From Candidatus Pelagibacter communis (GTDB lineage Bacteria; Pseudomonadota; Alphaproteobacteria; Pelagibacterales; Pelagibacteraceae): 64,000 nucleotides of DNA. The notes below the pieces were generated by a model. That model was given only the letters and a program-made list of their open reading frames with translations, made no database searches and was not told the DNA's origin. Where the stretch lies: positions 62,001 through 126,000 of the forward strand of contig NZ_CVSO01000002.1 in assembly GCF_001180105.1 (NCBI RefSeq). The letters run 5' to 3'. Below are positions 1 to 64,000 of the stretch, piece after piece. The position numbers were made by a program, and so were the translations under genes. Each line of letters starts with the position of its first letter. Position 1 is the first letter of the stretch.

Positions 1-1115
1 AGCTAAATGTAACAACTTACCAAAACAAAAAGTTGCAGTTTGGAGACGATGGTAATTTAGAGGTGAGCATTAAAATTAATAAGCCAGATTTTTCAAAAAA
101 TATAATTGCAAAAGGTAGTGTTGGTTTAGCAGAATCTTATATGAGAGGGGATTTTGAAACAGATGATTTATCTAAGTTAATTGAATTAAGTGCTAAGAAT
201 ATAAAACTAGTTCACAAATTCTCTGGAATACTGGACTTAACATATTTAAATTATTTAAAAAAATTCATTAATCGAAACACTAAAACAAAAAGTAAAGAAC
301 ATATTTCAAAACATTATGATCTTGGAAATGAATTCTTTTCTTTATGGCTTGACGATTCACTAACTTATTCAAGTGCAATTTTTGAAAATGAGAAATCAAA
401 TTTATACGAAGCACAAATAAATAAATATAAAAAACTTTCAAATCTACTTAAGCCAAAGTCAGGTGACAAACTACTAGAAATTGGATGTGGCTGGGGAGGA
501 TTTGCAGAATATATCGGAAAAAACCACGATGTTAATCTTGATTGTATTACCATATCAAAAAAACAATATGAATTTGCCAAAAAACGTATCCATGATGCTG
601 GCCTTAATGAAAAAATTAATATTCAGATGAAAGATTATAGAGATGTAAAACAAAATTATAATTCTATAGCCTCAATAGAGATGATAGAGGCTGTAGGTAA
701 AGATTATCTAAAAAATTACTTTCAAACAATTAAGAAAAATTTGGTACCTGGCGGCAAAGCTGCAATTCAAGCAATCACAATAGACGATAACTTGTATAAT
801 AGATACAAAAGGAAAGAAGATTTCATTCAAAAATATATTTTCCCTGGAGGCTTTTTGCCATCTAAGAAGTCAATATTAGATTATGTAGAAAAAACTGGAT
901 TAAATTTTGATCAATGCAATTCTTACGGTTTACACTACAGCAATACGCTGAAAATTTGGAGAGACAAGTTTTCAGAAAGATGGGAAGAAATTTCAGATCA
1001 AGGTTTTGACAATACTTTTAAAAGAATGTGGAATTTCTATTTATCTTATTGTGAAGCAGGATTTAAATCAAAAAATATTGATTTAATTCAATTTTCTTTA
1101 ACTAATAAAGCATGA
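1..1115 (+). CDS. Cyclopropane-fatty-acyl-phospholipid synthase family methyltransferase (5' partial)
   Basis: SAM-dependent methyltransferase of the CFA synthase family, which modifies unsaturated acyl chains of membrane phospholipids. The frame is open to the window edge: codons from base 3 read in frame into the TTG at 33, and the residues before it continue the usual N-terminal domain, so the true start is upstream. Visible parts are the N-terminal GLAESYMRGD block, the SKHYDLGNEFF motif and the SAM-binding glycine-rich LLEIGCGWGGF near bases 471-503. The next gene starts inside its stop codon (ATGA), so the two are probably co-transcribed. Which acyl modification it performs (cyclopropane or another methylation) cannot be told from sequence. 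Confidence 0.88.
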   Translation, partial: LNVTTYQNKKLQFGDDGNLEVSIKINKPDFSKNIIAKGSVGLAESYMRGDFETDDLSKLIELSAKNIKLVHKFSGILDLTYLNYLKKFINRNTKTKSKEHISKHYDLGNEFFSLWLDDSLTYSSAIFENEKSNLYEAQINKYKKLSNLLKPKSGDKLLEIGCGWGGFAEYIGKNHDVNLDCITISKKQYEFAKKRIHDAGLNEKINIQMKDYRDVKQNYNSIASIEMIEAVGKDYLKNYFQTIKKNLVPGGKAAIQAITIDDNLYNRYKRKEDFIQKYIFPGGFLPSKKSILDYVEKTGLNFDQCNSYGLHYSNTLKIWRDKFSERWEEISDQGFDNTFKRMWNFYLSYCEAGFKSKNIDLIQFSLTNKA

Positions 1116-1654
1116 TAAAAATGAAAATAGTAAATTCAATTTTGTTGATAATTACTTTAGCTTTAGTTACAAGCTGTTCTAATAATATGAAACCAGAGGA
1201 TTTTAAAAATACAAAACCGAGCCTTTTAATTGAAGAATATTTTGATGGGAAAGTTAAAGCATGGGGAATTTTACAAGACCGAAGCGGCAAAGTTACAAGA
1301 CAATTTAAAGCAGACTTGGTTGGATCCTTTAAAGACAATGTTATAACTTTAGATGAAGATTTTTATTGGACTGATGGTGAAAAACAAAAGAGAACATGGA
1401 AAATAAAAAAAATTGATGACAATAACTATATTGGAACTGCTCCAGATGTAGTTGGAGATGCTACAGGTGTTCAATACGGATCTGCATTTAAATTTAAATA
1501 CGATTTGATGGTGCCTTTTAAAAATAAAAATATCAAAATTTCATTTGATGACTGGATATTTAAACAAGACGAAAAAGTTGCGATTAATCGTGCAAAGCTT
1601 ACTAAATTTGGATTTAAAGTTGGAGAACTTACCGTATTTTTTATGAGAGACTAA
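1112..1654 (+). CDS. DUF3833 family lipoprotein
   Basis: Predicted lipoprotein of 180 residues. A hydrophobic signal (residues 6-20) ends in a lipobox with Cys22 (VTSC), so the mature protein should be lipid-anchored at the cell envelope. The body matches my memory of the DUF3833 family, with EEYFDGKVKAWGI near the start and a repeated FKADLVGSF/DEDFYW pattern. Its biochemical role is unknown, but family members commonly sit next to CFA-synthase-like genes, as here. The start overlaps the upstream stop by ATGA; a second ATG at 1121 would give a slightly shorter signal peptide. It overlaps the convergent SDR gene by 4 bases. Confidence 0.8.
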   Translation: MIKMKIVNSILLIITLALVTSCSNNMKPEDFKNTKPSLLIEEYFDGKVKAWGILQDRSGKVTRQFKADLVGSFKDNVITLDEDFYWTDGEKQKRTWKIKKIDDNNYIGTAPDVVGDATGVQYGSAFKFKYDLMVPFKNKNIKISFDDWIFKQDEKVAINRAKLTKFGFKVGELTVFFMRD

Positions 1655-2409
1655 TCTTTAATTCGCTTCATCCCTTTCTCAAGAATCTTAAAATATAAAC
1701 CATTTGGAATTACTTGTAGAACCTTCATAATTGTTGTGAAAGACTTAGGAAAATGAATTTCAAAACCTTTTCTTTTTGTTAAGCCTTTAAACATTTGTTC
1801 TGCAGCAAACTCAGGAGATTTTATCATTGGCATTGGAAAATCATTTTGATCAGTCATGGGAGTTTTTATAAATCCAGGACTTACAAGAGATACTCTGACA
1901 TTACTTCTTTTGAGGTCAAAATATAAACTTTCAGCAAAACTAGATAAAGCCGATTTAGACGCACAATAAGCTCCCGCTGCAGGAAGACCTCTGTAACCTG
2001 CTACAGAGGACACTATAGATATTTGACCCGCCTTTTTACTTTTATAATATTCATAAACTGCATTTATTGAATTTACTGTTCCAAAAAAATTTACTTCCAT
2101 AATTTTTCTTACTTTTTCAAGATTTAATGTTTTTTCAGATTTTGGATCATGAACCCCTGTACAGAAAACAGAAATATCAACTTCCCCAAGCTTTTCTTTT
2201 ACTTGCGAGAATACATTTTTACATTTTTCGTTGTCGGTAACATCTAGAGGAAAAGCAATAATATTCTCATTAGATTTAGATATTTCATCTAAAAAATTTT
2301 CTCTTCTTGCAGAAATGGCAACTTTCCATCCTTCTTGAGCAAATTTTAGCGCTAAGGATTTTCCTATGCCACTGCTAGCTCCTGTAATCCAAATTGTTTT
2401 ATTATTCAT
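1651..2409 (-). CDS. Short-chain dehydrogenase/reductase (SDR)
   Basis: Classical SDR oxidoreductase of 252 residues using NAD(H) or NADP(H). The cofactor motif TGASSGIG is at residues 9-16, an NNAG-equivalent region lies around residue 90, the catalytic Ser is in SIVSSVAG, and the Tyr/Lys pair is in YCASK near residue 150. An Arg-containing SARRE after the second strand favours NADP(H). The substrate is unknown. Its place beside the CFA-like and DUF3833 genes suggests a lipid or stress-lipid role, which is inference from synteny. Its start codon lies 24 bases or less from the divergent tspO start. Confidence 0.85.
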   Translation of the reverse strand: MNNKTIWITGASSGIGKSLALKFAQEGWKVAISARRENFLDEISKSNENIIAFPLDVTDNEKCKNVFSQVKEKLGEVDISVFCTGVHDPKSEKTLNLEKVRKIMEVNFFGTVNSINAVYEYYKSKKAGQISIVSSVAGYRGLPAAGAYCASKSALSSFAESLYFDLKRSNVRVSLVSPGFIKTPMTDQNDFPMPMIKSPEFAAEQMFKGLTKRKGFEIHFPKSFTTIMKVLQVIPNGLYFKILEKGMKRIKD

Positions 2410-2433
2410 ATTAGATTGATGTATAGTATGATT

Positions 2434-2901
2434 ATGCTTAAAAATAAATTTATATCTTTTCTTCTATTTGCAATAGTTACATATTCAGCGTCTTTTATTG
2501 GTAGTATAGCGACAATTTCTTACAAAGAACCGTGGTACTCAAGTTTAAATAAATCGTTTCTAACTCCACCAGATTGGGTCTTTGCTCCTGTTTGGACTAC
2601 ATTATATTTATTTATGACCATAGCAATATGGGCAGCGTGGCATAAAAATTATAAAAATATAAATCTTGTGTTAATTTATTTTATCCACCTATGCTTTAAT
2701 ACAACTTGGAGTATAGTTTTTTTTGTTTTTCACAATATTCTTTTTGCTCTTATAAATTTATTAGTAATTATTTTTTTCATAATAGTTTTAATTTTAAAAT
2801 ATAAAGATATAAACAAAGTAAGTTATTATTTAATGATTCCTTATTTACTTTGGAGTTGTTATGCATTAATTCTAAATTTTAGTTTGTTAATATTAAATTA
2901 A
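2434..2901 (+). CDS. tspO: TspO/MBR family protein (tryptophan-rich sensory protein)
   Basis: Five-helix membrane protein of the TspO/translocator family, which binds porphyrins and other tetrapyrroles; in Rhodobacter it modulates oxygen- and light-dependent gene expression. The family signature TPPDWVFAPVWTTLY is present, followed by aromatic-rich helices. I chose ATG 2434 (155 residues) because it places the first helix at residue 5, as in known TspO. In-frame alternatives are TTG 2416, ATG 2419 and ATG 2428. It starts almost back to back with the SDR gene and ends one base before the FAD oxidoreductase, so those two + strand genes are probably co-transcribed. Confidence 0.88.
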   Translation: MLKNKFISFLLFAIVTYSASFIGSIATISYKEPWYSSLNKSFLTPPDWVFAPVWTTLYLFMTIAIWAAWHKNYKNINLVLIYFIHLCFNTTWSIVFFVFHNILFALINLLVIIFFIIVLILKYKDINKVSYYLMIPYLLWSCYALILNFSLLILN

Positions 2902-2902
2902 T

Positions 2903-4006
2903 ATGGATGATGTTGTTATAGTTGGTGGTGGAATAATAGGAGCTGCAACAGCTTATTTCTTGTCAAAAGAGGGAAGAAAAGTAAAAGTTATTGAAAGAGA
3001 TCCAACATATAGAACAGCATCTTTCCCTTTATCATTAGGCGGTTTCAGAAGACAATTTTTTCAAACAGAAAATATTCTTTTGGGGAAATTTGCTAGAGAA
3101 TTTATTTTTCAAATACCAGAACTTTTAAAGACAAAAAAAAATCCCAAACCGACTGCTAGTATGGTGCCTAATGGATATTTGCTTATGTTTGGAGCAGAAC
3201 ATGCCGAAGAACAATATAAAGCTCTTGAAAATCATAAAGCATGTGATGCAGGAACAAAAAATATAAAAGGTTCTGATTTAAAAAAATACTTTCCTTACAT
3301 CAATAACGAAGGCATTGAAACAGCAACTTTTACAGATAACAAAAGCGAGGGCTGGATTGATCCATTTATGTTTCATGGAGCACTCAAAAGTAAAGCAATC
3401 GAGCTAGGCGCTGAGTTTATAAAAGGTGAAGTAAAATCTTTATCAGAGATAAAGGCTAAGACTATTGTATCAGCGGCAGGATGTTGGACAAAAGAATTAT
3501 TGGAAGATATTCCAGTTGAGCCACAAAAACACACTGTCTTTAGAGTGAAGTGTCCCAAACATATTCCTGAAATGCCTTTGACTGGAGATTTAACTACTGG
3601 AGTTTATTGGCGACCAGAGGGAAAAGAGTATCTTGCAGGATCTCCCAAATCTGTTTTTGATGCTAAAGACCTAGAACCTGCATGGGATGATTTTGAGGAA
3701 TTAGTTTGGCCAGCTCTTGCACAAAGAGTTCCGATATTTGAAGAATTAAAACTTACAGGTGGTTGGGCCGGATACTATGATTGCAATAGACTAGATAACA
3801 ATGCTGTAGTTGGTAAGCACCCAAAGTTTGAAAATGTTTACCTTGCAACTGGGTTTACAGGAAGAGGGTTAATGCAAGCTCCTGGGATAGGAAGAGCTTT
3901 AACAGAGTTAATTACGACTGGAGCATATCAGTCTATTGATATTTCTAACATGGCAGTCGAAAGAGTTTTAGGAAAAGAGGCAAGACCAGAGCCTTACGTT
4001 CTTTAA
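2903..4006 (+). CDS. FAD-dependent oxidoreductase, DAO family
   Basis: Oxidoreductase of the D-amino-acid oxidase/sarcosine oxidase fold, 367 residues. The FAD Rossmann motif VGGGIIGAATAYFL is at residues 7-20, with an acidic ribose-binding residue in VIERD. The C-terminal GFTGRGLMQAPGIGRAL closes the FAD site as in FOXRED1-like and dimethylglycine/sarcosine-type enzymes. Such enzymes oxidise secondary or tertiary amines or amino acids; the exact substrate is not readable. It follows tspO by one base. It ends 3 bases before the convergent selO gene, leaving no room for a terminator. Confidence 0.85.
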   Translation: MDDVVIVGGGIIGAATAYFLSKEGRKVKVIERDPTYRTASFPLSLGGFRRQFFQTENILLGKFAREFIFQIPELLKTKKNPKPTASMVPNGYLLMFGAEHAEEQYKALENHKACDAGTKNIKGSDLKKYFPYINNEGIETATFTDNKSEGWIDPFMFHGALKSKAIELGAEFIKGEVKSLSEIKAKTIVSAAGCWTKELLEDIPVEPQKHTVFRVKCPKHIPEMPLTGDLTTGVYWRPEGKEYLAGSPKSVFDAKDLEPAWDDFEELVWPALAQRVPIFEELKLTGGWAGYYDCNRLDNNAVVGKHPKFENVYLATGFTGRGLMQAPGIGRALTELITTGAYQSIDISNMAVERVLGKEARPEPYVL

Positions 4007-4009
4007 AAG

Positions 4010-5455
4010 TTAAGTCCCACAAAAAGTTTGATATTTTTTGTCACTTTTAGGTGGTGGAGACTGATATTTTGTTAAAACCTTTTGATTAGTATATGGATTT
4101 TTCAGAGCTTGAAGTAAATCATTGAATGGTGTCAGATCATTATTCTCAGCTGATTTTAAAACATTTTCAACGTTATGATTTCGAGGAATTATTAGAGGAT
4201 TATTTACTTTCATTAATTTTTTGCTATCTTTAGTCAATCTTTTTTGCCACTTCACCTTCCAAATATCAAATTTTTCATTTTGACAATTTTTTTTATCATC
4301 TATTTCTTGGTCCATTAAAAATAAAAAAGTGTTTGTGTAGTCCAGCTCTTGCTTTTTCATAATCTCTAATAATTCAAATATAAGTAAATTATCTTCCTTA
4401 TCATCGCCAATCAGGCCTAACTTATTTTTCATCATATCAAACCATTTTTTTTCATAAATTTTGTCGAATTTATCGATAAGTTCGGTTGCTATTTTTAGAG
4501 CATCATCTTTTTTTGGATTAATCAACGTTAATAAACATTCAGCAAATCTAGCCAAATTCCATTTTGTTATAGCCGGCTGGTTCCCGTAAGCATATCTTCC
4601 CATATGATCAATAGAGCTGAAACAAGTGCCTGGATCATAATTATCCATAAAAGCACATGGACCATAATCTATCGTTTCACCTGAAATTGCCATGTTATCA
4701 GTATTCATTACTCCGTGAATAAATCCTACACGCATCCAATTGACTACTAATTCAATCTGTTTATCAATTAATTTGCTGAGTAAGTCGTAAGCATTATTTT
4801 TTGATTTTGATATCTCAGGATAGTGTCTATTAATTGTGTAATTAACTAAAGTATTGAGCTCATCTAAATTTTCTCTTGTTCTAATAAATTGAAAGGTTCC
4901 AACTCTAATATGACTTGATGCAACTCTTGTTAATACTGCACCCTGCAATGGTTTTTCTCTAATCACATTTTCTCCAGTTTTCACTACGGCCAAACTTCTA
5001 GTTGTTGGTATATTTAATGAGTGCATAGCCTCACTTATAAGGTACTCCCTCAACATTGGACCTAATGCTGCTCTTCCATCTCCGTTTCTTGAAAAAGGTG
5101 TTTGGCCCGATCCCTTGAACTGAACATCAAGTCTTTGATTGTTTTTTGATATGTGTTCGCCTAATAATACCGCCCGACCATCTCCCAACATTGTAAAATG
5201 ACCGAACTGATGACCTGCATATGCTTGGGCTATAGATTTAGTTCCTTTAGGTAGAGAGTTCCCAGAAAATATTTTTGCTAGTTCTTCTTTATCAATATTT
5301 GAAAAATCCAAACCCATTTTATCAGCTAGATCATAATTCAAGATTACTAACTCTGGTTGTTTTACTGGGACAGGGGATATCTCATATATAAAAGATTTTG
5401 GTAAATTTGAATATGAATTATCAAAATTCCATCCAATTTTATTTTTTTCAGACAT
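4010..5455 (-). CDS. selO: Protein adenylyltransferase SelO (YdiU/UPF0061)
   Basis: Pseudokinase-fold enzyme that transfers AMP to Ser/Thr/Tyr of protein targets and is linked to redox homeostasis. Its 481 residues match the usual size of about 480. Diagnostic blocks are AQAYAGHQFGHF, LGDGRAVLLGE and HGVMNTDNM followed by IDYGP, which carry the nucleotide and metal ligands of the family. The protein ends in FCGT, retaining a C-terminal Cys where other SelO proteins have Cys or selenocysteine. It is the last gene of a tight minus-strand run from formate dehydrogenase, 3 bases after the FkbM gene. Confidence 0.93.
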   Translation of the reverse strand: MSEKNKIGWNFDNSYSNLPKSFIYEISPVPVKQPELVILNYDLADKMGLDFSNIDKEELAKIFSGNSLPKGTKSIAQAYAGHQFGHFTMLGDGRAVLLGEHISKNNQRLDVQFKGSGQTPFSRNGDGRAALGPMLREYLISEAMHSLNIPTTRSLAVVKTGENVIREKPLQGAVLTRVASSHIRVGTFQFIRTRENLDELNTLVNYTINRHYPEISKSKNNAYDLLSKLIDKQIELVVNWMRVGFIHGVMNTDNMAISGETIDYGPCAFMDNYDPGTCFSSIDHMGRYAYGNQPAITKWNLARFAECLLTLINPKKDDALKIATELIDKFDKIYEKKWFDMMKNKLGLIGDDKEDNLLIFELLEIMKKQELDYTNTFLFLMDQEIDDKKNCQNEKFDIWKVKWQKRLTKDSKKLMKVNNPLIIPRNHNVENVLKSAENNDLTPFNDLLQALKNPYTNQKVLTKYQSPPPKSDKKYQTFCGT

Positions 5456-5458
5456 GTC

Positions 5459-6154
5459 TCATTTATAATCTATCATAGATTTTAAAACTGTATTATCTTT
5501 TCTAACATACCAATCATCCCAATGACTTAAGTTTTCAAAAACTCTTTTATAGTCATTTTTGGTCATTATTTTGAAAATTTTATCTCTTTTATCTTCTATA
5601 AAATTATGCTCAATGGTAAATATTTCTATGTGCGTCTTTTTAAAGTCAAAATTCTTTAAGATTTCAAATTCACTTCCCTCTGTATCAATCGAAATATAAT
5701 CAATTTGTTTTTTGTCTAAATGTTCATTAATTAAATCATTTAAAGAAATTGTTTCTACTTCATAACTAGTAAAATCTTTTCTTAATTTGCTATTGTTGTC
5801 ATTATCTAAGTAATCATTGAACCCAGACAATTCTGGATTTTTTGGAACTTCATTAAATATTAATTTTTTTCCACTCTCGCTAAAAACTGCTTTTTTTGAC
5901 AAGATACATTTTCTGGTTTTCATTTTTTGAAGCCAAAAATTTGAGGGTTCACAAATTATCCCTGTCCATCCTCTCTTTTCTAGGGCAAAAGAATTGCTTA
6001 AATGTTTTCCATCACAAGCACCGATTTCAATAAAATAACCATCTTTCTTTTGACGTGTAAAATATAAAACAAACAAATCTTGGGAAATTTGTGATTTTGA
6101 CTTCCATCTATTAGAAACAATAAATTCAAGAAAATTGGGATAATTTACCTGCAT
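5459..6154 (-). CDS. FkbM family methyltransferase
   Basis: SAM-dependent methyltransferase of the FkbM (Methyltransf_21) family, 231 residues. The SAM-binding stretch YFIEIGACDGKHLSNS lies near residues 37-52, followed by WTGIICEPS and the later YISIDTEGSEFEIL motif typical of the family. Members O-methylate sugars, polyketides or lipids; the acceptor here is unknown. It lies 6 bases downstream of a small membrane-protein gene and 3 bases upstream of selO, so it is probably translated from the same mRNA. Confidence 0.82.
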   Translation of the reverse strand: MQVNYPNFLEFIVSNRWKSKSQISQDLFVLYFTRQKKDGYFIEIGACDGKHLSNSFALEKRGWTGIICEPSNFWLQKMKTRKCILSKKAVFSESGKKLIFNEVPKNPELSGFNDYLDNDNNSKLRKDFTSYEVETISLNDLINEHLDKKQIDYISIDTEGSEFEILKNFDFKKTHIEIFTIEHNFIEDKRDKIFKIMTKNDYKRVFENLSHWDDWYVRKDNTVLKSMIDYK

Positions 6155-6160
6155 ACCAGT

Positions 6161-6328
6161 CTAAATTTTTTTAATATATAAACCTAAAATTCCATTAAAG
6201 ATAGATACAGCAATAACAATAGTCTGTCCTTCAAAAGAGTAAAAATTAAACGAAGGGTAAAAGCTTATAGCTATACTTAAGAAAAGATAAGTTAAAATAA
6301 ATGGTCTTAAAAATTTCTTTATTCTCAA
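6161..6328 (-). CDS. Small predicted membrane protein (55 aa, TTG start)
   Basis: Unrecognised reading frame that fills the gap between formate dehydrogenase and the FkbM gene. It starts with TTG at 6328, only 3 bases after the formate dehydrogenase stop, and ends with TAG at 6161, 6 bases before the FkbM start. The 55 residues begin with a basic stretch (RIKKFLR) followed by two hydrophobic segments (about residues 9-25 and 36-52) separated by a polar turn, and end IKKI. This is what a two-helix inner-membrane protein looks like. No function can be assigned. The tight fit on both sides and membrane-like composition argue for a real gene over chance; there is no strong ribosome-binding site. 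Confidence 0.5.
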   Translation of the reverse strand: MRIKKFLRPFILTYLFLSIAISFYPSFNFYSFEGQTIVIAVSIFNGILGLYIKKI

Positions 6329-6331
6329 TTT

Positions 6332-7531
6332 TTATTTTTTCTTATATTTTGCGGCCTCCTCAGAACCACTTGTAGCTGAACCTTTACTGTAAGAGTGCGC
6401 ACCCATTCCAGCCAATTGACCATCTTTTACAATAAGATATTGATCTCTAATTGGTTTTTTATCGAAAAAGCATTCTAATATTTCTCTTACACCATCAGCA
6501 TATCTTGCTTGAGCAGAAAGCGATGTTCCAGATGTATGTGGTGTCATTCCGTGATTAGGCATTGATCTCCATACATGGTCGTTTGGAGCAGGTTGTGGGA
6601 ACCATACATCTCCAGCATATCCACTTAGCTGACCAGATTTTAACGCATCTGCTATATCGTTTTTGTTACAAATTTTTCCTCTAGCAGTATTTACTATGTA
6701 AGCACCTTTTTTCATTTTACTAATCATTTTTTTATCGAATAAGTTTTCAGTTTCAGGGTGTAATGGACAGTTAATTGTAACTACGTCACAAACTTTTACC
6801 ATTGACTCAACAGAATCATGAAAAGTTAGATTTAATTCTTTTTCTACACTGTCAGGTAATTTATGTCTGTCAAAGTAGTGTAAGTGTACATCAAAAGGTT
6901 TCATTTTTCTTAAAGCATCAAGACCAATTCTTCCTGCAGCAACTGTTCCAATATGCATTCCTTCAACATCATAACTTCTGTGAACAGCGTCGGCTATATT
7001 CCATCCACCTTCATTAACAATTCTATGTTGATTATGATAATCTCTAACCATTGACACAATCATCATTACAATATGTTCAGCTACAGATCTTGAGTTACAA
7101 AAAGTAACCTCAACAACATCGATCTTATTATCCATTGCTGCTTGCAAGTCTACGTGATCAGATCCTATACCAGCAGTAATTGCCATTTTTAAATTTTTTG
7201 CTTTAGCTATTCTCTCTTTAGTTAAGTAATATGGAAAGAATGGTTGAGAGATTACGATGTCCGCATCAACAATATGTTTATCTGCTTCACATCCATCACC
7301 ATCTTTACTATTAGTAACAATAAATTCATGACCATTGCTCTCTAAAAATTTTCTAAGACCTAATTCTCCTGATACACATCCAAGTAATTGACCAGGTGTA
7401 AAATCTCTTCCTTTAGGAGAAGGTAAAGTCATTCCGTCTGGGTATTTCTCAAGTTTTGGTAAATCACTCAAAGGATAAGATTTTGGCATTCCACCTTTTG
7501 GATCGTCATATAAAACGCATAATATTTTCAT
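6332..7531 (-). CDS. fdh: NAD-dependent formate dehydrogenase
   Basis: Metal-free D-2-hydroxyacid dehydrogenase-family enzyme oxidising formate to CO2 with NAD+. Its 399 residues align almost end to end with the Pseudomonas sp. 101 enzyme. Visible are TAGIGSDHVDL, NSRSVAEH, the Rossmann loop GTVAAGRIGL near residue 200, DRHKLP with the Asp that selects NAD+, NTARGKICN carrying the substrate Arg, and catalytic His332 in TPHTSG. AGGAG at 7538-7542 (minus strand) lies 6 bases before the ATG. It heads a tight run with the small membrane gene, FkbM and selO. In SAR11-type cells it would be the final step of C1 oxidation, yielding NADH. Confidence 0.95.
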   Translation of the reverse strand: MKILCVLYDDPKGGMPKSYPLSDLPKLEKYPDGMTLPSPKGRDFTPGQLLGCVSGELGLRKFLESNGHEFIVTNSKDGDGCEADKHIVDADIVISQPFFPYYLTKERIAKAKNLKMAITAGIGSDHVDLQAAMDNKIDVVEVTFCNSRSVAEHIVMMIVSMVRDYHNQHRIVNEGGWNIADAVHRSYDVEGMHIGTVAAGRIGLDALRKMKPFDVHLHYFDRHKLPDSVEKELNLTFHDSVESMVKVCDVVTINCPLHPETENLFDKKMISKMKKGAYIVNTARGKICNKNDIADALKSGQLSGYAGDVWFPQPAPNDHVWRSMPNHGMTPHTSGTSLSAQARYADGVREILECFFDKKPIRDQYLIVKDGQLAGMGAHSYSKGSATSGSEEAAKYKKK

Positions 7532-7623
7532 TTTTTTCTCCTATTAATTTATAAAAGCAATTATCTTGAATTTATAAGGAAGACTGTAGCACAATAATTA
7601 AGTGTCTAGCAAATAAATAGTGT

Positions 7624-8088
7624 TTATTTTGGATAGTTTTTTTTGAGTATAAATTTGTTTAATACAACCCCAAAAATTATAATAATCACAGAGCCGGTGA
7701 TAACGGGGCTCAACAAGTAATCAAATGAGGCAGAACCTATTATTACAATTATCGGATTACCTCCTGCTGGCGGATGAGTAACGTTTAACAAAATCATAAA
7801 AAAAACCCCAAAACCAACTGCAATGGGAATTAAAATGTACTCTGGTAGAGGAATAAATGTTAAAGCAATTACCCCTACAGTTGCAGTTACTAGATGACCA
7901 AAAAAAATATTTTTAGGATGTGCAAAAGGACTTTCTGGGTAACCATATAACAGCACCATCGTTGAACCAAAAGATGCAACTAGAAATAGCCCGTAATCAG
8001 TTTTATAAGTCAACAAAGTTAATACACCAATCGTGATAGTAGAAAAAATACCAGCTATGGCATTATTGATAATTTTTTTAGTTTCCAT
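7624..8088 (-). CDS. HPP family integral membrane protein
   Basis: Four-helix membrane protein of 154 residues carrying the family signature THPPAGGNPI near residue 105 and the SFGSTMVLLYGYPESPFAHPKN block near residue 40. HPP proteins of plastids and cyanobacteria have been linked to nitrite transport; whether that applies here is not shown by sequence. Its start overlaps the upstream IscU-like gene by 11 bases, so the two are probably translationally coupled. The 92 bases between it and the formate dehydrogenase gene hold that gene's ribosome-binding site and probably its promoter; I see no hairpin terminator. Confidence 0.85.
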   Translation of the reverse strand: METKKIINNAIAGIFSTITIGVLTLLTYKTDYGLFLVASFGSTMVLLYGYPESPFAHPKNIFFGHLVTATVGVIALTFIPLPEYILIPIAVGFGVFFMILLNVTHPPAGGNPIIVIIGSASFDYLLSPVITGSVIIIIFGVVLNKFILKKNYPK

Positions 8089-8479
8089 TTGTTAAACCTT
8101 TTTTTAAAGCATTAAAGGGCAGAAGTATACATTCTTTCCTATTAACATTTTTTGAACTCAGTAATTCCTTATATTTTTTTAGGTTCTCTGATAAGTCACC
8201 TTTATTTTTAAAAAATTCATCGGCACAATCACAAACTTTAATCATTTCTTCAACTTTTTCCCCTTTTGAATTAATTGACAGTAAATTAGCAGAAGCCTGG
8301 CAGTAAACACAATTTTTACCTTGATAAGAAACTCCAGAAATTTTTCCCTTATTTACTCTAAAAAATAACTGGATTTCATCTCCACACAAAGGATTTTTAG
8401 CTTTAGAGTTGTGCGTAAAATCTAACAATTTTTTTTGATATTTTGTATCAGAGGCTAATTTTAAAATTTTTAGATCCAT
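8078..8479 (-). CDS. IscU/SufU-like iron-sulfur cluster scaffold protein
   Basis: NifU N-terminal (U-type) scaffold domain of about 133 residues. The first cluster-binding loop NPLCGDE, a second site NCVYCQASANLL and the third Cys in RKECILLPFNAL correspond to the three scaffold cysteines. The second loop has two cysteines (CVYC) instead of the usual single one, and VCDCADEF supplies extra cysteines. I start it at ATG 8479; the frame stays open to 8530 but the family normally begins near the chosen Met. It is separate from the suf operon, which has its own U-type protein at 58741. A spare or specialised scaffold or Fe-S donor is an inference. Confidence 0.75.
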   Translation of the reverse strand: MDLKILKLASDTKYQKKLLDFTHNSKAKNPLCGDEIQLFFRVNKGKISGVSYQGKNCVYCQASANLLSINSKGEKVEEMIKVCDCADEFFKNKGDLSENLKKYKELLSSKNVNRKECILLPFNALKKGLTNGN

Positions 8480-8598
8480 CTTAAGATTATATGAAATTGG
8501 CCTAAATTTACTAGCTGATAAGTTAACCAACTCAATTCGGACAAAAATTGTCTTAAATTTTTGTTGTTTAAGATTGAGAATAATAATATTAATCTGAA

Positions 8599-9504
8599 AT
8601 GCTAGAGCTTAAAAACGAAAAAGTAGCTATTCCTGTAGTACTGTTAGCTGGTATTTTATGGTCTTTTGGACCTTTAGTTGTAAGACATATTGACCAACCC
8701 GAATTGGTTCCATGGCAATATCTTTTAGGAAGAGGTGTTACAATTTTTTTAATACTAAACTTATATTTATTTTTTGAAGAAGGATTGTCATTTTACAAAA
8801 ATTATAAAAAGGTAGGGGTGTCAGGATTAATTGGGAGCGCTGGGCTGGGTATTGCCATGATCACGTTTATTTGGTCCATTACTAACACATCTGCTGCAAT
8901 AACTTTGTTGTGTTTAGCAGCCATGCCTTTCATTACTGCATTTTTAGGTTTCTTATTTTTAAAAGAAAAAATTTCAACTAACGTTTGGATAGCAATAATT
9001 ATTGCTGCTATTGGTATAATAATAATAGCATTCGGCAATACTAACAAAGGTTCAATTTTTGGTCTTTTGTTTGGTATTTTATCTGCAGTAGGTTTTTCAG
9101 TTTTTTCTGTGTCTCTAAGATGGAGACCTGAAACTCCAAAATTTACAACTGTTGCAATTGCTGGATTGATTTGTGCAATAGTTTCAATAGTAATACTGGT
9201 TGAGACTGACAGTAGTTTAATTTCTTCAAGCCGTAACCAAGGCTTGTTTTCAGTTCACGGCACTTTAGTTTGTGTGGGATTAATTCTTTATTCATTAGGT
9301 TCTAAAATGATACCAGCCGCAGAACTTACACTATTGTCTCTAACAGAGGTAATTGGTGGAATTTTTTGGGTTTGGTTACCAATATTAGGAATTAATGAAG
9401 TTCCTACTAATAACACAATTATAGGCGGCTTTTTAATTTTTATCTCAATAATTTATTATAGTTTAATTATAAAAAACAATAGAAGATTTATTGCATTAAA
9501 CTAA
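8599..9504 (+). CDS. DMT superfamily transporter (EamA)
   Basis: Ten-helix inner-membrane transporter of the drug/metabolite family with two EamA repeats. The first repeat begins at residue 12 and ends with the conserved AITLLCLAAMPFITAFLGFLFLKE segment near residue 98; the second ends at the equivalent LTLLSLTEVIGGIFWVWL near residue 238. Substrates are typically amino acids, nucleosides or other small metabolites. Its stop codon abuts the amidinotransferase ATG with no spacer, so the pair is almost certainly one transcript. That makes a guanidino or amino compound a plausible but unproven cargo. Confidence 0.87.
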   Translation: MLELKNEKVAIPVVLLAGILWSFGPLVVRHIDQPELVPWQYLLGRGVTIFLILNLYLFFEEGLSFYKNYKKVGVSGLIGSAGLGIAMITFIWSITNTSAAITLLCLAAMPFITAFLGFLFLKEKISTNVWIAIIIAAIGIIIIAFGNTNKGSIFGLLFGILSAVGFSVFSVSLRWRPETPKFTTVAIAGLICAIVSIVILVETDSSLISSSRNQGLFSVHGTLVCVGLILYSLGSKMIPAAELTLLSLTEVIGGIFWVWLPILGINEVPTNNTIIGGFLIFISIIYYSLIIKNNRRFIALN

Positions 9505-10617
9505 ATGACAAATAAAAAAATTGTTAATAGTTGGAATGAGTGGGATCCACTTAAGCACGTAATTGTTGGAAAGGCAGACGGTTGTTGCATACCAGCACCA
9601 GAGCCAGCTCTTGATGCAAAGGTTCCAGAAGATTCAGATATGAAAGGTCAACACGGTCCACGAACAAAAGATACAGTTGATAAAGCTAATCAACTTTTAA
9701 ATGACTTCGCTTCCTTATTAGAAAAAAGAGGAATTAAAGTTGATAGACCTGTTCCTTTAAATCATAATCAAAAAATTTCTACACCAGATTGGGAAGTTGA
9801 AAGTATGTTTGGTTGTATGCCTGCAAGGGACATAATTTTGACTGTTGGAAACGAAATGTTAGAGGCAACAATGAGTTATAGGTGTAGATGGTTTGAATAT
9901 TTAAATTATAGACCGCTAATTAAAAAATATTATGATCAAGATAAAAATATGAGACACGAGTCAGCACCAAAACCAAGACTTACAGATGTAGATTATAGAA
10001 AGGATTATTTATCTGATAAGATTGGTGTAAAAAAACGTCTTGAATGGACTGAAAAAAAGTTTTTTGTTACTACAGAGGAAGAACCATTATTCGACGCTGC
10101 AGATATATTACGATTTGGTAAGGATTTAATTGTCCAACATGGTTTTACCACAAACTTAAGTGGAATTGATTGGTTAAGAAGACATTTTAAAAATCACAGA
10201 GTTCATGCCGTGAATTTTCCAGGCGATCCATATCCAATTCATATTGATGCAACTTTCACACCTGTCACAGAAGGTATAATTATTAATAATCCTCAAAGAA
10301 AGCTACCAACTTCACAAAGAAAACTTTTTGAGGATAATGGATGGAAAATATTAGACTCAGCTCAACCAGCTCACAATACTCCACCTCCATTATGCTATTC
10401 CTCAGTTTGGCTTTCAATGAATGTGCTCGTGTTAGATCCAAAAACAGTTTGTGTTGAAAAAAGTGAAGTTTACCAAGCTGATCAGTTGGATAAACTAGGT
10501 TTAGAAGTTGTGCCAGTAGATTTAAGAGATGCTTATGCCTTTGGTGGTGGTCTTCACTGTTGTACTGCAGATGTATATAGAGAAGGTGATTTAAAAGATT
10601 ATTTTCCGAAACAATAA
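9505..10617 (+). CDS. Glycine amidinotransferase-like enzyme
   Basis: Amidinotransferase of the AGAT family, 370 residues, which moves an amidino group from arginine to an amine such as glycine via a covalent Cys intermediate. The active-site Cys lies in GGGLHCCTADV near residue 350; the partnering His and Asp are in PIHIDATF (near 247) and FDAADIL (near 197), in the order seen in human AGAT. The early EWDPLKHVIVGKADG is also typical. The acceptor amine cannot be read from sequence. It directly follows an EamA transporter and its stop is flush with the stop of the opposite-strand coiled-coil gene. Confidence 0.85.
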   Translation: MTNKKIVNSWNEWDPLKHVIVGKADGCCIPAPEPALDAKVPEDSDMKGQHGPRTKDTVDKANQLLNDFASLLEKRGIKVDRPVPLNHNQKISTPDWEVESMFGCMPARDIILTVGNEMLEATMSYRCRWFEYLNYRPLIKKYYDQDKNMRHESAPKPRLTDVDYRKDYLSDKIGVKKRLEWTEKKFFVTTEEEPLFDAADILRFGKDLIVQHGFTTNLSGIDWLRRHFKNHRVHAVNFPGDPYPIHIDATFTPVTEGIIINNPQRKLPTSQRKLFEDNGWKILDSAQPAHNTPPPLCYSSVWLSMNVLVLDPKTVCVEKSEVYQADQLDKLGLEVVPVDLRDAYAFGGGLHCCTADVYREGDLKDYFPKQ

Positions 10618-11352
10618 TTAATTCTTAGAAGAATTTTCAACATCAAGAGCTTCTAACTGCTGAGTAACTTCATCACTGTTATCAGAGTAGCTTGCATCAT
10701 TACTTTTTTTGTTACTTTCTCTCATTCTCAATCTTTGTTCTTTTAATTTTTCTTGTTCTTCTCTAGCTTTTTGCTCACGATCAAATTTTTCTTCCCATTC
10801 TTTTAATCTAAGTGCTTCAATATTTCTTTGCTCTTGCTCTTTTTGATCTCTAATTTTTTGTTCTCTTCTTTTTCTTCTTGTTTCTTTTAATTCTTTTTCT
10901 TTTTGCTCGTCCTCTCTTACTTTTAAATCAATATCTTTACGATTTTGTTCATCAGATCTTATTTGAAGTTCTTTTTCTTTCTTTTTAAGTTCTAAATCTT
11001 TATTTTTTTGCTCTTCACTTTTAAATTTTAAATTTAATTCTTTTTCTTTTAATGAATTTTCTTTATTTTTTAATTCATTGTCTTTTAATTCTAATTCTCT
11101 TTCTTTAAGTTTTAAGTTTTCAAATTTTATCTGTAATTTTTCTTCTTGTTTTCTAAAGTTATCTTCTTTAGCTCGTAATTCTTTTTTTTCTAAACTAAGT
11201 TTACTAAATTCCTGTTTTTTTAAATCTTTCTCCAACTGTTGTTGCTTAAGTTTTTGATTATTTTTGTATTCTTTTATTGCACTTGAAGTAAAACTCGCGA
11301 GCCTTGTAAACGCTCCGTGTTCAATTTTTTTTCTTTTTTTTCTCTTAGGCAT
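10618..11352 (-). CDS. Highly charged coiled-coil protein, unknown function
   Basis: Protein of 244 residues from ATG 11352 (an ATG at 11376 in frame would add 8). After a basic start (MPKRKKRKK) and a short globular-looking ARLASFTSSAIKEY-like region, residues from about 35 to 215 are almost entirely Lys, Glu, Gln, Leu and Arg. They form imperfect repeats of the type LKxKExEL, with Leu at heptad-like spacing. This predicts one long coiled coil or a single stable alpha helix of about 180 residues. The tail is acidic and Ser/Asn-rich. There is no signal peptide or membrane segment. Function unknown; structural or nucleic-acid-associated roles are possible. Confidence 0.75.
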   Translation of the reverse strand: MPKRKKRKKIEHGAFTRLASFTSSAIKEYKNNQKLKQQQLEKDLKKQEFSKLSLEKKELRAKEDNFRKQEEKLQIKFENLKLKERELELKDNELKNKENSLKEKELNLKFKSEEQKNKDLELKKKEKELQIRSDEQNRKDIDLKVREDEQKEKELKETRRKRREQKIRDQKEQEQRNIEALRLKEWEEKFDREQKAREEQEKLKEQRLRMRESNKKSNDASYSDNSDEVTQQLEALDVENSSKN

Positions 11353-11447
11353 TTTTTTTTGTGCACATTTAAGCAAATAAAGTTAAATTCAACAAGATTA
11401 AATTTATTTTATTGTTTAATTTGAGTTACAACCAAGAATAGAAACAA

Positions 11448-12725
11448 TTATTTTATTTTTTCAGGCTCCTCAATAGGCTCTGTTGTAGGGTTTAATTCCA
11501 TTCCAACAGGAGTAATCGTAGTAGGAACAGCAACAAACTGTGAGTCAGGATTTTCCTCAGATGGTCTAATTTTCATTCTATAAACAGCAAAAACACCTAT
11601 TAAACAGTGGAATATAATAAGAAATACAAAAAATCCATTATTACCAACTAAATCCATAAGCAAAGAACATAAAAATGGTCCACTGATCGCTCCTAAACCA
11701 AAGGCAAATTGCAAACCTGCTCCTGCAGCAACAAACTTATCTCTAGTTATAAAGTCATTGGTATGTGCAAGTATCAAAGAAAACATTGGTAAGCTACATA
11801 CAGAAAAGGCTATTAAAAAAATATAAAACCAAAGCTTTGAAGACCCCAAACCATCTGGTAAATACATTGTCCCAACTGAAAAGATTGCAAAGAAAGCAAA
11901 TAATGCAGCTCCGAAAGTTGAATAAATAATAACTTTTCTTCTATCAAATTTATCTGAAATGTAGCCCACAGGATATTGAGAAATAGCACCTGAAATTGCC
12001 AACATAAAAGTAACTAAAGATATATCAAATATACTAAAATTCATTGAAGCTGCATAAACTGCCAACAAGGTAAACAATGCTGATTGAATAGTTCCATAAA
12101 GAACAGAACTCACCATTCCAAGGGGTGATGATGAATACAATTCTTTTAAACTCATACTTTTTATTTTCTTAAAAGTTGGCGGCTTTCTTTTTGTCAATAA
12201 AATAGGCAGAAGGGCTAATGACATTAGAACGGATATTAAAATAAAAGGCTGAAAATTCTCGGGACTACTAAAATTTAATAAAAACATTCCTGATCCCATA
12301 GATCCATATAAAATAATCATATAAATAGATAAAACTTTACCTCTATTTTTATTACTTGATCTATCGTTCAACCAGCTCTCGGCAATCGTATAAATTGAAA
12401 CCATTGAGTATCCTGTAACTACTCTTAATAAGAACCAAGTTAAGGGATTTACAAAAACTGAGTGAACTAGTATGGCAAGTGAAGCTACAGATGCAAAAGC
12501 AGCAAACACCCTTATATGACCAACACCTGATATAACTGAAGGAACGGTTCTAGCACCTATAAAGTAACCTACAAAATAGCCAGACATCATGAATCCAGTT
12601 GAGGCAAGGCTAAACTCTTCAATAACTGCTCTAACTCCCAATAAAGCATTTTGATAACCATAGGCTAGCATAATCGCACCCATACCCAAAAATAATGCCC
12701 AAGAATTTTTAAATACTTTATTCAT
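11448..12725 (-). CDS. MFS transporter (YcaD-like)
   Basis: Major facilitator superfamily permease of 425 residues with about 12 predicted helices. The cytoplasmic loop 8-9 motif appears as GYISDKFDRRKVI near residue 255. The AESWLNDRSSNKNRGKVLSIYMI block near residue 115 is typical of the YcaD-like branch, where the Arg-Gly after helix 4 is conserved. The C-terminus is a cytosolic Pro/Glu/Thr-rich tail of about 40 residues. Substrate unknown. It is 58 bases downstream of a same-strand EamA gene, so the two may be co-transcribed. Confidence 0.85.
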   Translation of the reverse strand: MNKVFKNSWALFLGMGAIMLAYGYQNALLGVRAVIEEFSLASTGFMMSGYFVGYFIGARTVPSVISGVGHIRVFAAFASVASLAILVHSVFVNPLTWFLLRVVTGYSMVSIYTIAESWLNDRSSNKNRGKVLSIYMIILYGSMGSGMFLLNFSSPENFQPFILISVLMSLALLPILLTKRKPPTFKKIKSMSLKELYSSSPLGMVSSVLYGTIQSALFTLLAVYAASMNFSIFDISLVTFMLAISGAISQYPVGYISDKFDRRKVIIYSTFGAALFAFFAIFSVGTMYLPDGLGSSKLWFYIFLIAFSVCSLPMFSLILAHTNDFITRDKFVAAGAGLQFAFGLGAISGPFLCSLLMDLVGNNGFFVFLIIFHCLIGVFAVYRMKIRPSEENPDSQFVAVPTTITPVGMELNPTTEPIEEPEKIK

Positions 12726-12783
12726 AAATTGGCAGCTTCTTATTTCTGATTTGAGACTAAATCAAGAAATTATTATGACAAAC

Positions 12784-13644
12784 TTATGACTTTTTTAATT
12801 TTAAGAAAGAGTGGGTAGCTATCGTTAGTACAATTATAGCACCCCCTACGATTGTTTCAGGTGTAGGCTGTTCTTTGATAATAAGCCAGACCCAAATCGG
12901 ACCTATTATAGTTTCTAACAAAAAAAATAAGTTTACCTCGGCTGCTGTTATAAACCTAGGTGCTATAGTAACAAGAACGAATGGTATAGCCACACACATT
13001 ACACACATTAAAGGAACAATATAAATATCGTTATTATTCAGAGAATAATCTTTTACAAAAAGCATTGCAAAAAGCGCTATGATCAACTTTCCAACCACTG
13101 CAGAGGGAACCAGGTTTAATTTTTTTGCTGATCTAATTATAACAGCACCCACTGCTAGACCTATGGCAGCAACAAATCCTAAAATATCACCAAAAAAATT
13201 TCCTAACTTGATTGAGTCGTAAAAAATATACAGTGCAGCAAAAAAAGTTATAAAAATTGCTACCCAGGTTTTTTTATCGGGATTTTCTTTAAGGAAAAAT
13301 GATCCAAGAATGGCAGACAACATTGGAGCTGTAGCAATCATTATCAAAGTATTAGCGACATTTGTATTTTGAATCGAAACGACAAAAGCAATATTAGTTA
13401 CTGAAAAAGTTAAAACATAAGCTAAACCATAATAGCTATTTGACCTTAACAAATTAAAAAATTTTAATCTGTAAATTAAAAGCATTCCAATAAAAACTAA
13501 AATAAACGGTATAATGCCTCTATAAAAAACCAAACTCCAAGTTTCAACATTAGATAGTCTAATAAATAAAGAGTCTGGTGTTATAAACATCACAGCCACA
13601 AAAGCCATCAAAGACCCTTTTTTTTGATCTGATAAACTTTTCAT
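12784..13644 (-). CDS. DMT superfamily transporter (EamA)
   Basis: Ten-helix EamA-type permease of 286 residues. The first repeat ends in ANTLIMIATAPMLSAILGSFFLKE near residue 120; the second ends in AAEVNLFFLLETIIGPIWVWL near residue 255, a layout shared with the transporter at 8599. Substrate unknown. It begins 21 bases after the HD-domain gene on the same strand, making an operon with it likely and hinting that the HD protein and the transporter act on related metabolites; this is inference only. Confidence 0.86.
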   Translation of the reverse strand: MKSLSDQKKGSLMAFVAVMFITPDSLFIRLSNVETWSLVFYRGIIPFILVFIGMLLIYRLKFFNLLRSNSYYGLAYVLTFSVTNIAFVVSIQNTNVANTLIMIATAPMLSAILGSFFLKENPDKKTWVAIFITFFAALYIFYDSIKLGNFFGDILGFVAAIGLAVGAVIIRSAKKLNLVPSAVVGKLIIALFAMLFVKDYSLNNNDIYIVPLMCVMCVAIPFVLVTIAPRFITAAEVNLFFLLETIIGPIWVWLIIKEQPTPETIVGGAIIVLTIATHSFLKLKKS

Positions 13645-13665
13645 ATCGAAACTTTTAAATTTATT

Positions 13666-14223
13666 TTAATAGTGGGAGTAAGGTTTTCTTGAAAAAATTT
13701 TTCTTACCAATGGTTCAAATTCCTTTAAACTCATTGACTTGTAATTAGGATCGAATGAACACTGATCATACTTTTCACAAAAGTTTATTGTATCTTGATA
13801 ATACTTGTGATCTTTATATTTTTCTCTTTTAAATCTATCAGCTCCAAGATGGTGTGCATAATAATACATTTGGAACTCACCATGTTTTTCAATAATCCAA
13901 TGAGTTTTTTCAGATACATAAGGTTTTAATACTGATGCCGCATACTCTGAGTGGTTTAAAGGAGCTAATTCATCTCCAATATCATGCAATAAACACGCAA
14001 CAACCATCTCTTCACTTTCATTATTTCTAAAAGCTCTCGTAGCACTCTGCAAGGAATGCTCTAATCTCGTGATTTTATAACCTTCTAAAGTTGAGGTCAT
14101 TCTAGACAAAAAATTTAGTATTCTTTCAGCCGTCTCACCAACATATTCTCTTTCTAATTTATCCAGAAAAACATAGTCCTCTTTGGAGCCATTTTTCATT
14201 TCAGTAAAGTTAACTTTTTTCAT
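13666..14223 (-). CDS. HD-domain protein (phosphohydrolase or diiron-oxygenase-like)
   Basis: HD-superfamily metalloprotein of 185 residues. Metal ligands are His56 (RLEHSLQ), the HD pair in ACLLHDIGDEL near 80, a His in NHSEYAA near 97 and a further His in IIEKHGEF. The LEH...LLHDIGD...NHSEYAA...KHG pattern is shared with a family that includes PhnZ/TmpB-type mixed-valence diiron oxygenases of phosphonate breakdown. However, the Tyr and Glu that PhnZ uses as an active-site clamp are not at the same spacing before His56. It is likely to be either a phosphohydrolase or an oxygenase; I cannot decide. It lies 2 bases after purF and just before an EamA transporter. Confidence 0.75.
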   Translation of the reverse strand: MKKVNFTEMKNGSKEDYVFLDKLEREYVGETAERILNFLSRMTSTLEGYKITRLEHSLQSATRAFRNNESEEMVVACLLHDIGDELAPLNHSEYAASVLKPYVSEKTHWIIEKHGEFQMYYYAHHLGADRFKREKYKDHKYYQDTINFCEKYDQCSFDPNYKSMSLKEFEPLVRKIFSRKPYSHY

Positions 14224-14225
14224 AC

Positions 14226-15707
14226 CTAATTATTAGACTTTGTACTCAATAAAGACAACTGTGTCACTTTATTATCACCTAAGTCATCAATTAATTTAAC
14301 AGGATAATCACCTGTAAAATAGTGGTCAGTCAATTGCGGGTATGTAGAGTTTCTTTTTTCATAACCCATTGCTCTATATAAACCATCAACACTTAAAAAC
14401 TTTAAAGATTTTGCATCTATATATTTGCAAATTTCTTCATTGGTTTTATTAGCTGCTAAAAGCTCCTTTTTTGTGGGTGTATCAACACCATAGAAGTCCG
14501 GAAATCTAATTTCAGGTGATGCAATTCTAACATGCACTTCTTTTGCCCCAAAGTCATATAACATTTTTACTATTTTATGTGAGGTCGTACCCCTTACTAA
14601 AGAGTCATCAACTAAAACAATTTTTTTATTTTTGATAGTAGATTTATTTGCATTTAATTTTAATCTAACTCCAAGGCTTCTTATCTTTTGAGCTGGCTCA
14701 ATAAAAGTTCTTCCCACATAATGATTTCTTATTAAACCGAGATCAAAATTAATTTTTTCATGTTGGCTATAACCGATAGCTGCAGCGTTCCCCGAGTCTG
14801 GAACAGGAACTACTAAATCAGCATCAATACTCGTTTCTTTTGCAAGCTCTACACCAAAATTTTTTCTATACTCATAGGCACATTTTCCATTTAAAATACT
14901 ATCTGGTCTTGAAAAATAGATATATTCAAAAACACACGGCCTAATTTTTTTTAATGGAAACGGTTTCAAACTAATAAGTTTTTTATTTTCAACATAAACT
15001 ATTTCACCATTTTCTACGTCTCTTACATATTTAGCCCCTATAATATCTAATGCACAAGTTTCGGAGGCAAAAACATAAGAGTCTTTTAGTTTTCCTATAA
15101 CCAAAGGTCTTATTCCAAAAGGGTCTCTTACCCCGATAAGCAAATCTCTTGCTAACATCACAAGAGCATAACCTCCTTGTATTTGAAACAAAGCATCAAT
15201 AATTTTATCTATAACTTTTCCTCTTTTTGATCTTGCAATTAACTGAACGATTGTTTCAGTATCAGACGTAGTATAAAAAATTGCACCATCTTCGACTAGT
15301 TTTCTTCTAAGAGTTATTGCATTTGTAAGATTACCATTATGAGCTACTCCAATTCCTCCAGTATTAGTGTCTGCGTAAAAAGGTTGAATGTTTCTTAACG
15401 TTGTACCTCCAGTGGTACTGTATCTATTGTGAGCAATAGCAAAACTACCTGGTAAAGATTTTAAAACTTCTTCTTTATTAAAATTATCACCGACTAATCC
15501 AAATCTTTTTTCTGAGTGATACTTCTTTCCGTCAAAGGTTACGACTCCACAACCTTCTTGCCCTCTATGTTGTAAAGCATGTAAACCAAGTGTAGAAAGT
15601 GTTGATGCATCTTGATTGTCGCTTATACCAAAAACACCACATTCCTCTTTAAGTTTTGGTTTAAAGTTCTTGAACTTTTTCTTTAGTATCTTGGTAATTT
15701 TCTTCAT
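14226..15707 (-). CDS. purF: Amidophosphoribosyltransferase
   Basis: First committed enzyme of purine synthesis: PRPP plus glutamine gives phosphoribosylamine. The N-terminal nucleophile is Cys23 in EECGVFGI, so the first 22 residues (very Lys-rich) should be cleaved off as a propeptide. The PRPP motif VLVDDSLVRGTT is near residue 350, and LQHRGQEG marks the glutaminase domain. The C-terminal TDHYFTGDYP has no Cys at the position used by cluster-containing PurF proteins, so a [4Fe-4S] cluster is unlikely. The ATG lies 47 bases inside cvpA and no alternative start exists between it and Cys23. Confidence 0.95.
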   Translation of the reverse strand: MKKITKILKKKFKNFKPKLKEECGVFGISDNQDASTLSTLGLHALQHRGQEGCGVVTFDGKKYHSEKRFGLVGDNFNKEEVLKSLPGSFAIAHNRYSTTGGTTLRNIQPFYADTNTGGIGVAHNGNLTNAITLRRKLVEDGAIFYTTSDTETIVQLIARSKRGKVIDKIIDALFQIQGGYALVMLARDLLIGVRDPFGIRPLVIGKLKDSYVFASETCALDIIGAKYVRDVENGEIVYVENKKLISLKPFPLKKIRPCVFEYIYFSRPDSILNGKCAYEYRKNFGVELAKETSIDADLVVPVPDSGNAAAIGYSQHEKINFDLGLIRNHYVGRTFIEPAQKIRSLGVRLKLNANKSTIKNKKIVLVDDSLVRGTTSHKIVKMLYDFGAKEVHVRIASPEIRFPDFYGVDTPTKKELLAANKTNEEICKYIDAKSLKFLSVDGLYRAMGYEKRNSTYPQLTDHYFTGDYPVKLIDDLGDNKVTQLSLLSTKSNN

Positions 15708-16206
15708 TCGGGAATTCTTTTATTAAATAATTGCTTCCCTTGAGAACATAAGGAAAGCTTATTGATTGGTCAAGATTTATTGGCCACTTATTATGATTAT
15801 ATATGATGTCTATTGTTGCAAAAATACATACCGAAATAACGTAAGCTCTTAAAAATCCAAAAAAGAATCCAAATATTTTATCTAAAGTACCAATTCCCGA
15901 GTAACTTACTGCTTTACTGATTCCTTTATTAATCATTAATACAATGAATAAAACAATTATAAAAATACTTAAACCAAGCATAATATCTAAAACATATTCA
16001 TTATCTAAAATGCCCTCAACAAAAGGTTTGGCTTTTGGAAATAAGTAAAGAGCAACAACGTATGAGAACAACCACTTACTAGCTGACAAAACACTTAAAA
16101 CAAAACCTTTAGAGGAACATTTGATTAAAGATAATACAGTTAAGGCAAGATATATAAGGTCGAACAATTGAAGTTTATCAAAAAAATTCAAAAACTGATC
16201 AAACAT
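15661..16206 (-). CDS. cvpA: CvpA family membrane protein
   Basis: Inner-membrane protein of the CvpA (colicin V production) family, 181 residues with four predicted helices, beginning with a FDLIYLALTVLSLIKCSSKGF segment typical of the family. Its exact function is unresolved; cvpA sits upstream of purF in many proteobacteria, and that order is kept here. Its 3' end overlaps the purF start by 47 bases, while its start overlaps the RND exporter stop by 8 bases, so the three are likely translationally coupled. Confidence 0.88.
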   Translation of the reverse strand: MFDQFLNFFDKLQLFDLIYLALTVLSLIKCSSKGFVLSVLSASKWLFSYVVALYLFPKAKPFVEGILDNEYVLDIMLGLSIFIIVLFIVLMINKGISKAVSYSGIGTLDKIFGFFFGFLRAYVISVCIFATIDIIYNHNKWPINLDQSISFPYVLKGSNYLIKEFPNEENYQDTKEKVQEL

Positions 16207-18598
16207 TTAATCTTTTTTCAAAAGGCTGTATGTGCAAAATTAAACTAGGTAATAAAGTAAGTACAAGTATCATTGCTAAGAACATTGCAATTCCAGTAAA
16301 GACACCAAAATAAATTGTAGGAATGAAATTTGAAAGAACAAGTATTGAAAAACCAAAGATAATAGTAATTGATGTGTTTAATATTGCTACACCCACAGTT
16401 GAGTGACATAATCGTATTGACTCTTCATAGTTATTATTTTTTTCATATTCCTCTTGGAAACGGTAGATATAGTGAATACTGTTATCAACAGCGATCCCTA
16501 TCGTTATAGCGGCTATAGTTATTGTCATCATATCAAGTGGGATACCCAGCACTCCTATTAGGCCTAAAATTGAAAATGCTGCAATGAAATTTGGAATAAC
16601 ACCGATTAAAGAAATCTTTAAATTTCTAAATAAAACTAAGAACATTGCCATTATTCCACACATGACAAGGCCCAAAGTTAATATTTGAGATTTGAATAAA
16701 CTTTGCAAAAGATTATTAAATAAAATTAATACACCACCCAATTTAAATTCTTCTTTACTTAAACCAATTTCATTTTGCATGTCAAAATTAATCTTCTTAA
16801 TTAAATCATTCCTCCTTAAATCATTCGATGAGTCTTTAATTCTCAAACTAATTCTTGCTTCATCATCTTTAATTGAAATATAAGGATCAATAATTTCACT
16901 TTTAACTGTTTCAGGAATTTTACTATATAAGACGCCCATCTCTAAAGTTCCTAATTCTTTATTATTATTTAACTTTGTAGCTACCTGAATAATTGATGAA
17001 AATGACAGTACTTTTCCAACGTGTTCTGTATTTTCTAAATAATTATGTACTTTATTAATCTTATCGATTTTATCTTTTGTAAACCAATACTTACTTTCAT
17101 CACCCCCTTCATCATCCCAATCCTTAAACTCATCTTCATCTTCATCAGTTTGATTATTTTTTTTGCCAGAAAATTTTAAAATAATTTCCAAAGGTGTTGT
17201 TCCACCTAGTTTTTCATCAATTAATTTCATTCCTTGATAAATTTCAGTATCTTTACTAAAATAATTGATGAAACTATTTTCAACTTTTAATTTTGATATT
17301 CCAAAAATACTAAAAATAATTAAAAAAGTTGAAACGATAAATACTAAATTTGTTTTTTCTATTGAAAGTTTAGAAAGTGGATTTGTTAAAAAAGATAAAG
17401 ATTTTTCATGAATATCAATTTCTTTTGAATAGAAAATTCCTAGCAGGGCAGGAATTAAAGTGAAAGTGATTAAAAACGAGGTAATCAATCCATAAGTCAT
17501 CATCCAACCAAAATCAATAATTGGTTTAATACCACTAAAAATTAGAGATAGAAAAGCACAAATTGTTGTTAACACAGTATAAAGTATAGGCCAAACCATC
17601 TTAGAGGTAGCAATTTTTAATACTTCATAATTATTTAGATCTAAATGAGTTTTAGCTAGTTGAATATATCTGGTGCTTAAGTGAATGTTCATAGCCATTG
17701 TAAGTATCAACATCATAGCTATAAAGTTTGATGAAATAACTGTGACTTTCCAATTCATTAGACCTAAAAATCCAATCATTATTATTACTGCAAAAAAACA
17801 ACTAGAAATTGGAATTGCAATCCAAAGAACTTTTCTAAAAACAAACCACAAAGTAATAACAATAAAAGCAAAAACACCAATACCAAACACGATTATATCT
17901 TTCTTAATAAATGTCATCATGTCATCCGCAATCATAGGTATTCCACCTAAATGAATTTTTCCTATATCTTTGAATGAGTCAATCACCTCTCTTATTTCTT
18001 TGATATTTTCGTGATTTTCTGATTTTAGTTTATCTTTATATTTCTCAAATTCTTTTTCATTATCAAATGCAGAAGACTCTAAAATCTTTTTTCTTTTTAA
18101 GTTAACTATGATACCTGTCGTTGTAGCATCTTCACTTATAACTAAGTTTTTAAAAACTGGACTGTTTAAAATTTCATTAAATGCTCTGTCTTTATTTATA
18201 TTTTCGTCCTTTAAAGTTCTAAAATTTTTGATACGGTCCATAAGTGGCTCGTCAGAACTTTCAAGTAAAGGCACATCTAATATTGTTACGACGCTATAAA
18301 CCCAATCTAAGCTCTGTATTTTATATTTTAAACTAAGAATATTGTTAATCGAACTTTCAGAAGTCAAAGCCTCTTTTGGTGTAAAGGTGAGAACTAAAAA
18401 GTCTTTTGATTTATATCTTTTATTTATTTCCTTTAAGTATTCTAAATCAGGATCTCCCTCTATCAATAAAGTCTCTGAGGATGCATCTAATCTAAAATCT
18501 TTTGTATTAATTAAAAAAAAGGAGGTAATCAAAATTAAAGCTAAAAAAACTACACGTGGTTTTTTTAAAATTAAAGATTGATATAGATTTGAAAACAT
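16199..18598 (-). CDS. RND superfamily exporter (MMPL/SSD type)
   Basis: Inner-membrane RND-type transporter of 799 residues with the two-fold layout of MMPL/HpnN-like proteins. There is one N-terminal helix (about 15-31), a periplasmic loop, a five-to-six-helix bundle (about 225-435), a second periplasmic loop with an acidic insert (DEDEDEFKDWDDEGGDE near residue 490), and a second bundle (about 640-790). GIAVDNSIHYIYRFQEE near residue 705 is the characteristic fourth-helix motif with the Asp. Such proteins move lipids or hydrophobic compounds; the cargo is unknown. It is placed between dnaB and cvpA, where many alphaproteobacteria have alr and radA. Confidence 0.87.
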   Translation of the reverse strand: MFSNLYQSLILKKPRVVFLALILITSFFLINTKDFRLDASSETLLIEGDPDLEYLKEINKRYKSKDFLVLTFTPKEALTSESSINNILSLKYKIQSLDWVYSVVTILDVPLLESSDEPLMDRIKNFRTLKDENINKDRAFNEILNSPVFKNLVISEDATTTGIIVNLKRKKILESSAFDNEKEFEKYKDKLKSENHENIKEIREVIDSFKDIGKIHLGGIPMIADDMMTFIKKDIIVFGIGVFAFIVITLWFVFRKVLWIAIPISSCFFAVIIMIGFLGLMNWKVTVISSNFIAMMLILTMAMNIHLSTRYIQLAKTHLDLNNYEVLKIATSKMVWPILYTVLTTICAFLSLIFSGIKPIIDFGWMMTYGLITSFLITFTLIPALLGIFYSKEIDIHEKSLSFLTNPLSKLSIEKTNLVFIVSTFLIIFSIFGISKLKVENSFINYFSKDTEIYQGMKLIDEKLGGTTPLEIILKFSGKKNNQTDEDEDEFKDWDDEGGDESKYWFTKDKIDKINKVHNYLENTEHVGKVLSFSSIIQVATKLNNNKELGTLEMGVLYSKIPETVKSEIIDPYISIKDDEARISLRIKDSSNDLRRNDLIKKINFDMQNEIGLSKEEFKLGGVLILFNNLLQSLFKSQILTLGLVMCGIMAMFLVLFRNLKISLIGVIPNFIAAFSILGLIGVLGIPLDMMTITIAAITIGIAVDNSIHYIYRFQEEYEKNNNYEESIRLCHSTVGVAILNTSITIIFGFSILVLSNFIPTIYFGVFTGIAMFLAMILVLTLLPSLILHIQPFEKRLNV

Positions 18599-18619
18599 TA
18601 CTAAATATATAACTTATAT

Positions 18620-20035
18620 TTAATTATTTGTAACATCCTTAAATTTTGTGAACATTTCCTCAAATTCAAGAGTAATGTTGCCTGTTGGCCCGTGTCTTTG
18701 TTTACCAATTATAAGTTCTGCCAAATGTGAGACTTCATTCATTTTAGCTTGCCATTCAGCATGCTCCACTGTTGCTGGTCTAGGTTCCTTACTTCTTAAA
18801 TAATAAGACTCTCTATATACAAACATTACAACATCAGCGTCTTGTTCAATTGAGCCAGACTCTCTTAAATCAGATAATAGTGGTTTTTTATCATCTCTCT
18901 GCTCTACTGCTCTAGATAGTTGGGATAAAGCGAGAACAGGAACTGCCAATTCTTTCGCTAAAGCTTTTAGCCCTTGAGTTATTTCTGAAATTTCCTGAAC
19001 CCTACCTTCTTTATAGTTTGATGCCCTCATTAATTGAATATAATCAACCACAACCATATCCAGTCCGTAAAGCCTTTTTATTCGTCTTGCTCTATTAGAT
19101 AATGCGGCTACACTTATTGCTGGCGTTTCGTCTATATAAAGTGGTAGTTCAGAAATATTTTTTGAGGTTTCTAAAAATTGTTCAAATTGCTCTTCAGTTA
19201 TTTTTCCTCTCCTTATATCATTTGATTTAATTCTTGATTGTTCTGCTAGAATTCGAGTAGAAAGCTGCTCAGATGACATTTCTAAAGAAAAAAAAGCAAT
19301 ACAAGATTTTTTTCCATTAGATTGAATACTTTGTGCAGCGTTAAAAGCAATATTAGTCGCTAAAGCAGTTTTACCCATTGCTGGTCTACCAGCTATTATT
19401 ATAAGATCTGATTTATGTAAACCACCTAATCGATCATCAACATCTTTTAAACCAGTAGGAACACCAACAATACCCTCTTCATTTTTGTAAGCGCTTGAAG
19501 CCATATCTATAGTTTGTCTGATTGCTTCATCAAACTTTATTATTGAATTATGGAGATTTCCTTTTTCAGCTAAATCATAAAGTGTTTTTTCAGAGTTTTC
19601 AATTATTGATTTACCAGTTATGTTTATATCATTAAGTTTTGCTGTATCGATAATATTTTCAGAAATCTTAATCAATTCTCTTCTTACAAAAGTATCATAT
19701 ATTATTTTTGAGTATTCTATCGCTTGTCTTGAAGAAGTAGAAAATTTTGTAATTTTGATAAGGTATTCTGGTACGTTAAGTTCATCTTCATCGTTTTCAA
19801 AATAATTTTTCAAAGTAATTGGATTTGCCAACAAACCTTTAAAAATTAAATTTTGAATTGATAAAAAAATTTTTTGATGCAAGGGGTCATAAAAATTTTT
19901 TTCTGATACAATTCCAGTAATTTCGTCAAATATTTCATTTTGAGTTAGAATAGAACCCAAAACAGATTGCTCAGCTTCAATATTATTAGGCAGTTCTTTG
20001 AATTTACTTTTGATTATACTTAAATTATTGGTCAC
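18620..20035 (-). CDS. dnaB: Replicative DNA helicase DnaB
   Basis: Hexameric helicase that unwinds DNA at the replication fork, 471 residues starting with GTG. The N-terminal DnaB domain (NIEAEQSVLGSIL near residue 20) is followed by the RecA-like C-terminal domain with Walker A GRPAMGKTALA near residue 216, Walker B VVVDYIQLM near 330, and the SQLSRAVEQR...LRESGSIEQDAD arginine-finger region. No intein interrupts it. It lies downstream of rpsF-rpsR-rplI with a 69-base spacer, the usual alphaproteobacterial arrangement. Confidence 0.96.
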   Translation of the reverse strand: MTNNLSIIKSKFKELPNNIEAEQSVLGSILTQNEIFDEITGIVSEKNFYDPLHQKIFLSIQNLIFKGLLANPITLKNYFENDEDELNVPEYLIKITKFSTSSRQAIEYSKIIYDTFVRRELIKISENIIDTAKLNDINITGKSIIENSEKTLYDLAEKGNLHNSIIKFDEAIRQTIDMASSAYKNEEGIVGVPTGLKDVDDRLGGLHKSDLIIIAGRPAMGKTALATNIAFNAAQSIQSNGKKSCIAFFSLEMSSEQLSTRILAEQSRIKSNDIRRGKITEEQFEQFLETSKNISELPLYIDETPAISVAALSNRARRIKRLYGLDMVVVDYIQLMRASNYKEGRVQEISEITQGLKALAKELAVPVLALSQLSRAVEQRDDKKPLLSDLRESGSIEQDADVVMFVYRESYYLRSKEPRPATVEHAEWQAKMNEVSHLAELIIGKQRHGPTGNITLEFEEMFTKFKDVTNN

Positions 20036-20104
20036 TTATAAAGTATATAGATATCTCAAAAAAAAAATATAACTAATATCTTTTGGGGAAAAAATTGTAT
20101 AAAA

Positions 20105-20563
20105 TTATTTGTTGTCTTCTTCAGCAAGAACTTTAATTATAATTTCTGCTTGAACTTCTGGGTGAAGATTGAGTTTTACTTTAAATTGGCCAACAGATTT
20201 TATTTCTTTCAAAGGTTGTATTTGCGATGGTTTTATTTCAAAGTCGTTAATCTGTTTTATCAATTTTGATATTTCAGTAGGTTTGATTGAACCGTATAAT
20301 TCTTTATTTTCAGTAATCAATTTTTTAATTTCAAAACTTTTATTATTTAATTTGTCAAAAATTTGCTTCGCATTTTTTTTTCTTTCAAGATCTTTTTTAT
20401 TTAAATCAGTCTTAATTTTTTCCACCTCTTTAATATTGTCTTTTGAAGCATATAATGCTTTTTTATTGGAAATCAAAAAGTTTCTAGCAAAGCCTCTTTT
20501 TACATTTATGATATCTCCAATAGATCCAATTTTTGCTATATTTTCAAGAAGTATTACTTTCAT
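20105..20563 (-). CDS. rplI: 50S ribosomal protein L9
   Basis: bL9, 152 residues, a two-domain protein of the large ribosomal subunit. The N-terminal MKVILLENIAKIGSIGDIINVKRGFARNFLI block is diagnostic; a long Lys-rich connecting helix follows (about 40-75), then the C-terminal domain. It is 10 bases downstream of rpsR in the standard rpsF-rpsR-rplI order, so the three are probably co-transcribed. Confidence 0.96.
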   Translation of the reverse strand: MKVILLENIAKIGSIGDIINVKRGFARNFLISNKKALYASKDNIKEVEKIKTDLNKKDLERKKNAKQIFDKLNNKSFEIKKLITENKELYGSIKPTEISKLIKQINDFEIKPSQIQPLKEIKSVGQFKVKLNLHPEVQAEIIIKVLAEEDNK

Positions 20564-20573
20564 ATTCTTTAAT

Positions 20574-20846
20574 TTATATTAAAGCTAAATTTCTCGCTCT
20601 TTTTATTGATAGAGATAATTCACGCTGTTTTTTTTGAGATATGTTTGTTATTCTTGAAGGAAGTATTTTGCCATTTTCAGAAACATATCTTTTTAATAAC
20701 TTAACATTTTTGTAGTCAACCTTAGGAGCATTTTTTACCGATAACGGGCAACTTCTTTTAAATTTATATTTATTAGGTTGAAAAATACTTAATTTAGAAA
20801 AATTATTTGTCTTTCCTTTCTTTGAGTTATTTCTTCTATTTTTCAT
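20574..20846 (-). CDS. rpsR: 30S ribosomal protein S18
   Basis: bS18, 90 residues, a small-subunit protein that pairs with S6. The [19 protein letters not shown] and [25 protein letters not shown] blocks are diagnostic. The N-terminus is Lys/Arg/Asn-rich. The start overlaps the rpsF stop by 11 bases, consistent with translational coupling to its partner S6. Confidence 0.96.
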
Positions 20847-21204
20847 TTATATTTTTAACCTTATTTTTTTTTTCAATATCTTTCTCCTCTTTTGAAAAAT
20901 AATTCTCTTTTAAATCAAATTTCTTAACTTTTATTGTAACAAATCTAAGTAGATTTTTGTCAATTCTCTCGTTTTTTTCTAATTCTTTTATTAGAATTCC
21001 ATCTCCTTTAATTTTGAAATGGATGTAATTACCTTTTTTATTTTTTTTGATTAGATATGACAAATTCAGCAAACCCCAATCTTGTGTTTGAACTAAATCC
21101 CCTTTATTTTGTTCAATGATTTTTGAGTATTTTTCTTTAATATTTTTAATTTGTGCAGGGGTAGTATCCTGTCTAGCAATAATAGTGTGTTCGTATAGGT
21201 TCAT
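20836..21204 (-). CDS. rpsF: 30S ribosomal protein S6
   Basis: bS6, 122 residues. It starts with [13 protein letters not shown] and has the [22 protein letters not shown] core and the [15 protein letters not shown] strand that binds S18. A charged C-terminal extension of about 20 residues ([12 protein letters not shown] end) is longer than the minimal fold. It heads the rpsF-rpsR-rplI cluster and is divergent from fabD; the 78-base gap between them must hold both promoters. Confidence 0.95.
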
Positions 21205-21239
21205 TATTTAAATGTATATATAAAAAAAATGGATATACT

Positions 21240-21251
21240 ATTATAATAGTT
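21240..21251. promoter_or_regulatory. Possible shared -10 region between rpsF and fabD
   Basis: In the 78-base divergent gap, a perfect TATAAT occurs on the plus strand (21242-21247) and, because the sequence CTATTATAATAG is palindromic, also on the minus strand (21240-21245). Each could serve as -10 for one of the two divergent genes. I see no good -35 at the right distance on either side, and such AT palindromes arise by chance at this base composition, so this is tentative. Confidence 0.3.
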
Positions 21252-21282
21252 TTATTACAAGACAAAAATTATTAGAAAAAAT

Positions 21283-22212
21283 ATGTTTTCAGTTGTTTTC
21301 CCAGGGCAAGGCTCTCAAAAGATAGGAATGATTAAAGATTTATATTCAAAATTTGATACTATAAAACAATTATTTAATGATGCTGACGATATACTCGAAA
21401 TACCTTTAAAAGAAATTATATTTGATGGTCCTGATACAAAACTTAATTCTACTGAGAATACTCAACCAGCAATTTTTCTTGTTAGTTATTGTATCTTCCA
21501 AATCGCTAAGAAAGAATTCAACATCAATTTAAGCAAGGCAAAATTTTTTGCAGGCCATTCTTTAGGAGAATATTCGGCATTAGCATGTGCCGATTCCTTG
21601 AGTTTCGAGGAAACCCTTAAAATATTAAAAAAAAGAGGAAAATTTATGCAAGAAGCTATGCCTGACAATCAAGGTGCCATGTTAGCAGTATTAGGCACAG
21701 GTGCAAGCGCAGTTGAAGAAATTTTATATAAAAAAAAAAATGAATACGAATGTTTTATAGCAAATGATAATTCAACTCAACAAGTTGTTGTCAGTGGGTT
21801 AGATAAAGATATAGATTTATTTTCTAATGATTTGAGCTCAAAAAAAATAAAGAACATCAAATTAAATGTGAGTGCGCCTTTTCATTGTAAATATATGAGA
21901 AATGCTTCAGACAAAATGAAAAATTTTATAGACGAATTAAATATGAAAAGTCCTAATGTGCCCATAGTTTCAAATGTTACAGCGAAAGAGGTGATTTCAC
22001 CCAATGAAATTAAAACTCTTCTTATCTCTCAAATAGAAGAAAAAGTTAGATGGCTAGAAAGTGTAAATTATATGATTAAAATGGGTGTTAAAAATTTTAT
22101 AGAAATAGGACCTGGAAAAGTGTTATCAGGTTTAATTAAAAGAATTAATAAAGATGTAAAAGTAATATCTATTAATTGTGAGGAAGATATTATAAATTTA
22201 AAAAATGATTAA
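21283..22212 (+). CDS. fabD: Malonyl-CoA-ACP transacylase
   Basis: Transfers malonyl from CoA to acyl carrier protein, feeding fatty-acid elongation. It has 309 residues. The entry motif VFPGQGSQKIGM is at the N-terminus; the nucleophile Ser lies in AGHSLGEYSALA near residue 92; the catalytic His is in SAPFHCKYM near 200. It leads the fabD-fabG-acpP group, with 8 bases of overlap into fabG. Confidence 0.95.
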   Translation: MFSVVFPGQGSQKIGMIKDLYSKFDTIKQLFNDADDILEIPLKEIIFDGPDTKLNSTENTQPAIFLVSYCIFQIAKKEFNINLSKAKFFAGHSLGEYSALACADSLSFEETLKILKKRGKFMQEAMPDNQGAMLAVLGTGASAVEEILYKKKNEYECFIANDNSTQQVVVSGLDKDIDLFSNDLSSKKIKNIKLNVSAPFHCKYMRNASDKMKNFIDELNMKSPNVPIVSNVTAKEVISPNEIKTLLISQIEEKVRWLESVNYMIKMGVKNFIEIGPGKVLSGLIKRINKDVKVISINCEEDIINLKND

Positions 22213-22942
22213 CTTAAAAAATAAAAAGGTTGTCCTTACAGGAGCAACAGGAGGAATTGGAAATTCTATTGCTGAAATTTTCATTAATCAAGACGCAATA
22301 TTATTAGGTACCGGAACAAATGATGAAAGACTTGAAAATTTAAAAAAAGATTTTCAAAAAATTATTATTAAAAAATTCGATATTTCAAAACATCAAGATA
22401 TTGAAGCGTTTGTAGAAGATGCATGTAATGAACTAGATGGCGCACCTGATGTTTTGATAAATAACGCAGGTATTACGAGAGATAACTTATCTTTAAGAAT
22501 GACTATAGATGAATGGAGTAAAGTCATTAACACAAATTTAACTTCAACTTTTTTATTATGTAAATTTTTTCTAAAAAAAATGATAAAAAAAAAATATGGT
22601 AAAATTATAAATATTACTTCCGTAGTAGGGCACACAGGAAATGTGGGCCAGGCAAATTATTCGGCATCAAAGTCAGGTATTATTGGCATGAGCAAAAGTT
22701 TATCAATAGAATATGCCAAAAAGAACATTAACATTAATTGTGTTTCCCCAGGCTTTATTCAGACTAAGATGACAGATAAAATTGATCCAAAATTTAAAGA
22801 AGTTATTTTATCGAAAATTCCCTCTAATAAATTGGGTCAGCCCTCAGATGTAGCAAATGTCGTGGCTTTTTTATCTTCAGATATGTCAAATTATATCACT
22901 GGAGAAACAATCCATGTTAATGGAGGCATGTATTTAGGTTGA
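22205..22942 (+). CDS. fabG: 3-oxoacyl-ACP reductase
   Basis: NADPH-dependent SDR reducing 3-oxoacyl-ACP in each elongation cycle, 245 residues. The TGATGGIG cofactor loop is near residue 13, NNAGITRDNL near 87, ITSVVGHTGN contains the catalytic Ser, and YSASKSGIIGMSKSL has the Tyr/Lys pair. It ends in ETIHVNGGMYL, the usual FabG C-terminus. A perfect -35 hexamer for acpP overlaps its stop codon. Confidence 0.94.
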   Translation: MINLKNKKVVLTGATGGIGNSIAEIFINQDAILLGTGTNDERLENLKKDFQKIIIKKFDISKHQDIEAFVEDACNELDGAPDVLINNAGITRDNLSLRMTIDEWSKVINTNLTSTFLLCKFFLKKMIKKKYGKIINITSVVGHTGNVGQANYSASKSGIIGMSKSLSIEYAKKNININCVSPGFIQTKMTDKIDPKFKEVILSKIPSNKLGQPSDVANVVAFLSSDMSNYITGETIHVNGGMYLG

Positions 22943-22966
22943 CAAAAGTTGTATTTTAATTATTAA
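22939..22966 (+). promoter_or_regulatory. Probable acpP promoter
   Basis: A perfect TTGACA (22939-22944), formed partly from the fabG stop codon, is followed after 16 bases by TATTAA (22961-22966), a four-of-six match to the -10 consensus. It lies 25 bases before the acpP start codon. A private promoter would let the abundant carrier protein be expressed above fabD and fabG. The call rests only on hexamer match and position. Confidence 0.5.
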
Positions 22967-22990
22967 GAAAAAATCAAACAAAGGATCAAA

Positions 22991-23230
22991 ATGGCAGATG
23001 ATATATCAGGAAAAGTTAAAAAGATTGTTGCAGACCACTTAGGTATTGATGAAGCTAAAGTAACAGATGAGGCTAGCTTTATTGATGATCTAGGAGCTGA
23101 CAGTTTAGATACTGTTGAATTGGTAATGGCCTTCGAAGAAGAATTTGGCTCAGAGATTTCAGACAGTGAAGCAGAGAAAATTCTAACAGTTGGTGATGCA
23201 ATTAAATTTATAGAAAATAAAAGTAATTAA
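22991..23230 (+). CDS. acpP: Acyl carrier protein
   Basis: Carrier of acyl intermediates in fatty-acid and lipid A synthesis, 79 residues and strongly acidic. The phosphopantetheine attachment Ser is in [19 protein letters not shown] near residue 38. The usual alphaproteobacterial partner fabF does not follow; gmk starts 7 bases downstream. A ribosome-binding stretch AAAGGA lies 5 bases before the ATG. Confidence 0.97.
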
Positions 23231-23237
23231 TATTTAA

Positions 23238-23870
23238 ATGCCCTTAAAGAACGAAGGGATAATGATTGTTCTTTCATCCCCCTCTGGGGCGGGGAAAACA
23301 ACCTTAGTCAAACTTTTATCAGAACGTGAGGGTTTTACTATATCTATATCTCACACAACTAGAACTCCTAGATCTAATGAGATCAATGGTAAAGACTACC
23401 ATTTCATAAGCAAGGAGGAGTTCACAAATATGATAAATAAAAAAGAGTTTTTAGAATACGCAGAGGTTTTTCAAAATTATTACGGAACATCAAGATCAAA
23501 TATTTTCACAGAATTAAACAAAGGTACAAACATCATTTTTGATATTGACTGGCAAGGCACTGCTCAAATCGTATCTAAAAAGTTAGAGCAAAAATTAATT
23601 ACTTTTTTTATTTTACCCCCAAGTAGAGAAATATTATTTAGAAGACTGTCGAACAGAGATATGAAAGATAAGTTGATTGCCGAGGAAAGAATGAAAGAAT
23701 TTGACAAAGATATATTACACTGGAAAAATTATGACTATGTTATTATTAATAATGATCTTGAGTTGTGTTACAAGCAAATTTTAAAACATATAAACGACGA
23801 AATTAACGGCTTAAAAAAAGGTTACGATATCAAATTCATAGAAAAACATATAAAACGATTAATGCAATAA
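23238..23870 (+). CDS. gmk: Guanylate kinase
   Basis: Phosphorylates GMP to GDP, linking purine synthesis to GTP and dGTP pools. It has 210 residues. P-loop [11 protein letters not shown] near residue 13, the GMP-binding [20 protein letters not shown], and [11 protein letters not shown] near 100 are all present. A shorter start at the Met just before [11 protein letters not shown] (residue 9) is possible. Its last 12 bases overlap the convergent rsmA gene. It sits directly after acpP, where fabF, mltG and yicC would intervene in many alphaproteobacteria. Confidence 0.95.
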
Positions 23871-24644
23871 TTTTTCATAGTCTTTCACAATACCCAAATA
23901 TTTTTCCACATTTATATTCTGCGGTCTATCTGAAGGAGCAAGATGATATTTTTCAAAATTAAATTTATGATTTTTAAATAAAATATTTATTGGTTTTTTT
24001 ATCATTTTTCTTCTTTGATTAAAAAAAACTTTTGTTACTTTTTCAATATTTTTTGGATCTTTAAATTTATATATATTTTTTTTTGGCAAAAACTCTAGAA
24101 CTGTACTTTTAATTTTTGGTTTAGGATAAAAGCACTCTGGGCTCACATCGCAAATTTTTTTTATATTAAACTTCCAATTTGATATTATTGTTATACGACT
24201 AAATTCTTTTGTATTTACTTCCGCAGTTATTCTGTCGGCAACTTCTTTTTGAAACATTAATATTAATTTACTGGTGTTTAGATTTTGATTTAAACACCAA
24301 TTTGATAAAATTTTTGTAGAAATATTATAAGGAAGATTCCCTATTATTAATAATTTTTTATTTTCATAGAAATTTTGTGGAACTTTAAGAATATCTTTTG
24401 ATATTACTGTAACTTTTTCTTTAAAATAATTGTTGATCTTTTGAGATAAAGAAAAATCTTTTTCTATAACATAGACCTTTTTTGGATTCTGATCTACTAT
24501 ATAACGAGTAAGGTTCCCCGTTCCAGGTCCTACTTCCAATACCTCATCATTTGATCTAATTGATGCCGCGTGAATTATTTTTTTTAAAATATTTTTATCA
24601 TGTAAAAAGTTTTGTCCTAAACTTTTTTTTGGTTTATTTAACAT
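23859..24644 (-). CDS. rsmA: 16S rRNA dimethyladenosine transferase (KsgA/RsmA)
   Basis: Dimethylates two adjacent adenosines near the 3' end of 16S rRNA, a late 30S assembly step. It has 261 residues. [15 protein letters not shown] opens the protein, the SAM site is [12 protein letters not shown] near residue 37, and the catalytic motif is GNLPYNIS near 103. It is the last gene of the lptF-to-rsmA minus-strand run, starting 11 bases inside pdxA. Confidence 0.95.
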
Positions 24645-25596
24645 GATGTTTTATGAATTTAAATGCCTCAACTATACTATCAACTTTAGATTTATTCATT
24701 CCATACATTTCAAAATTTGGACCATGGTCAGGAGTAATTCTAACAAAGGGTAAACCTACTGTAATATTTATAGCTTTAAAATTGAATATAGTTTTCATTG
24801 GCGCAAGGACCTGATCGTGATACATTCCAACAATCACATCGAATTTAATTCTATTTGATTTAATAAAAATAGTGTCGGCTGAAAATGGTCCTTTTACTTT
24901 AATATTTCTTTTTTTTAAAATCTTTAGGGCAGGTATAATTTCTTTTTTTTCAACATTTTTCCCCTCAAATGTTTCACAATGAGGGTTTAAACCTGTTACC
25001 CCTATCTTAGGCCTATAACCTAAATATTTTTTATAAAAAAAATTTAATTGAGTTAACTTTGAGATGATTATTTTTTTTTTAATATTTCTACTAACTTTAT
25101 TTATTGGCATATGAGTTGTGATTGGGCAAACACTCAGATAGGGGTTATAAATTAACATGGTCACGTTTTTCGATTTTGTTTTCTCAGCCAAAAACTCTGT
25201 AACTCCAGGATAATCTCCTTTGAAAAAATCTTTTTTTGATAAAGGTCCATTGATTAGAATTGAACCTAAGTTTTTTTGTAATATATCTATTGCTGCCATA
25301 AAGGCTTTTTTTATATAGTTATTTTTTTCTTTTAAAGTTAAATTGTTTCTTCTTATTGGAATATCATGTAAATAAATTTTATTCTTCTTAAGTTTTTCTA
25401 AATTTTTTTTAATTAATTTAAAGTCGAGCTTCTTTTTAAATTTTTTCATTTCACTTAAAATTATTTTTTTTGAACAAATAAGTAAAATTGGTAAATTAGT
25501 TTTTTTTAATTTTTTATTATTTAAAACTTTTAATAATATTTCTATAAATGTACTTTTTGGATCACCGCAAACTATTATAATAAATTTATTTTTCAT
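24634..25596 (-). CDS. pdxA: 4-hydroxythreonine-4-phosphate dehydrogenase
   Basis: NAD-dependent enzyme of the DXP-dependent pyridoxal phosphate pathway, 320 residues. The three metal-ligand His residues can be seen in TTHMPI, GLNPHCE and GMYHDQVLAP; RITPDHGPNFEMYG is the family C-terminal block, with a less usual PNFEMY where most have TAFDIA. The central region is Lys/Ile-rich, in keeping with genome-wide AT bias. Overlaps both neighbours by 11 bases. Confidence 0.92.
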   Translation of the reverse strand: MKNKFIIIVCGDPKSTFIEILLKVLNNKKLKKTNLPILLICSKKIILSEMKKFKKKLDFKLIKKNLEKLKKNKIYLHDIPIRRNNLTLKEKNNYIKKAFMAAIDILQKNLGSILINGPLSKKDFFKGDYPGVTEFLAEKTKSKNVTMLIYNPYLSVCPITTHMPINKVSRNIKKKIIISKLTQLNFFYKKYLGYRPKIGVTGLNPHCETFEGKNVEKKEIIPALKILKKRNIKVKGPFSADTIFIKSNRIKFDVIVGMYHDQVLAPMKTIFNFKAINITVGLPFVRITPDHGPNFEMYGMNKSKVDSIVEAFKFIKHHVK

Positions 25597-26521
25597 TTAT
25601 TTCAGTGTTATTAAAAACTCTTTTATAATGGAGTGTTGAAAATCTGGTAAGTTGTATTTCCCGCTCAAACTCAATTCTTTTTTGTAATTGTTCTTCTTTA
25701 TTTATTTCTTGAGTTTCAATTTTAATATCATTTAATTTTAGTATCATGAAACCACCTCCCGCATTCATCGGATTTGTATATTCTCCTATATTTAAATCGT
25801 TTATTTGATCTTTAAAATTTTTTGATAGTTGATCTTTAAAAATCCAACCTAAATTCCCACCATTTTTTTTACTGCTTGATAGGCTGTATAATCTTGCAGT
25901 TTCATTAAATCCAATACTTGAGATACTTTCTTTAATTTCATTAAATTTTTTTTCAAGTTCACTTTTATCATTAACTGTAAATATTATTTCAGAAAGAAGA
26001 ACACTCTCCACTTCAGTAATTGATGATTTTTCCTCCAGTTCTTGTTTTAATCTTTCCTGATTTATGCTTATTTGATTTTTAAATTTATTAACAATTAAAT
26101 CATTCCAAGCAATTTCTATAGCAATTTTATCTTTCACTCTTTCTAAAGTTACATCGTTATTTTGAAGATAATTTTCAAATTCAGCTTTACCTGATATTCC
26201 TATACTTAAATAAATATCTTTAATGACTTTATCAAGCAAATTTTCATTTGGTGTAATTTCGTAATATCTCTCAATTTCAATTTTTTTTACTATTTCATTT
26301 ATTAAGGAGTCTTTTGCATATTGTGTAATCTGATTTTCACTAAGTTTTTTTATGTTAGGATTTAAAGCTATAAGATATTTCTCTTCATTTTTTATGTCAA
26401 CGTTCGTAATAATATTCTTGTTGACTTTGGCAACTATAAATACCTCACTTAAAGAATAATTTGAAAAAATAAAACTTAGAAATACAAAAACTAATATTCT
26501 CCAATTATATTTTTTTTTCAT
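25586..26521 (-). CDS. surA: SurA-like periplasmic peptidyl-prolyl isomerase/chaperone
   Basis: Periplasmic chaperone for outer-membrane beta-barrel proteins, 311 residues. An N-terminal signal segment (about 8-25) is followed by the SurA N-domain (VAKVNKNIITNVDI), and a single parvulin-type domain is recognisable around residues 165-265 (LLSEIIF..., KNGGNLGWIFKDQL, GEYTNPMNAGGGFMILKL). The E. coli protein has two parvulin domains; one is usual in alphaproteobacteria. Placement between lptD and pdxA supports the assignment. It shares one base with lptD. Confidence 0.85.
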   Translation of the reverse strand: MKKKYNWRILVFVFLSFIFSNYSLSEVFIVAKVNKNIITNVDIKNEEKYLIALNPNIKKLSENQITQYAKDSLINEIVKKIEIERYYEITPNENLLDKVIKDIYLSIGISGKAEFENYLQNNDVTLERVKDKIAIEIAWNDLIVNKFKNQISINQERLKQELEEKSSITEVESVLLSEIIFTVNDKSELEKKFNEIKESISSIGFNETARLYSLSSSKKNGGNLGWIFKDQLSKNFKDQINDLNIGEYTNPMNAGGGFMILKLNDIKIETQEINKEEQLQKRIEFEREIQLTRFSTLHYKRVFNNTEINEK

Positions 26522-28905
26522 TATTTCACACTCGGTGTATCTATCGTAGTAAAAGGCACTATTGAAATTGAAAAGAAAATTTCTTCTGTTGGTTTAAGCT
26601 CGTTATCAGAATAGTAATCTTTATTGTATTGAATAGCTGCTTTTAGACAGTCATTTTTATATTCATACATTAAGTTATAGAATTCAGTAAAATCAGTTTT
26701 TTTATTTCTTCTTGTTCTATACTTTAAAGAATTAGATTTAGTAAAATTATATCCTGTTTCATTTGAAATATAACTCTCACTTCCTATTTCATCATCCTCT
26801 TGAAGAAATTCGAATGATGTTACAAACTTATTTACAGTGATTGCTGTTTTTAATAAATTATAATTCGTAGACTCAAAATCGTTGTCCATTGAAAAATTAT
26901 AATCAACTTTAAAGTTATTGTTAGGCTCAAATATAAGCGATCCAATAATATCAGAACCCTTGTTATTTATCGTTGATTGACTAGGTAAATTTATCTCCGA
27001 TTTATCTCTCAACACAGTTGCTAGTCCTCCAATAAGGATATCGTTGTTTTTAGCTTTATTTCTTAATCTGTATTCAGTACCAAAAGTAACTGATTGTCCA
27101 CCTTCAACTGAGTCGTTTAAACTTAGTCTATTTTGAGTAAAAATATTGTTTATATCAATAATTCTGTCCAGACTTTTATTATCTTTGTTGGAGTTAGGAC
27201 TGTACATTATGGATCCCTTTGCAGTTAAAAAACTGTCAAAAAATTCTCCATTTTTTTTCATGGGGTAAGATATATCATATAAAATTGATCCATAATTTTC
27301 CGAACTAAACTCGTTTTTGTAATCAGAGGAATTTTCTCCTTCTGCAGTAACATTTTTAAATAATAAGTTTAATTTATTAACAAAACCAAGATTTGAAATT
27401 TTAGAGGTTGATTGAAATTGTAGATCATTAATCAAAACTTTTTCAAAAATATTTGTATTATAATTTTTATAAAAACCATTAGAAATTAAATCTAAATCTC
27501 CATCAAATTTGGTTTGTATATTTTTTGAAAAACTATAGCTAGGAAAAAGAAATTCAAATTTGTCACTAGATTTAGTTTTAGTTAAATCTTCATAAGCTTG
27601 GAGTTTAATCTCAACGTCAAGATCACTTCTGTTAGCATTAAATGCTAAAAAAGACTTTAAAAGAGAAAAACTTTCTGTAATTCCAGACTCAATTTTATGA
27701 GATTTGAGATATGTATCGCTTGAAGTTGTTTCTAAATTAAACTCTATTTCACTTGTATCAAAATTTTCCATATTAAGTTTTGCTTTAGTATTTGAAAAGA
27801 AGTGAGTTTTAGAATCTGAATTTTTCTTTTTTAAACTAAAATCAGATATGTGTTCTGAATTCTTATTCACTTGACGGTATTCATTTTGAAAAAGAGCTTC
27901 ATTGTTTGAAAAAATCCTTGGTGAAAATGTTAAATCTTTATTATCTGAAATTACTTTATAGTAAGGGAGCTTAAACGACATGCCCAAGCTAGATGAGTCT
28001 ATCACCTGTGGAATTAAGAAACCAGATTGTCTTTTAACGCTTGGATCAGGATGAAAAAATTTCGGAAAGTATAATACAGGCATATCGTAAATTTCAAGCC
28101 ATGCATCTTTATAATTTATTGTTTTTTTATTTTTATCATGCCTAATTTCTTTAGCTTTCATTTGCCAAGGCGGACAATCGTCATTTTTTTTGCAGGTTGT
28201 AAAAACACCTTTCTTTATCAAGGTTGTTTTTCCATCACTAAATATATAATTTCCTTTTAATCTTGGATCATTTTCAGAATTACCAAAGCTACCTTCAAAA
28301 AAATCAATTTTAACACCATCACCAATAAATTGGTTGTTTAAAAGATCAATAATTGCATTATCAAAATTATAGGAGTTTTTTTCAGCATCTACTAAATTTA
28401 CATTTTTTGTTTTAAGCAGTTTATCATCAATTAGGTATTTAAGATTTTGTACTTTAATTGTGTTTCCGACACTATCCTTTAATAAAGCCTCACCACTAAC
28501 TAAAATTTCTGCATTATTTTTAAGAAATATAATTTCTTCAGTTAAAAGCTCATATAAATTATCAAATATTATTTTGACATTCCCAGAAGATATAATCTTT
28601 TCAATATTCTTATCATAATAAATTTTGTCACTTTTAATTGAAAGTTTGTTTATTGTATCTTTAGCTAAAATATCTCCCTCAGCATTTAAAATATTTTTTT
28701 CTTTATTGTATCTCATTTGATTTGCATCAATAATTATGTTGTTTCCTGAGAGAATTTTCACCCCATCTTTTGCGATAACAATTTTATCCTTATCTATTAT
28801 TTCTAGAGAGGAAGCCTCAAATTTCAGTTCATCTCCATATGAATGAAAATAAATATTCAAATTTAGAACAAAAATTAGAATTAAAAAAAATATATTATTT
28901 TTCAT
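26521..28905 (-). CDS. lptD: LPS-assembly outer-membrane protein LptD
   Basis: Outer-membrane beta-barrel that inserts lipopolysaccharide into the outer leaflet, 794 residues. A signal peptide (about 1-24) is followed by an OstA/LptA-like N-terminal beta domain (about 27-215) and a long barrel with alternating hydrophobic and polar strands to the C-terminus. Cys residues in TTCKKNDDCPPWQ near 238 and in NDCLKAA near 755 could form the disulfides LptD needs. It overlaps lptG by 11 bases and surA, its folding chaperone, by one base. Confidence 0.92.
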   Translation of the reverse strand: MKNNIFFLILIFVLNLNIYFHSYGDELKFEASSLEIIDKDKIVIAKDGVKILSGNNIIIDANQMRYNKEKNILNAEGDILAKDTINKLSIKSDKIYYDKNIEKIISSGNVKIIFDNLYELLTEEIIFLKNNAEILVSGEALLKDSVGNTIKVQNLKYLIDDKLLKTKNVNLVDAEKNSYNFDNAIIDLLNNQFIGDGVKIDFFEGSFGNSENDPRLKGNYIFSDGKTTLIKKGVFTTCKKNDDCPPWQMKAKEIRHDKNKKTINYKDAWLEIYDMPVLYFPKFFHPDPSVKRQSGFLIPQVIDSSSLGMSFKLPYYKVISDNKDLTFSPRIFSNNEALFQNEYRQVNKNSEHISDFSLKKKNSDSKTHFFSNTKAKLNMENFDTSEIEFNLETTSSDTYLKSHKIESGITESFSLLKSFLAFNANRSDLDVEIKLQAYEDLTKTKSSDKFEFLFPSYSFSKNIQTKFDGDLDLISNGFYKNYNTNIFEKVLINDLQFQSTSKISNLGFVNKLNLLFKNVTAEGENSSDYKNEFSSENYGSILYDISYPMKKNGEFFDSFLTAKGSIMYSPNSNKDNKSLDRIIDINNIFTQNRLSLNDSVEGGQSVTFGTEYRLRNKAKNNDILIGGLATVLRDKSEINLPSQSTINNKGSDIIGSLIFEPNNNFKVDYNFSMDNDFESTNYNLLKTAITVNKFVTSFEFLQEDDEIGSESYISNETGYNFTKSNSLKYRTRRNKKTDFTEFYNLMYEYKNDCLKAAIQYNKDYYSDNELKPTEEIFFSISIVPFTTIDTPSVK

Positions 28906-29977
28906 TTATTCTTACCAAACTAATTATTGAAGCTATTGAAATCATTAAAAGAGGCACCCAAATTGAGACAAAAACTGGTACTTGTTCATTTTTTCCGAGC
29001 TCTTCAAAAAAGAAACTGATATAATAAATAATAACCGATATAAGTATCCCAAAAATAAGGTGGAAGATTTTTGACCTATTCTGTTTGATGTTCATCATTA
29101 TTGTTGAAGCCAAAATCGTCATAATCATTAGATAAAAAGGAAATGAAGCAATTTTTTGAATTGCAGAATTTACTTCAATTGACGAATAATTGATATCCTC
29201 ATATTTCTTCTTAAGATTGGCTAATTCGATGATTGATAAGGAGGTTAAATTTGAGAATAAAGAATTAACATCATTAGAGTCTATATTTGTAACTAATTCC
29301 AGCGTATCAACTTTTATATTAGATTTACTTTCGGTATTTACTATAGCTTCTTCAATTATCCAAATTTTGTTTTTAATCAATGTTTTTTTGCTAGTTATAT
29401 TTTTTATAAAATTAAAATTTTTATCAAACTGGACAATATCCACATTTTGAAGGTAGTCACCTTTTAGAACCTCAGCATTAATTATATTTGTGACTCCTTC
29501 TTTTTCATCTTTAATCCAAATACCGTTCTCAGTAATTACTGCCAAATACTTATTATCTTTAGCGTATGAATTTTTAATATTTAAATAAGAGTGCTTTAGG
29601 TTAGAAGATAAATTATAAAATATTGTTACAATTAATAATCCTATTAAAAAACTTAAAATAGCAAGCAATTTAATTATTCTTGTATTACTTAATCCAAAGT
29701 TCTTAAATGCAATATTTTCATTTTGTTCTATTAATTTTATAAAAAAAAATTGGGTTGTGATTAAAAAAATAAATGGAAATATCTCAAAGATGATCGATGG
29801 AATATTTAAGATAGTTAAAAAAACTGGAATTGATATCGATACATTTAAATCTTTAAAAAAATTAATTTCTTCAAAAATATTTAATATAAATGCCAAACCA
29901 ACAAAAATTGATACTGTTTTTATGAACGATAACAAAAAAGATTTACTTATATAATTCTGAAAAGTTTTAATTATCAT
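28895..29977 (-). CDS. lptG: LPS export permease LptG
   Basis: Inner-membrane permease subunit of the LptB2FG transporter that extracts LPS from the inner membrane, 360 residues. It has three N-terminal helices with the family loop EQNENIAFKNFGLSNTRI (coupling helix, near residue 85), a central periplasmic beta-jellyroll region (about 130-265) and three C-terminal helices. It starts within lptF by an ATGA-type 4-base overlap. Confidence 0.92.
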   Translation of the reverse strand: MIIKTFQNYISKSFLLSFIKTVSIFVGLAFILNIFEEINFFKDLNVSISIPVFLTILNIPSIIFEIFPFIFLITTQFFFIKLIEQNENIAFKNFGLSNTRIIKLLAILSFLIGLLIVTIFYNLSSNLKHSYLNIKNSYAKDNKYLAVITENGIWIKDEKEGVTNIINAEVLKGDYLQNVDIVQFDKNFNFIKNITSKKTLIKNKIWIIEEAIVNTESKSNIKVDTLELVTNIDSNDVNSLFSNLTSLSIIELANLKKKYEDINYSSIEVNSAIQKIASFPFYLMIMTILASTIMMNIKQNRSKIFHLIFGILISVIIYYISFFFEELGKNEQVPVFVSIWVPLLMISIASIISLVRINEK

Positions 29978-31119
29978 CGAGTGGCTGCCATTGATTGTCT
30001 AGAAAACATAATGCGAAATATTAAAAATAATATCAAGGGTACACTTATTATAATTGAACTTTGATTTATATCTGATGAAAAAAACTTCATTAGTATTTCT
30101 GAAATTGAAATTAAAATTATACCTAAAGCAAATATCTTAATTTTATATTTTGAATATCCTGAAGAATTTTTTGTTTTTATAATTAATAAACAAGAAATCA
30201 ATCCTAACAAAGGTATATACAAAGATTTAAAAATTCTACTCAAAACCTCTTGTGCAATATTATCTAGTGGTTTCTTGGCATTTGAACATTGAAATTTAAA
30301 TAAATTCTTATCTTGGAGTAATTCAGTTGATCTTTTGTCTTCAGAGGAAAATAAACACCTCGATAACGAAAAAATATTTATCTCTTGTAATTTTGGGTAT
30401 TTTGTAGTTTTTGAATTATATTGAGACAAATTTATCTGTGTCTTATTAAAATTAAAAATTGTTGTTTTACCTTTATTTATATTTAATATTTTTCCATCAT
30501 TTAAGACTAGAATTTTTTGATTATTCGCTTCAGAAAAAAAACCTTTTTTGGCATATATTATTCTGGAGTCTGATTTATTATATTCATCTTTAATAACTAT
30601 ATTTTCAAAATTATCTTGATCGTTTTTGTCTTCTACGTATATCGTAAGTCTCTCTACTGTATCCATAAATTTTTTTGGTTTCATTAAAGATGGTAGAAAA
30701 TCTATGTTTGACTGCCTAATATATGATCTTGCCTTATCTTGGGTGAAGGGAACAACAAAACTACTCATTAAGAGATGTAAAATTAAAAATATGAAAGAGT
30801 ACTTTATCACCACATTCAAAAACTCATTTTTTTTTATCCCATTTGACCAAAAAATTAGAATTTGATTTTGATCCTCATATTTTGAAAGAACAAAGAATAC
30901 AGAAAAGAAAAACATGAAAGGAAGTAATTCATTGAAAATTTTTGGTAAACTTAAAACTGTGTATAAAAAATAAATTTTAAATCCATGACCGTCTTCAGTG
31001 ACAAAGCCCAGGTAGTTTACAGCCTGAATTACCCAAACAATAAGTGCGACAGAACTACAAGAAAGTAAAAAAAATATTGTTGTTTCGCTTAAAAAGTTTT
31101 TAAAAATAATTTTTTTCAT
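29974..31119 (-). CDS. lptF: LPS export permease LptF
   Basis: Partner permease of LptG, 381 residues, with the same plan of three helices, a periplasmic jellyroll (about 135-300) and three helices. The coupling-helix region reads YEDQNQILIFWSNGIKKNEF near residue 80. It is the first gene of the envelope operon running to rsmA; its promoter should be in the 56-base gap before the divergent pepA. Confidence 0.92.
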   Translation of the reverse strand: MKKIIFKNFLSETTIFFLLSCSSVALIVWVIQAVNYLGFVTEDGHGFKIYFLYTVLSLPKIFNELLPFMFFFSVFFVLSKYEDQNQILIFWSNGIKKNEFLNVVIKYSFIFLILHLLMSSFVVPFTQDKARSYIRQSNIDFLPSLMKPKKFMDTVERLTIYVEDKNDQDNFENIVIKDEYNKSDSRIIYAKKGFFSEANNQKILVLNDGKILNINKGKTTIFNFNKTQINLSQYNSKTTKYPKLQEINIFSLSRCLFSSEDKRSTELLQDKNLFKFQCSNAKKPLDNIAQEVLSRIFKSLYIPLLGLISCLLIIKTKNSSGYSKYKIKIFALGIILISISEILMKFFSSDINQSSIIISVPLILFLIFRIMFSRQSMAATR

Positions 31120-31175
31120 TGAAATTCTATAAAATAAACATATACACGTTTTGGTAGAAAAATGAATAAAAAATT

Positions 31176-32636
31176 ATGATTATAAAAGATAGCTTCTCAA
31201 AACTTACAAATATCTCAAAACTTACTGGATGTATCGCCTTTTTTATTAATGAAAAGTCAGAAATAATTCATTTAAAAAAGTACATAAGTTCTTCAGACTA
31301 TAAAAATTTATCTGTGCTTTTAAAAAATAAAAATAAAAAAAAAGATTTATTGTCTTTTGATCTGAACCCAAATCAAAAAATAATTTTGATTTATTTAAAA
31401 AAAGGTCAGAAACCAAATGAAATAGAGAAAAGTGGAGCTAAGCTAACTGATTTTTTAAATAGCGAGGGGACAGAGGTTGTTCATATTGTATCCGACACAA
31501 TTTCTGTAAATTTTAAGCCAGATGTTATTTATGAGTTTTTACATGGAATGAGATTAAAGGCATATTCTTTTGACAGATATAAATCGAAAAAGAATTCAAA
31601 TACTCTTAAAGTAAATATTACCTCGTCAAAAAAATTTAATAAAAAAATTTACGATAAATTTAAAGCGATAGAATTAGGAGTAAACTACACAAAAGATTTA
31701 GTGTCTGAACCTGGAAATATATTGCACCCAGATGAATACGCCAAAAGACTAACACAGTTAAAAAAAATTGGTCTTAAAGTTTCTGTTTATAATGAAAAGC
31801 AATTAAAAAAAATGGGTTGCAACGCATTAGTTGGTGTCGGTCAAGGGAGCATTAGAGGCTCTTATCTAGTAACTCTTGAATGGAGAGGAAAAAAATCAAA
31901 TTCAAAACCATTAGCTTTTGTTGGTAAAGGAGTTTGTTTTGACACTGGAGGAATATCTTTAAAACCCGCTAGGTTTATGGAAGATATGACTTACGACATG
32001 GCCGGCTCAGCTGTGGTAGTGGGTCTTATGAAAAATTTAGCTCTTAGAAAATCAAAAGTTAATGCGGTTGGTGTTGTTGGATTAGTAGAAAATATGCCAG
32101 GTGGTAACGCACAAAGGCCTGGGGATATTGTCAAATCATATAGCGGAAAAACAATTGAAGTATTAAATACTGATGCAGAGGGAAGATTAGTTTTAGCAGA
32201 CGCAATAACTTTTACAGAAAAAAAATTTAAACCTAATTTAATTATTGACTTAGCGACACTTACAGGTGCAATAGTGGTTGCTTTAGGATCTGAATATGCT
32301 GGATTATTTTCTAATAATGATAATTTATCTAGGCAAATTCATGCAGCTGGTGAAAAAGTTGAGGAAAAAGCATGGAGACTACCATTACACCCTAATTATG
32401 ATAAACTTATGAATTCCAAAAATGCAGACATGCAGAATATTAACTATGTTGGTGGAGCAGGATCGACTACTGCAGCCCAGTTTTTGCAAAGATTTATTTT
32501 AAACAAAACACCTTGGGCTCACTTAGATATAGCAGGGATGGCTTTTTCAAAATATGCCGGAGCCCTTAATTCAAGCGGAGCAACAGGTTATGGTGTAAGA
32601 TTGTTAAATAAATTTATTGAGGATAACTATGAGTAA
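31176..32636 (+). CDS. pepA: Leucyl aminopeptidase
   Basis: Cytosolic M17 metallo-aminopeptidase, 486 residues, releasing N-terminal amino acids from peptides. The C-terminal catalytic domain shows FVGKGVCFDTGGISLKP with metal ligands near residue 255 and the signature NTDAEGRLVLADA near 330. The N-terminal macro-like domain is poorly conserved, as usual. Its last 8 bases overlap ndk; in many alphaproteobacteria holC lies between these two genes but here it does not. Confidence 0.94.
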   Translation: MIIKDSFSKLTNISKLTGCIAFFINEKSEIIHLKKYISSSDYKNLSVLLKNKNKKKDLLSFDLNPNQKIILIYLKKGQKPNEIEKSGAKLTDFLNSEGTEVVHIVSDTISVNFKPDVIYEFLHGMRLKAYSFDRYKSKKNSNTLKVNITSSKKFNKKIYDKFKAIELGVNYTKDLVSEPGNILHPDEYAKRLTQLKKIGLKVSVYNEKQLKKMGCNALVGVGQGSIRGSYLVTLEWRGKKSNSKPLAFVGKGVCFDTGGISLKPARFMEDMTYDMAGSAVVVGLMKNLALRKSKVNAVGVVGLVENMPGGNAQRPGDIVKSYSGKTIEVLNTDAEGRLVLADAITFTEKKFKPNLIIDLATLTGAIVVALGSEYAGLFSNNDNLSRQIHAAGEKVEEKAWRLPLHPNYDKLMNSKNADMQNINYVGGAGSTTAAQFLQRFILNKTPWAHLDIAGMAFSKYAGALNSSGATGYGVRLLNKFIEDNYE

Positions 32637-33039
32637 AGTTGAACAAACTCTTTCATTGATTAAACCTGATGCAGTTGAAAGAAATTTAGAAGAAGAGATA
32701 AAACAATTTTTTATTAAATCTGGTTTTAAAATTACCAAACAAAAAAAAGTAAAATTAGAAAAAAAAGATGCTGAAATTTTTTATAAAGTACATGAAACAA
32801 AACCTTTTTATAATGATCTTTGTGAATATCTTTCGTCTGGGCCTATTGTTGCAATGATACTTGAAAAGGTTGATGCAGTTTCTGAAAATCGAAAAGTTAT
32901 GGGAGCAACTGATCCTAATAAAGCAGACGAAGGAACAATACGAAAAAAATATGGATTATCCATTGATAAAAATTCAGTTCATGGTTCAGACAGTATTGAA
33001 AACGCCAATAAAGAAATTAATTTTTTTTTTAAGACCTAA
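32629..33039 (+). CDS. ndk: Nucleoside diphosphate kinase
   Basis: Transfers the gamma phosphate of ATP to NDPs through a phospho-His intermediate. From ATG 32629 it has 136 residues, with TLSLIKPDAVERN at the start and the catalytic His118 in NSVHGSDSIENA. An upstream in-frame start (32617) would add four residues lying inside pepA and not seen in the family, so I prefer 32629. The last 11 bases overlap the convergent purN. Confidence 0.95.
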   Translation: MSKVEQTLSLIKPDAVERNLEEEIKQFFIKSGFKITKQKKVKLEKKDAEIFYKVHETKPFYNDLCEYLSSGPIVAMILEKVDAVSENRKVMGATDPNKADEGTIRKKYGLSIDKNSVHGSDSIENANKEINFFFKT

Positions 33040-33598
33040 CTAGTTTTTCTATAACTAGAGGATAAAGTTTATTCTCTTCTTTAAGCACCCTTTTTTCCAA
33101 TTTTTTTAAAGAATCTTTTTTTAAAATTTTTACCTTTTTTTTTGCAATGATCTTACCAGAGTCCAACTTTTTACTAACATAATGTATCGTGCATCCTGAA
33201 AATTTTTCTTTAGCTTTTAAAGCTCTTATGTGTGTGTTGAGACCTTTGTACTTTGGTAATAAAGATGGATGAATATTAATTATTTTATTCTTAAAAAAAT
33301 TAATAAAATACGGACTTAAAATTTTCATAAATCCTGCTAAACAAATAAATTTTATATTTTTATTAATGAGAATTTTTGCTAATTTTTTTTGTTCAGTTTT
33401 TAAAAATGATCGAGAAAGAATTTTAGTTAAAATCTTATTTTTTTTTGCAATTTTAAGTCCATCAGCATTCTTTTTATTGCTTATTACATATGCAACTTTA
33501 TAATTACATTTTTTCTTCTTTGACCTTAAAATTAGAGCTTTAAGATTTGTTCCCCTCCCAGAGATAAACACTGCAATATTAGCCTTTTTTTTAATCAC
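33029..33598 (-). CDS. purN: Phosphoribosylglycinamide formyltransferase
   Basis: Third step of purine synthesis, using 10-formyl-THF, 189 residues with a GTG start. AVFISGRGTNLKAL near residue 9 binds the phosphate of GAR; INIHPSLLPKYKG near 108 holds the catalytic Asn and His; the Asp lies in GCTIHYVSKKLDSG. It starts immediately after the purM stop. The protein is notably Lys-rich, consistent with AT-driven drift. Confidence 0.93.
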   Translation of the reverse strand: MIKKKANIAVFISGRGTNLKALILRSKKKKCNYKVAYVISNKKNADGLKIAKKNKILTKILSRSFLKTEQKKLAKILINKNIKFICLAGFMKILSPYFINFFKNKIINIHPSLLPKYKGLNTHIRALKAKEKFSGCTIHYVSKKLDSGKIIAKKKVKILKKDSLKKLEKRVLKEENKLYPLVIEKLVRS

Positions 33599-33599
33599 A

Positions 33600-34625
33600 T
33601 TACCAGCGTATATTGTTAGTATATTTTACTTTACTTTTGTTTTTAATGATTTCTCCAATTATGTAGGGGCGGTATTGACTTGGAAAAAACTTTAAAATTT
33701 TATGAAAATTATTTTTTTTAATGATTAAACAAAAACCTACACCACAATTAAAAGTTTTGAGCATTTCTTTTTCAGAAACACCACTTTTGTTGATCCAACT
33801 AAAAATTTTATAAGTTTTTATTTTGTCTAAATCTATTCTTGCACAAAGATTTTTTGGTATTACTCTTTCAATATTGTCACCAATGCCTCCACCTGTTATA
33901 TTTGCACATCCATTAATTAGTTTTCTATCAAGCAAACTCATAATTTCTTTTACATAAATTTTAGTGGGTTTTAATATTTCATTCCGCAAAAATTTATTTT
34001 TTTTAATATTGATTTTCTTTTTTTTTAAAACTTCTCTAAGTAAGGAGAATCCATTTGAATGAAGTCCACTAGAAGGTATTGCTAAAATCAAATTATTTTC
34101 TTTTATATTTTCCTTCTTTAACACATTATTTTTGTTTACAAGTCCTACAGAAAATCCAGCCAAATCAAATTTATTTTTAGAGTAGGTTCCTGGCATTTCA
34201 GCTGTTTCTCCGCCCACTAATTGACAGTCACTCATTTTGCAACCTTCATGTATACCTTTAATGATATTTTTTAATTTTGTTAAATTTATTTTATCAATTG
34301 AAATATAGTCTAAGAAAAAAAGTGGTTTTGCTCCAAGTACCAGAATATCATTTACACACATTGCAACCAAATCTATTCCAATTGTATTAAACTTATTTAA
34401 AATATTTGCTATTTCAAGTTTGGTTCCAACACCATCAGTGCTACTTACCAATAAAGGATTATTAAATTTTTTTGGAATTTCGTTTATTGAACCAAAACTA
34501 CCTATATTTTTAAATTTTTTTTTAGAATTTCCTTTTTTGGTTAATTTAGATATATATTTAATGAATTGATTAGATGCATTTATGTTTACTCCGCTTTTTT
34601 GATATGTAAATTTATATTTTTTCAT
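33600..34625 (-). CDS. purM: Phosphoribosylformylglycinamidine cyclo-ligase (AIR synthetase)
   Basis: Fifth step of purine synthesis, ATP-dependent ring closure to AIR, 341 residues. It opens with YQKSGVNINASN; LLVSSTDGVGTKLEIA and GIDLVAMCVNDILVLGAKPLFFLDY form the ATP and dimer interface; GGETAEMPGTY and IPSSGLHSNGFSL follow. It is transcribed ahead of purN as in other alphaproteobacteria, and its ATG is only 8 bases from the divergent DUF2066 gene start. Confidence 0.95.
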   Translation of the reverse strand: MKKYKFTYQKSGVNINASNQFIKYISKLTKKGNSKKKFKNIGSFGSINEIPKKFNNPLLVSSTDGVGTKLEIANILNKFNTIGIDLVAMCVNDILVLGAKPLFFLDYISIDKINLTKLKNIIKGIHEGCKMSDCQLVGGETAEMPGTYSKNKFDLAGFSVGLVNKNNVLKKENIKENNLILAIPSSGLHSNGFSLLREVLKKKKINIKKNKFLRNEILKPTKIYVKEIMSLLDRKLINGCANITGGGIGDNIERVIPKNLCARIDLDKIKTYKIFSWINKSGVSEKEMLKTFNCGVGFCLIIKKNNFHKILKFFPSQYRPYIIGEIIKNKSKVKYTNNIRW

Positions 34626-34633
34626 AATTTAAA

Positions 34634-35710
34634 ATGTTTTTAAAAAAAAATTTTTTGAAACCCTCATCTTATATAGTTTTTACTATATTTGTAATATTTT
34701 TTATTTGTTTTATTCACACTAATACTTTTGGCAAAATTTTCAAAATTAAAGACATTGAAATTGAAGAACCTTTTAATTCTAATTTTAATAAGGAAAAAGT
34801 TATCAACAAAGCATTTGATGAAGCCTTTGATATTCTTTTAAATAGTTTAATAACTTCTGATGATAAAAATAAAATTAAAAATACGCGATTAAAAGATATT
34901 AAATATCTCATCGATTCTTTCACTATTACAAATGAACAGTTCCTAAATAAAAACTATCAAGCAAATTTCGAGGTAAATTTTGACAAGCCTAAAATTTTAA
35001 ATTTTTTTGAAAAGAAAAATATATTTCCATCAATGTATAAAAAAAAAGAATTTCTGACCTTACTTATTCTTATAGATAATGACGAAGACAATGCTCTATT
35101 ATTTGATAGAAATCCCTTCTATACAAAATGGAATGATGATACAAAAAATTTTTCCCAAATAAATTATGTTTTGCATGAAGAAGACATTCTTGATCTTAAG
35201 TTTATTAACGAAAACAAAGATACAATTGAAAATTTTAAATTTGATCAAATTGTAAAAAAATATGATACAGAGGATTATATAGTCGCAATATATTTTAAGA
35301 ACAAGAATAATTTAAGACTGCTTTCAAAAATGTTTTATGATGGCAAAGTAAAGATTTCAAATCAAAGTTATAAAAAAGTCGATATTTCGGATGCTTCACA
35401 ACTATTAAATATTATTGAAAAAACTAAGACTTTTTTTGAAGATATTTGGAAACAGAATAACCAAATTAATACCTCAATCAAACTTCCAATTAATATTTCT
35501 GTTAATTCAAAAAAAGTTAAACAAATTCAATTAATTGAAAATTATTTAGCACAGCTTGATTTAGTTTCAAACTTTTATGTAACAAGTTTTAATAACAATA
35601 ATACAATTTATAAAATAATTTTTAACGGTAATCCAAATCAATTTTTAACCTTAATGAAAGAGAAAGATATCGACATTGATACAAATCAAGAAATATGGAA
35701 AGTAAGATAA
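34634..35710 (+). CDS. DUF2066 domain-containing protein
   Basis: Protein of 358 residues. A basic N-terminus and one hydrophobic segment (about 15-33, ending HTNTFGK) look like a signal peptide or membrane anchor, so the body is probably periplasmic. Residues 45-110 (NKAFDEAFDILLNSLI...YQANFEVNFDKPKILNFFEKKNI) resemble DUF2066, and the position between purM and an Hda-like gene is where alphaproteobacteria carry DUF2066. The function of the family is unknown. Its end overlaps hda by 16 bases. Confidence 0.7.
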   Translation: MFLKKNFLKPSSYIVFTIFVIFFICFIHTNTFGKIFKIKDIEIEEPFNSNFNKEKVINKAFDEAFDILLNSLITSDDKNKIKNTRLKDIKYLIDSFTITNEQFLNKNYQANFEVNFDKPKILNFFEKKNIFPSMYKKKEFLTLLILIDNDEDNALLFDRNPFYTKWNDDTKNFSQINYVLHEEDILDLKFINENKDTIENFKFDQIVKKYDTEDYIVAIYFKNKNNLRLLSKMFYDGKVKISNQSYKKVDISDASQLLNIIEKTKTFFEDIWKQNNQINTSIKLPINISVNSKKVKQIQLIENYLAQLDLVSNFYVTSFNNNNTIYKIIFNGNPNQFLTLMKEKDIDIDTNQEIWKVR

Positions 35711-36375
35711 GAGACCTAAGGCAAGAAATATTTAAGTTTGAGCAATTATCAAATTTTGATAAAAATGATTTTTTTGTAAGTGAATGTAATTATTTTGCAT
35801 TTAATTTAATTAAAAGCTGGCCTAATTGGGAAAAAAAAATATTAAATATTTATGGTGAGCGGAAATCAGGTAAGTCTCATTTAACAGAAATTTTTTTAGA
35901 AAATAAAAAAGGTATCAAATTTAAATTTAATGAGTTGAATGAGAAAATATTCGATAAAATTAAAGGATATCAAAACATTGTAATTGAAGATTTTAATGAA
36001 AGCTACAAAGAGGAAACAATTTATTCTTTAATTGATATGGTTGAAAAAGAGAACAAATATTTATTAATAACATCTGCGAAAGCTGTAAATGAGATGAAGA
36101 CAAGACTTAAAGATTTAAATTCAAGGTTTAAAAATGTTCTTACAGCTAAAATCGGCAAACCAGACGATGAACTAATATATGCACTTATTGTTAAAAATTT
36201 TTCGGATAGCCAAATAATTTTAGATAAAAAACTAATAAATTTTATTAGTAAAAGAATAGCTAGATCTTACGATAAAATATCGGAATTTATATGTACAATT
36301 GACGAAATTAGTTTAAAAAAAAAAAAACCTATTAATTTAAAAATAATTAAAGAAATTTTAGGAGTATCAAATTGA
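35695..36375 (+). CDS. hdaA: DnaA-related replication regulator (Hda-like)
   Basis: AAA+ ATPase related to domain III of DnaA, 226 residues, of the type that with the sliding clamp triggers ATP hydrolysis by DnaA after initiation. A degenerate Walker A reads GERKSGKSHL near residue 53 and Walker B reads NIVIEDFNE near 98; the LKDLNSRF segment with a following Arg resembles the box VII region. There is no C-terminal DNA-binding domain. Sequence drift is high, so the call leans partly on synteny with purM and DUF2066. Confidence 0.8.
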   Translation: MESKIRDLRQEIFKFEQLSNFDKNDFFVSECNYFAFNLIKSWPNWEKKILNIYGERKSGKSHLTEIFLENKKGIKFKFNELNEKIFDKIKGYQNIVIEDFNESYKEETIYSLIDMVEKENKYLLITSAKAVNEMKTRLKDLNSRFKNVLTAKIGKPDDELIYALIVKNFSDSQIILDKKLINFISKRIARSYDKISEFICTIDEISLKKKKPINLKIIKEILGVSN

Positions 36376-38159
36376 ATAAATTTAGAACACATAATTGCGG
36401 TGAGCTCACAAAAAAATTTACTAAAAAAGATGTAATATTATCTGGCTGGATAAATAAAAAAAGGGATCATGGAAATCTTCTTTTCGTTGATCTTAGAGAT
36501 CATTATGGGATAACACAATGTGTAATTGATAAAGAAAATAAATTTTTTAAAGAATTGGAAAAGCTTCAGCTTGAAACAGTTATAAAAATAAATGGAAAAG
36601 TTATAGAAAGGACCAAAGAGACAATAAATAAAGATCTTTTGACAGGGGAGATTGAAGTTAACATTGAAAAATTCGAAATTATCGGAAAAACAAAAGAGTT
36701 GCCTCTACCTGTCTTTAGTGATCAGGAATACTCTGAAGAAATAAGACTTAAGAATAGATTTCTTGATTTAAGAAGAAAAAAAATTCATAATAATATTATC
36801 TTAAGATCAAAAGTAATTTCCTTTATTAGAAAAGAAATGGAGAAGATGGATTTTTTAGAGTTTCAAACTCCAATATTAACTTCATCAAGTCCTGAAGGAG
36901 CAAGAGACTTTCTTGTTCCAAGTAGATTAAATCCTGGAAAATTTTACGCTTTACCACAAGCACCACAACAATTTAAACAACTAATAATGATTTCAGGATT
37001 TGATAAATATTTTCAAATTGCTCCTTGCTTTAGAGACGAAGATGCAAGAGCAGATAGAAGTCCTGGTGAATTTTATCAATTAGACATAGAGATGTCATTT
37101 GTTGAACAAGAAGATGTTTTTTCAGTAATTGAAAATCTGTTTTTAAAATTGTTTAAGAAATTTTCGGATAAAAGACTAGCGAGTGAAAAGTTTCCTAGAA
37201 TAAGATATTCAGAAGCAATTGAAAAATATGGAACAGATAAACCCGATCTTAGGAATCCGCTGATTATCTCGAATATTACAGAAATTTTTAGCAGAGAAGA
37301 TGTTAAATTTGATATTTTTAAAAGAGAAGTTTCAAAAGGTAAAGTTGTTAAAGCAATCATTACAAAAAACACGAAAGATAAACCAAGAAGTTTTTTTGAT
37401 AATATTGATAATTGGGCCAAGAAAGAAGGTTCAGGCGGCTTAGCATATTTCACCTTTATTGAAGAAAATAATAAAATTGTAGGCAAAGGTCCTGTTGGAA
37501 AGTTTTTTTCCACAGAAGCGTGTGAAAAAATTTTGAAATTAACTAATTCTAAAATCGGTGACAGTATTTTTATGTCATGTGGACAAAAAAAAGATGTTGA
37601 AAAAATTCTTTCTTTAGCAAGAAATAAGATCGCTGAGGATTTGAGTCTAATAGCTAACGATATATTTTCTTTTTGTTGGATCATTGATTATCCTATGTAT
37701 GAAATAGATGAAAAGACCAAAAAAATTAAATTTAGTCATAATCCCTTTTCAATGCCCCAAGGAGACATTAAAAATATTGATTTCTCTAAACCGTTAGAAA
37801 TGAAAGCATATCAATATGATATTGTTTGCAATGGAATAGAATTATCTTCTGGCGCTATTAGAAATCATATTCCAGAATTGATGTATAAACTTTTTGAAAT
37901 AGCTGGGTACAAAAAAAAAGATGTAGATAGCAAGTTTAGTGGAATGATAAATGCATTAAGTTATGGCGCACCTCCTCACGGTGGAATAGCTCCAGGAATT
38001 GACAGAATAGTGATGTTGCTTGCAAACGAGGTGAATATAAGAGAAGTAACAATGTTTCCAATGAATCAAAATGCTCAAGATTTAATGATGATGGCGCCTT
38101 CAGAAGTCAGCACAGAACAATTAAAAGAACTTCAGCTTTCGATTACAAAAAAAAAGTAA
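36372..38159 (+). CDS. aspS: Aspartyl-tRNA synthetase
   Basis: Class II synthetase, 595 residues, the bacterial long form. The N-terminal OB-fold anticodon domain includes LSGWINKKRDHGNLLFVDLRDHYG; motif 2 is FRDEDARADRSPGEFYQLDIEM; a GAD insertion domain lies about 290-420; motif 3 is GAPPHGGIAPGIDRIVMLL near 545. The start is TTG at 36372, overlapping the hda stop (TTGA), and is supported by AGGAG at 36360-36364 seven bases upstream. The stop is flush with that of the opposite gene. Whether it also charges tRNA-Asn cannot be decided here. Confidence 0.94.
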   Translation: MNKFRTHNCGELTKKFTKKDVILSGWINKKRDHGNLLFVDLRDHYGITQCVIDKENKFFKELEKLQLETVIKINGKVIERTKETINKDLLTGEIEVNIEKFEIIGKTKELPLPVFSDQEYSEEIRLKNRFLDLRRKKIHNNIILRSKVISFIRKEMEKMDFLEFQTPILTSSSPEGARDFLVPSRLNPGKFYALPQAPQQFKQLIMISGFDKYFQIAPCFRDEDARADRSPGEFYQLDIEMSFVEQEDVFSVIENLFLKLFKKFSDKRLASEKFPRIRYSEAIEKYGTDKPDLRNPLIISNITEIFSREDVKFDIFKREVSKGKVVKAIITKNTKDKPRSFFDNIDNWAKKEGSGGLAYFTFIEENNKIVGKGPVGKFFSTEACEKILKLTNSKIGDSIFMSCGQKKDVEKILSLARNKIAEDLSLIANDIFSFCWIIDYPMYEIDEKTKKIKFSHNPFSMPQGDIKNIDFSKPLEMKAYQYDIVCNGIELSSGAIRNHIPELMYKLFEIAGYKKKDVDSKFSGMINALSYGAPPHGGIAPGIDRIVMLLANEVNIREVTMFPMNQNAQDLMMMAPSEVSTEQLKELQLSITKKK

Positions 38160-38990
38160 TTACTTTTTACCCTTAAGATTTATCCTAATATCAGATAAGT
38201 CAATAAGTTTTCTTTTATAATCATTTCTTACGAAACCTTTGCTGGTAATATCTTTAACTATTTTAATTAATTCATTATTCTCATCACTCATTACACCTGC
38301 ATTTTTTTCTTCCATTTTGTCTGATCTTCCAATTGAAGGTGTGTGAGCAAGATCTTCTCTATTTAAATATGAAATAGCAAGTTCCCTAAAAATATAATCT
38401 AAAATAGATGAGGCAGAAAGAATTCTATCATTTCCATAAACTTTTCCCGATGGTTCAAATTTTGTATCTACATAAGCGCTAACAAATTCATCTAATGGAA
38501 CTCCGTATTGCAATCCCAAAGATATAGCTATGGCAAAATTATTCATTAAAGCTTTAACCAGCTCACCTTCTTTACTTGTATCTATAAAAATTTCACCAAT
38601 CTTCCCATCTTCATACTCACCAGTATGCAAGTAAACCTTATGATCTCCTATGGTAGCTTTTTGAATATAACCTTTTCTTCTGTCGGGCATACCAAATCTT
38701 TTATTAACTGATTCATTCAGATTTTTAACAAAATTATTATTCATATTTTTATTATCATCAATTTTATTTACTTTCTTAATTTGCTTTTCTTTATCACTGA
38801 GATTATCTACAGTTTTAAGATTCTTATCCAAATTCTTGGTTTTTCGATTATCAATTTTCATATCTAATATTTCAAATTTTCCATCTTCTTTTTTTTCAAG
38901 ATTTTCTAATTCTTTTTCGTCTATTTTATCTAGATAATGACTGACTTTAAAAGTGCAGGTATAAAAGGTTTCAACGAGGTATTTTGCCAT
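38160..38990 (-). CDS. Stand-alone homologue of the class II ribonucleotide reductase C-terminal region (NrdJ-like)
   Basis: Protein of 276 residues. The second half (about 95-235) matches the region near the end of long alphaproteobacterial Nrd[69 protein letters not shown] and [22 protein letters not shown]-type blocks. The first 40 residues ([19 protein letters not shown]) and the Lys/Asp-rich linker to about 90 are not part of NrdJ as I know it. There is no catalytic Cys, B12-binding region or C-terminal Cys-rich tail, and no large subunit nearby. A split subunit similar to Pseudomonas NrdJb, or a regulator, are the options. Confidence 0.6.
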
Positions 38991-39100
38991 AATAGTTTCC
39001 TTATTTATTTTGAGTCTTAGAGATTCTATTGTATATACAAAATTAATTTTTAGTCTAATTTATTTTTTACAATTTAAAATTGAAAAAAAACTAATTTTTT

Positions 39101-39457
39101 ATGTTGACTCTATTTAAACAGATTTTCACATGGTGGAATCATCAAACTCTAGGCACTAGGCTTCACACTTTTTTCAAAGGAAAATTTGTTGGTAAAGATG
39201 AAAATGGCAACAAATATTATGAGAGTAAAAATGGAAGAAGATGGGTTATTTATAATGGGGAAGTGGACTCAACAAAAATACCAAATGATTGGTTTTCTTG
39301 GATTCATTTTACAAAAAATAAAATAGAAAAAGTTCAGGATCAAAAAAAATTTTCTTGGCAAAAGTCTCATAAACCTAATCTTACCGGAACAGATAAAGCT
39401 TATCATCCTAAAAAAAGTAACAATGAAAATAAAAAATATAAATCTTGGAAAGAGTAA
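39101..39457 (+). CDS. NADH:ubiquinone oxidoreductase accessory subunit, NDUFA12 family
   Basis: Homologue of the mitochondrial complex I accessory subunit NDUFA12 (B17.2), 118 residues. The core FVGKDENGNKYYESKNGRRWVIYNGEVDSTKIPNDWFSWIH block (residues about 29-69) is highly characteristic, followed by a basic tail with PNLTGTDKAYHP. The family is restricted to alphaproteobacteria and mitochondria, so it is a good lineage marker. The gene overlaps the DUF2155 gene by 35 bases, a pairing kept across alphaproteobacteria. Confidence 0.93.
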   Translation: MLTLFKQIFTWWNHQTLGTRLHTFFKGKFVGKDENGNKYYESKNGRRWVIYNGEVDSTKIPNDWFSWIHFTKNKIEKVQDQKKFSWQKSHKPNLTGTDKAYHPKKSNNENKKYKSWKE

Positions 39458-39824
39458 AATAGCAAAAATCACTATTCTATTGTTTTTTTTTATGATGCGC
39501 ACTATTCAAGCTGACGACCTTGATTACTTTGGAAAAAAAATTGATATTAGAATTTTAGATAAGCTTAGTTCTAAAAACAAATTATTAAAATTAAATATTG
39601 GTGAAAATTTTTTATACAAGAATTTAGAAATTAAAGTTTTGAAATGTAAAAACTCTAAATTTGATGATAATCCAGAAATAACTACATATCTTCAAGTAAA
39701 GGATAGCAAAATTTCTAACAATGATGAGGTTTTTGTTTTTAATGGATGGACTTTTTCATCTAGTCCATCAATTCAAGTTTTTGATCATCCAGTCTATGAT
39801 TTGTGGATTTTGAGGTGTTATTAA
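39423..39824 (+). CDS. DUF2155 domain-containing secreted protein
   Basis: Exported protein of 133 residues with a signal peptide of about 30 residues (hydrophobic ITILLFFF, possible cleavage before DDLDYF). The mature part shows the DUF2155 pattern: RILDKLSSKNKLLKLNIGE, a Cys in KVLKCKNS, VFNGWTFSSSPSIQVFDHPVYDLWILRC near the end. The two Cys could be disulfide-linked in the periplasm. Function unknown; the constant coupling to NDUFA12 suggests, without proving, a link to complex I or the envelope. It overlaps convergent accC by 4 bases. Confidence 0.88.
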   Translation: MKIKNINLGKSKIAKITILLFFFMMRTIQADDLDYFGKKIDIRILDKLSSKNKLLKLNIGENFLYKNLEIKVLKCKNSKFDDNPEITTYLQVKDSKISNNDEVFVFNGWTFSSSPSIQVFDHPVYDLWILRCY

Positions 39825-41158
39825 ACAATTTTTTCGTTGTCCAACCAAGTTACATTAAATTTTGATTCGATAAATTTTTCGTGATTTAAAAGTTTTTTGT
39901 GTAACTTTATTGTTGTTGTAATTCCTTCTATAACAAATTCATCTAAAGATCTTAATGTTCGCTGTATTGCCTCTGTTCTGTTCCTACCATGGCAAATTAG
40001 TTTACAGACCATGCTATCATAATAAGGTGTTACCTTAAAACCTTGATAAATTGAACTATCTACTCTCGTTCTAAACCCAGATGGTTGATGGCACATTCCA
40101 ATTAATCCTGGTGATGGCTGAAAATTTCTACTTGGGTCTTCTGCGTTTATTCTACACTCAATAGCATGACCTCTTGGGCTAATGTCGGACTGTTTTAAGG
40201 CAGTGTTTCCTGTATATGCAATCCATATTTGTTCTTTAATAATATCTATGCCAGTGACCATCTCAGTAACAGGATGTTCAACTTGAACCCTTGTGTTCAT
40301 TTCTAAAAAATAAAATTTTCCATCTTCGTAAATAAACTCTACTGTTCCAGCTCCTTCATAACCAATTTTAGATACCATATTAACTGTCCTATCGAAGAGA
40401 TCTTTGCGAATTTCATCATTTAAAACAGGACTTGGAGTTTCTTCAATTAATTTTTGATGTCGTCTTTGAACAGAACAGTCTCTTTCATGCAAGTGGACTG
40501 TATGATTTTTTCCCGAAAGCACCTGAACTTCAATATGACGTGGATTTTGAAAAAATTTTTCAATATACACTTCATCATTTGCGAAAAACTTCTTGGCCTC
40601 TGATTTAGCAGTTAAAAATAAATTATCAAATTCTTTTTCTGATCTCACAATCTTCATTCCTTTACCACCACCTCCACCAGCAGCTTTTATAAGGATAGGA
40701 AAACCAATTTCTTTGGCTAACTTCTTACCACTTTCTAAATCTGAGATACCACCTTCAGAACCTTCGATAACAGGTAAACCATATTTTTTTGCAATCTTTT
40801 TTGCCTCAATTTTATCACCCATCATTTTGATAAGTTTCGAAGAAGGTCCAATAAATTTAATGTTATTTTCTTCAAGCATACTAGCAAAATTAAAATTTTC
40901 CGATAAAAATCCATAACCTGGATGAACTGCTTCAGAGTTAGTTATTTCTATTGCAGATAATATTGCTGGAATATTTAAATAACTATTTGCAGGTTGATGT
41001 GAACCAACACAAACACTTTCATCAGCTAGTTTGACATGCATACTTTCTTTATCAACGTCTGAATGTATTGCAACTGTTTGAATTCCCCACTCTTTACATG
41101 CTCTGATAATCCTTACAGCTATCTCACCTCTATTAGCTATTAAAATTTTTTTGAACAT
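39821..41158 (-). CDS. accC: Acetyl-CoA carboxylase, biotin carboxylase subunit
   Basis: ATP-grasp enzyme that carboxylates biotin on AccB, first half-reaction of malonyl-CoA formation; 445 residues. KILIANRGEIAVRIIRA starts the protein; the ATP-binding glycine loop AAGGGGGKGMKIV is near residue 160; EMNTRVQVEHPVTEMVTGIDI near 285 carries catalytic residues. It starts 3 bases after accB in the order aroQ-accB-accC. Confidence 0.96.
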   Translation of the reverse strand: MFKKILIANRGEIAVRIIRACKEWGIQTVAIHSDVDKESMHVKLADESVCVGSHQPANSYLNIPAILSAIEITNSEAVHPGYGFLSENFNFASMLEENNIKFIGPSSKLIKMMGDKIEAKKIAKKYGLPVIEGSEGGISDLESGKKLAKEIGFPILIKAAGGGGGKGMKIVRSEKEFDNLFLTAKSEAKKFFANDEVYIEKFFQNPRHIEVQVLSGKNHTVHLHERDCSVQRRHQKLIEETPSPVLNDEIRKDLFDRTVNMVSKIGYEGAGTVEFIYEDGKFYFLEMNTRVQVEHPVTEMVTGIDIIKEQIWIAYTGNTALKQSDISPRGHAIECRINAEDPSRNFQPSPGLIGMCHQPSGFRTRVDSSIYQGFKVTPYYDSMVCKLICHGRNRTEAIQRTLRSLDEFVIEGITTTIKLHKKLLNHEKFIESKFNVTWLDNEKIV

Positions 41159-41161
41159 TTT

Positions 41162-41578
41162 TTAATCGATTACAACAAGAGTCTGTCCATATTCAACAGG
41201 TTGACCATCTTCAACATTCACGCTCTTAACAACACCATCTTTAGGAGAAGGGACATGATTCATTGTTTTCATAGCTTCAACTATCATGACAGTATCGCCC
41301 TTTTTAATTTTTTTTCCAGTTTCAACAAATTTTTTTGCCCCAGGTTCAGGCGCCAGATAAGCGGTTCCAATAATCGGAGATTTTATCTCAGTTCCAGTAA
41401 TAGTCTCTATTTTTTTGTTGTTTTTTTCTATTGTTATTTCTGGCGATATATTTTGACTTACTTTACTTTGTCTAGACACTTTTATTTTTGTATCTTTTTC
41501 AGAATATTCAAGCTCAGTAAGTTTAAATTCCTCTAAGTTATCGACTAGCTCTTTAATTAATTTTTTATTTATTTTCAT
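41162..41578 (-). CDS. accB: Biotin carboxyl carrier protein of acetyl-CoA carboxylase
   Basis: Carrier subunit of acetyl-CoA carboxylase, 138 residues. The biotinylated Lys is in VEAMKTMNHVPS near residue 105, preceded by the biotinyl-domain entry IKSPIIGTAYLAPEPGAKKFVETGKKI. The N-terminal 55 residues form the helical region that contacts AccC, followed by a Lys/Ile/Thr-rich linker. The start overlaps aroQ by 14 bases. Confidence 0.95.
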   Translation of the reverse strand: MKINKKLIKELVDNLEEFKLTELEYSEKDTKIKVSRQSKVSQNISPEITIEKNNKKIETITGTEIKSPIIGTAYLAPEPGAKKFVETGKKIKKGDTVMIVEAMKTMNHVPSPKDGVVKSVNVEDGQPVEYGQTLVVID

Positions 41579-42014
41579 TTTTCAAGAGTTTATGCATTGC
41601 TATTATGGCTAAAATATATCCTTCGCTTCCAAGACCAAAAATTCCGCCATTTACAACATCACTTATCAGTGATTTTTGTCTAAATTCCTCTCTTTTATAA
41701 ATATTTGATATGTGAACTTCTATTTTCTTTTTTTTGTATATTTCCAATGCATCTCTAATAGCTACAGAAGTATGAGTGAATGCTGCGGCATTTATTATAA
41801 TCCCATCGAATTTTTCATTTGCTGATTGTATTATAGAAACAATCTCACCTTCTACATTTGATTGGATAAAATCAATTTTTATATTAAGATCTCTACACTT
41901 TTCCTCACACTTTTTTTTTAGTTCTTCATAAGTTATGGAACCATATTGTGATTGTTCTCTTTGACCTAATAGATTAAGATTTGGACCGTTTAGAAAAAGT
42001 ATATTTAAACTCAT
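41565..42014 (-). CDS. aroQ: 3-dehydroquinate dehydratase, type II
   Basis: Third step of the shikimate pathway, 149 residues. ILFLNGPNLNLLGQRE opens the protein, the catalytic Tyr is in SQYGSITYEEL, and VHISNIYKREEFRQKSLI holds the catalytic His region near residue 103. It comes ahead of accB-accC, a common alphaproteobacterial arrangement. Its ATG and that of the divergent thiS are only 12 bases apart. Confidence 0.95.
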   Translation of the reverse strand: MSLNILFLNGPNLNLLGQREQSQYGSITYEELKKKCEEKCRDLNIKIDFIQSNVEGEIVSIIQSANEKFDGIIINAAAFTHTSVAIRDALEIYKKKKIEVHISNIYKREEFRQKSLISDVVNGGIFGLGSEGYILAIIAMHKLLKNENK

Positions 42015-42026
42015 AAGTTATACATA

Positions 42027-42245
42027 ATGAAAAAAAACAAAAAAATCAAAATTATTTTGAATGGAAAACCAAGATCTTTGCAAAAGGTAATATCAGTTTA
42101 TGAATTAATGAGGTCTTTAAAATTATCAACAGAAAAAGTCGCCATTGAATTGAATAAGGAAATAATTAACAAAAGAACAATAAAAAATTTATATTTAAAA
42201 AATAAAGATAAAATTGAAATAGTACATTTTATTGGAGGAGGGTAG
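42027..42245 (+). CDS. thiS: Thiamine sulfur carrier protein ThiS
   Basis: Ubiquitin-like sulfur carrier for thiazole synthesis, 72 residues. It ends in HFIGGG, the C-terminal Gly-Gly on which the thiocarboxylate is made. [19 protein letters not shown] matches the N-terminal strand-helix of the fold. The stop shares one base with the thiG GTG start. No thiF, thiO or thiH lies in the window. The 12-base leader leaves no room for a TPP riboswitch between it and aroQ. Confidence 0.92.
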
Positions 42246-43015
42246 TGAGGGATTTTTTTAAAATTGCAAATAAAAAATTTAATTCCAGGTTAATTGTAGG
42301 AACTGGAAAATATAAAAATTTTTCAGAATGTGCAAAAGCAATAAAATATTCTGGTGCAGAAATAGTTACAGTAGCAGTAAGGAGAGTAAATATAGTTAAT
42401 AAAAAAAAACCTTTATTGATGGATTATATCGATCCAAAAAAAATAACTTACCTTCCAAACACAGCTGGATGTTTTACTTCAGAAGATGCACTTAGAACTT
42501 TACGACTAGCAAGAGAAATAGGTGGATGGAAATTGGTTAAACTTGAAGTTTTAGGTGATAAAAAAAATTTATTTCCAGACATGATTGAAACATTAAGATC
42601 AACAGAAATTTTGTCAAAAGAGGGATTTAAGGTTATGGTGTACTGTAGTGATGATCCATTAATGGCCAAACGTTTAGAAGACTCAGGCGCAGTTGCTATT
42701 ATGCCGTTAGCAGCTCCTATTGGATCTGGTTTAGGAATTCAGAACTATACAAATATTAGAATAATAAGAAATCAAACTAAATTACCTGTGATAATTGATG
42801 CAGGCATCGGCCAAGCTTCAGATGCCGTTATTGCCATGGAATTAGGCTGTGATGGAGTTTTAATAAATACTGCAATTGCAAAAGCAAAAAAACCATTTGA
42901 AATGGCAGAAGCTATGAAGTTTGCAGTTATTGCAGGAAGAAAGTCGTTTATTTCTGGAAGAATTTCAAAAACATTACATGGATCTCCTTCAACAACTAAT
43001 AAAGGTATTATCTAG
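42245..43015 (+). CDS. thiG: Thiazole synthase ThiG
   Basis: Forms the thiazole phosphate moiety of thiamine from DXP, ThiS thiocarboxylate and dehydroglycine; 256 residues with a GTG start that overlaps thi[13 protein letters not shown] is near residue 14, the imine-forming Lys is in [11 protein letters not shown] near 100, and [34 protein letters not shown] near 185-220 is the phosphate-binding region. It overlaps convergent RNase E/G by 8 bases. Confidence 0.94.
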
Positions 43016-44771
43016 GTCTTTTACTTTTATTTTTTCTATAAAATTTTTTCTTTTTAAAATTTTTTGATTTAAATTTTGGCTTACCTTTAAGGTCTTTTTC
43101 AATTTTTTTTTCAAATGTAATTTTTTTGAGTTCAACTATATTTTCAAGTTTTTCTAGAACCTTTTTGCTTTTATTTAAAAATTCAATTTTATACTCTGGA
43201 ACTAAAAGTGACAAGTCTCCCAAAAAATTAATCTTAATTTTATTTTTCTTCTCAATATAAAGTATATCCTCTTTAAAATTCTCATTGAGAAAATTTTTAA
43301 TTTTTTCAGGCACTATGATTTGAACTAATTTTGATTTATTTTTAATAGCGTTAATTTCAACAGTTTTAATAACTTTTTGAGCGAATGACTCATTAGTTAA
43401 AGATATATTCCATTGTACACTACTTTCTCTTAATCTTTGACGTGACATTTCAAGAAGTCCAAAGCTACTAATTCTTCCGATTTGAATTCTTGCTCTATCT
43501 TTTCTGCACCTTTCCTTTAATCGTCGTTCAACTTGTCTTCGATTGCCAAAGCTCATCATATCTATAAAGTCAATTATAATGAGTCCAGAAAGATCTCTTA
43601 TTTTTATTTGTCTTGCAATTTCCTCTGCTGCCTCAAGGTTGGTGTCAAGGGCTGTACTTTCTACATTTTTTTGTCTAATTGATCTTCCTGAGTTAATGTC
43701 TATTGAAACTAAAGCCTCTGTAGGATTGATGACCAAATATCCTCCAGAAGATAATTTTACTTGAGTGTCATAAATGTCATTTAACTTATTCTCAATATTT
43801 TCCTTGATGAATAATGGGATTTTATCCCTATATTTTTTAATTTTTTTAACATGACTAGGCATTAAAATTTTCATAAAATTTTTTGCTTTTTGATATCCTT
43901 CATTACCATCTACAATTATATTTTGAGTTTCGTCATCGTATATATCTCTTAGAGTTCTCTTAATAATGTCGCTTTCTTGGTGTATTAGTTTTGGAGCAAT
44001 GGAATTCATAGCATTTTCTTTAATTGTTTCCCATGACTTTATTAAACTTTGAAGATCATAATTAATTTCATTTTTACTTTTGTTTGATCCTGCGGTTCTA
44101 ACGATCAATCCCATTTCTTTTGGAATGATTATTTCGTTTAGAATTGATCTTATTTTTTTTCTTTCACTTGAATTAAAAATTTTTCTAGAAATGCCGCCGC
44201 CCTTTGGCGTGTTTGGCATTAAAACTATATATTTACCTGCGATAGATATAAAAGTTGAAAGCGCTGCACCCTTTAAACCTCTTTCGTCTTTCAACACTTG
44301 AACTAATATAACTTGATTTGGTTTTATAACTTCTTGAATTTTATATCTTTTGGAAGGAGCTCTACTCTGTTTAACATTCCCATCATTTTGGTTTTCTGTT
44401 TCTGGTTTTTTTTCAACAGCATCGTGATCACTTTTTTCATTGTCAACTTCTTCTTTTTCACTTTGCTTAGCCAATTCCTCTCTAACTTGTTTTTCCTCTT
44501 CTTTTATTTTTTCTAAATCACTTGAGGGTATTTGGTAATAATCTGATTGAATATCATTAAAAGATAAAAATCCATGTCTTTCTCTTCCAAAATCAATGAA
44601 AGCGGCTTGAAGAGACGGTTCTATTCTACTTACTTTTCCTAAATAAATATTGTTTTTAATGAGAGTATTTTTTATACCTTCATATTCATAGTCTTCGATG
44701 TTTCCATTTTCTTTAAGAACGACTCTAGTTTCATCTGGATGCGAAGCATCAATATATAAATTTTTTTCCAT
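43008..44771 (-). CDS. rne: Ribonuclease E/G family endoribonuclease
   Basis: Single-strand-specific endoribonuclease for mRNA decay and rRNA/tRNA processing, 587 residues. The S1 domain ([22 protein letters not shown], near residue 40) contains an acidic insertion (about 85-140). Catalytic Asp residues are in VSIDINSGR and in [10 protein letters not shown] near 360-400. After [11 protein letters not shown] the sequence runs QWNISLTNE, with none of the CPxC cysteines of the zinc link that joins E. coli RNase E monomers. The C-terminal tail is a short Lys-rich stretch, with no long degradosome scaffold. Confidence 0.9.
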
Positions 44772-44852
44772 GTTTTTATTGTTAAATTTCTCATATTATT
44801 TTAAATTCTGATGCCTTAACTTTAACAAATTCATGAATTAAATGGAACAAAA

Positions 44853-47198
44853 ATGAATAAACTAATCAAAAAAACTTTATTAATATTCTCTACTTCAATT
44901 TTACTATTTTTAATTGTGCTTATTGCAATATTATGGGGATTTTCAAATGATCTCCCTGATTATAAGTTTCTTAAAAATTATAAAGCACCTGTATCAAGCA
45001 AGGTTTATTCAGGAAATGGAGAACTTATCCAAGACTTTTCCTCAGAAAAGAGGATTTTTATTCCTTATAATTCAATACCACCTATAGTGATAAACTCCTT
45101 TTTATCAGCAGAAGATAAAAATTTTTTTGATCATCCCGGAGTAGATGCCAAAGGTGTGTTAAGAGCAGTGATTAAAAATGTTTCAAACATTATTAATTCA
45201 AGAAGATTAGAGGGCGCATCCACAATTACGCAACAAGTCGCTAAGAATTTTTTGTTGTCAAACGAAGTAAGTTTAAATAGAAAATTAAAAGAGGCAATTT
45301 TGGCATTTAGAATTGAGAGAAGTTTAAATAAAGAGAGAATTCTTGAGCTATATTTAAATCAAATTTACCTAGGTCAAGGATCTTATGGAATTGCATCAGC
45401 AAGTTTAGAATATTTTGACAAAGCGGTAGATGAATTGAATTACGATGAAGCAGCGTTACTAGCTGCTCTCCCAAAAGCACCAAGCAGATATAATCCTTAT
45501 AAAAATAAAAAATTATCTGAATTCAGAAGAAACTTAGTTTTAAAGAACCTTTATGAAAATAAATATATAAGTTTTGAAGAATACGAGAAATTAAAAATAA
45601 AAAAAATAGTTTTAAAAAAAAGAAAAAAAGTTTTTTTGGAAGACTCAAGATATTATGTTGAAGAAATTAGAAAAAATACAATTAAAAAACTAGGATATGA
45701 TAAAGTTTATAAAGAGGGTCTAAACATAAAAACACCTTTGAACTTAGAACTTCAAAAGTTGGCTACAAATTCTCTAAGGGAAGGAATAGAAAGTTATGAC
45801 AGAAGAAAAGGCTGGAGAGGCCCCATAGAAAATGTTGACATTTATAATCCTAATTGGATGAAAAAAATTAAAACAAAAAAACTTGAAAGTACCTTAAATT
45901 GGACAATTGCTATGATAGTTGATGTGGATAATCTTAATTTAAAAATTAAAACAACTGAAAATAAATTAGGTTTTATAAACCATTCTGACTTAAAATGGAT
46001 AAAAAAAGATCTTACTTCAACCTTTAAACCTGGAGACTTAGTTTATACAAAAAAAAAGCAGAATGGTAATGAGTATCTATTAAAACAGTTACCTAAAGCC
46101 AATGGAGCTATAGTTGTAATGGATCCATTTAATGGAAGAGTTTTAGCATTAAGCGGCGGCTTCAGTTTTAATCAAAGTGAATTCAATAGAGCAACTCAAG
46201 CATTAAGACAACCGGGTTCAGCCTTTAAACCATTTGTTTATGCAATGGCCCTTGAAAATGGATATTCTCCATCAACATTAGTTTTAGACGCACCATTAGT
46301 TCTAGAACAAGGTTCTGACTTAAAAATGTGGAAACCTGAAAATTATGGAAAAAAATTTTATGGACCTTCAACTTTAAGAATGGGTCTTGAAAAATCAAGA
46401 AATTTGATGACTGTCAGAATAGCTCAAGATTTGGGATTAAAAAAAATTACAAAATTTTCAAAACAATTGGGAATTTATGAAAATCCAAATGAATTACTCT
46501 CTATTTCATTAGGGTCTGCAGAAACCACTCTCCTAAAATTAACTAGTGCGTATTGTTCTTTTGTAAATGGTGGAAAACTTGTAAAGCCAAAGATGGTAGA
46601 CAGAATTCAAGATAGCGAAGGGAACACTATATTTAAAACAGAGGATAGAAAATGTGAAAATTGTGAAAATATTTCTTTGTTAGGAAATGAAATTCCAATT
46701 ATAAAAGATGAGTCTGAGCAGATTTTTTCTCCACAAACAGCTTATCAGATAACATCAATTCTAGAGGGTGCAACACAAACAGGAACTGCAAAGAAACTAA
46801 AAGATCTTAATATGGACATCGCAGGAAAAACTGGAACTACAAACAATAATACAGACACATGGTTTATTGGTTTCACCTCAAATTTAGTAATTGGTGTTTA
46901 TGTTGGTTTCGATGAACCTAAAACTTTAGGAAAATTTGAAACAGGCTCAAAAACGGCAATGCCTATTTTTAAAAGATTTATTAAATCTGCTGTTAGAAAA
47001 GAAAACACCAGACCTTTTAAAGTACCCGAGGACATTACCATGATGGTTGTTGATTCTAAGACTGGCAAAAAAGTGAGTTTCTCATCAAAAAAAACTTTAA
47101 TAGAGTCTTTTAAAAGTAAAAAAGACACGAATAAGTTTGATATATCTGAAAAATTAAATAATAGATTTAATAACAATAATATACTAAGGTTTTATTAA
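44853..47198 (+). CDS. mrcA: Penicillin-binding protein 1A
   Basis: Bifunctional peptidoglycan synthase, 781 residues, anchored by one N-terminal helix (about 8-29). The GT51 transglycosylase domain shows AEDKNFFDHPGVDAKG, GASTITQQVAKN and the ERILELYLNQIYLGQG block. The transpeptidase domain has the active Ser in PGSAFKPFVY near 458, SxN as KSRN near 515, and the third motif GKTGTTNNNTDTW near 655. It shares a single base with the prfB start, so coupled translation is likely. The rne-mrcA-prfB neighbourhood is typically alphaproteobacterial, but amiC is missing. Confidence 0.94.
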   Translation: MNKLIKKTLLIFSTSILLFLIVLIAILWGFSNDLPDYKFLKNYKAPVSSKVYSGNGELIQDFSSEKRIFIPYNSIPPIVINSFLSAEDKNFFDHPGVDAKGVLRAVIKNVSNIINSRRLEGASTITQQVAKNFLLSNEVSLNRKLKEAILAFRIERSLNKERILELYLNQIYLGQGSYGIASASLEYFDKAVDELNYDEAALLAALPKAPSRYNPYKNKKLSEFRRNLVLKNLYENKYISFEEYEKLKIKKIVLKKRKKVFLEDSRYYVEEIRKNTIKKLGYDKVYKEGLNIKTPLNLELQKLATNSLREGIESYDRRKGWRGPIENVDIYNPNWMKKIKTKKLESTLNWTIAMIVDVDNLNLKIKTTENKLGFINHSDLKWIKKDLTSTFKPGDLVYTKKKQNGNEYLLKQLPKANGAIVVMDPFNGRVLALSGGFSFNQSEFNRATQALRQPGSAFKPFVYAMALENGYSPSTLVLDAPLVLEQGSDLKMWKPENYGKKFYGPSTLRMGLEKSRNLMTVRIAQDLGLKKITKFSKQLGIYENPNELLSISLGSAETTLLKLTSAYCSFVNGGKLVKPKMVDRIQDSEGNTIFKTEDRKCENCENISLLGNEIPIIKDESEQIFSPQTAYQITSILEGATQTGTAKKLKDLNMDIAGKTGTTNNNTDTWFIGFTSNLVIGVYVGFDEPKTLGKFETGSKTAMPIFKRFIKSAVRKENTRPFKVPEDITMMVVDSKTGKKVSFSSKKTLIESFKSKKDTNKFDISEKLNNRFNNNNILRFY

Positions 47199-48296
47199 TG
47201 AATGATGAATTTTTTCAAAATGTAAACGAAGTAAAAAAGGTCAATCAAAGAATCAAGGAGTATCTTTGAAAAACATGAATTTGAAAAAAAATTAGAAAAC
47301 TCTAATAAACTTATATCTTCTGAAAACTTTTGGAAAAATAAATCTGAAGCTCAAAAAATTCTAAAAGAAAAAAAATTTCGTGAAACTTTAATCGACTCTT
47401 TTAAAGACTCAGTAAATTACCTGAAAGATCTTGAGGAATTCTATAATCTTGCCATAGAAGAAAATAACAAAAGTTTGATCCAGGAAACTGTGGAAAATAT
47501 TAGAAATCTAAAAATTAAAGTTAAGAAAAATGAAATAAAATGCTTCCTTTCAAAAGAGACTGACAGTAATGATTGTTTCTTAGAAATCCACGCTGGAGCT
47601 GGCGGGACCGAGAGTCAAGATTGGGCAGAGATGTTAAGAAGAATGTATATGAAGTGGGCGCAATCAAAAGAATTTAAAAGTCAAATTATAAGTGAGCATA
47701 AGGGCGATGAAGCAGGTTTAAAGTCATCAACTATAAAAGTTTCTGGTGATTATGTTTTTGGATGGCTTAAAACAGAGTCTGGTATTCACAGGTTAGTGAG
47801 AATATCTCCTTTTGACTCTGGAGCAAGAAGACATACCAGTTTTGCAAGTGTTTGGGTTTATCCAGTAGTAGATGAAAATATAGATATTGAAATCGTAGAA
47901 AAGGATTTAAGAATTGATACTTATAGGTCAAGTGGGGCCGGCGGACAACATGTAAATACGACAGATAGCGCAGTAAGAATTACTCATTTACCAACAAAAA
48001 TAGTTGTTCAATGTCAAAATGAAAGATCTCAACATAAAAATAAAGAAACTTGTTTGCAAATGCTTAAAGCAAGATTATATAATTTTGAACTGGAAAGAAG
48101 AGAAAAAGAAAATGAAAACAAACAGGACTCTAAAAAAGATATAGGGTGGGGTCATCAAATAAGATCATATGTTTTGCACCCATATCGATTAGTAAAAGAC
48201 AATAGGACTAGTCATGAATCAAGTGATCCACAAAAGATATTAGACGGAGATATAGATAGCTTTTTAGAAAACTCACTATTTAAATTAGATGCTTAA
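47198..48296 (+). CDS. prfB: Peptide chain release factor 2 (programmed +1 frameshift)
   Basis: RF2, which terminates translation at UGA and UAA. The zero frame starts at ATG 47198 and gives 23 codons to an in-frame TGA at 47267-47269. Reading resumes in the +1 frame at 47268 for 342 residues, for a total of 365, the same as E. coli RF2. The stop-codon-recognising SPF is at 203-205 and the catalytic GGQ at 248-250. Annotating only the later frame from 47475 would lose about 90 residues of domain 1. The gene autoregulates: low RF2 stalls at the TGA and favours frameshifting. It overlaps the next gene by 8 bases. Confidence 0.95.
47255..47269 (+). promoter_or_regulatory. prfB programmed +1 frameshift site
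   Basis: The bases AAGGAGTATCTTTGA contain the three elements of RF2 recoding: a Shine-Dalgarno-like AAGGAG, one TAT codon as spacer, and the slippery CTT followed by TGA. The P-site tRNA on CTT slips to TTT, skipping one base. E. coli has AGGGGG-TAT-CTT-TGA-C; here the SD-like part is AAGGAG and the base after TGA is A, not C. Confidence 0.95.
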
Positions 48297-50493
48297 AAAA
48301 CTTTCTCAAATATTAGTTATTATAATTTTCTTAATAATTTCGTTTTGTATTTATCTAAGCATATACGGAATAAATACTGATAAGCTTAATGGAATTATCA
48401 ATGAGAAAATCTCAGAGAGAGATGGTGATTTCGATATTAAATTAAATAAGATTAAAATTTTTCTAGATATAGGAAGTTTAAAATTAGAGGCTAAAACAAA
48501 AAATCCAATCATATTCTATAAAAAAAACAAAATAGAGTTACAAAGTATAAGCACTGCTTTACCTTTGTTATCTATTTTTACTCAAGAAGCAAAAATAGAA
48601 AATCTAAAATTTATTACCAAAAAAAATAAGGTAAAAGATTTAATTGAGTTTGGCAGAGGCTTTCAAAATACTCCTCAATTATTAATTTTGAAAAAGATGG
48701 TGAAATCTGGAGATATTTCTATAGAAGCTAAGATAAATTTTTCTGAGGACGGCAGCATCTTAAAAGATTATGTAATAGACGGTGATCTTGAAAATGTTAA
48801 TTTAAGATTACTAAGTAAAGATATTATTGAGAATATTAAATTTGGTTTCATCTTAAAAAATAATGATTACGTCATTTACAATGCCTCATCCTTTTATCAG
48901 GATATAAAATTTAAATCAGACGAAATTCGAATAAAAGAAAAAAACAACGCCTTTTTATTTAACGGTAATATTTCCACATCAAAAGATGATCTTAGTCTTA
49001 AAATGATATCAAAAATATTCCAACTAGATCTTGAAAGTATTAAAAATGATAAAATTGTATTTTCTTCAAACAATAAGTTTTCTTTTGAGTTAAGTAAAAA
49101 GTTTAAATTTTCAAATATGAAAGCAAATTCAAAATTTAATATAGAAAGCTTGGAATACCCAAACTCTAGCCTAAAGGAATTTTTTCCAGGTTACAAAGAT
49201 GGAGTAAAATTTGAAAATAATGTTGTAAATTTAGATTATCAAAATGGAAATTATAAAATATCAGGAGATAGTAAATTAAATATTAATGAAGATGTAGATA
49301 GCCTTAGTTATTTAATTGAGAAGAAAAAAGATAAAATTTCTTTTAAAACAGATTTTGAGGTTAAAAGTAATGCATTAAACCTTGAACTTTTGAACTATAC
49401 AAAAAAAAAAGATGTTAAAAGCAATCTTATTTTAGAAGGAGTTGTAAATAAGGATAGTTCAGTCTTTTTAAATAAAATAAACTTCGCTGAATCTAAAAAT
49501 TTAATTAAAATTAAAAATATCAATCTAAATTCAAAAAAAAAATTTAAAAGGATTGATCAAATTGAAATTGATCTTGTAAACAACAATGATCAAATTAGTC
49601 AATTGAATATTAAAAGAAAAAAAAGTAATTATTCAATTAATAGCAAAATATTTGATGGAACAAAAATCCTTGATAGAATATTATTTTCAAAGAGTGACGG
49701 AAACTTTTTTGATGTCTTTGAAAAATTAAACTCTAAAATTTCAATAAACTTTGACACAATTTATATTACAAATGAGGATTATTTAACTAATTTCAAAGCA
49801 GATATGATCGTTAATAATAATCAAATTAAAGATTTAATTCTATCCTCACAATTTGCAACTAAAGAAGATTTAAAACTTTCAATAAAAACAAATTCAAACA
49901 ATGAAAAGATAACAGACTTGTTTGCAGGTAATGCAAAACCTTTGGTAAAAAAATATGATTTTATAAAAGGTTTTGAGGGTGGATATTTAAAATTTGACTC
50001 TATTGAAAAAAATAAAGTCTCTAATTCAAATTTAAGAATTTTTGATTTTAAATTAAAAGAAGTGCCAGCATTAACAAAATTACTTACTCTTGCTTCTTTA
50101 CAAGGAATTGCTGATCTTTTGACTGGAGAAGGAATAAGGTTCAATGAATTTGAGATGATCTTTAACAATAAAGCTGGTCTCATGACAATTGAGGAAATCT
50201 ATTCTTTAGGACCATCAATATCAATATTGATGGATGGGTACATTCAAAAAGATGATTTAGTCAGTTTAAGAGGAACTTTAGTTCCTGCAACTACCGTAAA
50301 TAAAGTTATAGGTTCAATTCCATTAATTGGAGATATACTTGTTGGCAAAAAAGCAGGGGAGGGTGTTTTTGGAGTCAGTTTTAAGATTAAAGGCTATCCA
50401 GATGATTTGAAAACAACGGTAAATCCTATTAAAACTTTAACTCCAAGATTTATTACGAGAACGTTAGAGAAAATAAAAAAATCTAGCCAATAA
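48289..50493 (+). CDS. AsmA-like/DUF3971-type envelope protein
   Basis: Large envelope protein of 734 residues with one N-terminal membrane helix (about 8-28) and a long beta-rich, presumably periplasmic body. The C-terminal part (about 560-710) has the AsmA-like end seen in YhdP/TamB-type lipid-transport proteins: VPALTKLLTLASLQGIADLL, GEGIRFNEFEMIF and PLIGDILVGKKAGEGVFGVSFKIKG. Such proteins are thought to bridge the periplasm and move phospholipids. Assignment to a precise subfamily is tentative. It overlaps prfB by 8 bases and the convergent tyrS by 11. Confidence 0.78.
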   Translation: MLKKLSQILVIIIFLIISFCIYLSIYGINTDKLNGIINEKISERDGDFDIKLNKIKIFLDIGSLKLEAKTKNPIIFYKKNKIELQSISTALPLLSIFTQEAKIENLKFITKKNKVKDLIEFGRGFQNTPQLLILKKMVKSGDISIEAKINFSEDGSILKDYVIDGDLENVNLRLLSKDIIENIKFGFILKNNDYVIYNASSFYQDIKFKSDEIRIKEKNNAFLFNGNISTSKDDLSLKMISKIFQLDLESIKNDKIVFSSNNKFSFELSKKFKFSNMKANSKFNIESLEYPNSSLKEFFPGYKDGVKFENNVVNLDYQNGNYKISGDSKLNINEDVDSLSYLIEKKKDKISFKTDFEVKSNALNLELLNYTKKKDVKSNLILEGVVNKDSSVFLNKINFAESKNLIKIKNINLNSKKKFKRIDQIEIDLVNNNDQISQLNIKRKKSNYSINSKIFDGTKILDRILFSKSDGNFFDVFEKLNSKISINFDTIYITNEDYLTNFKADMIVNNNQIKDLILSSQFATKEDLKLSIKTNSNNEKITDLFAGNAKPLVKKYDFIKGFEGGYLKFDSIEKNKVSNSNLRIFDFKLKEVPALTKLLTLASLQGIADLLTGEGIRFNEFEMIFNNKAGLMTIEEIYSLGPSISILMDGYIQKDDLVSLRGTLVPATTVNKVIGSIPLIGDILVGKKAGEGVFGVSFKIKGYPDDLKTTVNPIKTLTPRFITRTLEKIKKSSQ

Positions 50494-51715
50494 TTTTTAT
50501 TAAAACGTGATTTTTCTTACCATGAGAAAGTTTTAAAACGTCATCTTCAAAGTCAGATACATTAATTGATAAATTTTCATCAGTAACTGTAGAGTTATTT
50601 ATTTTTAAACCAGAATTTTTTATTGTTCTTCTAATCTCACTTTTTGAACTAAACAAATTAGTTTTAATTGAGAGATCAATTATATTTATACCATTATTAA
50701 TTTGATCTTTTTTAATTTTTATTACTGGCAACTCATCTCCTGAGCCACCCGCGAATGTTTTTTTTGCTGTCTCTGAAGCTTTTATTGCAGCTGCTTTACC
50801 ATGCAAAAGAGTAGTAGCCTCATTGGCCAAGAGAGTTTTTAAATCATTGATGTTTTTATCTTTTATACTCTCAATTTTAGAAACATCCTTATCTGTAAAC
50901 ATCTTCAAAAATTTAACAACATCTCTATCATCTGTATTTCTCCAAAATTGCCAGTAATCATAAGATGACAAAAGTTTTTTATCTAACCAAACAGCTCCCT
51001 TTTCAGTTTTCCCCATTTTTGCTCCAGAGGCTAAAGTTATTAATGGCGTTGTTAAACCATAAACTTGCTTACTTGAATATCTTTTTACCAACTCTACACC
51101 ATTCACGATATTACCCCATTGATCAGAACCACCAATTTGCATTAAGCAATTTTTAGTTTTGTTAAGTTCTAAAAAATCGTATGCTTGCAGTATCATATAA
51201 TTAAATTCCATATAGCTTAGAGATTGCTCTCTCTCCAATCTTAATTTAACACTATCAAAACTTAACATTTTATTAATTGTGAAATGCTTTCCAATTTCTC
51301 TTAAAAATTTTATGTAATTTAGTTTTCCAAGCCACTTATAGTTGTTTACATAAATAGGACGGGTTTTAGAATTTTTATTGTCCAAAAATATTGAAAAAAC
51401 CTTTTTAATATTTTTTATATTTTTTTCGATTTCTTTTTCTGTAAGAATCTTTCTTGTTTCTTCTTTTCCTGAAGGATCACCTATTCTTGTAGTGCCTCCC
51501 CCAAGTAATATAATTGGCTGATGACCATGTTTTTGCAATAATCGTAAACACATAATTTGAAGCAAGCTTCCAACGTGTAAGCTTTGAGCAGTACAGTCGA
51601 AGCCAATATAAGCCCTTATTTTTTTCTTATCCATTAACTCATTAAGGGAGTCTAAATTAGTACATTGATTAAAATATTCTCTTTCATTAAACTCTTTAAG
51701 GAATGAATTTTTCAT
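50483..51715 (-). CDS. tyrS: Tyrosyl-tRNA synthetase
   Basis: Class I synthetase, 410 residues, bacterial TyrRS type. IGFDCTAQSLHVGSLLQI near residue 40 holds the HIGH-like motif (HVGS); the KMSKS motif reads KMGKTEKG near 232, followed by VWLD. QIGGSDQWGNIVNG is the tyrosine-binding block. A C-terminal S4-like domain spans about 340-405. tyrS divergent from anmK is a familiar proteobacterial arrangement. Confidence 0.95.
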   Translation of the reverse strand: MKNSFLKEFNEREYFNQCTNLDSLNELMDKKKIRAYIGFDCTAQSLHVGSLLQIMCLRLLQKHGHQPIILLGGGTTRIGDPSGKEETRKILTEKEIEKNIKNIKKVFSIFLDNKNSKTRPIYVNNYKWLGKLNYIKFLREIGKHFTINKMLSFDSVKLRLEREQSLSYMEFNYMILQAYDFLELNKTKNCLMQIGGSDQWGNIVNGVELVKRYSSKQVYGLTTPLITLASGAKMGKTEKGAVWLDKKLLSSYDYWQFWRNTDDRDVVKFLKMFTDKDVSKIESIKDKNINDLKTLLANEATTLLHGKAAAIKASETAKKTFAGGSGDELPVIKIKKDQINNGINIIDLSIKTNLFSSKSEIRRTIKNSGLKINNSTVTDENLSINVSDFEDDVLKLSHGKKNHVLIKIIG

Positions 51716-51776
51716 TTTTTTATAAAATAAGTCAGTTTCAATATACCTATATTAACTTAATTAAAAAATAAATATT

Positions 51777-52904
51777 ATGCTAAAAAATTACTACAGCCTT
51801 GGGTTAATGAGCGGCACATCAGGAGACGGTGTAGATGCGTCTTTAATAAATACTGATGGAGAAACTAATTATAATGTAGAAATTAACAAGTATTTTGAAT
51901 ATGAAAATAATTTTAGTCAAAAATTACACTCACTCAAAGATAAAATTAATACTGTTGTAGATCTTGAAACTTATTCTAGAGAGATTAAAGCCTTAGAGAG
52001 GGAATTAACTATTTTTCACTCAAAAGTAGTAATTGACATAATTGAAAATACGAAAAGTAAAATTGATTTTGTTGGTTTTCACGGTCAAACAATATTCCAC
52101 AATCCATCAAAAAAAATTTCTAAACAAATTGGAGATGGTAAACTTCTATCTCAACTAACACAAACAACTGTCGTTTATAATTTTAGACAAAACGACATTC
52201 AAAATAATGGAGAAGGAGCACCATTAGCTCCTATTTTTCACAAAGCATTAGTAAAACAAAATAAAATTGAATTACCTGTCTGTATATTGAATATTGGTGG
52301 AATTTCTAATGTAACAGTAATCGGAGATTATGAAAAAAATGATTTTACAAGTAGAGATTTGGGTCCAGGAAATTGCTTAATTGATGCATGGGTTAGAAAA
52401 AGTAAAAAAGGAAACTTTGATAAAGATGGCGCATATGCAGCAATGGGTAAAACAAATGATTTGATGTTAAATCAAGCCTTAGATAATTTTGATAATCGAC
52501 CTGATCAGAATAGGCTTTCTTTTGACACCAAAGATTTTGACATAAATTTTTTAAGAGGTGTAAGTTTTGAAGATGGTGCCGCAACCTTAACAGACTTGTC
52601 AGGTAGAATAATTGGAGCGGGCTTAGCTTCATTATTAAGTGATACAAGAAATAAATTATTAAAAGTTTTGGTATCTGGAGGTGGAAGAAAAAATAAAACC
52701 TTAATTCAAAAAATAAAGTCTAGAACATTAAAAAACTTAGTAATCCAACTTATAGATGATTATGGAGTGGATGGAGATTATGTAGAGTCCCAAGCTTTTG
52801 CATATTTAGCAATCAGAAGATACCTGAAGTTGCCAATATCATTTCCCAATACTACAGGATGTAAAAAACCATTAATTGGAGGAGAGATCGTAAAAAATTA
52901 TTAG
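51777..52904 (+). CDS. anmK: Anhydro-N-acetylmuramic acid kinase
   Basis: Recycles peptidoglycan by converting 1,6-anhydro-MurNAc to MurNAc-6-phosphate with ATP; 375 residues. LGLMSGTSGDGVDASLI opens the protein, VGFHGQTIFHNP near 99 and LNIGGISNVTVIG near 170 are family blocks, DLGPGNCLIDAW contains nucleotide-binding residues, and LVSGGGRKNKTLI near 300 completes the site. It ends with a 4-base overlap into the convergent hydrolase. Confidence 0.94.
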   Translation: MLKNYYSLGLMSGTSGDGVDASLINTDGETNYNVEINKYFEYENNFSQKLHSLKDKINTVVDLETYSREIKALERELTIFHSKVVIDIIENTKSKIDFVGFHGQTIFHNPSKKISKQIGDGKLLSQLTQTTVVYNFRQNDIQNNGEGAPLAPIFHKALVKQNKIELPVCILNIGGISNVTVIGDYEKNDFTSRDLGPGNCLIDAWVRKSKKGNFDKDGAYAAMGKTNDLMLNQALDNFDNRPDQNRLSFDTKDFDINFLRGVSFEDGAATLTDLSGRIIGAGLASLLSDTRNKLLKVLVSGGGRKNKTLIQKIKSRTLKNLVIQLIDDYGVDGDYVESQAFAYLAIRRYLKLPISFPNTTGCKKPLIGGEIVKNY

Positions 52905-53557
52905 TATAAAGCAGATTCTTTTTGTATATATTTATTCAAGGCTTTTTTTAAATTATCTTCTGATTTGGTAAAAAAATGGTTTGCTTCAGGGATTGCCTCA
53001 AAATCCACCTTAATACCTTTCTGAGAAGATAATCTTTGATTAAGTTCATTAATATTTGCTATAGGAACAAGTTCATCTTTTTTTCCGTAAATCATTAGAC
53101 CAGAAGTTGGGCATGGAGATAAAAAGGAGAAATCATAAACATTAGGTTGTGGTGATATGGATATAAATCTATTTATCTCAGGGCGTCTCATCAATAATTG
53201 CATACAGATTAAAGATCCAAAGGAGAAACCAGCAACCCAACATTGAGAATTATCAAAGTTTTCTCTTTCTAACCAATCAAGTGCTGCTGCTGCATCTGCT
53301 AATTCACCTTGACCGTTATCAAACTCTCCATCACTTTTTCCAACTCCTCTAAAATTTACTCTACAAACAGAAAAACCATTATCCATAAAAGCATGAAAAG
53401 TATCTACAACCACTTTGTTATTCATTGTGCCGCCATACTGTGGATGCGGTTGAAGAACTAAAGCTATAGGTGATGTAATTTTTTGACTCTTATAATATTT
53501 TGCCTCCAACCTTCCCGCAGGTCCTGGAATAAATATTTCTAAAATTTTATTTTCCAT
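52901..53557 (-). CDS. Alpha/beta hydrolase
   Basis: Small serine hydrolase of 218 residues with an alpha/beta-hydrolase fold of the dienelactone-hydrolase-like group. The nucleophile Ser lies in GFSFGSL near residue 108, oxyanion-hole residues in LQPHPQYGGTMNNKV near 35, an Asp in YGKKDELVP near 162, and the catalytic His in PEANHFF near 200. RVNFRGVGKSDGEFDNGQGEL is also typical. Substrate unknown. It is transcribed away from the iscR-suf operon, separated by 134 bases that hold the suf control region. Confidence 0.83.
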   Translation of the reverse strand: MENKILEIFIPGPAGRLEAKYYKSQKITSPIALVLQPHPQYGGTMNNKVVVDTFHAFMDNGFSVCRVNFRGVGKSDGEFDNGQGELADAAAALDWLERENFDNSQCWVAGFSFGSLICMQLLMRRPEINRFISISPQPNVYDFSFLSPCPTSGLMIYGKKDELVPIANINELNQRLSSQKGIKVDFEAIPEANHFFTKSEDNLKKALNKYIQKESALY

Positions 53558-53639
53558 GTTTGTTAATGATTATTATTCTCACTAAAAAACTTTATTTATC
53601 ATATTGCAGTGTCAATTTGCGAGTCTTTTTCTTTAATGC

Positions 53640-53664
53640 AATCTTGACTATTTTAGTCGGGTAT
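53640..53664 (+). promoter_or_regulatory. Near-consensus IscR-type operator of the suf operon
   Basis: The dyad GACTATTTTAGTC at 53646-53658, with flanks CTT on the left and GGGTAT on the right, matches the E. coli type 1 (Fe-S-bound) IscR site at every conserved position from base 53643 on; only the second and third bases of the outer left flank differ. It overlaps the probable -35 element, which fits autorepression of the iscR-suf operon when clusters are plentiful. The match was made by eye against the consensus I know. Confidence 0.75.
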
Positions 53665-53671
53665 ATATATA
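53644..53671 (+). promoter_or_regulatory. Probable iscR-suf promoter
   Basis: TTGACT at 53644-53649 serves as a five-of-six -35, and TATATA at 53666-53671 as -10 after a 16-base spacer. The register of the -10 within the TATATATATAA run is uncertain by two bases. The -35 lies inside the IscR dyad, so bound regulator would block RNA polymerase. The start codon of iscR is about 20 bases further on. Confidence 0.6.
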
Positions 53672-53691
53672 AGTCCCATAAATTGCGGATT

Positions 53692-54114
53692 ATGAAGCTT
53701 AATACTAAATCACGATATGCTGTAATGGCACTTGCTGACATGGCAAGGTTTGACGGGAAAAACCCAGTTAGTCTAAGAGATATATCTCTTAGACAAAGTA
53801 TATCTTTACTTTATTTAGAACAAATTTTTTTAAGATTAAAAAAAAATAATATTGTTAAAAGCGTGAGAGGCACAAATGGTGGTTATATTATATCTAAAAA
53901 TATTAACGATCTGAAAATTTCAGATATTTTTTATGCTTTGGATGAAAAAGTCAAAACAGTTGGATGTAAGAAAGAGTCAAAAAAAGGTTGCAATGGGAAA
54001 TCTTCAAAATGCCTAACTCACAATTTGTGGGATGAACTTGACTTACATATTAACTCATTTTTTGAGAATAAAAAATTGGGTGATTTAGTAAAGAAAAAAG
54101 AAAGTAGAAATTAA
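53692..54114 (+). CDS. iscR: Rrf2 family Fe-S regulator (IscR-like)
   Basis: Winged-helix transcription factor of 140 residues from ATG 53692. It begins with [18 protein letters not shown], has the DNA-recognition helix around [15 protein letters not shown] and the wing [10 protein letters not shown]. Cluster ligands are Cys92, Cys100, Cys107 and His110; the CLTHNLW block matches IscR, though the Cys spacing (7 and 6 residues) is wider than the 5 and 5 of E. coli. An open frame reaches 53560 but would run through the promoter and operator, so I reject that start. It heads the suf operon, one base overlapping sufB. Confidence 0.92.
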
Positions 54115-55550
54115 TGAGAGAAAAAGAACTCGAAAAATTAAAAGATTATAAATACGGATTTTCTACTGATATTGAAAACTTTAAAGCTCCCAAAGGTTTA
54201 AACGAAGATGTAATTAAATTTATATCTAATATTAAAAAAGAACCTAAGTGGCTGTTAGATTGGAGATTAAAAGCTTACGATAGAGTTAAAGCTTTAAAAG
54301 AGCCAAACTGGCAGAAACCAAAATATCCTAAAATTGATTATCAGGATTTATATTATTACTCTGCGCCCAAAAGTTTTAAAGAAAAACCAAAAAGTTTAGA
54401 TGAGTTGGATCCAAAACTTATTGAGACTTATAATAAGCTTGGTATTCCACTAAATGAACAGAAAAGATTAAACGGTATAGCTGTTGATGCAGTGTTTGAC
54501 TCCGTTTCTGTAGCTACGACTTTTAAAGATACATTAACTGAGAAAGGAATTATTTTTTGTTCTATCTCTGAAGCAATTCAGAAACATCCTGATTTAGTAA
54601 AAAAATATTTAGGTTCTGTAATACCCATTACAGATCATTACTTTGCAACATTAAACTCGGCAGTTTTCACTGATGGGTCATTTGTTTATATCCCGCCAGG
54701 TGTGAGATGCCCGATGGAGCTTTCAACATATTTTAGAATTAATGCTTCTGACACAGGTCAGTTCGAGAGAACTCTTATAATTGCGGACAAAGGAAGTTAC
54801 GTAAGTTATTTAGAAGGATGTACTGCGCCGATGAGAGATGAAAATCAGTTACACGCAGCAAACGTTGAATTAGTCGCATTAGATGATGCAGAAATAAAAT
54901 ATTCAACTGTTCAAAACTGGTATCCAGGAGATAAAGATGGAAAAGGTGGAATTTATAATTTTGTAACCAAAAGAGGTTTATGCAAAGGTAAAAATTCTAA
55001 AATTTCTTGGACACAAGTTGAAACTGGATCAGCTATCACTTGGAAGTATCCAAGCTGTATATTACAAGGCGATAACTCAGTTGGAGAATTTTATTCAATA
55101 GCAATTACAAACAATCATCAAAAAGCTGACACAGGAACTAAGATGATTCATTTAGGAAAAAATACAAAAAGTAAGATTATATCAAAAGGTATTAGTGCAG
55201 GTTTTTCTGATATGACATATAGAGGATTAGTTGATATCTCAACTAAATCATCAAACTCTAGTAATTATACTCAGTGTGATTCATTGCTTATGGGAAATAA
55301 ATGTGGCGCACATACAATTCCTTATATAAAAAATAAAAACTCTAATTCTAATATTGCTCATGAAGCGACGACATCAAAAATAAGTGATGAACAATTACAT
55401 TATTGCCAACAAAGAGGACTAAATTCTGAAGAAGCAGTTAGTTTGATTGTAAATGGTTTTTGTAAAGAAGTTCTTCAGCAATTGCCAATGGAATTTGCAG
55501 TAGAAGCTCAAAAACTTGTTGGTATTAGTTTAGAGGGGAGTGTTGGTTAA
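54114..55550 (+). CDS. sufB: Fe-S assembly scaffold SufB
   Basis: Scaffold subunit of the SufBCD complex, 478 residues. Family blocks include [56 protein letters not shown], and the C-terminal [13 protein letters not shown] with the conserved Cys near residue 400 proposed to accept sulfur. It starts one base before the iscR stop ends and ends one base into sufC, so the operon is read with almost no gaps. Confidence 0.96.
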
Positions 55551-56284
55551 TGTTAAAGATCAATAACCTTAATGCAAAAATTGAGGATAAATCAATTTTA
55601 AATGGCTTCTCTCTTGAGATTAAACCTGGAGAAGTTCATGCAATCATGGGTCCAAACGGATCAGGAAAAAGCACGCTGTCTAATATTTTATCTGGAAAAA
55701 AAGGGTATGATGTAACTGGAGATGTTTTATTTGAAAATAAAAATCTTTTTGATCTTGAAACAGAGGAAAGAGCGCACAAAGGAATATTTTTAGCTTTTCA
55801 ATATCCTCTTGAAATTCCAGGAGTTAATACAAACATCTTTCTGAAAACCTCTTTAAACGCTATTAAAAAAGCGCGTGGTGAAAAAGAATTAGACGCATTA
55901 GAGTTTCTCAAATTAGTAAAAGAAAAAGCCAAAAATCTTAAATTTGATGAAGATAAACTTAGCAGACAACTTAACGTTGGTTTTTCTGGTGGAGAAAAAA
56001 AGAAGAATGAAATTTTACAAATGTCTATTTTAGAACCAAAATTATCAATTTTAGATGAAACAGATTCAGGACTAGATATTGATGCATTAAAAATTGTTGC
56101 AGATGGTGTTAATTCATTAAGAAAAAAAGATAATTCTTTTTTAATTATAACCCACTATCAACGATTACTTAATTATATAAAACCTGATTTTGTTCATGTT
56201 TTAATGAATGGAAAAGTAGTTAAATCAGGAGGACCAGAGTTAGCGTTAGAGTTAGAAAAGAAAGGTTATGAAAATATAAACTAA
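55550..56284 (+). CDS. sufC: Suf system ATPase SufC
   Basis: ABC-type ATPase of the SufBCD complex, 244 residues. Walker [11 protein letters not shown] is near residue 33, the signature is [14 protein letters not shown] near 143, and Walker [13 protein letters not shown] near 165 has the D-loop typical of SufC. It lacks membrane segments, acting in the cytosol with SufB and SufD. Confidence 0.96.
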
Positions 56285-57534
56285 TGGAAAATTTTAAAAC
56301 AGACTTTGAGAAAGCATTAAAAAATAACAATTTAACTGAAAAGGAAATTGCTTTCAAAAATCTAAATGCAAAAGAGTTCTCGAGCCATGGTTTCCCAAAC
56401 AGGAAAGACGAGGATTGGAAATTTTCAGATATCAATCAAATTATAAAAAAAGAAATTGGAGAATTAAATTTTTATAGTGAACAATTAAAAAAAAGTGAGA
56501 TTGATAAAGATATTTTACTAAATGAAATAGAACATAACAAATTGGTTTTTATAAATGGTCAATTTTTACAAATTGACTTTAATTCTGAGGATAAAGGTAA
56601 AATAGAATTTTTAGATAATCAAAATAATATAGATGAACAATTAGCAGATAATTCTTTAATAAATTTGAATAATGCCTTATCAAATAAAAGTTATAAATTA
56701 TTAGTTAAGAAAAATTACCAAATTAAAAAACCTCTTATTATTTACCACACAACCAATAATGAATTAACATCGCAAAACATAAATTTAAAAATTAACTTTG
56801 AGTTGGAGGAAAATAGTTCTTTAAAATTAATTGACCTTGTAAAAGACAAAGGTAATAAAAATTTTATTAATATTTTTTACAATTTTTCTTTAGAAAAAAA
56901 TTCAATTTTAAAAAACTACAAAATTGATCAGTTTGAAAATGATAATATTAGGTATATGTTTAATAACATTAAGCAATCTTCTAATAGTGTTTCAGAAACA
57001 TTCTATTTATCTAAAGGATCAACTTTTTCAAAAAATGAAATCTTTTGTGACTTAAAAGGAGAACACTCTTCAGCTTTTGTAAATGGTATATTTTCACTAA
57101 ATAAAAGTAAACACCACGAGATTAAAGCAAAAATTAATCATTTTGTTGAGAATACTAAAAGCTACCAGTTAGTGAAAAGTGTTTTAGAGGATAAATCAAG
57201 ATCAGTCTATCAAGGAAAAATATACGTAGACTCGAAAGCACAAAAAACAGATGGCTATCAATTAAGTAAAGCAATATTGGTTGATGAAACAACAGAATTT
57301 AATGCAAAGCCCGAATTAGAAATTTACGCGGATGATGTAAAATGTTCACATGGATCTGCTTCTGGGAGTTTAGACGAAAATTCAATATTTTATTTGATGT
57401 CTAGGGGCCTAAGTTACATAGAGGCAAGAGAATTATTGATCAATGGTTTTCTTGTGGAAGTAATCAATCAAATAACTGATGAACCAATTAAAAAACTTAT
57501 TAAAAATTTATATGGATTAAAAAATGAATATTAA
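56284..57534 (+). CDS. sufD: Fe-S assembly protein SufD
   Basis: Paralogue of SufB that completes the SufBC2D complex, 416 residues. The N-terminal region is divergent and Lys/Asn-rich; the C-terminal half keeps the beta-helix core with GKIYVDSKAQKTDGYQLSKA and the conserved KCSHGSASGSLDENSIFYLMSRGL, whose His is important for cluster formation in E. coli. It overlaps sufS by 11 bases. Confidence 0.93.
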   Translation: MENFKTDFEKALKNNNLTEKEIAFKNLNAKEFSSHGFPNRKDEDWKFSDINQIIKKEIGELNFYSEQLKKSEIDKDILLNEIEHNKLVFINGQFLQIDFNSEDKGKIEFLDNQNNIDEQLADNSLINLNNALSNKSYKLLVKKNYQIKKPLIIYHTTNNELTSQNINLKINFELEENSSLKLIDLVKDKGNKNFINIFYNFSLEKNSILKNYKIDQFENDNIRYMFNNIKQSSNSVSETFYLSKGSTFSKNEIFCDLKGEHSSAFVNGIFSLNKSKHHEIKAKINHFVENTKSYQLVKSVLEDKSRSVYQGKIYVDSKAQKTDGYQLSKAILVDETTEFNAKPELEIYADDVKCSHGSASGSLDENSIFYLMSRGLSYIEARELLINGFLVEVINQITDEPIKKLIKNLYGLKNEY

Positions 57535-58741
57535 AGATATCAAAAAAGAATTTCCAATATTCGATAATAAAGTTCATAATAACGATCTAGTTTATTTAGA
57601 TAGTGCTAATTCATCCCAAAAGCCTAAAGTCGTTGTAGATAGAATTTATGATTTTTATACTAAAGAATTTTCAAATGTGGGTCGTAGCGTTCATTACTTA
57701 GCTGTAGCAGCAACGAATTTATATGAGAATACAAGAGTTTTAGTTCAAAAATATATAAATGCAAAAGATCCAAATGAAATAGTTTTTACTAAAGGCGCAA
57801 CTGAGGCAATAAATTTAGTAGCAAATACATTTGGTCAAAAATACTTAAAAGAAGGTGATGAAATTTTAATTACAGAATTAGAACACCATTCAAACTACGT
57901 TCCTTGGCACTATTTAAGAAAATCAAAAGGTGTTAAGATTAATTTTGCTGACGTAGATGAGAACGGTGATATTAGTATAGAAAGTATTGAAAAGAAAATT
58001 ACTCCTAAAACAAAAATTTTAGCTATCACTCATCTATCTAATGTTACAGGTGCAATTCTTCCTATTAAAGAAATTATTCAATTGGCGCACTCAAAAAATA
58101 TTCCAGTTCTTGTTGATGGTTGTCAGGGAGCTCCACATTTAAAATTAGATATGCAAGATCTTGATTGTGATTTTTATGCAATATCTTGTCATAAAATGTA
58201 TGGACCTACAGGTCTTGGTGTTTTGTACGCTAAAAAGAAATGGTTAGAAGAGTTACCACCTTACCAAGGTGGTGGCGGAATGATTGGAGAAGTCAAAAAA
58301 GAAGGAATTACTTTTGGAGATCTTCCTAATAAATATGAAGCAGGTACGATGGCAACTGCACAAGTGATAGCTTTCGGTGAGTCAATTAATTTCATAAACA
58401 AACTTGGTATAGAAAAAATTGAAGAACATGAAAGAGAATTGACAAAATACGGTGAAGAAATTTTAAGAAAAAATAATTCTGTAAAACTAATTGGTAGTCC
58501 AAAAAACAAGGGATCAGTTTTATCATTTACATTAGATGGAGTTCATCCACATGATATAGCAACTATACTTGATGAAGATGGTGTTGCAATAAGAGCCGGG
58601 CACCATTGTTGTCAAATCCTACATGAAAAATTAGGATTAGCAGCTACAGCTAGAGCATCCTTAGGTGTTTACAATACTAAAGATGATCTTGATCAATTAA
58701 ACAGCTCAATTAACAAATGTATAAAAATATTTAATTCATAA
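57524..58741 (+). CDS. sufS: Cysteine desulfurase SufS
   Basis: PLP-dependent enzyme supplying sulfur from cysteine, 405 residues. The PLP Lys is in ISCHKMYGPTGLG near residue 227; the persulfide-forming Cys is in RAGHHCCQILHEKLG near 360. It opens with the SufS-type YLDSANSSQKPKVV. Group II desulfurases of this kind need a partner to take the sulfur; the next gene (sufU-like) is the likely one as no sufE lies in the window. Confidence 0.95.
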   Translation: MNIKDIKKEFPIFDNKVHNNDLVYLDSANSSQKPKVVVDRIYDFYTKEFSNVGRSVHYLAVAATNLYENTRVLVQKYINAKDPNEIVFTKGATEAINLVANTFGQKYLKEGDEILITELEHHSNYVPWHYLRKSKGVKINFADVDENGDISIESIEKKITPKTKILAITHLSNVTGAILPIKEIIQLAHSKNIPVLVDGCQGAPHLKLDMQDLDCDFYAISCHKMYGPTGLGVLYAKKKWLEELPPYQGGGGMIGEVKKEGITFGDLPNKYEAGTMATAQVIAFGESINFINKLGIEKIEEHERELTKYGEEILRKNNSVKLIGSPKNKGSVLSFTLDGVHPHDIATILDEDGVAIRAGHHCCQILHEKLGLAATARASLGVYNTKDDLDQLNSSINKCIKIFNS

Positions 58742-59211
58742 TGGACTTAAAAGATTTATATCAAGAAATAATTTTGGATCATGGAAAAAATCCCAGGAAT
58801 TTAGGAAAGTTTGAAAATTTTAATAAAGACGCTAAAGGTCATAATCCTTTATGTGGAGACAAGGTTCATGTTTATCTTAAAGTTGATGAAAATAAAAAAA
58901 TCTCAGATATTAAATTTGAAGGTCATGGATGTGCAATATCAATGGCCTCAGCTTCAATAATGACAGAGTTGATGAAAGATAAAGATGAAAAAGAGGTAAA
59001 TGAATTAATAGAAGACTTCTTAAAAATGATAAAAGATAACCCTGAACTAAAATCAAAAATTATAAGTGATGATGATAAAACTAAGCTTATGTCTTTATCA
59101 GGTGTAAAAAAATATCCAATGAGAGTTAAATGTGCTACATTACCATGGCATACATTGATTTCAGCAATGACAAATAAACCTGGAGAAGTAAATACTGAGA
59201 AGGCAGATTGA
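58741..59211 (+). CDS. sufU: SufU-type zinc/sulfur-transfer protein
   Basis: U-type protein of 156 residues. Its three Cys lie in NPLCGDK, GHGCAISMASAS and VKCATLPWHTL. Between the second and third there is the long insert (ELIEDFLKMI...) that marks SufU instead of IscU. In Firmicutes SufU receives persulfide from SufS via a zinc site; the position directly after sufS supports the same role here. The Cys/Asp pattern is intact. Confidence 0.9.
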   Translation: MDLKDLYQEIILDHGKNPRNLGKFENFNKDAKGHNPLCGDKVHVYLKVDENKKISDIKFEGHGCAISMASASIMTELMKDKDEKEVNELIEDFLKMIKDNPELKSKIISDDDKTKLMSLSGVKKYPMRVKCATLPWHTLISAMTNKPGEVNTEKAD

Positions 59212-59511
59212 ATGGAATTAAAAGATAAAGTAATAGAAGAAATTAAGAAAATTTATGATCCTGAAATTCCAGTCAATATTTATGATTTGGGTTTAATATA
59301 TGATGTTAAAGTTGATAAAGAAAATATTGTAGAAATTAAAATGACACTAACTACTCCAAATTGTCCAGTTGCTGAAAGTCTACCAAAAGAAGTAGAGGAC
59401 AGTGTTAAAGGTATTAATGAAGTTAAGGATGCAAAATTAGAATTAGTTTGGGAGCCGCCATGGGATAAATCAATGATGTCAGAGGCTGCTAAATTGGAGT
59501 TAAATCTATGA
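59212..59511 (+). CDS. sufT: SufT, MIP18/DUF59 family
   Basis: Small Fe-S maturation factor of 99 residues. DPEIPVNIYDLGLIYDVKV near residue 14, MTLTTPNCPVAESLP with the conserved Cys near 45, and the C-terminal ELVWEPPWDKSMMSEAAKLEL are the family blocks. SufT helps mature certain Fe-S proteins in other bacteria, especially under low iron. It starts directly after sufU and overlaps sufA by 4 bases. Confidence 0.92.
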   Translation: MELKDKVIEEIKKIYDPEIPVNIYDLGLIYDVKVDKENIVEIKMTLTTPNCPVAESLPKEVEDSVKGINEVKDAKLELVWEPPWDKSMMSEAAKLELNL

Positions 59512-59837
59512 GTCAGATAATTAAACTTAGTGATAAAGCTGCAGATAGAATTAAGTCAATTTTATCAAATGACAAAACATCTTTAGGAGTAAGGATTGGA
59601 GTAAAGAGTGGGGGATGTGCTGGGATGTCTTACGTAATGGAATATGCGAAATCTCAAAAACCAAATGATGAATTGATTGAGGAAAAAGGTGTTAAAGTAT
59701 TTATAGATCCTGGTGCTGTTATGTATTTGTTAGGTACTACAATGGATTTTAAAGAGGAGGAGTTTTCATCCTCTTTTGTATTCAATAACCCTAATGAAAC
59801 TGAGCGTTGTGGGTGTGGAGAGTCCTTTAAGGTTTAA
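59508..59837 (+). CDS. sufA: A-type Fe-S carrier SufA
   Basis: A-type carrier that passes clusters from SufBCD to target proteins, 109 residues. The three cluster Cys are in GGCAGMSYVMEY near residue 36 and in ERCGCGESF near 102. The fold order IKLSDKAADRIKSIL, GVRIGVKSGGCAG, VYVDP-like VFIDPGAVMYLLGT is standard. It could equally be called ErpA/IscA; the operon position favours SufA. It closes the seven-gene suf operon. Confidence 0.92.
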   Translation: MSQIIKLSDKAADRIKSILSNDKTSLGVRIGVKSGGCAGMSYVMEYAKSQKPNDELIEEKGVKVFIDPGAVMYLLGTTMDFKEEEFSSSFVFNNPNETERCGCGESFKV

Positions 59838-59896
59838 ATCCCATTTTGAGCATATCAGCATTGCAACAAATGCATATCTTTAGTAATATAATGTTA

Positions 59897-60067
59897 ATGA
59901 ATCTTTTTGAATTTAAAAACTTGCTGAAGTCAGAAGACAAAAAAGAAAAGAGAAAGTCTTTTTTTAGAACTCTGATTAAATCTGTTGAAGCAGGTGCAAA
60001 CGGGACACAAGATTACGTGGTAAAAAAAGGTCCTAACAAAGATAAGATTGCATCAACTGATCAGTAA
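59897..60067 (+). CDS. Short hypothetical protein between sufA and glnA
   Basis: Unrecognised 56-residue protein from ATG 59897 (ATG 59891 adds two residues; the frame stays open to 59846). It begins MNLFEFKNLL, continues with a basic helix-like stretch (KSEDKKEKRKSFFRTLIKSVEAGANG) and ends polar (KKGPNKDKIASTDQ). There is no membrane segment and no Cys. Its stop is flush with the glnA stop on the other strand. The clean fit in an otherwise empty 230-base gap after the suf operon supports a real gene. It may be read through from suf. Confidence 0.55.
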   Translation: MNLFEFKNLLKSEDKKEKRKSFFRTLIKSVEAGANGTQDYVVKKGPNKDKIASTDQ

Positions 60068-61474
60068 TTAGCAACTGTAATACATGTCGAACTCTATAGG
60101 GTGTGGTGTGTGTTCGAAGTTGTGTATTTCCTCAAATTTTAATGCGATGTAAGCATCAATTTGATCATCAGTGAATACGTTTCCTTGTTTTAAGAAATCT
60201 CTATCTTTATCTAAACTTTCCATTGCTTCTCTTAAAGAGCCGCAAACAGTTGGAATTTTTTTAACCTCTGCTTCTGATAATGCATAAAGATCTTTATCGA
60301 AAGATTTACCTGGATCAATTTTATTTTTAATTCCATCAAGCCCAGCCATTAACATTGCCGCAAACGTTAAGTATGGGTTCCCAGCAGCATCACCAAATCT
60401 TACTTCACATCTTGCTGCTTTTTTACTTAATGTAATTGGTATCCTACATGATGCAGATCTGTTTCTCGCTGAGTAAGCTAATAACACAGGAGCTTCAAAA
60501 CCAGGAATTAATCTTTTGTAACTGTTAGTAGTTGCATTCGCAAATGCATTGATAGCTTTTGCGTGCTTTAAAATTCCACCAATGTAATTTAACGCTAGGT
60601 CTGATAGTCCCGCGTATTTGTCTCCTGAAAATAATGCTTTATCACCTTTCCAAATTGATTGGTGCACGTGCATACCTGAACCATTATCACCTTTGACAGG
60701 TTTTGGCATAAAAGTAGCTGTTTTCCCAAATGAGTGAGAAACCATATGAACTGCGTATTTATAAAGTTGTAGATTATCAGCTTGATCTACCAAAGTACCA
60801 AAGTACATTCCTAACTCGTGTTGGCTAGGAGCTACTTCATGGTGGTGTTTTTCAACTTTAATACCCATATCTCTCATAGCTTTTAAATATTCACCTCTCA
60901 TGTCTTGAGCGCTATCAACTGGAGGGACTGGAAAATATCCACCCTTAATTCCAGGTCTATGACCCATATTACCATTTGGATAATCTTTACCTGTATTGTA
61001 AGGACCTTCTGTACTATCGATTTTAAAACCTGTTTCATTCATATCATTTTTGTATTTAACATCATCAAATACAAAAAATTCTGCTTCTGGCCCGAAAAAC
61101 GCTTTATCTCCAATTCCTGATTGTTTTAAATAAGCTTCAGCTTTTTTTGCCGTGCCTCTTGGATCTCTCTCATATGGATCTTTCTTAATTGCATCTAAAA
61201 TATCGCAAAAAATATTTAAAGTGTTATGTGATGTAAAAGGATCAACAACCAACCTGCTTAAATCAGGTTTCAATATCATATCAGACTCGTTAATTGCCTT
61301 CCACCCCGCGATTGAAGATCCGTCAAAAAATATACCTTCGTTTAGCATTTCATCATCTACAATTTTCGCATCCATAGTGACATGTTGAAGTTTACCTCTT
61401 GGATCCGTAAATCTTAAATCTACGTACTCGATCTCTTTATCTTTTAGTGTTTTTAAAACGTCTTTAGCGCTCAT
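60068..61474 (-). CDS. glnA: Glutamine synthetase, type I
   Basis: Makes glutamine from glutamate, ammonia and ATP, 468 residues, dodecameric GSI-beta size. [18 protein letters not shown], the metal-ligand blocks [10 protein letters not shown] and MHVHQSIW, and the ATP-site NRSASCRIP are present. Tyr397 in DLYALSEAE sits exactly where E. coli GS is adenylylated, so that form of control is possible if an adenylyltransferase exists. No glnB lies beside it, unlike most alphaproteobacteria. AAGGAA precedes the ATG. Confidence 0.96.
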
Positions 61475-61511
61475 AAAATTCCTTTAATTTCATGGATTAC
61501 TATCAAAAAAA

Positions 61512-61517
61512 ATTATA
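61512..61517 (-). promoter_or_regulatory. Possible glnA -10 element
   Basis: A perfect TATAAT on the minus strand, 38 bases before the glnA start codon. The -35 region 16-17 bases upstream is AT-rich without a good match to TTGACA, which would fit an activator-dependent promoter. In sequence this AT-rich a chance match is possible. Confidence 0.35.
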
Positions 61518-61544
61518 ATTTAATCTCGTTTTTAATTAATATCT

Positions 61545-61565
61545 CCTATGCAATTTAAGCATAGG
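61545..61565. repeat. Inverted repeat between glnA and the YbaK-like gene
   Basis: CCTATGC (61545-61551) and GCATAGG (61559-61565) are perfectly complementary around a 7-base AT loop. It lies upstream of the glnA -35 region and 16 bases before the divergent start codon. There is no run of T after it, so a terminator is unlikely. Either a protein operator for glnA (for example nitrogen control) or a leader hairpin of the other gene would fit. Confidence 0.5.
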
Positions 61566-61581
61566 ACTTAACAAGAAATAT

Positions 61582-62094
61582 ATGGGTATTACAATCACTG
61601 AAAAGTTGAAAATGGAAGAAATTATCAACAAAGAACCAGTTCAGAGAGTAATCAAAGCTTTGGAAATATTTGATGAAAGTTTGAAAGTGCAAATTCTTCA
61701 AGAAACTGCCAGAACAGCAAAAGATGCGGCTAATGCCTTAAACTGTGAGGAGGGCGCTATAGTTAAAAGTTTAGTATTTCGAGCAGAAACAAAATTCCTA
61801 ATTTGTCTCGTTTCTGGTGATAAAAGGTGCTCTCTCAATAAACTTAAAAAGGTGATTTCAAAAAAAGATGTTTCAATGGCAAGTGCAGATGAAGTTAAAG
61901 CTCAAACTGGCTTTACTATTGGTGGTGTTTCACCCGTAGGTCATATAAATGACTTAAATATTATTATAGATAAGACACTTGAGAGATTTCATGATGTATA
62001 TGCTGCAGCAGGTCATCCAAACAGTATATTCAAGATAAATTTTTCAAAATTAAAAGATATTACAAAAGGAAGGATTGAAGACATTACTGAATGA
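61582..62094 (+). CDS. YbaK/ProX-type aminoacyl-tRNA deacylase
   Basis: Free-standing editing-domain protein that hydrolyses mischarged tRNA (YbaK acts on Cys-tRNA-Pro), 170 residues. It shows PVQRVIKALEIF at the start, the central AIVKSLVF with the functional Lys, and the signature TGFTIGGVSPVGH near residue 111. A start at ATG 61612 would fit the family length better, while 61582 is the first ATG; neither has a clear ribosome-binding site. Its exact tRNA specificity is unknown. It overlaps the following EamA gene by ATGA. Confidence 0.85.
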   Translation: MGITITEKLKMEEIINKEPVQRVIKALEIFDESLKVQILQETARTAKDAANALNCEEGAIVKSLVFRAETKFLICLVSGDKRCSLNKLKKVISKKDVSMASADEVKAQTGFTIGGVSPVGHINDLNIIIDKTLERFHDVYAAAGHPNSIFKINFSKLKDITKGRIEDITE

Positions 62095-62996
62095 GACAAC
62101 CTACTTTATCAGATTATTCATTGTTGGTTTTTCTAGCAATTGTCTGGGCCTCTGCTTTTTTTAATATCAAATTAGCCACGGACTCGTTCGGTCCTATAAC
62201 CATTGCATTTATAAGAGTTTTTTTGGGATCTCTCCCTTTAATCATTTTATGCTTTTACAAAAATATAAAAATTGAAGTTTTCTCGAAAGACTGGCCCTGG
62301 TTTGCAGCAATAGGTTTTGTTAATTTAGTTTTCCCTTTTTTCTTAATTGCTTATGGGGTTAAAAACGTTCAAAGCAATCTGGCCGCAATATTAATGTCTA
62401 CCTCTCCCTTGACGTCGACTTTACTTGCACATTTTTTTATCAAGAAAGAAAAAATTAACTTGCTCAAAGTTATAGGAGTTTCTATTGGTTTTGCAGGCAT
62501 AGTGTATCTGTTTTCTGACAACTTCTTGATTAATGAAAACAATCTATTTTCAGCACTATGTATTTTGCTAGGATCTTTAGGATACGTTATTGGTGGAATA
62601 CTAACTTTAAAAATAAGTCATAAAAAAAATGAAAATGTCACCGCATCTATCTTAATTTGGGCAACAATAATTTTATTACCAATATGTTTTTATTTTGAAA
62701 AACCATGGAACTATGATCCATCATTGACATCAGTAATTTCAATTACGTATTTAGGAATTATAGCTACGGGCTTAGCTTGGGTTTTAAGATTTAAAATTTT
62801 AAAAGATAATGGTTTGGTTTTTCAGTCACAGGTCGCTTATTTAATACCTATTTTTGGAGTTATGTTAGGTTACATATTTTTAAATGAAATTATCACATTC
62901 AAAGTAATAGTTGCTTTATTTGCAATAGTAATTGGAATTTATTTTGTTAAAAAGTCTACTCAATCAAAAAAAATTTTGAACCAATTCAAAATTTGA
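62091..62996 (+). CDS. DMT superfamily transporter (EamA)
   Basis: Ten-helix permease with two EamA repeats, 301 residues. IVWASAFFNIKLATDSFGPITIAFIRVFLGSLPL marks the first helices, NLAAILMSTSPLTSTLLAHFFIKKEKI closes repeat one near residue 120, and FQSQVAYLIPIFGVMLGYIFLNE closes repeat two near 265. Substrate unknown. It is translationally coupled to the YbaK-like gene. Confidence 0.88.
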   Translation: MRQPTLSDYSLLVFLAIVWASAFFNIKLATDSFGPITIAFIRVFLGSLPLIILCFYKNIKIEVFSKDWPWFAAIGFVNLVFPFFLIAYGVKNVQSNLAAILMSTSPLTSTLLAHFFIKKEKINLLKVIGVSIGFAGIVYLFSDNFLINENNLFSALCILLGSLGYVIGGILTLKISHKKNENVTASILIWATIILLPICFYFEKPWNYDPSLTSVISITYLGIIATGLAWVLRFKILKDNGLVFQSQVAYLIPIFGVMLGYIFLNEIITFKVIVALFAIVIGIYFVKKSTQSKKILNQFKI

Positions 62997-63090
62997 ATTT
63001 CAATTAGAAATAGAAGAATTTATGTAAAACATACCAAATGTTGTTATTGATTGATAATTCAATAATATTTTCAACTTTAGGTTTTTCTGT

Positions 63091-63106
63091 GGTTTCACGT
63101 GAAAAT
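63091..63106. promoter_or_regulatory. parS-like ParB binding site
   Basis: GGTTTCACGTGAAAAT matches the widely conserved parS sequence TGTTTCACGTGAAACA at 13 of 16 positions, with a perfect 12-base palindrome TTTCACGTGAAA (63093-63104). It lies in a 130-base intergenic gap, in a genome where a CACGTG core is rare. ParB bound at parS directs chromosome segregation. The three mismatches are all at the outer edges. A different palindrome-binding regulator of the next gene is the alternative. Confidence 0.45.
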
Positions 63107-63126
63107 CATATAGGTTCACCAGACAA

Positions 63127-63978
63127 ATGAATAAATTTTTACCTCTTATCTTTATTTTATTATGGTCTTCAGCTTTTGTTACTACAAAGCCAATAGTAGA
63201 TAACAGTGATCCTTTTGCAGCTTTGGCATTTAGATTTTTTATAGTTGCTATTGGTTTTTTTATTTACTGTGTTTACAAAAACTTGTCGTTGAAACTAAAT
63301 AATAGGGACTTCGTTCAGTCTTTTTCAAGTGGAATTCTATTTCATGGAGTTTATTTAGGAGGTGTTTTTTTTTCCATTTCAAAGGGTATACCAACTGGCA
63401 TAACTGCACTTATTGTAACAATGCAACCGATCTTAACAAATGCTTTAGCAGGGCCCTTTCTTAGAGAAAACGTTGGTTGGAAACAATGGTTAGGTGTAGC
63501 ATTGGGCTTTATTGGTTCAGCATTAGTTTTAGGAATAGACATAGGAGGAACTTTGCCAACCATCGGAATTATTGCTTCATTCATTGCTTTAATATCCATT
63601 ACAACTGCTACCCTTTTCCAAAAAAAGTTTAGTGGCAATATCCCTTTACCTGTTAGCAACACTTACCAGGCTGCAGGAGGGTGTTTTTTTCATTTAATAA
63701 TAATCCTATTTTTCGTAGATCCGTTTATTGAATTCAATTCAAGTTTTTTAATAGCAATGGGTCATCAAATTTTTCTTGTATCTTTTGGGGCATTCACAAT
63801 ATTGATGTTTCTAATCAAAAATAATTCAGCAAGTAAAACAGTAACAGTATTCTTTTTAATACCTGCAACATCTGCTTTAATTGCTTGGATATTTTTAAAT
63901 GAACAATTATCTTTAATTGACATATTAGGTTTTATTGTTGCATCACTTGGGGTTTTTATCGCAACAAGAAAATCTTAA
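63127..63978 (+). CDS. DMT superfamily transporter (EamA)
   Basis: EamA-type permease of 283 residues with ten predicted helices. LIFILLWSSAFVTTKPIVDNSDPFAALAFRFF opens it, GIPTGITALIVTMQPILTNALAGPFLRE closes repeat one near residue 115, and KTVTVFFLIPATSALIAWIFLNEQL closes repeat two near 262. It is the second EamA gene in a row but not closely similar to the previous one. Substrate unknown. The parS-like palindrome lies 21 bases before its start. Confidence 0.88.
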   Translation: MNKFLPLIFILLWSSAFVTTKPIVDNSDPFAALAFRFFIVAIGFFIYCVYKNLSLKLNNRDFVQSFSSGILFHGVYLGGVFFSISKGIPTGITALIVTMQPILTNALAGPFLRENVGWKQWLGVALGFIGSALVLGIDIGGTLPTIGIIASFIALISITTATLFQKKFSGNIPLPVSNTYQAAGGCFFHLIIILFFVDPFIEFNSSFLIAMGHQIFLVSFGAFTILMFLIKNNSASKTVTVFFLIPATSALIAWIFLNEQLSLIDILGFIVASLGVFIATRKS

Positions 63979-64000
63979 ATCATTCAAATTATTGAAAAAA

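Follow-up and report, generated by a model that had tools for sequence, protein, structure and literature searches.

The gene at 38160..38990 on the reverse strand of the window, by which we mean the whole stretch of 64,000 nucleotides analysed, encodes a stand-alone TSCPD/CRD protein of 276 aa (the coordinates include the stop codon), an apparent descendant of nrdJ without the catalytic barrel. Judged from sequence comparisons, it is likely to be a remnant that has stayed at the original place of nrdJ and is retained for an exapted, non-catalytic function, origin and function being taken jointly. The stand-alone form is found in 138 of 144 genomes sampled from the Pelagibacteraceae (family f1, the family of the window), and these streamlined SAR11 genomes (about 1.0–1.5 Mb in our sample) thus keep the remnant of a lost enzyme; the purpose of the 150–220 aa CRD becomes a testable question in a setting free of catalysis.

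Features of the encoded protein

Residues 61–262 align with positions 930–1130 of NF005736 (B12-dependent RNR) with an E-value of 4.2e-66, and residues 110–205 match the TSCPD domain (PF12637) with 44.6 bits against a curated cut-off of 22.8, which places the protein in that family. Aligned profile to profile with NrdJ of f174, the sister family, the protein shows 58 % identity (E-value 5.8e-58), and the CRD homology that marks NrdJb is present. The ten strands and catalytic cysteines of a class II RNR barrel are absent, since the ORF aligns only downstream of the barrel. These matches bear out the initial annotation in describing a homologue of the NrdJ C-terminal region that lacks the catalytic barrel, and the conserved N-terminus of its own and charged linker that it reported are also recognized.

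The N-terminal part (residues 1–53; 38832..38990, reverse strand, as for all parts of the gene) is conserved in Pelagibacteraceae and has no detected similarity to NrdJ; it is followed by a variable charged linker (residues 54–94; 38709..38831), the CRD/TSCPD core (residues 95–221; 38328..38708) and a C-terminal part with the motif TSKGFVR... (residues 240–276; 38163..38273). When the window sequence is compared with five close relatives, dN is 0–0.007 in the core (dS 0.41–0.51), 0–0.008 in the N-terminus and 0 in the C-terminal part, with 0.04–0.09 in the linker, and the protein is under very strong purifying selection. A tail that is separately encoded and so tightly conserved probably serves a function in its own right in SAR11. 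Across 38 NrdJ sequences, 80 CRD columns reach 95 % conservation or more; in 62 of these the NrdJ residue is also present in at least 95 % of 80 stand-alone proteins, and in three (138, 146 and 177) a different residue is fixed. L143 and L155 were left out of these counts.

Fifteen sequences share an invariant set of N-terminal residues (M1, K3, E7, Y10, C12, K15, H18, L20, D36, G37 and R49–T51), of which Cys12 is the sole cysteine of the stand-alone protein. Derivation of this segment from NrdJ was rejected, no similarity being detected (hhalign probability 0.1). Strong matches to it occur in five of 385 alphaproteobacterial genomes, all of them Pelagibacteraceae; six weak matches elsewhere in the class (E-values 0.002–0.046) were set aside, the two that were read being unrelated ORFs, one of them ribosomal protein L4-like. 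The first half of the C-terminal part aligns to the NrdJ stretch that precedes the zinc ribbon, and the ribbon itself is absent. Six cysteines follow the core in all 38 full-length NrdJ proteins compared; the stand-alone protein has none of these C-terminal cysteines, which serve thiol-disulfide exchange and zinc binding and are a further mark of NrdJb. Nor does it match the ATP-cone (PF03477), and so it does not qualify as a cone-type regulator of class I RNR.

The predicted model of the whole protein has a pLDDT of 64.6, with values mostly of 81–92 in the core; the N-terminus modelled alone reaches 53.7. A sequence search against solved structures gave no match to the protein, and Foldseek with the model returned nothing at an E-value of 10−3 or below. 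With VIA-align the core gives Z scores of 4–5 against IscU/SufU/SufE-like folds, a level that is common according to the tool; the top Z is 5.3, and IscU/SufU/SufE, lipoate-ligase and FAD-reductase domains are mixed among the matches. This resemblance is weak, does not establish function and is a lead only.

The locus and its probable origin from nrdJ

The stand-alone gene lies tail-to-tail with aspS (aspartyl-tRNA synthetase; 36372..38159, forward strand) and is divergent to the gene for the complex I subunit NDUFA12 (39101..39457, forward strand). The order aspS / stand-alone gene / NDUFA12 in the window corresponds to aspS / full-length nrdJ / NDUFA12 in f174, where nrdJ (1194–1203 aa) is divergent to NDUFA12 in all eight loci fetched and an aspS-like ORF lies on its other side in the five loci of sufficient length. 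In other alphaproteobacterial families, NDUFA12 is present in the fetched flank of 16 of 30 full-length nrdJ loci, divergent in all 16, and was not seen within the short flank fetched for the other 14. All 80 of the best relatives kept by our search have the stand-alone gene divergent to NDUFA12, which argues that the ORF is not a chance one.

The stand-alone proteins form one clade in our tree (support 100/100; stem 1.82; L143 left out) that groups with f174 NrdJ, with moderate, not strong, support for the joint branch (94/88). The catalytically dead NrdJ proteins of families f64 and f146 (L138–L140), which are discussed below, also fall beside f1 (87/82), and their placement may reflect long-branch attraction. 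That the locus and its neighbours are those of f174 nrdJ suggests that the barrel was lost in place, and the simplest history would be one in which approximately the first 930 codons of the ancestral nrdJ were lost and a new N-terminus was gained. The initial annotation is therefore partly supported in its overall interpretation: no large subunit is adjacent, the neighbours being aspS and NDUFA12, but the gene is not an unattached orphan from elsewhere, since it occupies the ancestral nrdJ locus.

Reductases and B12 in the Pelagibacteraceae

The genome from which the window derives (860 kb in 80 contigs, 78 % complete) encodes NrdA (645 aa) and NrdB (339 aa) as adjacent genes on the same contig as the stand-alone gene and about 87 kb from it. 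At this completeness we found no further TSCPD or NrdJ match and no detectable NrdJ barrel; the B12-binding domain (PF02310) has no match in the genome, and the ATP-cone (PF03477) none in its NrdA or NrdB. The supposition that the cell uses an iron-type reductase and no B12 thus holds as far as these tools reach, as does its corollary that the protein is not a classical NrdJb. As for the finding that the initial annotation said would overturn its view, a split nrdJ large subunit elsewhere, none was found here or in the single-contig relatives G207, G297, G098 and G375.

Our order-level sample comprised 197 genomes, 144 from f1 and 53 from f174. NrdJ is above the cut-off in none of the f1 genomes, and the six that have no stand-alone gene are G402, G440, G491, G541, G568 and G503. 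In each of the 11 single-contig f1 genomes, one match falls within the range of the stand-alone protein and there are two further matches, which are the two halves of NrdA in the four genomes inspected. No B12-binding domain was found in 11 of 14 f1 genomes searched; weak matches occur in the other three and exceed the cut-off in one. NrdA has no match in 17 of the 144 genomes, 16 of which also have no NrdB match; the 17 are drafts, 89–96 % complete, and assembly gaps are likely, though not proved. The stand-alone gene is present, with no match to NrdA or NrdB, in G448, G454, G460, G466, G472, G490, G513, G526, G546, G548, G555, G565, G489, G531, G544 and G566, and these 16 drafts may reflect either assembly gaps or genuine absence.

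Among the 53 f174 genomes, NrdJ is above the cut-off in 43, partial or fragmentary in five and without a match in five; NrdB was found in none of six tested and strong B12-binding proteins in all eight tested. Loss of the barrel in f1 is accompanied by a move to the B12-free NrdAB, the tail being retained.

The two kinds of gene also differ in their upstream regions, which were scored at several spacings, with 200 first-order resamples each, against what we take to be the NrdR-box consensus. The window genome's nrdA is preceded by paired NrdR-box-like sites. At L083:5262-5461, upstream of nrdA, there are two such sites 31 bases apart, with none of 200 resamples as good. Such pairs precede nrdA in the Pelagibacteraceae, with none of 200 resamples as good in three of five cases (17 and 19 in the other two), nrdJ in f174 (at most three resamples in seven of eight, and 58 in the eighth) and nrdA in family f9 of another order (at most two in three of four, but at spacing 20). 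Before the stand-alone gene, at least 44 of 200 resamples score as well in six of eight Pelagibacteraceae, including the window, which thus show no NrdR-box-like pair, and two are borderline (three and six resamples); in f9 at least 57 do so in all seven genes.

Parallel cases in other lineages

Family f9 has a stand-alone CRD protein of 278 aa that is similarly barrel-less. Its gene is divergent to NDUFA12 at all 13 loci, and NrdA is encoded elsewhere; the protein differs from that of SAR11 in retaining four cysteines in a zinc-ribbon-like tail and in having another N-terminus. The stand-alone form is present in 27 of 32 f9 genomes and NrdJ is above the cut-off in none of the 32. The f9 proteins form a separate clade (100/100). 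Because NrdJ persists at this locus in f174, the reductions in f1 and f9 look independent, and loss of the barrel with retention of the CRD would seem to have occurred again in f9.

We also surveyed NDUFA12 neighbourhoods of class-I-type alphaproteobacteria without full NrdJ. Candidates were 97 genomes chosen by eye as having a weak match only; 17 that were too incomplete or nearly identical to others were dropped and 80 were searched. The 97 did not include f1, genomes lacking a match altogether, three f9 genomes or two genomes with large fragments (G173 and G276). NDUFA12 was matched in 59 of the 80 (neighbourhoods L218–L276), and the 21 without a match are hence not counted among the 59. 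A dead NrdJ-related open frame of 472–1229 codons lies beside NDUFA12 in 18 of the 59 genomes, representing ten families (the dead descendants are at L131–L140, L145, L146, L148, L151, L152 and L154–L157); 17 of the frames are cleanly divergent to NDUFA12 and the other overlaps it as a stop-to-stop frame only. In G218 a dead NrdJ-like protein is located away from NDUFA12. Caulobacter vibrioides, one of the control genomes, matches TSCPD, NrdB and NDUFA12 while NrdJ stays below the cut-off, and it may likewise have a dead NrdJ. The remaining 41 neighbourhoods contain no NrdJ-related ORF, so that retention, although common, is by no means universal.

Like the SAR11 protein, the dead descendants occupy the NDUFA12 locus, lack the NPC[SA]E motif (none of the 18 has it) and have NrdA elsewhere in those listed; unlike it, they are 472–1229 aa long and most have much of the NrdJ body in recognizable form. 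Alignment of 19 dead NrdJ-like ORFs shows that NPCSE and the first cysteine are gone in all of them and that a cysteine remains at the C482 position in three, these being sites whose roles in NrdJ we presume. The CRD is clear in ten of the 18 and weak or absent in eight, which belong to three of the ten families (f121, f115 and f104); the zinc-ribbon pattern remains in three. One pair of dead NrdJ genes gives clear evidence of selection (dN 0.108, dS 0.669) and one weak evidence (dN 0.501, dS 0.905), the remaining pairs being saturated or not estimable. A literature search in which subscription journals were mostly outside reach found no paper on the SAR11 protein or the dead NrdJ descendants, which does not prove absence.

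Stand-alone TSCPD ORFs are also present on viral contigs, at L182:3989-4411 (with the same match in L183) and L185:3986-4471, encoding 140 and 161 aa; among the neighbouring ORFs listed for L182 and L185, inspection by eye revealed no reductase barrel.

Possible functions of the retained CRD

PMC4520616 describes the class II CRD as binding the rim of the barrel, with thiol exchange through its C-terminal cysteines, and PMC5704485 reports that the tetramers and hexamers induced by dATP or dGTP depend on it. Compared with the CRD of NrdJ, the SAR11 protein has kept the homology along residues 61–262, most of the conserved columns and the gene locus, but it is unfused, has a new N-terminus and lacks the six C-terminal cysteines and, in the window, the NrdR-box-like pair. 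The Pelagibacteraceae have lost the B12-dependent barrel and can rely on NrdAB for dNTP synthesis, and the CRD/TSCPD region persists as a separate protein that has a new N-terminus and no redox cysteines. We suggest that it was exapted as a non-catalytic protein-docking or oligomerizing factor. Since the part that passes electrons has gone and the part that folds and docks remains, docking, binding or oligomerization, and not redox transfer, would be the activity most likely to have been kept.

Several other accounts of the gene have to be weighed against this history. Pseudomonas aeruginosa NrdJb likewise carries the CRD on a separate protein (229 aa, compared with 276 here), and split nrdJ is described for other Proteobacteria in PMC4520616, so that the homologous region could belong to a classical NrdJb whose NrdJa is hidden elsewhere in the genome. 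NrdJb, however, has redox cysteines, NrdJa as an operon partner and the need of a B12 enzyme, none of which was found here; all candidates were scored in the window genome and in the four others named above, without a second NrdJ-like large subunit, and with the lost cysteines and the scarcity of B12-binding domains in f1 this account is very improbable and close to refuted. Acquisition from a phage or another bacterium, with landing beside NDUFA12, might be suggested by the viral contigs L182, L183 and L185, but both neighbours and their orientation match f174 nrdJ, the tree places the protein with f174 NrdJ, if not strongly, and the viral ORFs are distant (37–57 % over part of the core), which leaves this a slim chance. 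The large deletion relative to nrdJ is what a decaying pseudogene kept by chance would display; with dN/dS far below 1 in the N-terminus, core and C-terminal part, and an intact gene in nearly all of the sampled genomes, which are streamlined, the substitution pattern refutes decay and its probability is negligible.

If the barrel-less remnant does have a function of its own, its partner could lie within or outside dNTP synthesis. NrdA has a barrel related to that of NrdJ and lacks a cone, so that a dNTP-responsive modulator acting in trans is conceivable: the CRD would bind NrdA and make its assembly or activity respond to purine-dNTP levels, replacing the missing ATP-cone. Rim binding by the class II CRD to NrdJa, its part in dATP/dGTP-induced oligomers, the cone-less NrdA and NrdB of the window genome and the persistence of conserved CRD columns without the old barrel would all suit such a role; against it, the paired NrdR-box-like sites stand before nrdA and not before the stand-alone gene, the gene is not co-located with nrdAB, and absence of the cone may be general among these NrdAs. 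We regard the NrdA partnership as doubtful. A partner outside dNTP synthesis, which the CRD either had already within NrdJ or gained later and which the N-terminus with Cys12 would serve, has in our estimate an even chance; loss of NrdR-type control leads us to rate it somewhat higher than NrdA. It would also fit the new conserved N-terminus, the absence from the tail of every redox cysteine and the repeated retention of the tail after loss of catalysis, in f9 and in the dead NrdJ descendants; the weak IscU/SufU/SufE-like resemblance of the core does not point to a function.

A broader possibility, which we advance tentatively and at less than even probability, is that the alphaproteobacterial NrdJ CRD is a bifunctional module, with a second, non-catalytic role such as dNTP-dependent assembly control or the binding of a non-reductase partner. 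Loss of catalysis with the tail kept in place, its repetition in another order and the dead relatives in ten families suggest that the CRD does more than take part in catalysis or electron transfer. A second role still needed after B12-dependent catalysis was replaced would explain both the lone CRD in at least two orders and the dead NrdJ proteins that ten further families retain where nrdJ originally lay; the weak or absent CRD in f121, f115 and f104 indicates that one common CRD function cannot account for all cases. A practical consequence is that proteins annotated as 'ribonucleotide reductase' at the NDUFA12 locus may be non-catalytic.

Other elements upstream of the stand-alone gene

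A putative promoter element, TTAGACTA-N11-TGTATATAC, lies upstream of the stand-alone gene (39031..39058, reverse strand); it matches once in the window and in none of 100 shuffles, and is similar in most relatives displayed. Between the gene and NDUFA12 there is a palindrome, CAATTTAAAATTG (39070-39082), which is the sole match in the window (chance mean 0.10) and possibly an operator; similar palindromes are present in many of the relatives displayed.
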